From assembly GCA_947304355.1 (NCBI GenBank), contig CAMZAX010000024.1, positions 1 to 33,811 of the forward strand: a stretch of DNA of 33,811 nt, in the 5' to 3' direction. Numbering within the stretch: the first letter of the stretch is position 1; the number at the start of each line of letters is the position of its first letter. Origin of the DNA: an uncultured Selenomonadales bacterium (GTDB taxonomy: Bacteria > Bacillota > Negativicutes > Selenomonadales > Selenomonadaceae). Position numbers and translations under genes: made by a program. Of the stretch, positions 1-33,811 are shown one piece after another. The notes under the pieces are model-generated. The model worked only from the letters and a program-made list of their open reading frames with translations, was not told where the DNA came from and did not search any database.

Positions 1-480
1 GCGCAGTTGCTCTTCGATTTCGTCGGAGAGCTTATTTATTTGCCGCAGGTAGCGCAGGTAGAAAGTCGCCGAGCGATACAGTATCTCAAACAGAAATTGC
101 GTGCGCTTGTAGGTGTGGAAAAGCCGCGCCGTGCGTTGGTTGAAACTTGACATGACGGGCGTCTCTTCCAGGCAGACCGTGATTATGTGCTGTTTCGTCA
201 GTATGATTGCGAGCGGCAACGTGTCGTAGCTTTCCTCTTCGTAGACGACCGGCACGTTCGTAAGAATCATAATCGATCCGTCTTCGGTGTCCAAATGCGA
301 ACGTTCTTCCTCGTCGAGCGCGGCACGCAGAAAATCCGGTTCCACTTGCGTCAACGCGCTTACTTCCCGCAATTCGTAAGGCGTCGGGTCAATGATGTTT
401 ATCCACGCGCCCTTTTGCAACGTCTTGAGCGTCAGCTTTTCGAGGTGCCCCGACTCCTGCGATTTGTAAATTTCAACCAA
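1..480 (-). CDS. CorA family divalent-cation (Mg2+/Co2+) transporter, 5' part only
   Basis: The minus strand is open from a TTG start to the window edge for 160 codons, so the C-terminus with the CorA membrane helices and GMN-type motif is missing. The N-terminal domain reads like CorA: a W-I-N-I-I-D-P motif about residue 26, then E-x-x-x-L-x-x-A-L-D-E-E-E-R, then a predicted strand-rich segment ending near I-I-T-V-C, then a long charged helix. Family role: homopentameric inner-membrane channel for Mg2+, Co2+ or Ni2+. The TTG is chosen because a G-rich Shine-Dalgarno (GGGGGCG) sits just upstream and the homology begins at once. It is divergent from fucO across about 170 bases, in which I see no convincing promoter. 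Family assignment is by sequence recall only, and the transported metal is unknown. Confidence 0.8.
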   Translation of the reverse strand, partial: MVEIYKSQESGHLEKLTLKTLQKGAWINIIDPTPYELREVSALTQVEPDFLRAALDEEERSHLDTEDGSIMILTNVPVVYEEESYDTLPLAIILTKQHIITVCLEETPVMSSFNQRTARLFHTYKRTQFLFEILYRSATFYLRYLRQINKLSDEIEEQLR

Positions 481-650
481 CGGTATCGCCCCCTTTCGTG
501 CGGCTATTTTACTACAACGCGAGAATTTTTTTAAGCCGTCGCTTGAAGGAAATTTTTTTTGCGGCGTGCAAGTTGTGCGGGCAAGAAAGGATTTTCCCGA
601 CACGTTGCGAATTCAATCTGCGTAAAATTTTTTGTAAGGGAGTGTTCGAC

Positions 651-1802
651 TTGGCAAACAGAATTATCCTCAACGAAACGTCGTACTTCGGATCCGGCGC
701 AATCAAGGAAATCGCGCCCGAAATCAAAGCACGCGGCTGCAAGAAAGTTATGGTCGTGACGGACAAGGACTTGATTAAGTTCAAGGTCGCCACGCGCGTC
801 ACGGATTTGTTGGCGGCGAACGGCATCGCCTTTGAAGTCTACGACGACATCAAAGCCAACCCGACAATCGAAAACGTTCAGGCGGGCGTCGCGTTCTGCA
901 AACGGTGCGGCGCGGACATAATCGTCGCAGTTGGCGGCGGCTCGGCTATCGACACCAGCAAGGCGATCGCAATCATCATGACCAATCCCGAATTCGCCGA
1001 CGTGCGCAGTCTCGAAGGCATGGCTCCGACGAAAAACAAATGCCTGCCGATTATCGCCGTCTCCACGACCAGCGGCACCGCTGCCGAAGTCACGATTAAC
1101 TACGTCATAACCGACGTCGAGAAGAATCGCAAATTCGTCTGCGTCGACCCGAAGGACATCCCCGTCGTCGCGATTGTCGATTCGGAAATGTCAGCCTCAA
1201 TGCCGCCTAAACTTTGTGCCGCCACGGGCATGGACGCGCTCGTTCACGCTATCGAAGGTTACATCACCAAAGGTGCGTGGGAACTCACAGACATGGTGCA
1301 CCTCAAGGCGATTGAAATCATTTCCAAATATCTGCGCGCCTCCGTCAAGGGCGACCCGAAAGGCCGCGAACAAATGGCGTTGGGTCAGTATATCGCGGGC
1401 ATGGGCTTTTCAAACGTCGGGCTCGGTATCGATCATTCAATGGCGCACCCGCTGTCCGCTGTTTATGACATCCCGCACGGCACGGCTTGCGCAATTTTGC
1501 TTGCGCCGGTCTTGAAGTTCAACGCGCCCGCCACGGGCGAACGTTATCGCGAAATCGCACGCGCAATGGGTGTCGCGAACGTCGACGACATGACGCAAGA
1601 CGAATATCGCGCCGCAACCATCGAAGCCGTCAGCAAACTAAGCACGGACGTGGGAATCCCGACAAAGCTTTCCGAACTCGGCGTCAAGGCGGAAGATATT
1701 GACTTCCTTGCCGCGTCCGCGCTCGCAGACGCCTGCACGCCCGGCAATCCCCGCGACGTGACCAAGGACGAAATCGCCGAAATCTATCGCTCAATCTTGT
1801 AA
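651..1802 (+). CDS. fucO: Lactaldehyde reductase / 1,2-propanediol oxidoreductase (iron-dependent alcohol dehydrogenase)
   Basis: A 383-residue group III iron alcohol dehydrogenase, very close in length and wording to E. coli FucO (NETSYFGSGAI, EFADVRSLEG, TINYVITD, KFVCVDPKDIP, QYIAGMGFSNVGLG). Known role of the family: NADH-dependent reduction of lactaldehyde to 1,2-propanediol in fucose/rhamnose fermentation. The nucleotide-binding GGGSAID motif and the metal ligands in GMDALVHA and the HSMAHP...PHG stretch are present. The frame is open upstream to an ATG at 498, but homology starts at the TTG at 651, which has AAGGGAG about eight bases before it, so the shorter form is used. No fucose genes adjoin it; it stands alone between a divergent corA-like gene and a terminator. 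Related propanol or ethanol dehydrogenases are possible alternatives. Confidence 0.88.
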   Translation: MANRIILNETSYFGSGAIKEIAPEIKARGCKKVMVVTDKDLIKFKVATRVTDLLAANGIAFEVYDDIKANPTIENVQAGVAFCKRCGADIIVAVGGGSAIDTSKAIAIIMTNPEFADVRSLEGMAPTKNKCLPIIAVSTTSGTAAEVTINYVITDVEKNRKFVCVDPKDIPVVAIVDSEMSASMPPKLCAATGMDALVHAIEGYITKGAWELTDMVHLKAIEIISKYLRASVKGDPKGREQMALGQYIAGMGFSNVGLGIDHSMAHPLSAVYDIPHGTACAILLAPVLKFNAPATGERYREIARAMGVANVDDMTQDEYRAATIEAVSKLSTDVGIPTKLSELGVKAEDIDFLAASALADACTPGNPRDVTKDEIAEIYRSIL

Positions 1803-1825
1803 GCACGTCCGGAATAAATTTTTTC

Positions 1826-1855
1826 CCGTCGAATCGCGGCGGGGCTTTTTTTTTT
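1826..1855 (+). terminator. Rho-independent terminator after fucO
   Basis: A stem CCCGTCG / CGGCGGG (one G-T pair) with loop AATCG is followed by C and nine T residues. It isolates fucO from recJ. Confidence 0.9.
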
Positions 1856-1856
1856 G

Positions 1857-1885
1857 TAGACAGTTCCTTTAAAGAATTGTACAAT
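1857..1885 (+). promoter_or_regulatory. Sigma-70-like promoter of the recJ operon
   Basis: TAGACA (-35, 5 of 6) is separated by 17 bases from TACAAT (-10, 5 of 6). It begins immediately after the T tract of the fucO terminator and about 35 bases before the recJ start, so recJ-rel and the following genes probably start here. Confidence 0.7.
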
Positions 1886-1920
1886 CAAGCGGCAAAGCAA
1901 CAAGATACGGAGAATTTGAC

Positions 1921-3987
1921 ATGCGCAAAAAATGGATTGTCAGGGAGTCGAATCCCCTCGACGTGAAAAAAATTTCGGACGAGACCGGCGTCAGCGAATT
2001 GACGGCGAAAATTTTATATCATCGCGGGATACGCGACGCGCAATCGGCGAAAAATTTTTTGGAGCCGGAAGCTGCGCCCTTTCACGACCCGTTCGCAATG
2101 TTGGGTATGCGCGCCGCCGTCGACAGGATCAAACAAGCCCTCGACGCCCGCGAAAAGATTTGCGTTTACGGCGACTACGACGTTGACGGTATGAGCGCGT
2201 CGGCGATTTTACTTCGGACGCTCGGCAAGCTCGACGCCGTGGTTGAAAATTACATTCCCGAACGCTCGGAAGGTTACGGCTTAAACATTCCCGCGTTGCA
2301 GAAAATTGCGGCGGGCGGCGCGAAACTTTTAATCAGCGTCGACTGCGGCATAACCAACGAACGCGAAATTGCCGCCGTCAAAGACGCGCTCGACGTGATT
2401 GTAACCGATCATCACTTGCCCGCGCTCGAAGACGTTCAATCTGCCGTCGCCGTCGTCAATCCCAATCAGCGCGGCTGTCCCTATCCCGAAAAAAATCTTT
2501 GCGGGGCGGGCGTCGCTTTCAAGCTCAGTCAAGCACTGATGAACGACCTGCGCGGCGTCGACGTGCAAACTTACACGACCGATATTGAAATTGCGGCATT
2601 GGCGACCGTCGCTGATTTGGTTCAGCTCGTCGGCGAAAATCGCAAAATCGTCCGCATGGGTTTGAAAGTCATGCGCGAAACCGAATGCTTAGGACTGCGT
2701 GCGTTAATCGCTGCGGCGGGTATCGGCGTCGGCAAAAAAATTTCGGCGGGACACGTCGCCTTTCAAATTGCGCCGCGTCTGAATTCCGTCGGGCGACTGA
2801 AGACCGCGCGCGAAGGCGTCAAACTTTTGCTCACGGAAGACGTTGACGAAGCACGGAATTTGGCGCGACAACTCGACAAAATGAATCAGCGGCGCAAGGA
2901 CATCGAAGCCAAAATGCTCGCGGAGGCTGAGGAAAAAGTTCGTGTCATGCGCGAAGAACGCGGCGGCGACTTGAGTACGCTGGTTATCGCGGGCGAAGGC
3001 TGGCTCGAAGGCGTTATCGGCTTGACCGCGTCGAAACTCGTTGAACGCTACAACTTGCCGACAATCATCTTGACGACGCAGGACGGACAGATTTATCGCG
3101 GCTCGTGCCGGAGCATTCCCGCTTTGCACATGAAAAACACCCTCGACACCATGGCGGAGCTGTTCGACCAATACGGCGGACATTCGCAGGCGGCGGGCTT
3201 GAGCATTAAATCTGAACACTTGCCCGAATTCGCCGCCCGCTTCGACAGCTGCGTAAGACAACAGCTGAGCGATGAAGACTTTCAACCGATTTTGAACGTC
3301 GACGCGATAATCGACCCCGCGCAAATAACTTTCGACGTGGCGCACGAGTTCGACAAGTTTGAGCCTTACGGCTTGGGCAACCCGCACCCCGTGCTTGCCT
3401 GCCAAAATCTGCGCGGCACTGCGGCGAAGGCTATCGGCAAGGACGGCGTGCACTTGAGCTTTTCCGTCGGCGAAAACATCCGCGCCGTCGCGTGGAATTG
3501 CGGCAATCTTGCGCCGCTTGTCGAGAACGAATTAATCGACGTTGCTTACGAGCCCGAATTGAACGAGTGGCAGGGCGAAGTTCGCGTCGAGTGCAAAGTT
3601 TCAAGCTTGGAGCCCGCCGCGCAGGGCGAAGGCGTCTTGGAACGCGAACAACTGCTTGACGTTTACAAATTCCTGCGCCGCGCCCGCGACTTCACGGAGT
3701 ATTTCAATCTGTGCTCATTGGTTCGGGCGTTCAACACGCAGACGGGGCAAAATCTTTCGACGTATTCATTCGACGGCGCGATTAAAGTTTTCGAGGAACT
3801 CGGCTTGCTGATAATCGATCGCGACAAGAAAACTTTCGACATGCCGCGCCCGAAAAATAAATTGGACTTGAACAACTCACGGACATATCGGCTGGGAAGG
3901 AGGGAACGGGGATTACAAGCCGCCAAGCCGCCGAGCGCGAAAATCATCCCGCTTGATTCGGCGAAGCGGCGTTCCCTGCAGCTATGA
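1921..3987 (+). CDS. recJ: Single-stranded-DNA-specific 5'-3' exonuclease RecJ
   Basis: A 688-residue RecJ. The DHH phosphoesterase domain is at the N-terminus: YGDYDVDG at 83-90, then SVDCG near 140, and the family-naming DHH at 163-165. APRLNSVGR follows, and the DHHA1 motif GGHS lies near 419-422 in QYGGHSQAAGLS. An OB-fold and a Firmicute-type C-terminal extension come after it. All metal-binding motifs are present, so it should be active. Known role: Mn2+/Mg2+-dependent degradation of 5' single-stranded ends in RecF-pathway recombination, mismatch repair and base-excision repair. The ATG has ACGGAGA eight bases upstream. The stop overlaps the rel start (ATGA), and co-occurrence of recJ with rel is common in Firmicutes. 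The C-terminal 40 residues are low in recognisable motifs. Confidence 0.95.
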   Translation: MRKKWIVRESNPLDVKKISDETGVSELTAKILYHRGIRDAQSAKNFLEPEAAPFHDPFAMLGMRAAVDRIKQALDAREKICVYGDYDVDGMSASAILLRTLGKLDAVVENYIPERSEGYGLNIPALQKIAAGGAKLLISVDCGITNEREIAAVKDALDVIVTDHHLPALEDVQSAVAVVNPNQRGCPYPEKNLCGAGVAFKLSQALMNDLRGVDVQTYTTDIEIAALATVADLVQLVGENRKIVRMGLKVMRETECLGLRALIAAAGIGVGKKISAGHVAFQIAPRLNSVGRLKTAREGVKLLLTEDVDEARNLARQLDKMNQRRKDIEAKMLAEAEEKVRVMREERGGDLSTLVIAGEGWLEGVIGLTASKLVERYNLPTIILTTQDGQIYRGSCRSIPALHMKNTLDTMAELFDQYGGHSQAAGLSIKSEHLPEFAARFDSCVRQQLSDEDFQPILNVDAIIDPAQITFDVAHEFDKFEPYGLGNPHPVLACQNLRGTAAKAIGKDGVHLSFSVGENIRAVAWNCGNLAPLVENELIDVAYEPELNEWQGEVRVECKVSSLEPAAQGEGVLEREQLLDVYKFLRRARDFTEYFNLCSLVRAFNTQTGQNLSTYSFDGAIKVFEELGLLIIDRDKKTFDMPRPKNKLDLNNSRTYRLGRRERGLQAAKPPSAKIIPLDSAKRRSLQL

Positions 3988-6206
3988 ACGACAAAGGCAA
4001 ACCGCCCGTCACGATAAAATTTCTAATGGACACGGTCAAAAGCTACATGCCCGACGCGAACCTTGAACTGATTGAACGCGCTTACCTCGTCGCCAAGGAA
4101 GGTCACGCCGGACAAACACGCGCTTCGGGCGAGCCGTACATAAATCACCCGCTCAACGTCGCCGCGATTTTGGCGGAACTGCAGCTTGACGACACGACGA
4201 TAGCCGCCGCAATCCTGCACGACGTGGTTGAGGACACGCTGTTCACGCTTGACGAGATTGAAGACATGTTCGGCGAGGAAATCGCGCTGTTAATCGACGG
4301 CGTGACGAAAATCGGACAAATCTACTTCAAGACCAAGGAGCAGCAACAAATCGAGGCGTATCGCAAGCTGATAATCGCCACGGCAAAAGATTTGCGCGTC
4401 ATCCTGATTAAGTTGGCGGACAGACTTCACAACATGCGGACACTTAAATTCATGCGCGAAGACAAGCGCAAACGTATCGCCAAGGAGACAATGGAACTTT
4501 ACGCGCCGCTTGCGAATCGGCTCGGCATTTCAAGCATCAAGTGGGAGCTTGAAGATTTGTGCCTGCGCTACCTTGAGCCCGATATTTATTACGATTTGGT
4601 TGAGCACGTCAAGCAGAAACGTCGCGAGCGGCAAATTTACATCAGCGAGGCTGTTCGGCTCATCGAAGAGGAATTCGACGAGCTGGAGATTCACGCGTCG
4701 ATAAGCGGGCGCGCGAAACATTTCTACAGCATTTACAAAAAAATGATGCGCGACCACAAAGACATCGGCGAAATTTACGACTTGTCGGCTGTGCGCATTC
4801 TCGTCGACGACGTGAAGGACTGCTACAACGTTCTCGGCGTCATTCACGCGAAGTGGCGACCGATACCGGGGCGTTTCAAAGACTATATCGCAATGCCCAA
4901 AAGCAACGGCTACCGCTCACTGCACACGACCGTTATGGCGTTGGGCTACCCGTTGGAAATTCAGATTCGGACTTTCGCAATGCACAAGATTTCCGAATTC
5001 GGCGTGGCGGCTCATTGGAAATACAAGGAAAGCGGCGCGTCCAAACCCGCCAACAGCGACCGCGACCAGAAAATTTCTTGGCTCCGTCAAATGGCGAATC
5101 TCCAACGCGAAATTAAAGACCCGAAGGAATATCTTGAGGCGTTGAAGTTGGATTTCTTCAGCGACGAAGTTTTTGTCTTCACGCCCGGCAAAGATTTGAT
5201 CGTCCTGCCGAAGGGCTCCAACCCGATTGACTTTGCCTATCGCATTCACACCGAAGTCGGTCATCATTGCGTCGGCGCGAAGGTCAACGGGCGAATCGTC
5301 CCGCTTGAATACAAATTGCAAAACGGCGACTTCGTCGAGGTCGTGACGAACAAATCAAACAACGGCCCAAGCCGCGACTGGTTGAATATCGTTGCGTCGA
5401 GTGACACGCGTCAAAAAATCCGTTCGTGGTTCAAGCGTGAGAATCGCGAAGAAAATATCGCACGCGGTCGCGAACTCATTGACACCGAACTCAAAAAGCT
5501 CGGCTACGCTCCGCGCGACTTGCTCAAGGAAAATCGCCTTGAAACCGTCGCAAAGCGCATCAACATGACTGAAGACGACTTGCTTGCCGGCATAGGCTAC
5601 GGCGGCGCGTCTGTGCATTCGGTCATTACAAAGCTCGTCGAAATGCACAAAAAGGAACGCGCCGAAAATGCGTCGCCCGGCGTCTCCGCGCTGTTGGCCG
5701 AAGTCAAGCTCCTGCCCGAACGCGGCAAGAAAAGTCATGCCGAACACGGCGTGCTTGTCGAGGGGGAAAGCGGCTTCGTCGTGCGGCTGGCGAAATGTTG
5801 CAACCCGATACCCGGCGACGAAATCAGCGGTTACGTCACGCGCGGACGCGGCGTCAGCGTTCACCGCGCCGATTGCCCCAACATCCTAAACGGCAAGTCC
5901 GACGTGAATCGCATGATTGAAGTCAGCTGGGACAGCTCAAGCGACGAATTTTACACCGTCGAATTGGAAATCGTCTGCTCCGACAAAGCCGGCGTCCTTG
6001 CCGCGCTGATTGGCGTGCCCTCCGAAATGAAACTCAACATGCAATCGATTCACGCCGCGCCCAACAAGTACAACAAGACTTCAACCGTCAAGCTCGGCGT
6101 CGAAGTTCAAAACGCCGCGCAGGTCGCCGAACTCACAAACAAATTGCGGCGCGTCGAAAGCGTTTACAGCGTCGTTCGTCCTATGAAACTCGCCGGGGGT
6201 GATTGA
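3984..6206 (+). CDS. rel: Bifunctional (p)ppGpp synthetase/hydrolase (Rel/SpoT homologue)
   Basis: A 740-residue long RSH protein with domains in the standard order. The HD hydrolase has HDVVED at 79-84, so the hydrolase site is intact. The synthetase carries RFKD at 297-300 followed by YIAMPKSNGYRSLHT; RxKD is the version found in bifunctional enzymes rather than the EXDD of synthetase-only RelA. TGS follows (VFVFTPGKDLIVLPKGSNP), then helical and zinc-finger/RIS-type segments with the CCNPIPGD motif, and a C-terminal ACT domain. It makes and degrades the stringent-response alarmone on ribosomes. The start overlaps the recJ stop (ATGA) and has no good Shine-Dalgarno of its own, which suggests translational coupling to recJ. 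Confidence 0.95.
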   Translation: MNDKGKPPVTIKFLMDTVKSYMPDANLELIERAYLVAKEGHAGQTRASGEPYINHPLNVAAILAELQLDDTTIAAAILHDVVEDTLFTLDEIEDMFGEEIALLIDGVTKIGQIYFKTKEQQQIEAYRKLIIATAKDLRVILIKLADRLHNMRTLKFMREDKRKRIAKETMELYAPLANRLGISSIKWELEDLCLRYLEPDIYYDLVEHVKQKRRERQIYISEAVRLIEEEFDELEIHASISGRAKHFYSIYKKMMRDHKDIGEIYDLSAVRILVDDVKDCYNVLGVIHAKWRPIPGRFKDYIAMPKSNGYRSLHTTVMALGYPLEIQIRTFAMHKISEFGVAAHWKYKESGASKPANSDRDQKISWLRQMANLQREIKDPKEYLEALKLDFFSDEVFVFTPGKDLIVLPKGSNPIDFAYRIHTEVGHHCVGAKVNGRIVPLEYKLQNGDFVEVVTNKSNNGPSRDWLNIVASSDTRQKIRSWFKRENREENIARGRELIDTELKKLGYAPRDLLKENRLETVAKRINMTEDDLLAGIGYGGASVHSVITKLVEMHKKERAENASPGVSALLAEVKLLPERGKKSHAEHGVLVEGESGFVVRLAKCCNPIPGDEISGYVTRGRGVSVHRADCPNILNGKSDVNRMIEVSWDSSSDEFYTVELEIVCSDKAGVLAALIGVPSEMKLNMQSIHAAPNKYNKTSTVKLGVEVQNAAQVAELTNKLRRVESVYSVVRPMKLAGGD

Positions 6207-7445
6207 TTGGAAGGAATTTATCTTATCTTGGTCATGATTGTGATGGGCGGCGCGATTGCCTTTATCGGCGACAAGCTCGGCACGAAAATCGGCAAGAAAC
6301 GCCTTTCGATTTTCGGACTGCGCCCGCGCCATACGTCAATGATCGTGACAGTTGTGACGGGCGGGCTGATAACCGCACTGTCAATCGGTTTCATGGCACT
6401 CATATCGCAAAACGTTCGCACGGCACTTTTCGGCATGGACGAACTGCGTCAAACAATGAATTCGACGCTTGCCGAACTGGACGAGGCGACCGAAAATCTT
6501 TTCAAGGCGCAAGAGGAATTCGAGCGCGCGAACGCCAACCTTAAGGAATCTAAAATCGAAATCGCGTCGCTCAAAACCGAACAGGAAGAACTCCGCGCCG
6601 AATCCGACCGTCTCAAGGAAGGCAACGAACGCCTTGAGGCGACCAACTCCGACCTTGCCGCGCAGAACGAAAATCTTTCCGGTACGAACGCCGCGCTTGA
6701 AGACGCCAACAAAAAGCTCGGCGAATTCAACGTCACGCTGACCGCCGACAACGAAAAACTTTCGGGCGACAACGAAAAGCTTTCCACCGACAACAAGGAG
6801 CTTGAGGAACGCAACAGCCGTCTGCGCGAAGGCATTATCGCAATCCGCGAAGGCGATATAACGTTGCGGGCGGGCGAACTTTTGGCGAGCGGCGTGATTC
6901 GTGGCGGACGCACTGCCGACGAAATTTCCGACGACATCAACGCCATTGCCGAGCAGGCGACGCATCATCTGGTTGAACGTTTCGGCGGCGACGAGGAAAT
7001 GTCCGTTTGGATTTATCAACCCGAAATGCACCGAATCATTGACGAGATTGAATCGGGCGGGCGCGACGTTGTGTTGAGAATTTCGGCGGCGGGCAATTTG
7101 GTTCGCGGCGAGCCCGTTCGCACGCGGCTTGAAATTTTCCCGAACGAATTGGTTTTCCACGCGGGCGAAACAATTCTGAGCAAGATTTACGAAATCGGCG
7201 ACGACGCGCAACCCGAAATGATTCTGCAGGACTTTTTGACGGATATAAATCATATCGCGACGGAGCGCGGCATTTTGGCCGATCCGTTGACGGGCAGCGT
7301 CGGGCGCATGGAAGGCACGCAACTTTACGAAATCGTCGACGCGCTCATGTCGGCGAAGGGCAGGATACAGCTGACGGCGACCGCCCGCGACGAAACGACT
7401 TCGGGCAGCCCGTTGCGGCTTAACATAAAATTGGAGCAACTGTGA
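6207..7445 (+). CDS. DUF3084-type membrane-anchored coiled-coil protein
   Basis: A 412-residue protein whose TTG start follows the rel stop directly, with GGGGGTGA just upstream. Two hydrophobic helices (about residues 4-20 and 44-65) anchor it. A long polar coiled coil of about 75-205 follows, in which near-repeats of NEKLS-x-DN occur. The C-terminal domain (about 215-410: GVIRGGRTADEI, HHLVERFGGDEEMSVWIYQPEMHRI) matches what I recall of DUF3084, a family shared by cyanobacteria and Negativicutes. Function is not known; envelope organisation is a guess from the architecture. Its presence is one reason for placing this genome near Negativicutes. The stop overlaps the next gene. Confidence 0.75.
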   Translation: MEGIYLILVMIVMGGAIAFIGDKLGTKIGKKRLSIFGLRPRHTSMIVTVVTGGLITALSIGFMALISQNVRTALFGMDELRQTMNSTLAELDEATENLFKAQEEFERANANLKESKIEIASLKTEQEELRAESDRLKEGNERLEATNSDLAAQNENLSGTNAALEDANKKLGEFNVTLTADNEKLSGDNEKLSTDNKELEERNSRLREGIIAIREGDITLRAGELLASGVIRGGRTADEISDDINAIAEQATHHLVERFGGDEEMSVWIYQPEMHRIIDEIESGGRDVVLRISAAGNLVRGEPVRTRLEIFPNELVFHAGETILSKIYEIGDDAQPEMILQDFLTDINHIATERGILADPLTGSVGRMEGTQLYEIVDALMSAKGRIQLTATARDETTSGSPLRLNIKLEQL

Positions 7446-7834
7446 TGTTCATGGGCATAGACCCCGGACGCGACAAGTGCGGCGTGGCGGTACTGACGGC
7501 GGCGGGCGAAATAAAATTTCAACGCGTCGAGGCGACCGAGGCTCTTGACGGCGTGATAAAATCATTGGCGGCTGAATTTCCAATCGAGGCGGTAATTTTG
7601 GGCGACGGCACCACGCACAAGGCGGCGGCGTCTAAAGTCACGGCGGCGGGTTTGAGTTTTCAACTCGTCGACGAAAAACACACGACCGAAGAGGCGCGAC
7701 GCTTGTATTGGAAAAAAAATCCCCCGCGCGGTTGGCGCAAGCTCTTGCCGACATCAATGCAAGTTCCGCCCGAACCCGTCGACGCCATCGTCGCCGAAAT
7801 TTTAGTCAGACGATACTTGGAGGCTAAAGCATGA
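7445..7834 (+). CDS. YqgF/RuvX-like RNase H-fold protein
   Basis: A 129-residue RNase H-like protein. The N-terminal MGIDPGRDKCGVAVL is the first strand with the catalytic Asp. VILGDGT comes after the second helix, and VDEKHTTEEARRLYW corresponds to the DE+-TT-x-EA motif of YqgF/RuvX. The C-terminal VDAIVAEILVRRYLE fits the last acidic helix. Family roles: Holliday-junction resolvase or pre-16S rRNA processing nuclease. It diverges from standard RuvX around the middle (KKNPPRGWRKLLPTSMQVPP), so a second canonical RuvX may exist elsewhere. ATG at 7445 is preferred to GTG at 7442 because GGAG lies eight bases before it; both overlap the upstream stop. It overlaps the deaminase gene by ATGA. Confidence 0.65.
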   Translation: MFMGIDPGRDKCGVAVLTAAGEIKFQRVEATEALDGVIKSLAAEFPIEAVILGDGTTHKAAASKVTAAGLSFQLVDEKHTTEEARRLYWKKNPPRGWRKLLPTSMQVPPEPVDAIVAEILVRRYLEAKA

Positions 7835-8292
7835 ATCAAACGCACCGTCCCGATTGGGACGAATATTTTTTGAACATCGCCCGCGAAGTCGGCAAACGCG
7901 CCACGTGTCTGCGCCGCCGCTACGGAGCGATTATCGTCAAGGACAAAATCATAATCAGCACGGGCTACAACGGCGCGCCGCGCGGCGAAACGAATTGCAT
8001 TGACAGCGGCATTTGTGAACGCGAACGGCTTCACGTGCCCAAGGGCGAACGTTACGAGCTGTGCGTTGCCGTCCATGCCGAGCAGAACGCGATAATCAAC
8101 GCCGACCCCGAAAAGATGGCGGGTGCGACGATTTATATCGCGGGCGTGAACTGCGCGGACGGCTCCAACGCTTCGGGCGAGCCCTGCAAACTTTGTCGCC
8201 GCATGATAATCAACGCGCGTATCGCCAACGTCGTCTACGTCAATCGCGACGGAAAACCTGTCAGCATATCCCCGCATGACATAAGCGATTAA
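7831..8292 (+). CDS. dCMP/cytidine deaminase family protein (ComEB-like deoxycytidylate deaminase)
   Basis: A 153-residue zinc deaminase. The catalytic HAE is at 82-84 and the paired cysteine ligands are at 119 and 122 (PCKLC). YNGAPRGETNC upstream is typical of dCMP deaminases, as is the insertion with further Cys residues (C56, C62). Known reaction: dCMP to dUMP, supplying dTMP synthesis; in Bacillus the homologue is called ComEB. It is the last gene of the recJ operon, coupled by ATGA overlap and preceded by GGAGG. No terminator hairpin with a T tract follows directly; palindromic repeats follow instead. Confidence 0.88.
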   Translation: MNQTHRPDWDEYFLNIAREVGKRATCLRRRYGAIIVKDKIIISTGYNGAPRGETNCIDSGICERERLHVPKGERYELCVAVHAEQNAIINADPEKMAGATIYIAGVNCADGSNASGEPCKLCRRMIINARIANVVYVNRDGKPVSISPHDISD

Positions 8293-8518
8293 AGTCATTA
8301 GAGACCGCCACAGACGGCGGCCGCGCCGCGTCAGCAACAGGATGTTGCGTGCGGCGACGCCCCTGCGAGGCGATTTTCTTTGCTACTTTCTTTCATCGCT
8401 GAAAGAAAGTAGTTAATCAAATAATTCTAAAAAACTTTCTTGCGGCGGAAGAAAGTACAAATCATGCAGGTTAATTTGCGCGGACGCCGAATAATTTTGC
8501 GGCAAGGAGGGCGATAAC
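8293..8518. repeat. Intergenic palindromic repeat element
   Basis: This 226-base gap holds no gene. It contains small GC-rich hairpins (CCGCC/GGCGG and GCAAC/GTTGC). A perfect 13-bp inverted repeat follows at 8383-8412 (CTACTTTCTTTCA, loop TCGC, then its complement). A second 8-bp inverted repeat lies at 8434-8456 (ACTTTCTT, loop GCGGCGG, AAGAAAGT). The word ACTTTCTT therefore occurs four times, twice in each orientation. No T tract follows, so neither is a standard terminator; it resembles a dispersed extragenic palindrome. The ppx promoter, if present here, was not recognised. Confidence 0.6.
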
Positions 8519-9439
8519 ATGCTGTACGCGATGATTGACGTGGGTTCAAATACGATTCGCATGGCGGTCTACGACATTGACGGCGACCGCGTCGAAATGC
8601 TCATGAAAAGGAAACACACCGTCGGACTTGCGTCATACGTGCGCGACGGCGTCATGCAACGGCAAGGCATTGACAAAGTCGTTGAGATTATCGGCGAGTA
8701 TCGCCACTTCCTCGACGACTTCGGAATAACGCAAGTGACCGCCTTCACGACAGCCGCCCTCCGCAACGCCATAAACGGTTCACAAGCCGTCGACGAAATT
8801 TCTATGCGCACGGGCATAAACATTTTGCTCATGAGCGGCGACGACGAGGCGACTTACGACTTTATCGGCGCGACGCACGACCTTATTGACGAAAAGGGCT
8901 TGCTTATCGACATAGGCGGCGGCTCAACCGAAATCGTCTACTTTAGAGACCGCGAGATTCAAGTCAAGGCGAGTTTGCCGATTGGCAGCTTGAGTTTCCA
9001 CACGCGTTACACAGGCGTGCACATCTTGCCCAGCGCGGTTGAAATCGCGGAAATGTACGCCGAGGCAGAGGCGACTGTCAGCGCAGTCAAAGAGTTTCAA
9101 GCCGTAAGCCACGCGCAGATTTGCGGCATAGGCGGCACGTTCAAGGGCGCAATGGCTCTTTACAATGCAATGTACGGCATGACGCGCAACAATATGCGCA
9201 TGGAAGTTCGCCGCATTCAAGACATCCTGCACCGCTTCCGCCGCGACCACGAGTTGATTGTCCCCGACAAAATTTTGCTCATGAAGACCGTCCCCGAACG
9301 TATGCATACCTTCATGCCGGGCTTGATTATCGCCGACGTGCTTGCCAAACGTTTCGGCAGCTTGAACATCATTTACAGCGATTCGGGCGTCCGCGAAGGC
9401 TACATCTACGACAAAATTATAGACAAGGATTTTTTTTGA
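8519..9439 (+). CDS. Ppx/GppA-family exopolyphosphatase / guanosine pentaphosphate phosphohydrolase
   Basis: A 306-residue protein of the ASKHA phosphatase fold. MIDVGSNTIRMAVYDID at the N-terminus is the phosphate-1 motif. LLIDIGGGSTEIVYF, about 120 residues further on, is the phosphate-2 motif. GIGGTFKG and the C-terminal IIYSDSGVREGYIYD are also typical. The length corresponds to the short Ppx form without the C-terminal HD domain. Known activity of the family: hydrolysis of inorganic polyphosphate and/or pppGpp, which ties in loosely with rel upstream. The start is set by CAAGGAGGG seven bases before ATG. The stop lies within the Shine-Dalgarno region of sucD, so the two genes are co-transcribed. 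Which substrate it uses cannot be told. Confidence 0.88.
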   Translation: MLYAMIDVGSNTIRMAVYDIDGDRVEMLMKRKHTVGLASYVRDGVMQRQGIDKVVEIIGEYRHFLDDFGITQVTAFTTAALRNAINGSQAVDEISMRTGINILLMSGDDEATYDFIGATHDLIDEKGLLIDIGGGSTEIVYFRDREIQVKASLPIGSLSFHTRYTGVHILPSAVEIAEMYAEAEATVSAVKEFQAVSHAQICGIGGTFKGAMALYNAMYGMTRNNMRMEVRRIQDILHRFRRDHELIVPDKILLMKTVPERMHTFMPGLIIADVLAKRFGSLNIIYSDSGVREGYIYDKIIDKDFF

Positions 9440-9451
9440 GGAGTGAACAGC

Positions 9452-10354
9452 GTGATTTTAGTCGACAGAAACACGAAAGTCATCGTTCAAGGCATCACAG
9501 GCAAGGCGGCGACTTTCCACACGAAACAAATGCTCGCTTACGGCACGCAAATTGTCGGCGGCGTCACCCCCGGCAAGGCAGGTCAAGTCGTCGAGGGTCT
9601 GCCCGTCTTCAACACGGTCGAGGACGCGGTAAAAGCCACGGGCGCGACGGCGTCGGTTATCTACGTGCCTGCGCCTTTTGCCGCCGATTCGATTCTGGAG
9701 GCGGTCGACGCCGGGCTTGAACTCGTCGTCTGCATTACCGAACACATCCCCGTTTTGGACATGGTTAAAGTCCGCCGCTACATGGTCGGCAAGAAGACGC
9801 GCCTTATCGGACCGAACTGCCCCGGCATCATGACGACGGGCGAAGCAAAGCTCGGAATCATCCCGCCCAACGTCCAGAAACGCGGTCACGTCGGATTGGT
9901 GTCGCGCTCCGGAACTTTGACTTACGAAGCGGCTTTCCAACTCATGAACGCGGGAATAGGCATAACGACTTCCGTCGGCATAGGCGGCGACCCCGTCAAG
10001 GGCTCCGATTTCATTGACATCCTGCAGCTGTTCAAAGACGACGACGAGACCAAAGCCGTGCTTATGATTGGCGAAATCGGCGGCAATGCCGAGGAAGACG
10101 CGGCGCGTTGGATTGCCGAGAACATGCCCGAAAAACCCGTGACGGCTTTCATTGCGGGACGTCAAGCTCCTCCCGGCAAACGCATGGGGCACGCAGGCGC
10201 GATTATCAGCGGCGGAAAGGGCACGGCGGCCGACAAAATCAAAGCGTTGAACGCGGTCGGCATTCAAGTTGCGGACACCGTCGCGCATATCGGCGATACC
10301 GTCGTCGACACGCTCAAACGCGCGGGGCTTTACGAAGTCTGTCACACCCGCTGA
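9452..10354 (+). CDS. sucD: Succinyl-CoA synthetase (ADP/GDP-forming) alpha subunit
   Basis: A 300-residue CoA ligase alpha chain. The CoA-binding Rossmann domain starts at once ([49 protein letters not shown]). The ligase domain has [17 protein letters not shown] and [16 protein letters not shown]. The phosphorylated His is about residue 247 in GHAGAII. It matches E. coli SucD across its length. It catalyses succinyl-CoA + ADP + Pi to succinate + CoA + ATP together with the beta subunit. GTG at 9452 is preferred over GTG at 9443, because GAGGAG lies eight bases before the former and abuts the latter. No sucC is adjacent: ppx precedes and a terminator follows. Confidence 0.92.
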
Positions 10355-10377
10355 AAAATTTTTTACCAATAAAAAAT

Positions 10378-10409
10378 CCCGTCGAACATTCGGCGGGAAA
10401 ATTTTTTTT
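10378..10409. terminator. Bidirectional terminator between sucD and the gtr-like operon
   Basis: The hairpin CCCGTCGAA / TTCGGCGGG (one G-T pair, tight CA loop) has a run of six A on its left and eight T on its right. It can stop sucD transcription from the left and the minus-strand operon from the right. Confidence 0.85.
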
Positions 10410-10420
10410 GTCGGCAACGC

Positions 10421-11407
10421 TCAACGAGGATGTGTATTGCGCTCCGTAGGTACGCGGTGCGGCACGTAAATCATGCGCTCGCCGTCAATCTCGTCAATCA
10501 GATAAATCGGGCGGTGTTTACTCTCGTGGAAGATTTGCCCCAAGTACTCGCCGATAATCCCCAACGCCAACAGCTGCGTGCCGCCAAGGAACAGCATGAC
10601 CGTCAACAGTGTCGGATAGCCCGCAACCGGGTCGCCGTAAAGCAACGCCATTGCCAAGACAAACAGCATGTAAAGCATCGCGCCGCACGAGACCGTTATG
10701 CCCAGGAACGTCATCAAACGCAAAGGCGCGGTCGTGAACGAAGTCATGCCCTTCATTGCCAAATTGAACAGCGCAAGGAAATTCCAAGTTGTCGTGCCGG
10801 CAGCGCGCGGGCGGACTTCAAACGGAATTTCCTTTTTGTGATAGCCTACCCACGTGAACAATCCCTTCGTGAAACGCTGATTCTCGCGCATGAGTTTCAA
10901 CGCCTCAATGCAACGGCGGTCGAGTAAGCGGAAGTCGCCGACGTCGCGTTGCATTTCGTAGGACGTGCTGAACTTTTTCATGACGGCGTAGAAAATATTC
11001 GCGCAGGTTCGTTTCAGCCAAGTTTCGCCGGCTCGGTCGACGCGTTTGCCGCAAACGTCGTCGTAACCTTCGCGCCACCACTTGACCATCTCGGCAACGG
11101 TTTCGGGCGGGTGCTGAAGGTCGGCGTCCATGATAATCACGGCGTCGCCGTCGGCGTAGTCAATGCCCGCCATCATCGCCGATTCCTTGCCGAAGTTGCG
11201 CGACAGGCTCAAGTAAGTAACGTCGTCGTGCGCGGCGGATATTGCGCGAAGTTTCTCAAGCGTGGCGTCGCGGCTGCCGTCGTTTACGAAAATGTAATTG
11301 AATTTGCAGTCGGGAATTTTCGACAGGTGTTCTTGAACGGCAGGATAGAACATGTCGATAACCTCCTGCTCGTTGTAGCACGGCACGATAATCGTAATTT
11401 TATCCAT
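10421..11407 (-). CDS. GtrB/DPM1-like family 2 glycosyltransferase (polyprenyl-phosphate sugar transferase)
   Basis: A 328-residue membrane-attached GT2 enzyme. The GT-A domain starts TIIVPCYNEQEVI, has VNDGSRD near 41-47, and the metal-binding DADLQHP at 94-100. QRDVGDFRLLDR and the C-terminal domain with two hydrophobic helices (about 230-255 and 265-290, ending GIIGEYLGQIF) are typical of GtrB/YfdH and related bactoprenol glucosyltransferases. Known role: transfer of a sugar from a nucleotide donor to undecaprenyl phosphate on the cytoplasmic face, for later use by a multi-spanning transferase outside. It is last in the minus operon, 13 bases after a DUF6056 gene that could be its partner. 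GGAG precedes the ATG. Confidence 0.88.
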   Translation of the reverse strand: MDKITIIVPCYNEQEVIDMFYPAVQEHLSKIPDCKFNYIFVNDGSRDATLEKLRAISAAHDDVTYLSLSRNFGKESAMMAGIDYADGDAVIIMDADLQHPPETVAEMVKWWREGYDDVCGKRVDRAGETWLKRTCANIFYAVMKKFSTSYEMQRDVGDFRLLDRRCIEALKLMRENQRFTKGLFTWVGYHKKEIPFEVRPRAAGTTTWNFLALFNLAMKGMTSFTTAPLRLMTFLGITVSCGAMLYMLFVLAMALLYGDPVAGYPTLLTVMLFLGGTQLLALGIIGEYLGQIFHESKHRPIYLIDEIDGERMIYVPHRVPTERNTHPR

Positions 11408-11420
11408 TAAAACTCCTCCG

Positions 11421-12839
11421 TCAGTAGTAAATGTACTGCGTCACTTTTTTGTTGGTCTCGGCGTCCATGACGACTTCCTTCAAGCCGTAGTATTGTGCGT
11501 AGGTTATGTTGCGGTTGTTGAACTTGTCGCGGTAGGGCGTCACGTCGCCGTAGAAGCGCGCGTATGAATCCATCGTCCAACTCCAAAGCGCGTGTTCGGG
11601 CAAGTACGGCAAGTAAATCGGTTGCAAGACAATCAAATCGTCGTGCTTGTGTTGCGCAACGTATTCGTCACGCTCCGCGATTTGCGAATGAACATACCAA
11701 TCGACGCCAATCGAATAGACAATCGTCACGAGCCATACACAAAGCGCGGCTGAAATTATTTTCGGCGACAGGTTAATCTGTGTCCGTTCGAGCGCGGCAA
11801 CCGACGCAATCAACGCGAACACCGGCGACGCGAACGCTGCCCGCGCAGGGAATTCGGGCGAGAACATCAGCAGGCACGGCAACAAAATCCCCGCCGCCGC
11901 GAACGCCAAGATAAATTGCGTCGCCTGAGGCGTCTTGCGCCCGCGAATGAAGTAAAAAGCTATCGTCACGTACAAAAGCACGTCGTTCATTAAAATTTCT
12001 TGCATACCGTCGTAAAAGTTGTCAATGAACATCTGCGCGGACAGAAACGGTACCGTTGCGTCGTTCGCGTCGACGACGTAGCGTTGGAAGTTGCCCGGCG
12101 CGAGCATCAACAGCGCGTAACCGACGAACAGCGTAACGAAGCCGACAATCATCCACCGTTCAAGTTGCTTTTGACGCCAAAAATAAATCAGCGCGAGGAA
12201 CGCCAGGAAAATCACGAACGCGCCGCCCGATTCGTTCGACCAGCCAGCGATTAAGCCCATGAACGCCATTAAAATCGTTGTGCCCTTCGACGCGCCCGAC
12301 CAAAAGTTTTTGTCCCAAAACTTCAGCGCGAACGGCAACAGGAACAGCAACTGCAAAGCCGTCATCCAAAGATAATTGCACGAGCCCGTAAGCCACATCG
12401 ACGTTTGAAACATTTCGGGCAGGAAAAACCACAGCGCGAAGAATATCCACACGAACGTTTTGCCGTCCGAGTTTTGGAACTCAAGCTTGCCCTTCGCCGT
12501 GAAGTAAATCAGCAACGCCAACGCCGCGTATATCAGCGTGTTCGCGAAATCGAACAGCAACTTACCCTGCCACACGAAGAATTGAACGAAACAATGCGCG
12601 ACCGACCGCCCGCCCCACGTGAGGTAGTGCGACCATTGCGACGCGATAATATCTCCAAAACTTTCGACGCGATAGAGCTTGCCGATATTGTTTTGGAAGT
12701 TGCCGTTCTGCGCGCCGTCCCAAATGAACGCGTAGGCGTAATCGTCGCCAATCACCGGCGTCAGCAAATTCATAATCAGAAACGTTCCCGCGCAGAAGGC
12801 AATCACGAGCCACGCGGGGATTTTTTTCAAGTCAATCAA
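11421..12839 (-). CDS. DUF6056-like polytopic membrane protein, copy 2 (candidate surface glycosyltransferase)
   Basis: A 472-residue protein with many hydrophobic helices. After the first helix comes G-D-D-Y-A-Y-A-F-I-W-D-G, then RVESFGDI, SQWSHYLTWGGRSVAH and FVWQGKLLFD. An acidic DD motif in the first external loop plus WGGR is the signature I recall for DUF6056 and resembles GtrC-type glycosyltransferases that take sugars from polyprenyl phosphate. It is clearly paralogous to the protein encoded upstream of the pump gene (shared DDY-YAFIWDG, RVESFGD, WGGR, MCSPEFP/MFSPEFP). The TTG start overlaps the pump stop by TTGA, so translation is coupled. The short C-terminal region (YARFYGDVTPYRDKFNNRN) may face outside. 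Enzyme function is inferred only. Confidence 0.7.
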   Translation of the reverse strand: MIDLKKIPAWLVIAFCAGTFLIMNLLTPVIGDDYAYAFIWDGAQNGNFQNNIGKLYRVESFGDIIASQWSHYLTWGGRSVAHCFVQFFVWQGKLLFDFANTLIYAALALLIYFTAKGKLEFQNSDGKTFVWIFFALWFFLPEMFQTSMWLTGSCNYLWMTALQLLFLLPFALKFWDKNFWSGASKGTTILMAFMGLIAGWSNESGGAFVIFLAFLALIYFWRQKQLERWMIVGFVTLFVGYALLMLAPGNFQRYVVDANDATVPFLSAQMFIDNFYDGMQEILMNDVLLYVTIAFYFIRGRKTPQATQFILAFAAAGILLPCLLMFSPEFPARAAFASPVFALIASVAALERTQINLSPKIISAALCVWLVTIVYSIGVDWYVHSQIAERDEYVAQHKHDDLIVLQPIYLPYLPEHALWSWTMDSYARFYGDVTPYRDKFNNRNITYAQYYGLKEVVMDAETNKKVTQYIYY

Positions 12840-15800
12840 TTTTTTCGCCTCTCAATCAATGCAAATAATACGGGCACGATAATGACGCCGAGCACCGTCG
12901 TGAAGAACATGCCGCCGACAATCGCCCAGCCCATGCCGTTGCGAGTAGCCGAGCCCGCGCCCGAAGCCAGAGCCAACGGTATGCACGCCACGATAAATGC
13001 CAGCGAAGTCATCAAAATCGGGCGCAAACGTTCCGTCGTCGCCTCTATCGCCGCCCGCGCAGGTTCCATGCCGCCGTCGACTTTGACTTTCGCGAATTCG
13101 ACGATGAGTATCGCGTTCTTCGCCGTCAGCCCGACCAAGACCAAAATACCGATTTGCATGTAAACGCTTGCCAAGTTGCCCGTGACGAGCTCCGCGAGCA
13201 ACGCGCCGAATATCGCCGTCGGCACGCTCAACATAACCGCGAGCGGCAACCGCCACGACTCGTACAGCGCGACCAAGCTCAAGAACACAACGACCAACGC
13301 CAGCGCGAAAATTACGGCGGACGAACGTTGCGCAAGTTTTTCTTGCCGGCTCACTTCAGCCCAGGCGATTTGGAAGGTGTTCGGTGCGACTTCCTCAACG
13401 GCCGCCTCCAACGCGTCAAGTGCTTGTCCCGACGAAAAACCTTCGGCGACGTTCGCGTCAAAGTTCACGCAACGCATTCCGTTGTATCTGGAAATCTGCG
13501 AAACGCCCGTCGTGCGCGTCAACGTGACAAGCGTATCGAGCGGGACAAGTCCGCCGTCAGCGTTCCGCACGTACAAAAACTTCGCCACGTCGACCGAATC
13601 GCGATAGCCCGCATCAGCCTGCATGACGACCTTGTAGACGCGCCCGAATCGCGTAAAGTCGTTTACTTCGTCGCCGCTGAAGTTCACGCGCAGGGCAGAG
13701 TAAACGTCGTCGAGACTCACGCCCAAAAGTTTTGCCTTGTCCTCGTCGACGCGCATATCAACGTAGGGCTTCGACACGGTGAAACTTTCCGTCACGTCCG
13801 TCAATTCGGCGCGGGCGTTGGCGGCATCTTCAATCGCCTCGGCAATTTTGGCAAGTTCGGCGTCGCTGTGATTTTGCACGTCAAGCAGACGCATGGACAC
13901 ACCGCCCGCCGAATCCAAGCCCGGCAATGAACTTGCGCCCATGGCGAAGACTTCAGCTTCGGGAATGACGCGCTTTGCCGTTTCGCCGACCGCCTCCAAA
14001 ATTTCGTCAAGGCTTGCGTTGCGTTCGTCCCAATCGGTCAGCGTGCCGAAAACTTCGCCCGCGTTGGAGTTGGTGCCGCCGCCCAAGACATCCGCGCCCG
14101 CAACGATCGAAATGCTTTCAATGCCGTCGACTTCTTTCAATGCGGAGGAAAATTTTTGCAGCGTGTCAATCGTCAGATTCATCGACGTGCCTTCGGGCAA
14201 AGTCACCGCCGCGATAAAGTTGCCCTTGTCCTCGTCGGGAATGTATTCGCTCGGCAAAATGTCATTGAGCACGACCGCGCCCGCCGTCACCGCCGCCAAC
14301 ATCAGCAACACCAAAACTTTCCGCCGCATGAAAAATTCCAACAGCCGCCGAAACGCCGAAAAAACTTGTCCCTTGTCCCTTGTTCCTTGTCCCTTCAACA
14401 ACATCACGCAAAGCGCGGGCGTCAGCGTCAAAGCAACCAGCGTCGAGAAAAACATCGACACGACGATTGTCAGCGCGAATTGCCGATAAAGTTCGCCCGT
14501 TATGCCTTCGAGGAACGCAGCCGGCACGAACACCGCCGCCAACACGCACGCTATAGCGATTATCGGGGCTTGAATCTCCTGCATTGCCGCGAGCGTCGCC
14601 GCTTGAATTTCCATGCCGCTTTCCAATTTTCGTTCGACGATTTCAATGACGACAATCGCGTCGTCGACGACCAGCCCGATTGCCAAAATCAGCGCAAACA
14701 GCGTCAGCGTATTGATTGTGAAGCCCGCCAACGGGAAGATCGCGAACGTCGCCACGATTGACACCGGTATCGCCAACAGCGCGATTATCGTGGCGCGGAC
14801 GTTGCGCAGGAACAGCCAGACGATTATCACGACCAACAGCAACGCCTCAAGGAACGTCTTGGCGACTTCGGTCAGCGATTCGGTTATGAAGCGCGTCGAG
14901 TCAACGGCGATTGAATAAGTCATGTCGGGCGGGAAGTCTTCGGCCGCCTCCGTCAAAATTTCTTTGACTGCCGAAAGCGTTTCGAGCGCGTTGGCGTCGT
15001 TGGTCAAGCTGATGACGAAGCTTGACGCCGGTTCGCCGTCGCAAAAGGATATTGTGCTTGTGTCGCGCGAGCCGATTTCGACGCGGGCAATGTCCTTCAG
15101 GCGTACGAACGAGCCGTCAGCCGTCTTGACGATAATATTTTCAAAATCGGCGGGCGTTTCCTTGCGGTTGGTCGAGCGTCCGATAAATTCACGTTCCTGC
15201 GCGGCGGGCACGGGCATTTTGCCGAGCGAACCGACAGCGGCTTGAACGTTTTGCTCTTTGACGGCAGATTCAACGTCCGCAATCGTCAAGCCCAAATCGG
15301 CGAGTTTGTCGGGGTTTATCCAAATGCGCATTGCGTATTCGCCGCCGAAGAAGCCCACGTTGCCCACGCCGTTTACGCGCTTAATCTTGTCGAGAAAATA
15401 GACCGTCGCGTAGTTGCGCAGGAAAAGTTCGTCGTGCGTGCCGTTCGGCGAAATCAAATTGACGAGCATCACCATTTCGGGCGTACTCTTGCTGACGTTG
15501 ACGCCGTGGCTTTGCACGTCGGCGGGCAGGTCGCTCATAACGGACGAAACTTTATTCTGCACGCGGACGGCGGCGGTGTCGTTGTCGATTCCGATTTTGA
15601 AGACGATTTGCAAGCCGTAATTGCCCGCCGTGTCGATTGACGAGTTCATAAACTCAATGTCGCCCGCAGTGTTTACGGCGTCCTCGATAATCTGCGCGAC
15701 GGTGTTGTTGACGACGGAGGCATCAGCACCAATGTAACTTGCGTCGACAAAAACTGTCGGCGGCGCGATGTCGGGGTATTCGGCTATCGGCAGGCGCACG

Positions 15801-15880
15801 GCAGTCAAAGCTCCCGCAAGCGTCAAGATAATCGCCAACACGAGCGCGGGTATCGGGTGCTTGACAAAAAACTTACTCAA
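12836..15880 (-). CDS. RND efflux transporter, HAE1/AcrB family inner-membrane pump
   Basis: A 1014-residue AcrB-type pump: FVKHPIPALVLAIILTLAGALT for TM1, then RLPIAEYPDIAPP, NNTVAQIIEDAVN, and twelve predicted helices. The proton-relay aspartates in TM4 (GLVVDDAIVVIE, about 405-406) and the TM10 lysine in LTAKNAILIVEF (about 921) are present, so it should be active. Family role: proton-driven trimeric drug or lipid export with a periplasmic adaptor and an outer-membrane channel. Neither partner gene is adjacent; two DUF6056 genes flank it instead. The TTG start overlaps the upstream stop by eight bases and has GAGGAG before it. The cytoplasmic loop after LTPALCVMLL contains a heptamer repeat that spells a non-family stretch, KGQGTRDKGQ. 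Confidence 0.93.
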   Translation of the reverse strand: MSKFFVKHPIPALVLAIILTLAGALTAVRLPIAEYPDIAPPTVFVDASYIGADASVVNNTVAQIIEDAVNTAGDIEFMNSSIDTAGNYGLQIVFKIGIDNDTAAVRVQNKVSSVMSDLPADVQSHGVNVSKSTPEMVMLVNLISPNGTHDELFLRNYATVYFLDKIKRVNGVGNVGFFGGEYAMRIWINPDKLADLGLTIADVESAVKEQNVQAAVGSLGKMPVPAAQEREFIGRSTNRKETPADFENIIVKTADGSFVRLKDIARVEIGSRDTSTISFCDGEPASSFVISLTNDANALETLSAVKEILTEAAEDFPPDMTYSIAVDSTRFITESLTEVAKTFLEALLLVVIIVWLFLRNVRATIIALLAIPVSIVATFAIFPLAGFTINTLTLFALILAIGLVVDDAIVVIEIVERKLESGMEIQAATLAAMQEIQAPIIAIACVLAAVFVPAAFLEGITGELYRQFALTIVVSMFFSTLVALTLTPALCVMLLKGQGTRDKGQVFSAFRRLLEFFMRRKVLVLLMLAAVTAGAVVLNDILPSEYIPDEDKGNFIAAVTLPEGTSMNLTIDTLQKFSSALKEVDGIESISIVAGADVLGGGTNSNAGEVFGTLTDWDERNASLDEILEAVGETAKRVIPEAEVFAMGASSLPGLDSAGGVSMRLLDVQNHSDAELAKIAEAIEDAANARAELTDVTESFTVSKPYVDMRVDEDKAKLLGVSLDDVYSALRVNFSGDEVNDFTRFGRVYKVVMQADAGYRDSVDVAKFLYVRNADGGLVPLDTLVTLTRTTGVSQISRYNGMRCVNFDANVAEGFSSGQALDALEAAVEEVAPNTFQIAWAEVSRQEKLAQRSSAVIFALALVVVFLSLVALYESWRLPLAVMLSVPTAIFGALLAELVTGNLASVYMQIGILVLVGLTAKNAILIVEFAKVKVDGGMEPARAAIEATTERLRPILMTSLAFIVACIPLALASGAGSATRNGMGWAIVGGMFFTTVLGVIIVPVLFALIERRKN
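14366..14393. repeat. Heptanucleotide tandem repeat inside the RND pump gene
   Basis: Four adjacent copies of TTGTCCC (the third is TTGTTCC), read as GGGACAA on the coding strand. Seven is not a multiple of three, so gain or loss of one copy would shift the pump reading frame. It lies in the loop between the two halves of the transporter. Confidence 0.85.
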
Positions 15881-17318
15881 ATTTTTTCTCCTCGGTAATG
15901 ATTTGTTTTAAGCCGTGATACTTGGCGAAAAGCAAACTGCGGTTCCCTTCAATGGAAGGCTCAAGGTCGCCGCCCCACCACAGCATTGATTCCGTCCAAG
16001 TGCGCGTGCCGACAAGAGGCTCAATCCATTTGAGGATTTCCAGCGGCTTGACGGTAATCAACGCGTCGTTCTTGTGCGCGGCAATGTATTCGTCACGCGC
16101 CACCAGTTCGCGATTCAAAGTGACTTCGACGTAAAGCACGCCCGCCAAGCTCAACATCCACACGACGGCGAAAATCGTCGCGGCAATCGTCATGACTTTG
16201 ACTCGGCGGCGGCAAAAATTTTTCACGTCGGGCAAAATTTCTTTCAGCGCGGCGAGCGACGCAATCAGCAAGAAAACCGTCGACGGAAAGCCCGCGCGTT
16301 GGGGGAATTCGGGCGAACACATCATCAGCAACAAAACGAAAATCGACGCGCCCGCGAACATTGCGACGAATCTTTTCACGGCGGGCGAGACCGTTGCTTT
16401 GCTCAAGCAAATGATTATCGGCACGAACAAAATCACTTCGCGCAGGAACACCGGCAGGAATCCGATTACAAAATTCGTCAGGAACATTTGCGGCGTCCAC
16501 TGTTCGTCGGGCGTAACAACGTCGTCGGGCTCAAGCGCGTTGCTCAGCTCCAAGCGGTGAATATTTCCCGGCGCGAGGAACAACAACGCTGCTCCGATTG
16601 TCAAAAACACGAAGCCGACTTTCATCCACGGCTGAAGATTTTTTTCGCGCTTGAAGTGTATGACGAATTGCAGCGTTATCAAGAACGCGACGGCACTGCC
16701 CGGCTCAATCGACCAGCCCGCGCACAGTCCGAGCACTGCCATAAGCGGGACAGACCACGCGGGCGGCGTCCGCCAAAAATCTGCGCGGCGATGCTTTGTC
16801 ACGAACGGCAACAGGAACAGAATTATCAGCGTGCTCATCCAAAGGTAATTGCACGCGCCCGTAAGCCAGACCATCGTGATAACCAATGACGGCGTGCAGA
16901 AATAAATTCCCGCCAAAATGAACAGCATGTAAGTTTTATTCATGTCGCGCAACGGCAACCCCGTCCCGATTTTGAACAAAAGCAGCACGAACGCCGCGAA
17001 CACGAACGTATTTGCCACGTCGAAGATCGAGTCGCCGAGCCAAACGAACGTCTGAACGAAGATATGCGCAATTGTCCGCCCGCCCCACGTAAAATAGTGT
17101 TGCCATTGCGAATAAAGCACGTCGCCGAACGATTCGACGCGGTGCAGGCGATTCGGGTCAAGCCCGTCAAGCAGATTGCCGCGCGCGTCGCCGTCCCATA
17201 TAAACGCGTAAGAATAGTCGTCGGCTATCAGCGGCAACAAGCAATTTCGCAAGAAAAATATCCCAAGGAACGCGGCGAAGATAACTTGCCACGGGATTTG
17301 CTCAAAAAATTTTTTCAT
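15873..17318 (-). CDS. DUF6056-like polytopic membrane protein, copy 1 (candidate surface glycosyltransferase)
   Basis: A 481-residue multi-spanning protein, first gene of the minus operon. The N-terminal helix is followed by L-I-A-D-D-Y-S-Y-A-F-I-W-D-G, RVESFGDV, SQWQHYFTWGGRTIAH and FVWLGDSIFD, nearly the same order of motifs as in the copy after the pump gene. Later, LTGACNYLWM and LCAGWSIEPGSA match LTGSCNYLWM and LIAGWSNESGGA of that copy. The DDY motif placed outside the membrane is what one expects of polyprenyl-phosphate-sugar-dependent transferases, but activity is not demonstrated. The start has AAAGGAGG eight bases upstream and an extended -10 promoter about 30 bases upstream. The C-terminal end overlaps the pump start. 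Confidence 0.72.
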   Translation of the reverse strand: MKKFFEQIPWQVIFAAFLGIFFLRNCLLPLIADDYSYAFIWDGDARGNLLDGLDPNRLHRVESFGDVLYSQWQHYFTWGGRTIAHIFVQTFVWLGDSIFDVANTFVFAAFVLLLFKIGTGLPLRDMNKTYMLFILAGIYFCTPSLVITMVWLTGACNYLWMSTLIILFLLPFVTKHRRADFWRTPPAWSVPLMAVLGLCAGWSIEPGSAVAFLITLQFVIHFKREKNLQPWMKVGFVFLTIGAALLFLAPGNIHRLELSNALEPDDVVTPDEQWTPQMFLTNFVIGFLPVFLREVILFVPIIICLSKATVSPAVKRFVAMFAGASIFVLLLMMCSPEFPQRAGFPSTVFLLIASLAALKEILPDVKNFCRRRVKVMTIAATIFAVVWMLSLAGVLYVEVTLNRELVARDEYIAAHKNDALITVKPLEILKWIEPLVGTRTWTESMLWWGGDLEPSIEGNRSLLFAKYHGLKQIITEEKKFE

Positions 17319-17344
17319 GCGTCGACCTCCTTTGCACTGCGGAA

Positions 17345-17372
17345 ATTATATCATGCAAGTTTCATTCCGCAA
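17345..17372 (-). promoter_or_regulatory. Extended -10 promoter of the DUF6056-RND-gtr operon
   Basis: On the minus strand TGATATAAT gives a perfect -10 with an extended TG, 16 bases downstream of a weak -35 (TTGCGG). It falls in the short gap between the upstream terminator and the first gene of the operon. Confidence 0.65.
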
Positions 17373-17373
17373 A

Positions 17374-17406
17374 TAAAAAAAATGCGTCGAGATTTTTTCC
17401 CGACGC
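17374..17406 (-). terminator. Rho-independent terminator after the ubiD-glycosyltransferase operon
   Basis: On the minus strand GCGTCGGGA pairs with TCTCGACGC (one G-T pair) around a loop of five A, followed by A and eight T. It separates the ubiD operon from the DUF6056 operon downstream. Confidence 0.85.
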
Positions 17407-17417
17407 CGTGAAATTTT

Positions 17418-18383
17418 TCAAAGCGTATCCAAATCTTTCAAGAGAATGTCGATTTGCCGATCCAAGTCCTCGGCGGCGCGGCTTTTCATTTGCTCATCGT
17501 CGTAAAGCCGAAAATCAATCAGAAACTCCTTGAGCATGTTTAAGTTCAGCTTAATCGTGTTGGAACGCAGTTCAAGAAAAATTTCGTTCAAAACTTTTTC
17601 TGCGCGCGCAACTTCGGCAATGTGCTCGTCAAGGCAAGCGTTTTGTTCTTGCGGCGGCAGCGCGTTGATTTTTTTCATGACGTCGCGAACTTTCAAGACC
17701 GTCTGCCGAATTTGCGATTTTTTGTCGTCAAGTTGTCCTTGCGGCGAACGGCGGCGAAGTTCATCTTTCAGCGACGGCGACAGCTCCAATTCAACGACCG
17801 AAAAATTTTGTTCCAAGTCGAAAGTTTGCGCGGTGGTCGTCCAAAAATCGGGCAGGCTTTCCTTCGACGCGACGAAGAAAATTTTTCCGCCGTCCTTGCT
17901 CGCAAGCAAAAGTTCAGTCGGCGGGAGCGTCTGCTCTGAAAAAATCACCGCGTCGAATTTATTTTCGGGAACGATAATCTCTCCTCCTCCGTGCACCTTG
18001 ACGAAAATGAAATTGACGTTCGCGAACTGACCGACGGGACGAACGGGCACGTAAGACCAGAGAAAATTTTTCGCGTTGAACTTCGGCAAAGTGTTCGTAA
18101 GGGCACCGTCGAGCGGCGACCAGCGTCCGACGTGCAGGACGTTATAACTTCGCGCCTTGCGCATCAATCCGCTGACGATTCGCATGAAAGTTATCACGTT
18201 CACCGCGCCCGACGGCGTTTGGTCGAAAAGCCGTTGCAAAGTGCCGTTCACTTCGTTGATGAGACTTTGTTGCAACAAATCGCTTCGATTCGCCGCCGGG
18301 CTTCCGAGATTGATGAGACTGCGCGGCTTGTTGAATGCGTCGTGAAGAATGAATTCGCCGTTGTTGAAAGTCATTTGGCTCAT
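17418..18383 (-). CDS. Unrecognised 321-residue cytoplasmic protein
   Basis: I do not recognise this family. There is no signal peptide or membrane helix. A central stretch has the rhythm of a Rossmann-type fold: YNVLHVGRW (a possible first strand and loop), NFLWSYVPV, FDAVIFSEQ and GGKIFFVAS, which by spacing could be strands 1, 2, 4 and 5 of a methyltransferase-like or nucleotide-sugar-binding domain; this is a weak inference. The last 120 residues are charged and helical (PQGQLDDKKSQIRQ to DRQIDILLKDLD), likely a coiled coil. The ATG overlaps the stop of the broken glycosyltransferase gene (ATGA) and has GGAGGGG seven bases upstream, and a terminator follows. Its tight linkage suggests a role in the same glycan pathway. 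Confidence 0.8.
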   Translation of the reverse strand: MSQMTFNNGEFILHDAFNKPRSLINLGSPAANRSDLLQQSLINEVNGTLQRLFDQTPSGAVNVITFMRIVSGLMRKARSYNVLHVGRWSPLDGALTNTLPKFNAKNFLWSYVPVRPVGQFANVNFIFVKVHGGGEIIVPENKFDAVIFSEQTLPPTELLLASKDGGKIFFVASKESLPDFWTTTAQTFDLEQNFSVVELELSPSLKDELRRRSPQGQLDDKKSQIRQTVLKVRDVMKKINALPPQEQNACLDEHIAEVARAEKVLNEIFLELRSNTIKLNLNMLKEFLIDFRLYDDEQMKSRAAEDLDRQIDILLKDLDTL

Positions 18384-19516
18384 TGCGCGTCCCCTCCGTA
18401 AAGCAGATAGTAAAGCCGCGCGACGATGTGTTCGGCGTCGAAATTTCGGCGGGCATATTCGACGGCGTGTTTGCCGCCCGTCAAAATCAATTCATCGTTC
18501 GGGCAGACTTCGCGGAAAAGATTTGCCAGCGCATCGACGTTGCCAATTGGAAAAACTCTGCCGCATTTGTTATCGTCAGTTGCCTCGTAAGCCGCGTCAA
18601 TCGACGAAAAAATCATGAAGTCGCCCGCAAAAAGAGCCTCCGCCGTTACGTTGGGCGTGCCGCCTTCAGCAGGCGACGTTAAGCAAAAAATCTTCGCGCG
18701 CTTGTATTCGTTGGCAAGTTCGGTTTTGTCTTTAATCAGACCGGTAAAAATCACGCGTTCTTTCAATTCGGGGTGAGCCGTAAAATAATTTTCAATCCAC
18801 GGTTTAAACGTTTCATATATGAAGCCGACGATGCGAAGGTTCCAACCGGGCAAATCATTTGCAACTTTGGCAAAAGCCTCAAGAAGAATGTCACTGCGTT
18901 TTGTTAACTTGATATTGGAACCGACTCTGCCGACAGTCAAGATAATGTTTTCTTTTTGCTCGAACAGATTGTCGAAAGAGACTTGCGGGAAGTTGTACCA
19001 GCCGTTGCGAATCATCTCGACGGGCATTTGCCACTTGGCAGAAAGATGTTTTTGCACGGCGCGACAGCTCGCCGCCACCACGTCGCACGATTGAATAAAT
19101 TTTTTGTAATCGGGATGATTGTGCGGGAAGATGCTTGCTCAGTAGATGTTCATATCCGTTGCAAGATAGATTTTACCGTCGGGACGAAGTCGTTTGTAAT
19201 ACTCAACGTATGGAAAATGTTCTTTATACGGACCGTGCAAAATCAACAAATCCATTTCGGCGGCGTGCGCTTTGATGTATTCAAGCCGCGCCTGCAAAGT
19301 GTCTTCAGGGAGAAAATCCATTTCAAGCCCGCGAACGTATTTTTCAAGGTACGGATATTTTTCAGGTTCAAAATTTCCCGCGCCGACCATGACAGAGCGG
19401 AAGCCGTGATTTTTGTGGAGCATGTAGGGAATAATTCCGCAGTCCTTCAAAAGTTCCTGATTCCACCAGCTTCCATTCTATGTAATCTCAAATGCGCCGC
19501 GCTTGCCGTCTTTCAT
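18380..19516 (-). pseudogene. Family 1/GT4-type glycosyltransferase interrupted by two in-frame stop codons
   Basis: One continuous frame of 378 codons runs from an ATG with GAGGTGA just upstream to the ATGA overlap with the next gene. It is broken by TAG at 19478-19480 (codon 13) and TGA at 19139-19141 (codon 126). Both sides of each stop read as one protein: the N-terminal domain has LLKDCGIIPYMLHKNHGFRS and LLILHGPY; the C-terminal domain has IILTVGRVGSNIKLTKRSDILLEA, KERVIFTGLI and the GT4 E-x7-E region in SPAEGGTPNVTAEAL. No frameshift is needed. TGA and TAG end other genes in this window, so recoding is unlikely and recent nonsense mutation (or sequencing error) is favoured. Intact, it would be a cytoplasmic sugar transferase. 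Internal ATGs at 19450 and 19081 could give fragments. Confidence 0.85.
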
Positions 19517-19537
19517 AAGTGTCACCTCAAAAATAAT

Positions 19538-20995
19538 TCAACCGAGATTCAACGAGTGCCAAATGCTGTCGACGCGTGCTTTGACTTCGGGCGTCATTGA
19601 AATTTCGTCAGGCCAATCGCGCGCGTGACCTTCCTCCGCCCAAGTTTTCGTCGCGTCAATGCCGAGTTTCGCGCCCCACTTCGCATACGGCGACGAGTGA
19701 TCGAGCACATCAAGCGGCCCGTGAACAATCTCAAGGTCGCGGTCGGCGTCGATGTTGTTGAAGACGCGCCACGCCACTTCACTCAAGTCTTGAACGTCGA
19801 CATGCGAATCGACGACGACAATCATCTTGACGTTCATCATTTGACCGAGCCCCCAAAGCGCGTGCATGACTTTGCGGGCGTGCATGGGGAATTGCTTTTT
19901 AATCGCGACGATAACGCAGTCGTGGAAGACGCCTTCGAGCGGCATGTTGATGTCAACGATTTCGGGCAGGAGCTGTTGCAGGAGCGGCAGGAAAATTCTT
20001 TCGGTCGCCTTCGCCATGTAACAATCTTCCATGGGCGGCTTGCCAACGACGGTCGCCGAGTAAATCGGATTCTTGCGGTGAGTAATGCACGTGACGCGGA
20101 AGACGGGATAATCGTCCGCCAACGAGTAATAGCCGGTGTGGTCGCCGAAGGGTCCTTCGCGGCGCAGTTCGTCGGTCGCAACGTAACCCTCCAAAATAAT
20201 TTCGGCGGTCGCGGGGACTTCCAGGTCGACGGTCTTGCACTTTGTGAGCTCAACGGATTTTTTGCGCAGGAAGCCTGCGAAAACCATTTCGTCGACGTCG
20301 CGGGGCAAAGGCGCGGTCGCGGCGTATGTGACGACAGGATCGGTGCCGATTGCAACAGCCGCCTCAATTCGATTCGCGCCTAGGGTTTTGGCGTCGCGGA
20401 AATTTTCTGCGCCGTTCTTGTGGATGTGCCAATGCATACCCGTCGTCCGCGCGTCGTATTTCTGCAGGCGATACATGCCGACGTTACGCTTGCCTGTCGC
20501 GGGATTTTTCGTGAAGACCAGCGGCAATGTCACGAAAGCCCCGCCGTCTTGCGGCCAGCACTTCAGGATTGGGATTTTGTCGAGCGACGGGTTGACTTCG
20601 ACGACTTCTTGACAGGGCGCGTTCTTTACGTATTTCGGGAAGTTAATCGCCTTGTGCGCGGTCGACACGATTGAAAAAATGTTGGATCGGTTTTTGAACG
20701 ACAGATACGGCAACTTCATGATTTCGCGGATGTCGTCCGCCGCGTCGTCGAGTTTCTCCACGCCCAACGCCAAAGCCATGCGCTCGTAACTTCCGAACGC
20801 GTTCATGAGGACGGGCATATCGTAGCCGCGCACGTTTTCAAAAAGCAGGGCGACGTTGCGGCTGTCCCTGAACTTCGACACGCGGTCGGTAATTTCGGTT
20901 ATCTCCAGCTCGGCGTCGACGGGCACCGTTATTCGTTTGAGCAAGCCGCGTCGTTCCAATTCGTCCATGAATTCGCGCAAATCTCTGTAAGCCAA
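19538..20995 (-). CDS. ubiD: UbiD-family prenylated-FMN-dependent decarboxylase
   Basis: A 485-residue UbiD-like decarboxylase. The N-terminal MAYRDLREFMDELERRGLL is a hallmark, followed by LLFENVRGYDMPVLMNAFGS. The prFMN-binding and catalytic region holds VGMYRLQKYDARTTGMHWH and REGPFGDHTGYYS with the conserved acidic residues, and ITHRKNPIYSATVVGKPPMED is also typical. The C-terminal part (VDSHVDVQDLSEVAWR) closes the fold. Known role: decarboxylation of polyprenyl-hydroxybenzoate in ubiquinone synthesis, or the equivalent futalosine-pathway step for menaquinone. The latter is more likely in an anaerobic Firmicute, but other aromatic acids are possible. The TTG start has AAGGAG eight bases upstream. 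The flavin prenyltransferase UbiX is not adjacent. It is first in the operon, 21 bases before the broken glycosyltransferase. Confidence 0.92.
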   Translation of the reverse strand: MAYRDLREFMDELERRGLLKRITVPVDAELEITEITDRVSKFRDSRNVALLFENVRGYDMPVLMNAFGSYERMALALGVEKLDDAADDIREIMKLPYLSFKNRSNIFSIVSTAHKAINFPKYVKNAPCQEVVEVNPSLDKIPILKCWPQDGGAFVTLPLVFTKNPATGKRNVGMYRLQKYDARTTGMHWHIHKNGAENFRDAKTLGANRIEAAVAIGTDPVVTYAATAPLPRDVDEMVFAGFLRKKSVELTKCKTVDLEVPATAEIILEGYVATDELRREGPFGDHTGYYSLADDYPVFRVTCITHRKNPIYSATVVGKPPMEDCYMAKATERIFLPLLQQLLPEIVDINMPLEGVFHDCVIVAIKKQFPMHARKVMHALWGLGQMMNVKMIVVVDSHVDVQDLSEVAWRVFNNIDADRDLEIVHGPLDVLDHSSPYAKWGAKLGIDATKTWAEEGHARDWPDEISMTPEVKARVDSIWHSLNLG

Positions 20996-21011
20996 GGCGT
21001 CATCTCCTTAA

Positions 21012-21040
21012 TTGACAAAAATTTTCGTGTTGTGTATAAC
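21012..21040 (+). promoter_or_regulatory. Strong promoter of hicAB
   Basis: TTGACA (perfect -35), 17 bases, TATAAC (-10, 5 of 6). Around the -10 the sequence GTTGTGTATAAC is partly palindromic (GTT...AAC) and could be a HicB operator, which is only a suggestion. The promoter lies just upstream of the divergent ubiD Shine-Dalgarno. Confidence 0.8.
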
Positions 21041-21062
21041 GTAAGCGGGGGAGGAAAACTCA

Positions 21063-21254
21063 ATGCCCATGACGCCCAAAGAAATGATTCGTTACCTGCA
21101 ACGAAACGGCTTTTGCAAGGAAGACGGCGGCAAAGGCGGTCATCAAAAAATGTATAATCCGGCGACAAAGGCAACGAAGTATGTGCCGATGCACAGCGGC
21201 GAATTAGGTAAAGGTCTCGAACGCAAAATACTGCGCGAGGCAAAGTTGAAATGA
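21063..21254 (+). CDS. hicA: HicA-type toxin (mRNA interferase)
   Basis: A 63-residue double-stranded-RNA-binding-like toxin. MTPKEMIRYLQRNGFCKEDGGKGGHQKMYNP matches the HicA pattern, in which G-G-K-G-S/G-H contains the catalytic His (about residue 27). YVPMHSGELGKGLERKILREAKL is the usual C-terminal end (P-x-H-x-x-E-L-x-x-G). Known role: ribosome-independent cleavage of mRNA and tmRNA, neutralised by HicB. GGGGGAGG lies eight bases before the ATG; a second ATG two codons later is possible. The stop overlaps the first possible hicB start by ATGA. Toxin-first order is the common HicAB arrangement. Confidence 0.93.
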   Translation: MPMTPKEMIRYLQRNGFCKEDGGKGGHQKMYNPATKATKYVPMHSGELGKGLERKILREAKLK

Positions 21255-21268
21255 TTGGAGTGACTCAA

Positions 21269-21712
21269 ATGGCGAAATGTTACTATCCCGTAATTTTCTT
21301 CCCCGACAAAACAGCTTCGGGCGAAGAAACCTTCGGGGCGGTCGTGCCCGATTTGCAAGGTTGCCTTACGCAGGGCGAAGACTTATCGGACGCCATGTAT
21401 TGGACGGTTGACGCAATGGGCACGTGGCTTGACGGGCTCGACGAAAAAGATTACCCGAAGCCCTCAAAGCCCTCCGACCTTGATTTGAGCGAATATCCTG
21501 AAGGGACAATCGTCAACGTGATTGAATTCGACCCCGACAAATATTTTCATACGGTGAAATACGCGGCGACAAAGGCGGGGCTTGACGCCAAGCAAACAGC
21601 CGAACTTTTGGGTGCCCCCTACAATACCGTTCGGAATTGGTTCAAAGGCATACATCAGCCGCCGCCGTGGATTGAACGCCTTATCGTCGAAAAAATTCAA
21701 AATTCCTTTTAA
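21269..21712 (+). CDS. hicB: HicB-type antitoxin with C-terminal HTH domain
   Basis: A 147-residue antitoxin. The N-terminal partially degraded RNase H-like domain reads CYYPVIFFPDKTASGEETFGAVVPDLQGCLTQGEDLSDAM, the characteristic HicB entry with P-D-L-x-G-C. The C-terminal 45 residues form a helix-turn-helix (AATKAGLDAKQTAELLGAPYNTVRNWFKG) for autoregulation. The ATG at 21269 is chosen because GGAG lies eight bases upstream and the fold begins there; an in-frame ATG at 21251 overlaps the hicA stop and would add six residues. It blocks HicA and represses the operon. A terminator follows immediately. Confidence 0.92.
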   Translation: MAKCYYPVIFFPDKTASGEETFGAVVPDLQGCLTQGEDLSDAMYWTVDAMGTWLDGLDEKDYPKPSKPSDLDLSEYPEGTIVNVIEFDPDKYFHTVKYAATKAGLDAKQTAELLGAPYNTVRNWFKGIHQPPPWIERLIVEKIQNSF

Positions 21713-21719
21713 CCTTCCG

Positions 21720-21744
21720 AATCCCCCGTTGCGGGGGATTTTTT
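21720..21744. terminator. Terminator of hicAB, shared with the convergent operon
   Basis: A nine-pair stem AATCCCCCG / CGGGGGATT with loop TTG is followed by a T tract. The T tract also contains the stop codon of the convergent minus-strand gene, so the hairpin lies just beyond that gene's end too; on the minus strand it lacks a strong T run. Confidence 0.85.
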
Positions 21745-22411
21745 ATTTGGCAGAGCCGACGAATTCGCCCGTACCGTTTTTAATCTGCAGATACTGACCG
21801 TCTGCGACAGTGGCGTAAAATTGCCCGCCGTTGTGCGCGTATTGATTGCCGACGTAATTGCGGCGCGTGTCGCGCGTCAAGGCGACGTAACCGCCCGCGT
21901 CCAAAAGGATTTTGTATTCGCCCGCAGGAATGTCGACGCCGACCTTGTATTGATTCGCCGGCAACTTGCTGTAATTCAGATTAAGTTTGGGCGCGTCCGC
22001 CAAGGAGTAAAGTTTCATGTCGCTCATGACTTTGACGTACTCGCCTTCATTGACGACGACGTAGCGGCGCGCGTCGACGATGTTGTCGTTGATTAGGATA
22101 TTGTTCGTGCCGCCCGCGCTGGAGCCGGCGACTTCGACGTAGCCCGTGCCGACCGCAAGGTATTCGCCCGCAGGCAAATCGACACCGACTTTGAACTGAC
22201 CGTTGGCAAAATAATTTTGCGGCTCGACTGCGGCGGGCGGTGCAGGCGTCATGTTGACGTTCGCCGGTTTGACGGGAGTAACGGTTGGCTGTTCGACTTG
22301 AACAACGACTTTCTGCGGCGGCGGCTCGGCGGGCTTGTCGTCGTTGAAATACGCGTTCAAAAAAAATGCCGCGCAGATTGCCGCCAAAAATTCCGCCAAA
22401 AACATTTTCAT
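21743..22411 (-). CDS. Signal-anchored extracytoplasmic protein with two tandem GEY repeats
   Basis: A 222-residue protein of no named function. The N-terminal MKMFLAEFLAAICAAFFLNAYF is a signal anchor. A Pro-rich linker follows (PPPQKVVVQVEQPTVTPVKP, TPAPPAAVEP). Two related domains of about 70 residues come next. The first opens FKVGVDLPAGEYLAVGTGYVEVAG and contains YVVVNEGEYVKV. The second opens YKVGVDIPAGEYKILLDAGGYVAL and contains FYATVADGQYLQI. This K-V-G-x-D-I/L-P-A-G-E-Y repeat occurs in many Firmicute surface proteins, where its role is unknown. The start follows GGAGGTGA and lies four bases after the tatC stop, so it is translationally coupled to the Tat genes. It has no twin-arginine motif, so it is not itself an obvious Tat substrate. 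Confidence 0.8.
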   Translation of the reverse strand: MKMFLAEFLAAICAAFFLNAYFNDDKPAEPPPQKVVVQVEQPTVTPVKPANVNMTPAPPAAVEPQNYFANGQFKVGVDLPAGEYLAVGTGYVEVAGSSAGGTNNILINDNIVDARRYVVVNEGEYVKVMSDMKLYSLADAPKLNLNYSKLPANQYKVGVDIPAGEYKILLDAGGYVALTRDTRRNYVGNQYAHNGGQFYATVADGQYLQIKNGTGEFVGSAK

Positions 22412-22415
22412 GCCG

Positions 22416-23165
22416 TCACCTCCGCAGTATGTACTTAACAACCAAATAGCCTACCTCGTAAAGCAAAATGACAGGTATCGCCACCGCGACTTGAGTTATC
22501 ACGTCGGGCGAAGTGACCAGCGCGCCGATGACGAACGAAAAGAAAAATACGTAGCGGCGATACTTGCCCAGCTTCTCGCTCGTGAGGATGCCAAGCTTGC
22601 CCAAAACGATTATCACCAGCGGCAACTCGAACACGAACCCGAACGGCAACACGAACAGTATCACGAACTCGAAGTAGCTGCCGAACGAAAACAGCGTTTG
22701 CAGATTCTCCGACTCCTCGCCGAAGCCCATAAAGAATTTCAGCGCGACGGGCAATATCAGGAAGAACGAAAACGCCAGCCCCATGAAGAACAGCGCGACC
22801 GACGACGGCACCAAGATTCCCAAAACGGCGCGTTCGCCTCTGGTCAGCGCGGGCAAAAAAAATCTCCATGCGTGATAAAAAATTATCGGCAAAGCGATTA
22901 AGAAGCCGGCAGCTATGTCGATTTTCAGATACGTGAAGAACGCCTCGCCGGGGCGCATGTAATACAGCTTGCCGACGGGCAACGTTAAATACGCCGTGAT
23001 TTCGTCCAAGAACAGATACGCGACGCAACTGCCGAACGCTATCGCAAGCAACGATTTGATTATCCGCGAACGCAGTTCCTCAAGGTGCGCCGTCAAACTC
23101 ATGGTGCCGTCGTCTTCGGCGGGAACTTGCTCGTCCTGCGCGGGCTTGTTATCGGGCTCGCTCAT
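22416..23165 (-). CDS. tatC: Twin-arginine translocase subunit TatC
   Basis: A 249-residue TatC. After a charged, acidic N-terminal leader comes TAHLEELRSRIIKSLLA, the cytosolic signature that recognises the twin-arginine signal. Six membrane helices follow, with PGEAFFTYLKI and the conserved Glu in FGSYFEFVILFVLPFGFVFELPLVI. It binds the precursor and forms the receptor complex for export of folded proteins. The ATG overlaps the tatA stop (ATGA). No tatB is present, as in the minimal TatAC systems of many Firmicutes. Confidence 0.95.
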   Translation of the reverse strand: MSEPDNKPAQDEQVPAEDDGTMSLTAHLEELRSRIIKSLLAIAFGSCVAYLFLDEITAYLTLPVGKLYYMRPGEAFFTYLKIDIAAGFLIALPIIFYHAWRFFLPALTRGERAVLGILVPSSVALFFMGLAFSFFLILPVALKFFMGFGEESENLQTLFSFGSYFEFVILFVLPFGFVFELPLVIIVLGKLGILTSEKLGKYRRYVFFFSFVIGALVTSPDVITQVAVAIPVILLYEVGYLVVKYILRR

Positions 23166-23353
23166 TTTTTCTCGGCGTCAAGTTTCTTTTGCTCTGTCAC
23201 GTCGACGGTCTTTGCGTCGTCATTGTTCGCCTGTTTGAACTCTTTGATGCTTTGACCCAACGCTTTGCCGACGCCGGGCAATTTGCCGGGGCCGAAGACG
23301 ACCAAGCCGATTATCAAAATCAAAATGAGTTCGGGGACTCCGATACCAAACAT
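23162..23353 (-). CDS. tatA: Twin-arginine translocase subunit TatA/E
   Basis: A 63-residue TatA: MFGIGVPELILILIIGLVVFGPGKLPGVGKALGQS has the single membrane helix, the hinge FGPGKLP and the start of the amphipathic helix, followed by a charged tail (DDAKTVDVTEQKKLDAEKK). It oligomerises to form the transport pore. ATG at 23353 is preferred. A GTG three codons earlier sits only two bases from the GGAG and would be hard to use. It overlaps tatC and starts 15 bases after pyrC ends. Confidence 0.92.
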   Translation of the reverse strand: MFGIGVPELILILIIGLVVFGPGKLPGVGKALGQSIKEFKQANNDDAKTVDVTEQKKLDAEKK

Positions 23354-23368
23354 GTTAATCACTGCTCC

Positions 23369-24682
23369 TTACATTTGATTAAGCGTCATTAAATTATCGC
23401 GGACGATGGTTGCGACGGCACGACCTTTCAACTCGCGACCGACAAACGGCGAATGACTGCCGCGCGTGTAGAAATTTTTCGCGTCGACCGTCCAAGCAAG
23501 CTCGGTGTCGATAATCGTGACGTCAGCCGCCGCGCCGACCGACAACGTTCCCGCGTCAAGCCCGAAAACCTGCGCGGGCTCGGCTGTCATTTTACTAATC
23601 AGCGTGCGCAAGTCAACCTTGCCCGTGTGATAAAGTTCGGTGAGTAGGACGCCGACGCTCGTTTCCAAGCCGGGGAAGCCGCTCGGCGCGTAAATGTATT
23701 CGCGATCCTTTTCTTCGGGCGCGTGCGGCGAATGGTCAGTAACAATCGCGTCAATCGTGCCGTCAAGCAAACCCGTCAAGCAGGCGTCGCAATCGGCTTG
23801 CGTGCGGAGCGGCGGATTAATTTTCGTCGACGCGTCTGCAGGATTAACCAAATCGTCCGTCATCGTCAAATGTTGCGGCGTGACTTCGGCAGTGACTTTG
23901 ACGCCGCGACGTTTGCCCTCGCGAACAATGTCAACCGCCCGCGCAGAGCTGATGTGTGCAATGTGGACGCGCCCGCCCGTGTATTCGGCAAGCAACACGT
24001 CGCGCGCAACGGCAATGTCTTCGGCAACCGTCGGGCGACCTTTGAGCCCAAGCAGTGCGGAGCGTTTGCCTTCGTTCATGACGCCGCCCGCGACGAGTTC
24101 GGTTTCCTCTTCGTGGCAAATGATAACCTTGCCGGTGCCGTGCAGATAATCAAGCGCGTTGAGGAAAATTTTTGCATTGGCGTCGAAGTGTCCGTCGTCG
24201 CTGAAGGCAACCGCGCCCGCCGCAATCATGTCGCGCATTTCGGCAAGTTCCTGTCCTTGTTGAGCCTTCGTGACTGCGCCGATGATTTTTATATTGACAA
24301 GCCCGACGTCTTCGGCACGTTTAACCATTGCGCGAACAAGAGCCGCGTTGTCGACGACGGGCGACGTGTTGGGCATTGTCGCGACCGTCGTGAAGCCGCC
24401 CGCCGCCGCCGCCTTTGCGCCGCTCAGGAAGTCTTCTTTGGCCTCTTGTCCCGGCTCGCGGAAGTGGACGTGCATATCGATTAAGCCGGGCGTGACAAGC
24501 TTGCCCGTCGCGTCGTATTCAATCTGCGCGGAATAATTAATATCGGGCGCAACCTTGACAATCTTGCCGTCGACAATCAGCACGTCCGCCGCGCCGTCGA
24601 AGTCGTTGGCAGGGTCAAGCACGCGCCCGCCGCGAATCAACAGCGATTGAAATTTATTTTGGAATTGCCACGTCTGATTCAT
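23369..24682 (-). CDS. pyrC: Dihydroorotase (class I)
   Basis: A 437-residue zinc amidohydrolase. LLIRGGRVLDP and GLIDMHVHFREPG with the H-x-H metal ligands lie near the N-terminus. Later motifs are ATMPNTSPVVDN, AVAFSDDG, ICHEE, VHIAHISSARAV, EVTPQHL, INPPLRT and DAIVTDHSPHAPEEKD, all in class I order. It converts carbamoyl aspartate to dihydroorotate, the third step of pyrimidine synthesis. The ATG at 24682 overlaps the stop of the small upstream ORF (ATGA) and is preferred over farther in-frame starts. pyrB lies upstream, so two consecutive steps are co-transcribed. No PyrR-type attenuator was recognised ahead of them. Confidence 0.93.
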   Translation of the reverse strand: MNQTWQFQNKFQSLLIRGGRVLDPANDFDGAADVLIVDGKIVKVAPDINYSAQIEYDATGKLVTPGLIDMHVHFREPGQEAKEDFLSGAKAAAAGGFTTVATMPNTSPVVDNAALVRAMVKRAEDVGLVNIKIIGAVTKAQQGQELAEMRDMIAAGAVAFSDDGHFDANAKIFLNALDYLHGTGKVIICHEEETELVAGGVMNEGKRSALLGLKGRPTVAEDIAVARDVLLAEYTGGRVHIAHISSARAVDIVREGKRRGVKVTAEVTPQHLTMTDDLVNPADASTKINPPLRTQADCDACLTGLLDGTIDAIVTDHSPHAPEEKDREYIYAPSGFPGLETSVGVLLTELYHTGKVDLRTLISKMTAEPAQVFGLDAGTLSVGAAADVTIIDTELAWTVDAKNFYTRGSHSPFVGRELKGRAVATIVRDNLMTLNQM

Positions 24683-24882
24683 AACATCTTGCCCCCGTTC
24701 AATTCGGCAATCAAGTCGGCAAGCCACTTTTCAGCCTCGTGACGATTGTCGAAACTTTTTATTTCGTGCACTTCGCCGCTCTTTTCGATAGCGCGCGCAG
24801 TCGGCTCGTCGCCGTGCGTGAGGTTGAAAATTTTTATTTCGTCTGTGTTGATATAATTTTCGTTACGAAGTCTGATAAACAT
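24679..24882 (-). CDS. Small conserved-looking 67-residue protein between pyrB and pyrC
   Basis: I do not recognise a named family. The protein reads MFIRLRNENYINTDEIKIFNL, then a short charged linker, then EVHEIKSFDNRHEAEKWLADLI, which could be a small beta-sheet followed by an amphipathic helix. It is taken as real because both ends are translationally coupled: the ATG overlaps the pyrB stop by one base with GGAGGT eight bases upstream, and its stop overlaps the pyrC start (ATGA). It may fold as a tiny PH-like or regulatory domain, but no function can be assigned. Confidence 0.7.
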   Translation of the reverse strand: MFIRLRNENYINTDEIKIFNLTHGDEPTARAIEKSGEVHEIKSFDNRHEAEKWLADLIAELNGGKML

Positions 24883-25802
24883 CACGCGTCACCTCCCAAC
24901 GTCAAATCGAGCAAAGCCATGCGAATCGCCACGCCGTTTTGAACTTGGTCTTGAATCGCCGACCGTTCGCAATACGTGACTTCCGACGAAATTTCAAGCC
25001 CCTTGTTTTGCGGACCGGGGTGCAAGATTAACACGTTGTCCGCCGCGAGTTTCAAGCGTTCGTCGTTTATGCCGAAGACCCGCGCATATTCCCGCGTCGA
25101 AGGGAAAAGCCCCGCCTGTTGCCGCTCAAGCTGAATGCGCAGGACGTTAATCACGTCGACGCCTTTAATCGCGTCGTCAAGGCTTTCGTACACCGTCACG
25201 CCGTCGAAGTCAAAAAATCTGGGCAACAGCGTCTTGAAGCCGGCAAGGCGAACTTCCATGCCCATGCGCGTCATTGCGTAAACATCGGAGCGGGCAACGC
25301 GGCTGTGAAGGATGTCGCCGACAATCGCGACCTTCAAGCCCGCGAGCCGTCCTTTGCGCTGTTCAATCGTGAACAAATCCAACAGTGCTTGCGAAGGGTG
25401 CGCGTGAGCCCCGTCGCCGGCGTTGATTATCACGGGCTTGACTACCTGCGTCGCGAAATCCGCCGCGCCTTCCGCTTTGTGCCGCATGACAATCGCGTCG
25501 ACGCCCATAGCCTCAATCGTGCGGAGCGTGTCGCGAAGACTTTCGCCCTTGACGATTGAACTGGTGCCGCTGTTTATGCTTACCACGTCCGCGCCGAGAT
25601 ACTTGCCCGCCAGTTCAAAGGACGTGCGCGTTCGCGTCGACGGCTCGTAAAACAGATTGACAATCGCCTTGCCGCGCAGGTTGGACAATTTTTTTTCGCC
25701 GCCGCGTTTGATGATTTGCTTGAACTTGTACGCCGCGTCGAGTACCGAACGAATTTCCGCCGCCGAAAAATTTTTTATGGCTGTAACACTTTTCCCTAAC
25801 AA
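24882..25802 (-). CDS. pyrB: Aspartate carbamoyltransferase catalytic subunit
   Basis: A 306-residue transcarbamoylase. The carbamoyl-phosphate loop is FYEPSTRTRTSFE, then NSGTSSIVKGESLRDTLRT, HAHPSQALLDLFTI, VAIVGDILHSRVARS, and the aspartate-side HPGPQNKGLEI. All point to PyrB rather than ornithine transcarbamoylase. It makes carbamoyl aspartate, the committed step of pyrimidine synthesis. The TTG at 25802 is used because GGAGGT lies seven bases before it. An in-frame TTG at 25817 overlaps that Shine-Dalgarno and is unlikely to be the start. No pyrI regulatory chain is adjacent. It follows lepB by 27 bases. Confidence 0.94.
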   Translation of the reverse strand: MLGKSVTAIKNFSAAEIRSVLDAAYKFKQIIKRGGEKKLSNLRGKAIVNLFYEPSTRTRTSFELAGKYLGADVVSINSGTSSIVKGESLRDTLRTIEAMGVDAIVMRHKAEGAADFATQVVKPVIINAGDGAHAHPSQALLDLFTIEQRKGRLAGLKVAIVGDILHSRVARSDVYAMTRMGMEVRLAGFKTLLPRFFDFDGVTVYESLDDAIKGVDVINVLRIQLERQQAGLFPSTREYARVFGINDERLKLAADNVLILHPGPQNKGLEISSEVTYCERSAIQDQVQNGVAIRMALLDLTLGGDA

Positions 25803-25829
25803 ACCGACAACCTCCAATCGTCAAATTTA

Positions 25830-26354
25830 TTATGGCAACGCCGCAATGTAGTCAATCGGCCAGAAAATCAACGCCGCCTTGCCCTTGACGAGTTCAAGCG
25901 GCACAAAGCCCACATCGGGGAATCGCGAATCCAGAGAGTTGCGCCGATTGTCGCCGCAAACGAACAGCGTACCTTCGGGCACGGTCTGCTTGGGATATTC
26001 GGTGCGCGTCTTTTCGGAAATGTAATCCTCGTTGACAAGCGCGTCGTTAACGAAAACGTGACCGTCCTTAATCTCGATTGTGTCGCCGCCGGTGGCAATC
26101 ACGCGCTTGATAAAATCGCGGCTGTGGTCTCGCGGATAGCGGAAGATGACGACCTCGCCGCGCAGCGGGTTGCGCCAATGATAAATGAATTTGTTGACGA
26201 CAAGCCGCTCGCCGTCCTGCAATGTCGGTTGCATACTGGGTCCGTCGACAACGTACAGCTCGACGATGAAATAGCGAATCAGCAAGGCGACCACGATCGC
26301 CGACGTGATTGAAACAATCCAACTCTTTACCTCTTGACCTGTGATTGAATCCAT
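25830..26354 (-). CDS. lepB: Signal peptidase I
   Basis: A 174-residue type I signal peptidase with one membrane helix (about 13-33). The catalytic Ser is S40 in VDGPSMQPT and the general-base Lys is K83 in DFIKRVIATGGD. Box D CGDNRRNSLDSR and box E-like segments follow. The short length is the Gram-positive type with a single N-terminal anchor. It removes signal peptides of secreted proteins, fitting an operon that also holds tatAC and a secreted protein. GAGGAG precedes the ATG. It is the first host gene next to the integrated element: the integrase stop lies 70 bases upstream and I see no clear host promoter between them. Confidence 0.94.
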   Translation of the reverse strand: MDSITGQEVKSWIVSITSAIVVALLIRYFIVELYVVDGPSMQPTLQDGERLVVNKFIYHWRNPLRGEVVIFRYPRDHSRDFIKRVIATGGDTIEIKDGHVFVNDALVNEDYISEKTRTEYPKQTVPEGTLFVCGDNRRNSLDSRFPDVGFVPLELVKGKAALIFWPIDYIAALP

Positions 26355-26404
26355 AAAAATCTCCTCGCGAAAAATTCAAGTAAATTTACGCTTCCCTTTT
26401 TATT

Positions 26405-26441
26405 TTGTCTGCATATTGTCTGCATTAGGCGTTTGTCTGCA
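26405..26441. repeat. Triple TTGTCTGCA repeat at the integrase 3' end (candidate arm or attachment site)
   Basis: The 9-mer TTGTCTGCA occurs at 26405, 26416 and 26433. Two copies are intergenic and the third covers the last codons of the integrase gene. Direct repeats next to int at the element boundary are typical of integrase arm-type or excisionase sites; the exact core attachment site cannot be fixed because the other element end is outside the window. Confidence 0.5.
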
Positions 26442-27624
26442 AAGATTTTGCAAAAAGAACGGCAGCTTCTTCTTGTAATTTCAGTGTGTTGTGAGCATAA
26501 AGATTCTGAGTGATCTGCGTATTTGCATGACCGAGGCGACCCGCAACTGCTTTCGCTGGTACTCCCATTTCTATCAGTTGAGTGGTGTGAGTGTGGCGGA
26601 ACGAATGCGCGTTTAAATTTTCTGCGCGCAATAATTTGGTTATTCTGTCTTGAAATACCAATTGACCGTCATCACGAGTGCATATCAGCTCAACTTTTGC
26701 AACGGTGGAAGGCGGCAGGACTTTTGAATGTCGAATAATATGCCCGTCGTCTTCACGGTAAACGCACACGTAGCGATCACCGAAGGTCTCTTCGTTCCCC
26801 ATTTGCCGAATTCGCCAGCGGTTTAGCTCTCTGAGTAGTACATCATCCACAATTATGTATCGCTTGCTTGTTTTGGTTTTTGGCGCGTCAAGGTAATAGC
26901 CGCGCTTGCTTCGGTAACTTAGTTGCTGATTGACGTTAATTTTTTTTTTCGCGAAGTCAACATCAGCCCAGCTTAAGCCGAGGACTTCGCCGATTCGCAT
27001 TCCCGTATGATACAAAAGCAAGAGTGGAATATAAAGCGACGACCCGAAGGGATATTTCACAAGCAAGGCGGCAAATCTTTCGGGCGTGATTATCGTTCGC
27101 TTTATGACGTTGCGCGGCGCGTTCTTCGGAACCTTGATATAAGCGGCGGGATTGGAGCTGATTAGTTGCGAAGGGTATACGGCATTGTTCAACGCATTTC
27201 TCAGAAGCGCGTGTATCCCGGAAATGGTATTGTAGGCAAGCCCGTTCTTTTGCAACTTACGAATCCAGTTGTCGAGCATTGCCGGTGTTAATGCTTGTAA
27301 TTTTACTTCGCCGAGATAAGGGACAATCTGGTTTTGAAAATATGATTGATAAGACTGCATTGTCGACGGCTTAACGTTGAGCATGACGACGTTGTTCAGC
27401 CAATTAGTCAAGAATTCTTTCAACGTGACAGATTCGCTCGTAATGCCGATATTACCGTGCAGGAAGTCGATGTAAGCCTCGACGCCCGCTTTGTATGCCG
27501 CCGCCTTGGTAGGGTAGCCGCCCTTTTCGACGACCTTGCGTTTGCCGTCGACTTTGCCCGCCTCAAAGATGTAGCTAAAAGTCTTGCCGCGCTTTCGTGT
27601 ACGGACTTGCGCAGTCTTCGCCAT
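26425..27624 (-). CDS. int: Tyrosine recombinase / integrase of a prophage or integrative element
   Basis: A 399-residue phage-type integrase. The N-terminal arm-binding domain (KRGKTFSYIFEAGKVDGKRKVVEKGGY) resembles those of Firmicute temperate phages and ICEs. A SAM-like core-binding domain runs about 65-160. The catalytic domain has the first Arg in HTGMRIGEVLGLSW, the beta-strand Lys around KTKTSKRY, HSFRHTH (H-x-x-R), GRLGHAN, and the nucleophile Tyr in QNLYAH. All catalytic residues are present. It inserts and, with a directionality factor, excises the element. ATG at 27624 is chosen: domain homology starts there and GGTGA precedes it, while the frame open further upstream is untypical. 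It reads toward lepB. Confidence 0.93.
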   Translation of the reverse strand: MAKTAQVRTRKRGKTFSYIFEAGKVDGKRKVVEKGGYPTKAAAYKAGVEAYIDFLHGNIGITSESVTLKEFLTNWLNNVVMLNVKPSTMQSYQSYFQNQIVPYLGEVKLQALTPAMLDNWIRKLQKNGLAYNTISGIHALLRNALNNAVYPSQLISSNPAAYIKVPKNAPRNVIKRTIITPERFAALLVKYPFGSSLYIPLLLLYHTGMRIGEVLGLSWADVDFAKKKINVNQQLSYRSKRGYYLDAPKTKTSKRYIIVDDVLLRELNRWRIRQMGNEETFGDRYVCVYREDDGHIIRHSKVLPPSTVAKVELICTRDDGQLVFQDRITKLLRAENLNAHSFRHTHTTQLIEMGVPAKAVAGRLGHANTQITQNLYAHNTLKLQEEAAVLFAKSLQTNA

Positions 27625-27647
27625 GAAAATCACCGCCCACAAATTAA

Positions 27648-27673
27648 CCCTCCAATGCGGAGGGGCTTTTTTT
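27648..27673 (+). terminator. Hairpin with T tract, plus-strand oriented, between int and the lipoprotein gene
   Basis: CCCTCC / GGAGGG with loop AATGC is followed by GGC-type bases and seven T on the plus strand. On the minus strand, where the flanking genes lie, it is followed only by TTAATTT, so as a terminator of the lipoprotein gene it would be weak. It may block antisense transcription or partly attenuate int. Confidence 0.5.
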
Positions 27674-28706
27674 ATTGCTCGCCTATGCAAAACGCCACGC
27701 CTATTGGCAACGTGACTGTGCTGTAGAGTTTGCCGCCCGTAACCGTCGACGTGCCAATCAACCACTCGAACACCGGGTTCGCAAGCCCGAAGGTGTCTTG
27801 AATTTTCGCAACGTCGTCAGCCGTCGCAAGCCCGTCGGTCGCTATCGTCTTGTAGTAAACGTCGCGCGCCAGCAGTAAATTTTCGGCATCAACGGAATCG
27901 TCGCCGCTCGGCGCAACGACTATCGCCACTTCACGAAGCTTACCCGACTTGTGCACCGTCAACATCAACATTACTCGTTCGGTGAAGAACGCTTGCACAA
28001 CGTCTTGAACGTCGCCGCTTACGTAACGCTCATTCGCCATACGGAAATGACAATTGGTGTCGCGAACACACGCCGCGTTGAATTTTTGCTTGAACTGCGC
28101 GGGCGTCATGGAAAACAGATTCGCTTTCGGCAATTCACTGCGAACAAGCTCCGAAATAACGCCTTCGCCTTTTTTGAACGCCGCGCTTAAACCCTTGCCT
28201 TTGCCGCCGATTATCAGCGCGAAACTGCCGTCCTCAAGCTTTTGACGATAAAATTGTCCGTCGCCAAAAGTTACGGGCTCGTCAAAGTAGGCGTCGCGGT
28301 CAGTCCATTGCGCTATCGGTTCGTTCAAACCCAAGTCGCTCGCAATTTTTTCGGTGTCGGCGACAGTTACGTTCGGGAAGACCGCCCGAATCGCTTGCTT
28401 GAAAATCGTAACAGCCTCTTGAACCGCAATGCCGTCAAAGCCCGTTTGATTCGGGCGTAAGACTACCAAAACTTCTTGCACACTGCCTGACGAATTTTTC
28501 TGCAATGCGACAAAAATATTTTCACTCACCGCGAACGGCTCATTGGCGATTGCCGCGCCGATACTTACTCCTTGCGCGTTTGTGCCGACCAGTCGATTGA
28601 ATTCGCCGATAAATTTATCCGTCGTCGTCAGTCCCGCCGAACTCGACGCGCACCCGCTCACCAACATTGTTACCAATGCCGCGCAGATTATCAAAAACTT
28701 TTTCAT
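27672..28706 (-). CDS. Lipoprotein with two tandem related domains
   Basis: A 344-residue lipoprotein of unrecognised family. The signal peptide MKKFLIICAALVTMLVSGC ends in a good lipobox (V-S-G-C), so it should be lipid-anchored outside the inner membrane. The mature part seems duplicated. One half has FVALQKNSSGSVQEVLVVLRP, then TVADTEKIASDLGLNEPIAQW and GQFYRQKLEDGSFALIIGG. The other half has LMLTVHKSGKLREVAIVVAP, then ATADDVAKIQDTFGLANPVFEW and GGKLYSTVTLPIGVAFCI. Its ATG overlaps the preceding gene's stop (ATGA) with GAGG upstream. The place between int and the repressor is typical of lysogenic-conversion cargo, and phage lipoproteins there often exclude other phages; this is inference from position. 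Confidence 0.75.
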   Translation of the reverse strand: MKKFLIICAALVTMLVSGCASSSAGLTTTDKFIGEFNRLVGTNAQGVSIGAAIANEPFAVSENIFVALQKNSSGSVQEVLVVLRPNQTGFDGIAVQEAVTIFKQAIRAVFPNVTVADTEKIASDLGLNEPIAQWTDRDAYFDEPVTFGDGQFYRQKLEDGSFALIIGGKGKGLSAAFKKGEGVISELVRSELPKANLFSMTPAQFKQKFNAACVRDTNCHFRMANERYVSGDVQDVVQAFFTERVMLMLTVHKSGKLREVAIVVAPSGDDSVDAENLLLARDVYYKTIATDGLATADDVAKIQDTFGLANPVFEWLIGTSTVTGGKLYSTVTLPIGVAFCIGEQ

Positions 28707-29440
28707 GATTCAGCCTCGCGCACATAAAGTTTGTTCGTGGAGCCCGCTTTTTCTTTACGGATTAACAACGACGATCGAACGAAACTTTTCAAGCAATCCT
28801 TATCGGCGTCGGGCAGGGCTTTGTAGATATTTTTCTGCAGAAAGCCTTCGTTGTGCCGGAGAAAGTCAATCGCAAGTTCCGCCGTCTCTTTATATCGGTT
28901 GAAATGTTCAAGCGCGGCTTTGCCATGGTCGTCATAGGCGGCTACCTTCGCGCACAGTTCGATAGCGGCGCGGGCTTTATCCCACTGACCAAGGCGTAGA
29001 TACAATTCGACGCCAACATCACGACAGGGAATACTGTCCGGCAATCGTCCGAAGTCTTTACGATACACGTTCACGAACGTCCACAAGATTTTATAGGACG
29101 CCTCACACGCGGCAAGCTTGGCGTGGATGTCTTTGCCGGAGCGAATTTCTTCACTCAAGCGGAAGTATGTTGCGAACGGCTCGTCGACACCGTGTTCTTC
29201 GTACCAAAAGCCGTCGTCGTTTAAATCGTGCGTCATTGTTACCCCCCCCCCCAGGAGTTTATCGAGAGAAAAGTACATTGACAACCACCAGCTGAGTGCC
29301 GCGCACCAAAAGACAAGGAAAATTTCTCGCCAATATTCTTGAACAAATAAGACCACTGCGCCGCCGGCAACCCAAAGCGCGACGGAACCCATTGCAAAAT
29401 ACCTAACCTTAACTAACAAACTGTGTCTTCGTCTGCGCAC
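28703..29440 (-). CDS. Membrane-anchored protein whose frame crosses an 11-G tract
   Basis: As sequenced, one frame of 245 codons. The first 66 residues hold a basic N-terminus (MRRRRHSLLVKVRY) and two hydrophobic helices (about 16-33 and 40-58), ending KLLGGG where the coding strand has eleven G in a row. The rest is soluble and helical (EEHGVDEPFATYFRLSEEIR, LYLRLGQWDKARAAIELCAK, FLRHNEGFLQKNIYKALPD) and could be TPR-like; I recognise no family. An ATG at 29236, five bases after the G tract, could start the soluble part alone (177 residues) with the tract as Shine-Dalgarno. The GTG at 29440 has GAGG about eight bases upstream and lies just after the previous gene's stop. It is coupled to the lipoprotein gene. 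Confidence 0.7.
   Translation of the reverse strand: MRRRRHSLLVKVRYFAMGSVALWVAGGAVVLFVQEYWREIFLVFWCAALSWWLSMYFSLDKLLGGGVTMTHDLNDDGFWYEEHGVDEPFATYFRLSEEIRSGKDIHAKLAACEASYKILWTFVNVYRKDFGRLPDSIPCRDVGVELYLRLGQWDKARAAIELCAKVAAYDDHGKAALEHFNRYKETAELAIDFLRHNEGFLQKNIYKALPDADKDCLKSFVRSSLLIRKEKAGSTNKLYVREAES
29242..29252. repeat. Homopolymeric C11/G11 tract inside a coding region
   Basis: Eleven C on the plus strand (G on the coding strand). With 10 G the reading frame meets TAA directly after the tract; with 11 the upstream membrane part and downstream soluble part are fused; with 12 the frame ends about 30 codons later. Such tracts are typical slipped-strand switches. Confidence 0.9.
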
Positions 29441-29442
29441 GA

Positions 29443-29667
29443 TTAATCCTCGCGCCCGAAATACATGTTCACGACTTGACCGACGCAACCGATTCGCCCG
29501 TAGTTCACGAAAAATTTTTTCAGCGACGAGTTGCCTGTGTCTTCGACTGCCGTCATTTGCCCAAAAAGAATCAAGGCTTGCTGTCTGTCATCGGGCGGCA
29601 TTCGTCGATACATTTCGAGCAACTGTACTTCGTCCTCGCTCAGCGGCAATAAGTTTTCTCCGTGCAT
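29443..29667 (-). CDS. Small 74-residue protein, unknown
   Basis: Unrecognised. The sequence is MHGENLLPLSEDEVQLLEMYRRM-PPDDRQQALILFGQM, a two-helix segment like those found at the end of XRE-family repressors (L-x-x-x-Y-R-x-L-P-x-x-x-x), followed by a divergent tail with NYGRIGCVGQVVNMYFGRED. It may be a detached regulatory segment of a repressor system. GGAG lies eight bases before the ATG. It sits after the repressor-gene terminator and just ahead of the G-tract gene, so it is probably first in the cargo operon; its promoter was not identified. Confidence 0.65.
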   Translation of the reverse strand: MHGENLLPLSEDEVQLLEMYRRMPPDDRQQALILFGQMTAVEDTGNSSLKKFFVNYGRIGCVGQVVNMYFGRED

Positions 29668-29680
29668 GGCATCAACTCCA

Positions 29681-29708
29681 AAAAAATACCCTCCATTGTG
29701 TTGAAGGG
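29681..29708 (-). terminator. Terminator after the repressor gene
   Basis: On the minus strand CCCTTCA pairs with TGGAGGG (one G-T pair) around ACACAA, followed by TA and seven T. It lies between the repressor and the small downstream ORF, whose Shine-Dalgarno directly follows the T tract. Confidence 0.75.
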
Positions 29709-29766
29709 ATTTTATAATTTTCTTCTGCGATTTGCAAACTTTTTTATTGTTTTATTTGATTTTCTG

Positions 29767-30153
29767 TCAGCCAACGCCACCCGCGCTCGATAAATCTTCC
29801 GCCAAATTTTTGTCGACATCTTCGTACTCCGCATTCAGTGTTCGCAGGACGTTTCGTTGCCCCCGCTTATCCAAGCACCGGAACTTTTGAATCATGTCAA
29901 TTTCGTCTTCGGTAAATCCCAACTCCAGCAAATGTTTATTCGGCTTGCCGTACGCTTTGTTCATGACTTCAATCGGATCTGCGCCGCATATTTCGCAAAA
30001 CGCTACGAAGGAATCGATGTCGGGGTCTGCCTTGCCAAGTTCCCAGTTGCTTATGGTGCCGCCTTTAACGCCCAATTTCTCAGCTACGTCGCTCTGTTTG
30101 AGACCTGCTTTCTTGCGAGCTTCTTTAAGTAATTCTTGCGCGACTATGTTCAC
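29767..30153 (-). CDS. cI-like XRE-family repressor
   Basis: A 128-residue transcriptional regulator. The N-terminal HTH_3 domain reads ELLKEARKKAGLKQSDVAEKLGVKGGTISNWELGKADPDID, a standard five-helix Xre fold. The C-terminal part (FTEDEIDMIQKFRCLDKRGQRNVLRTLNAEYE) is a short helical oligomerisation region with no S24 peptidase, so RecA-stimulated self-cleavage is not expected. GTG at 30153 is preferred because GGAGG lies eight bases upstream; GTG at 30162 overlaps that Shine-Dalgarno. It is transcribed from TATAAT / TTGATT within the control region and should bind the palindromic operators there to keep the element dormant. Confidence 0.88.
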   Translation of the reverse strand: MNIVAQELLKEARKKAGLKQSDVAEKLGVKGGTISNWELGKADPDIDSFVAFCEICGADPIEVMNKAYGKPNKHLLELGFTEDEIDMIQKFRCLDKRGQRNVLRTLNAEYEDVDKNLAEDLSSAGGVG

Positions 30154-30176
30154 GTCTGTCACCTCCTTTTTCAGCT

Positions 30177-30204
30177 ATTATACAAATTTCTTTTAAAAAA
30201 TCAA
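30177..30204 (-). promoter_or_regulatory. Promoter of the cI-like repressor
   Basis: On the minus strand TTGATT (-35) is separated by 16 bases from a perfect TATAAT (-10). The leftmost operator ends seven bases upstream of this -35, a position from which a bound repressor could stimulate the promoter. Confidence 0.75.
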
Positions 30205-30210
30205 TACGCC

Positions 30211-30288
30211 ATTCAAATTATATTTGAATTTTTCTTGACGTTCCAAGAATATTTGATTATAATAGCACCGTTCAAATTATATTTGAAT
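30211..30288. promoter_or_regulatory. Three-operator lysis/lysogeny control region
   Basis: Two copies of the palindrome TTCAAATTATATTTGAA are at 30212-30228 and 30271-30287. A degenerate third copy (13 of 17 matching) is at 30241-30257. Centres are about 29-30 bp apart. The middle copy fills exactly the spacer of the rightward promoter and the right copy covers its predicted start site. This is the layout expected of cI/Cro operators. Confidence 0.85.
30235..30263 (+). promoter_or_regulatory. Rightward early promoter (pR-like)
   Basis: TTGACG (-35, 5 of 6), exactly 17 bases, perfect TATAAT (-10). It drives the cro-like gene and the early gene string. An operator lies in its spacer and others lie on each side. 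Confidence 0.9.
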
Positions 30289-30305
30289 TGAAGGTAGGTG
30301 ATAAC

Positions 30306-30527
30306 ATGTTCGACTTCGCAGCTTTTAAAGAGTACTTAGAAAATCGCGGCATTAAGCAAACATTCGTCGCTCAGCAGATAGGCATAAGTATTGCAAACCT
30401 TAATGCAATTCTCACGGGGCGTCAAAAATGTTCTCTTGAACAGTACGTCAGTCTTTGCCATCTGTTTGAACTGCCGTTCGGCAAATTTCTTGCACTCGGC
30501 GGCAAAACTGCACAAGCGACGGAGTGA
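30306..30527 (+). CDS. Cro-like XRE-family regulator
   Basis: A 73-residue DNA-binding protein. FAAFKEYLENRGIKQTFVAQQIGISIANLNAILTGRQKCSLEQYVSLCHLFELPF is an HTH_3 domain and little else, the size of phage Cro proteins. It is the first gene of the rightward early operon and should counteract the cI-like repressor. The ATG at 30306 has AGGTAGGTG a few bases upstream; the frame is open a little further but would run into the operator. Its stop overlaps a possible GTG of the next gene. Confidence 0.85.
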   Translation: MFDFAAFKEYLENRGIKQTFVAQQIGISIANLNAILTGRQKCSLEQYVSLCHLFELPFGKFLALGGKTAQATE

Positions 30528-30532
30528 CCGCA

Positions 30533-30850
30533 ATGGCGACGATTAATCTTGATGAACTGCGGGAAGCCGTGGAACTGGCGCGGGAACTCGAACGGATAGC
30601 GGACAAAGTGACGCCCATGTTGCAACTTATCAAGGAACTCGGAGGCGGCAAGGGCGTCATAATCCCGCCTGCTACCGACCGTTTCATCGGGCGCGGCGAA
30701 GTTACCAAAATTCTCAAATGCGGTGCGGGCACCGTCGCAAAGCTCATCGAACGCGGGCAACTTACGCCGTACTACGTCGCCGATTCAAGGGCGGCAAAAT
30801 TCCGCTTGTCACAAGTCGAAGAAATTCTCGGCAAACGCTCAAAGGGGTGA
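30533..30850 (+). CDS. Excisionase-like HTH protein
   Basis: A 105-residue protein. The N-terminal half is a helix with heptad character (LDELREAVELARELERIAD), then a Gly-rich linker. The C-terminal half, RFIGRGEVTKILKCGAGTVAKLIERGQLTPYYVADSRAAKFRLSQVEEIL, is a MerR/Xis-type winged helix (HTH_17) in which the recognition helix is followed by a wing. Such proteins act as excisionases or as early regulators. The ATG has GGAG about nine bases upstream. The location directly after cro fits either role; the triple TTGTCTGCA repeats at the int end would be natural targets if it is a directionality factor, which is inference. Confidence 0.7.
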   Translation: MATINLDELREAVELARELERIADKVTPMLQLIKELGGGKGVIIPPATDRFIGRGEVTKILKCGAGTVAKLIERGQLTPYYVADSRAAKFRLSQVEEILGKRSKG

Positions 30851-30854
30851 TTCC

Positions 30855-31085
30855 GTGGCAGAAATTTCAGTGACGGTCAAAGTCAATCCGCCTGACGGCT
30901 CTTGGCAGACCGCCAATCAACTCATCAAAAAAATAGCCGAAACCAACACCGTCGGCGAAAAACTTCACATCGAAGTAGACGGCGTTTTCTCGGAAGGCAA
31001 ATCGGCTCGCACCAACGCGGGCAACGTTTTCAACTTCGGCAACATCCAAAACCAACACGCCGCGCCAACCGTGAACATGTTTTAA
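30855..31085 (+). CDS. Small 76-residue early protein, unknown
   Basis: Unrecognised. It reads AEISVTVKVNPPDGSWQTANQLIKKIAETNTVGEKLHIEVDGVF, a likely beta-alpha-beta fold, followed by a disordered Asn/Gly-rich tail (NAGNVFNFGNIQNQHAAPTVNMF). The GTG start has AAAGGGG seven bases upstream. It sits between the excisionase-like gene and the NUMOD gene in the same operon. The Asn-rich tail ending in hydrophobic residues is reminiscent of short partner-binding tails, but no role can be given. Confidence 0.65.
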   Translation: MAEISVTVKVNPPDGSWQTANQLIKKIAETNTVGEKLHIEVDGVFSEGKSARTNAGNVFNFGNIQNQHAAPTVNMF

Positions 31086-31108
31086 CCGCGACGAACGGAG
31101 GGCTGAGC

Positions 31109-31786
31109 ATGAAAGAAAATTTCTTGACTATCCCCGACGCGCCCAACTACGAAATCAATTCGCAACTTGTCTGTCGCAACAAACGCACAGGAAAAGTTTT
31201 GAAACTTCATGTCGTGCCTAAAAGACGTTCTTACTATTCCTTGCGACCGCCCGGTTGGAAACATCCGCTGAAACGTTCACCGAAAACTCTCCGTCGCCAA
31301 ACGGTTGAAGCTGCCAAGCCTAAACTGAAATTCGAGCCGATTCCGTCACTCGGCGGGCGTTATGAAATCGACACACGCGGCACCGTCCGCAACACCGCGA
31401 CCAAACATGTGCTCAAACGGAAAGGACACGGTCACTGCGTGGAAGTACACTTCGGCGAAGGGAAATACATTATGCGCGCCGTCGTTGATTTGCTCTGGGA
31501 AGTTCACGGCATCATAAAGCCAAGACGTTTCCGACCTGCTCCATGCTACGCCGAGAATATTCGCGGCAAACGTTTCTTCCCGCATTTGAAAGCCTGCGCC
31601 CGATTCCTTGCACCAAAATGTAACCGCGCCGTCCGTACCATTTACGATTACCTATGCGAAAAACGCTCGCTCATCGGCGAATGGAAAATCACTTACATCG
31701 GCCAACATCCCGCTGAAGTTGATTGGAATATGCACGGCTTGGGTGCCTTGGCGCGGCGGCAACAGAAACTGGAGGCTACACCATGA
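31109..31786 (+). CDS. NUMOD-domain DNA-binding protein lacking a nuclease domain
   Basis: A 225-residue protein. Two NUMOD4-like units occur: the first is IPDAPNYEINSQLVCRNKRTGKVL, the second is PIPSLGGRYEIDTRGTVRNTATKHVL, each with the Y-E-I-x-x-x-G/L-x-V-R-N pattern. A C-terminal NUMOD1-like unit follows: KRFFPHLKACARFLAPKCNRAVRTIYDYLCEKR-x7-EWKITY. These are DNA-contacting modules normally attached to HNH or GIY-YIG homing endonucleases, but no catalytic domain is visible. It may have become a pure DNA-binding protein or been domesticated from a homing nuclease. GGAGGG precedes the ATG by six bases, and its stop overlaps the next gene. Confidence 0.65.
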   Translation: MKENFLTIPDAPNYEINSQLVCRNKRTGKVLKLHVVPKRRSYYSLRPPGWKHPLKRSPKTLRRQTVEAAKPKLKFEPIPSLGGRYEIDTRGTVRNTATKHVLKRKGHGHCVEVHFGEGKYIMRAVVDLLWEVHGIIKPRRFRPAPCYAENIRGKRFFPHLKACARFLAPKCNRAVRTIYDYLCEKRSLIGEWKITYIGQHPAEVDWNMHGLGALARRQQKLEATP

Positions 31787-32007
31787 ACGGCAAAATATTT
31801 TTAAGCGCAAGTACTCAAGACGCGTTGGGCACGTTCATCACGACGTATTTGCAAATATCGTCGCCGCTATCACTGAACGACCTCTTACCGATATGCGCAC
31901 GAACTGCAGAAATTGAAGCTTGGCAACGCGCGCATTATCACGAGCTGTATCTGGCGGCAAAACATTTCGTCGAGAGTTACGAAGCAAACGACCTGAAAGG
32001 AGCGTAA
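31783..32007 (+). CDS. Small 74-residue early protein, unknown
   Basis: Unrecognised. MNGKIFLSASTQDALGTFITTYLQISSPLSLNDLLPICARTAEIEAWQRAHYHELYLAAKHFVESYEAND is probably all-helical. GGAGG lies seven bases before the ATG, which overlaps the upstream stop (ATGA). No membrane segment or motif is seen. Confidence 0.6.
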   Translation: MNGKIFLSASTQDALGTFITTYLQISSPLSLNDLLPICARTAEIEAWQRAHYHELYLAAKHFVESYEANDLKGA

Positions 32008-32011
32008 CGTC

Positions 32012-32224
32012 ATGCGAAAACTTAAGCCGAAGCCCTTCAAGCCCCCGAAAAAGTTCAAGCCGTCGCCGAACGTCGAATACGTTTACTGCTATCCGATTGA
32101 AGGCACGCTGTTCGACTTGAACGAGTTCGACCGCTACGACAGGCAACAGACGTGGAACACGATTATGGCGAACTTGCGCGGCGAACACGTTGCGACGACG
32201 CCTAACTACTTCGGGGAGGCGTGA
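32012..32224 (+). CDS. Small basic 70-residue early protein, unknown
   Basis: Unrecognised. The N-terminus is rich in Lys and Pro (MRKLKPKPFKPPKKFKPSP) and likely disordered or nucleic-acid binding. The rest, YVYCYPIEGTLFDLNEFDRYDRQQTWNTIMANLRG, resembles a short domain ending in a helix. AAAGGAG precedes the ATG by about nine bases. The next gene starts four bases after the stop. Confidence 0.6.
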   Translation: MRKLKPKPFKPPKKFKPSPNVEYVYCYPIEGTLFDLNEFDRYDRQQTWNTIMANLRGEHVATTPNYFGEA

Positions 32225-32227
32225 TTT

Positions 32228-32509
32228 ATGACAAGATACATCTGGTTTCGCGGCAAGACGATTCCCGACGGCAAGATTGTCTACGGCTACTACATTGCGC
32301 GCGACAACGGCAAAGAATACATCTTCGACGGCTCGCAATTGCCGTGGCGGTGCAAAAATATCACACAGTTCGTCGGCATCGACAGCGAAGACAACGACAT
32401 CTACGAAGGCGACGTCCTGCTCGACGAGTACGGCAACGAACACGTCGCGGCGATTCAAGATTTTCCGAAGGTTATCGCGTCGCTGAAACTCAAGGAGGCT
32501 GCCACATGA
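32228..32509 (+). CDS. YopX-like phage protein, copy 1
   Basis: A 93-residue protein of the YopX fold found in many Firmicute phages. The N-terminal part has RYIWFRGKTIPDGKIVYGYYIARDN. The C-terminal part has TQFVGIDSEDNDIYEGDVLLDEYGN, corresponding to the Q-x-T/V-G-x-x-D-x-x-G-x-x-I-Y-E-G-D motif. Function of the family is unknown. The C-terminal 45 residues and the 3' end are close to those of the next gene. The Shine-Dalgarno of that gene is inside this one's last codons (LKEAAT). Confidence 0.75.
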   Translation: MTRYIWFRGKTIPDGKIVYGYYIARDNGKEYIFDGSQLPWRCKNITQFVGIDSEDNDIYEGDVLLDEYGNEHVAAIQDFPKVIASLKLKEAAT

Positions 32510-32883
32510 AACGTCCGATAAAATTTCGCGGGCGCGTACCCAAACTCGACGAGTGCACTGCAAATCCGTATTTCGAGCACGACAGCAAGTTCCTCAAAGA
32601 GCACGGCGGAGAATTTGCTTACGGCTTTGTCGAAGTGGTTGAAGATGTCGATCTGTTCACGAAATATTGTTGGTTGCTTGTCCCCTGCGCCGAGCCGGGC
32701 TTTTGTCAAGACATCCCTGTCGAAGCAGATTCCGTCGCGCAACTTTGCGGCTATGACAAGAACGGCGCGGAAGTTTACGAAGGCGACATCCTCGTTGACG
32801 AACTCGACCAAGAACACGTCGCCGAAATTTACGACCGCCCGAACGTAATCGCCGCGCTGACCCTCAAGGAGGCTTTGAAATGA
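32506..32883 (+). CDS. YopX-like phage protein, copy 2
   Basis: A 125-residue YopX-family protein. KRPIKFRGRVPKLDEC at the N-terminus and VAQLCGYDKNGAEVYEGDILVDELDQEHVAEI at the C-terminus match the YopX pattern. The tail ALTLKEALK mirrors SLKLKEAAT of the preceding protein, indicating tandem duplication. The frame is open far upstream, but the ATG overlapping the previous stop (ATGA) with AAGGAGG upstream is the start. It ends overlapping the next gene (ATGA). Confidence 0.75.
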   Translation: MKRPIKFRGRVPKLDECTANPYFEHDSKFLKEHGGEFAYGFVEVVEDVDLFTKYCWLLVPCAEPGFCQDIPVEADSVAQLCGYDKNGAEVYEGDILVDELDQEHVAEIYDRPNVIAALTLKEALK

Positions 32884-33089
32884 AACGTCACTTTCCGCTT
32901 CCGCTCAAAATCAATTGCAACAGGCTGAACCGCAAGCGCAAAATCGAACTCGCCGACAAACTCATTGCCCACTTCGACACCGTGGAGCATTGGGGCGACG
33001 ACGAAATCACGGCACACAAGCCGCTGAACGGCTATCACTACGAGCAGGCGTGGAACATTATCGACCGCTACGGCGTCACATGGCAATAG
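32880..33089 (+). CDS. Small 69-residue early protein, unknown
   Basis: Unrecognised. MKRHFPLPLKINCNRLNRKRKIELADKLIAHFDTVEHWGDDEITAHKPLNGYHYEQAWNIIDRYGV is basic at the start and probably helical. The ATG overlaps the stop of the second YopX-like gene; the repeated AAGGAGGCT there provides the Shine-Dalgarno. It ends in TAG, which argues against TAG readthrough in this organism. Confidence 0.6.
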   Translation: MKRHFPLPLKINCNRLNRKRKIELADKLIAHFDTVEHWGDDEITAHKPLNGYHYEQAWNIIDRYGVTWQ

Positions 33090-33098
33090 GTGCCCGTC

Positions 33099-33545
33099 AT
33101 GATTAAACAATGTCAACGGTGCGGCGCAGATTACGAGCCGACAGGCACCAGACAAAAATTCTGCCCCGCGTGTAAACGTATCGCTCACAGTGAACGCGTG
33201 TGCGCCAATGCAAAACGCCGCAGGTTAGAACACCCAGACGAAGTCCGCGAAAAAGACCGGATTTGGCGCGAAACGCACAAAGAAAGTGTTCGAGCCGCTG
33301 GCCGCCGTTGGCGCGAAAACAATCCCGAAAAATTTAAACAATGTCGCGACGCTTACAATGCGAAACGGCGCAAGCGTTATAAAATCGAACGCCAAAAAGC
33401 AAAACTCCGCGCGAAACTGCAAGCCGTCGCCGCGAAACGTCAAGCAGAACTCGAATACCACAACAAGCTTTATAACCCGCCGTCCATGTTCGACGGAATC
33501 GGCGTTCATATCCCGTCACAGTTGGCAAATCTCGGAATGCCTTAA
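33099..33545 (+). CDS. Zinc-ribbon protein with basic coiled-coil region
   Basis: A 148-residue protein. An N-terminal zinc ribbon has C5-x2-C8 and C22-x2-C25 (IKQCQRCGADY...RQKFCPACK). About 80 very basic helical residues follow with a repeating R-x-W-R-E-x-N/H-P/K pattern (RIWRETHKES, RRWRENNPEK) and a long Arg/Lys/Gln helix. Similar basic repeats occur ahead of HNH nuclease domains in phages, but no HNH motif is present. It probably binds nucleic acid. The ATG at 33099 has AGGTG about seven bases upstream; an in-frame GTG at 33090 is less good. Confidence 0.65.
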   Translation: MIKQCQRCGADYEPTGTRQKFCPACKRIAHSERVCANAKRRRLEHPDEVREKDRIWRETHKESVRAAGRRWRENNPEKFKQCRDAYNAKRRKRYKIERQKAKLRAKLQAVAAKRQAELEYHNKLYNPPSMFDGIGVHIPSQLANLGMP

Positions 33546-33557
33546 GGAGGCAATGAC

Positions 33558-33713
33558 ATGATAAAAATCGTCCGCAACAACGTTACCGACACCGACCCGC
33601 CGTTGGTTGAATGGCTCAAAGAATTCGCGCCGTATCTCGTCTGCGGGTTCGCCGCCGGCTTCGCTATGGGCATCGTCATCAATCTGTGGTGCCTGTCCAC
33701 GGCACTGCCCTAA
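33558..33713 (+). CDS. Small single-span membrane protein, 51 residues
   Basis: The polar N-terminus is MIKIVRNNVTDTDPPLVEW. A hydrophobic stretch, FAPYLVCGFAAGFAMGIVIN, is long enough for one membrane helix and has small-residue packing motifs (G-F-A-A-G). A short tail follows. AAGGAGG lies seven bases before the ATG. Function is unknown; small membrane proteins in this position of phages include antiholin-like or exclusion proteins, but nothing here decides that. Confidence 0.6.
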   Translation: MIKIVRNNVTDTDPPLVEWLKEFAPYLVCGFAAGFAMGIVINLWCLSTALP

Positions 33714-33811
33714 GGTTTCAAAACCGTAAACGGTATGATTTAGCCTCCGTCAAGGAGTGTTGTGATAAAGTAAAGTTGTAACGGAAGTGGCTAAATAGGA
33801 GGAGAGAAAAA
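33714..33811 (+). promoter_or_regulatory. Probable structured 5' leader of the next gene
   Basis: ATTTAGCC (33738-33745) pairs perfectly with GGCTAAAT (33789-33796). Directly inside, TCCGT (33746-33750) pairs with ACGGA (33781-33785), leaving AGT bulged on one side and a 30-base purine-rich loop. A small ACCGT/ACGGT hairpin precedes it. AGGAGGAG follows the stem, so the gene to the right starts just outside the window. It matches no riboswitch class that I can recall. Confidence 0.5.

Follow-up and report, generated by a model that had tools for sequence, protein, structure and literature searches.

A G11 tract as a candidate switch between anchored and free forms of a protein in a prophage-like element of an uncultured Selenomonadales bacterium

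A homopolymeric G11 tract was found in the genome of an uncultured Selenomonadales bacterium, inside a gene with an HTH_3 regulator on one side and a tyrosine integrase on the other. The window, i.e. the whole stretch of DNA that was analysed, comprised 33,811 nucleotides; its last position, 33811, is 7.4 kb beyond that end of the element where the integrase lies. With the tract as assembled, a membrane anchor is joined to a soluble domain. Unit changes in tract length alter the product on arithmetic alone; one frame merges the two ORFs and another ends the first ORF at the tract, which is the arrangement expected of a fusion/split switch. A switch of tethering within a prophage-like element, as read from the DNA, is favoured over the rival explanations, and its chance of being correct is judged to be about even. 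Should the tract switch, the lysogens of one population would differ, the same prophage protein being tethered in some cells and free in others, and the outcome would be a reversible change of localisation instead of an on/off change. The features of the locus are as follows.

26425..27765, minus strand: tyrosine integrase, the ORF being taken from its first possible start
27672..28706, minus strand: lipoprotein-like ORF, so described by eye from its N-terminus; shares 4 nt with the end of the soluble ORF
28703..29440, minus strand: fused ORF of 245 aa at the assembled tract length, by product arithmetic
28703..29236, minus strand: soluble ORF of 177 aa, with its ATG at 29234-29236, 5 nt after the tract
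29239..29241, minus strand: TAA closing the anchor ORF at G10 or G13, from the sequence and product arithmetic
29242..29252, minus strand: G11 homopolymer tract (C11 on the plus strand)
29253..29440, minus strand: anchor segment, with a GTG start, a basic N-terminus and two hydrophobic segments; ends at the tract
29448-29451, minus strand: GAGG, putative ribosome-binding site for the anchor GTG, read from the sequence 7 nt upstream of it
29443..29667, minus strand: ORF of 74 aa lying directly upstream, apparently in one operon with the gene, with a weak WGR match below cut-off
29767..30162, minus strand: HTH_3 repressor-like regulator, by profile match
30524..30850, plus strand: excisionase-like regulator (match at 1.7e-4), divergent from the repressor

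The element is probably a prophage or a related integrative element, as it carries an integrase, a repressor and an excisionase-like gene. Part of the lipoprotein-like ORF (27672-28706) matches PHROG families of unknown function, and the operon may have a role in the envelope.

The sequence observation behind the preliminary description was confirmed. The tract lies inside the gene (C11 on the plus strand at 29242-29252) and joins a two-segment membrane anchor, with hydropathy peaks of 2.13 and 1.58 (19-residue window), to the 177-residue soluble ORF. On the gene strand, TAACAATG stands directly 3' of the tract. Products of the frame opened by the GTG at 29440 were computed as 244 residues at G8, 95 at G9, 66 at G10, 245 at G11, 96 at G12, 67 at G13 and 246 at G14. 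It had been claimed that with one G fewer a TAA follows at once, that with one G more the frame ends after about 30 codons, and that an ATG lies five bases past the tract; all three agree with the computation, since TAA follows the tract immediately at G10, the G12 product carries a 30-residue tail and the ATG opens 177 residues. The tail at G9 and G12 is in the wrong frame and of about 30 residues. The anchor frame is the sole stop-free frame of six over 29253-29440, and the GAGG of its GTG overlaps the end of the preceding ORF. By codon score the anchor is neutral (0.34) and the soluble frame strongly coding (29.2). An RNA hairpin across the tract was considered and rejected, as folding was ordinary there (z -0.55).

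In the proposed mechanism, replication slippage would change the length of a contingency tract in the gene between repressor and integrase. At lengths of 8, 11 and 14, read-through would give an anchored protein whose soluble domain is cytoplasmic, an orientation suggested by the basic N-terminus. At 10 and 13, translation would stop at the TAA and the soluble domain would start two bases later, the G tract serving as a Shine-Dalgarno-like element, so that anchor and domain would be made separately. At 9 and 12 the anchor would end in the short tail read in the wrong frame. No tract length, G11 included, disturbs the soluble start; the soluble form may thus be made in all tract states, and a switch would act on tethering and not on presence. 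We infer that the G11 tract varies in length, that translation does begin at the internal ATG and that tethering is of importance.

The structure model places the tract in a flexible linker, pLDDT being mostly <50 over residues 59-85 and mostly >90 between about residues 90 and 240; the internal Met is residue 69. The soluble part that follows the linker is predicted to be a rigid domain with a fold of its own, made up of TPR-like helices and a C-terminal winged-helix-like unit. A TPR_14 match reached 13.2 bits against a Pfam gathering score of 23.5 and is below threshold; weak TPR matches were also obtained in some relatives. No match to the protein was found with defence-family and phage-family profiles or in phage records, and the best solved structure by sequence was at E 0.036. 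One might guess at a function in lysogen biology, perhaps DNA binding through the winged helix.

Homologues of the soluble part were located in 4 of the 65 other genomes of the genus, at seven loci in named genomes and at four in viral contigs. These make up 11 distinct loci, as three of the seven named-genome loci seem to be the same as three of the four in the genus and two viral proteins are identical. The preliminary description had proposed counting tract lengths in related genomes; a G tract of at least seven was present at the domain in 0 of the 11 distinct homologous loci. At one locus (L062) a run of ten occurs about 2.7 kb upstream of the domain. The nearest homologue by E-value is from Selenomonadales bacterium UBA7018 (the protein is the same as in G024). 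It is in one piece, with one N-terminal hydrophobic segment as anchor and no tract. Its neighbourhood holds an HTH regulator, the homologue, a 73-residue ORF and an integrase and, by eye, is similar but not identical to that in the window, where the small ORF precedes the gene and the lipoprotein-like ORF comes after it. In a Clostridiaceae record (L055) and an unclassified bacterium (L057) the domain closes, or nearly closes, a long protein whose N-terminal part has strong hydrophobic segments; the frame of L057 breaks inside, and a frame break also interrupts L056. Five others (L053, L058, L059, L060 and L061) lack such a segment, and two of them, L059 and L061, are soluble and some 170 residues long, about the size expected from the internal ATG. 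The homologue in G068 (L050) carries a stop and looks broken, and L051 is a weak match with internal stops.

By sequence, then, the family occurs both tethered and free, but without the tract. With an anchored closest relative and soluble homologues elsewhere, both of the proposed states exist within it. Homologues that are single fused proteins without a tract had been named beforehand as evidence against a switch. The closest relative is indeed anchored and tractless, but its anchor has one segment and other homologues are soluble, and the objection applies in part. A homologue of the anchor itself was sought with no convincing match, none being better than E 0.04 in the 65 other genomes of the genus. 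No viral contigs with these exact flanks, and no viral copies of another tract length, were found. These comparisons used one genome per species, and the present species is represented by a single genome.

The genome (G000) is a draft of 2.4 Mb, 88% complete and in 66 contigs. Exact G runs counted over both strands of the whole genome numbered 9 for G7, 3 for G8, 5 for G9, 13 for G10, 7 for G11, 5 for G12 and 1 for G13, giving 31 tracts of G9-G13. Short runs from G2 to G6 became about five- to elevenfold fewer per added base (148 kb of sequence), and the second mode at G10 differs from the random-sequence expectation. G11 is long enough to slip and of a length beyond chance, as in simple-sequence contingency loci. 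A sample of 200 class genomes, drawn at a completeness of 90% or more with G000 retained, gave 26 tracts of G10 or longer in G000, 86 in G003 and no more than 15 in any of the remaining 198. In one of the two genomes with 15 (G235, from another genus of the family), all fifteen G10 tracts lie within about 1 kb (G235:C9:3589-4675), probably in a repeat-rich gene. Within the genus, at least one such tract was present in 65 of 66 genomes and at least 20 in 9 of 66.

A Pfam match at E 0.001 was obtained for 17 of 30 proteins at or near the genome's own tracts. The families included glycosyltransferase family 2 (GT2), FkbM and TylF methyltransferases, hexapeptide transferase, DUF5672, DUF268 and radical SAM, together with a citrate-transporter-type protein and an HpaII methylase-endonuclease fusion; hydroxyethylthiazole kinase is among the tract genes with no obvious surface role. 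The HpaII-type methylase and endonuclease are in one ORF at 1-2013 of L019 (G000:C2:21140-25140), with a G13 six bases before its end. Membership of the tracts in a repeated mobile element was rejected, as the 400-base flanks of the 31 match only among three glycosyltransferase genes (L022, L030 and L043), apart from one 18-base stretch shared by L019 and L020. Loss of mismatch repair was likewise rejected: mutS was over cut-off in 57 and mutL in 58 of the 66 genomes of the genus, and both are full-length in G000. With both genes present, slippage would have to escape repair and its rates should be lower. A role of the G11 tract as promoter spacer was rejected because it lies between two ORFs. 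Elsewhere, tracts between TTGACA-like and TATAAT-like boxes were seen by eye at L041 and L044 (G000), L063 and L066 (G003), and L084 and L090 (G017), and recall promoter-spacer phase variation.

Tracts were compared across six genomes (31 of 31 in G000, 20 of 86 in G003, 16 of 16 in G017, 20 of 42 in G053, 15 of 17 in G045 and 5 of 5 in G024); tracts sharing the same 15 bases on either side were taken as one, and further tracts that happened to lie in the stretches analysed were included. Among the resulting 107 tracts there were 41 pairs with both flanks homologous, many of which come from a single paralogous family of G003. For 9 of the 31 own tracts, a homologous one was found in another species. 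Seven of these nine cross-species groups were read, L028 and L037 being excluded: in four of them some members are in frame and others not, and three are wholly out of frame. The mixed groups were TylF (L036 vs L083 and L121), hexapeptide transferase (L021 vs L092), glycosyltransferase (L043 and L086 vs L110) and FkbM (L033 vs L130 and L134); in the within-genome pair L022/L030 both members are in frame. By a crude codon-usage method, which left 65 of the 107 not classable, 42 tracts had coding sequence to either side and 11 of these were in frame, close to the third that drifting states would give. Two tracts of G017:C45 (L093 and L094), 1.8 kb apart with near-identical flanks on both sides, have lengths of G10 and G13. 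Phase variation predicts what is seen here, namely tracts in surface-glycan and restriction-modification genes, their recurrence at one site in several species and a mixture of frame states, and the G9-G13 tracts of this genome are very probably phase-variation tracts.

The coding tracts elsewhere in the genome and the genus resemble plain frame switches, and the nearest homologue is one anchored protein. Both favour ordinary on/off phase variation, in which G11 would be the ON state giving the anchored protein, the other frames would be OFF truncations and the internal ATG would be incidental. This comes next in likelihood after the tethering switch but is regarded as unlikely; against it stand a TAA and a start codon with a 5-nt spacer right behind the tract, and the two soluble homologues of about 170 residues (L059 and L061). 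The toggle between an anchored fusion and separate products put forward in the preliminary description is supported in part, by the arithmetic, the population of long G tracts and the linker in the model, but no homologue has a tract at that place.

The tract could also be a neutral passenger of a prophage in decay, or the assembly could have its length wrong by one. The draft is incomplete (88% complete, 66 contigs) and the G068 homologue is stop-bearing and apparently broken, but both ORFs are open in the window, the soluble frame has its codon score of 29.2, and 31 tracts with nearly all flanks unrelated are improbable as assembly errors; this account is held to be quite unlikely.

The tract as a general ribosome-binding element was rejected, being barely above control. 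A G9 followed by ATG within 2-10 nt occurred 14 times in G000 vs 7 in the backwards control and, with overlapping windows counted, 96 vs 75 times over the 25 genomes of the genus listed, so ribosome-binding-site tracts are not a general device here. That the two genes are normally separate, with the tract in the ribosome-binding region of the second tuning translation of the soluble protein and the G11 fusion a by-product, is for this reason and because of the unremarkable folding very unlikely, in spite of the five-nt spacer, the TAACAATG overlap, the tight gene packing and the existence of soluble homologues.

The bases beside the tracts differ between species. Signatures include T-Gn-TTA (G000), C-Gn-CA (G003) and Gn-TG (G054), and also Gn-ATT and Gn-TA; they were seen in G000, G003, G017, G053, G024, G054 and G052, and the short G runs of these genomes differ from them. 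For the base after the tract, and likewise for the base before, the difference between genomes exceeded all 2000 label shuffles (137 tracts, nine genomes with at least five), although paralogous genes inflate the counts. A T precedes 23 of the 31 tracts in G000, compared with 18% of runs of three or four G. Flanks were mixed in G044 (7 tracts) and in G049 and G050 (4 each, outside the test), and G045 was split between two forms. Coverage of the flank counts was 18 of 29 tracts in G054, 6 of 6 in G052, 4 of 5 in G050 (one lost at a contig end), 4 of 5 in G049 and 7 of 7 in G044. As several species have their own signature, one speculative reading, considered very doubtful, is that a process that reads adjacent bases builds or keeps the G tracts of the genus and that a prophage took one up to switch a winged-helix protein between membrane-tethered and free.

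A search of the open-access literature, with subscription papers outside its scope, turned up neither this organism nor the prophage setting nor the pairing of anchor and soluble domain, and nothing combining Selenomonas, phase variation and homopolymeric. Some species of this genus, part of a little-studied group and probably in or near Selenomonadaceae, appear to rival Campylobacter, a member of a different phylum, in long G tracts. The 31 tracts of G000 (30 of them at L017-L046) form a poly-G phasome of Campylobacter size, with several in surface-glycan and restriction-modification genes. Campylobacter is described as having tens of tracts per genome, with a median of 20 for C. jejuni in a draft set, mostly of 9-10 G and mostly in ORFs (PMC6321876). 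The passages concerned describe single-gene switching (PMC6321876). The genus studied here differs further in having species-specific tract-flanking bases in several genomes.

Fusion/split switching is known as a kind from Helicobacter canadensis and Neisseria, the published cases being HCAN_0660/HCAN_0661 and the gonococcal and pglB2 fusions. In S. agalactiae, repeats decide the presence or absence of wall-attachment motifs, and the likeness is that repeat length sets whether a protein carries its attachment motif (PMC5320596). There the wall anchor is C-terminal and the relevant passage mentions no separate soluble start (PMC5320596); here a membrane anchor is N-terminal. In Neisseria, a gonococcal fusion (NGK_1211/NGK_1212) and a pglB2 fusion through poly-A are reported, in which, as here, a frame change joins neighbouring coding sequences (PMC5320596). 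No anchor/soluble pair is described in the text on these fusions, and the repeat type of pglB2 differs (PMC5320596). The 'C-terminal phase variation' of HCAN_0660/HCAN_0661 in H. canadensis involves a poly-G late in one ORF, one frame of which merges that ORF with the next, so that the product is either one merged protein or a separate pair; a range of tract lengths is reported in reads (PMC2823697). Both parts are given there as hypothetical, the second of 82 aa (PMC2823697), whereas the first part here is a membrane anchor; unlike that case, a start codon stands right behind the tract and the gene is in a prophage-like element.
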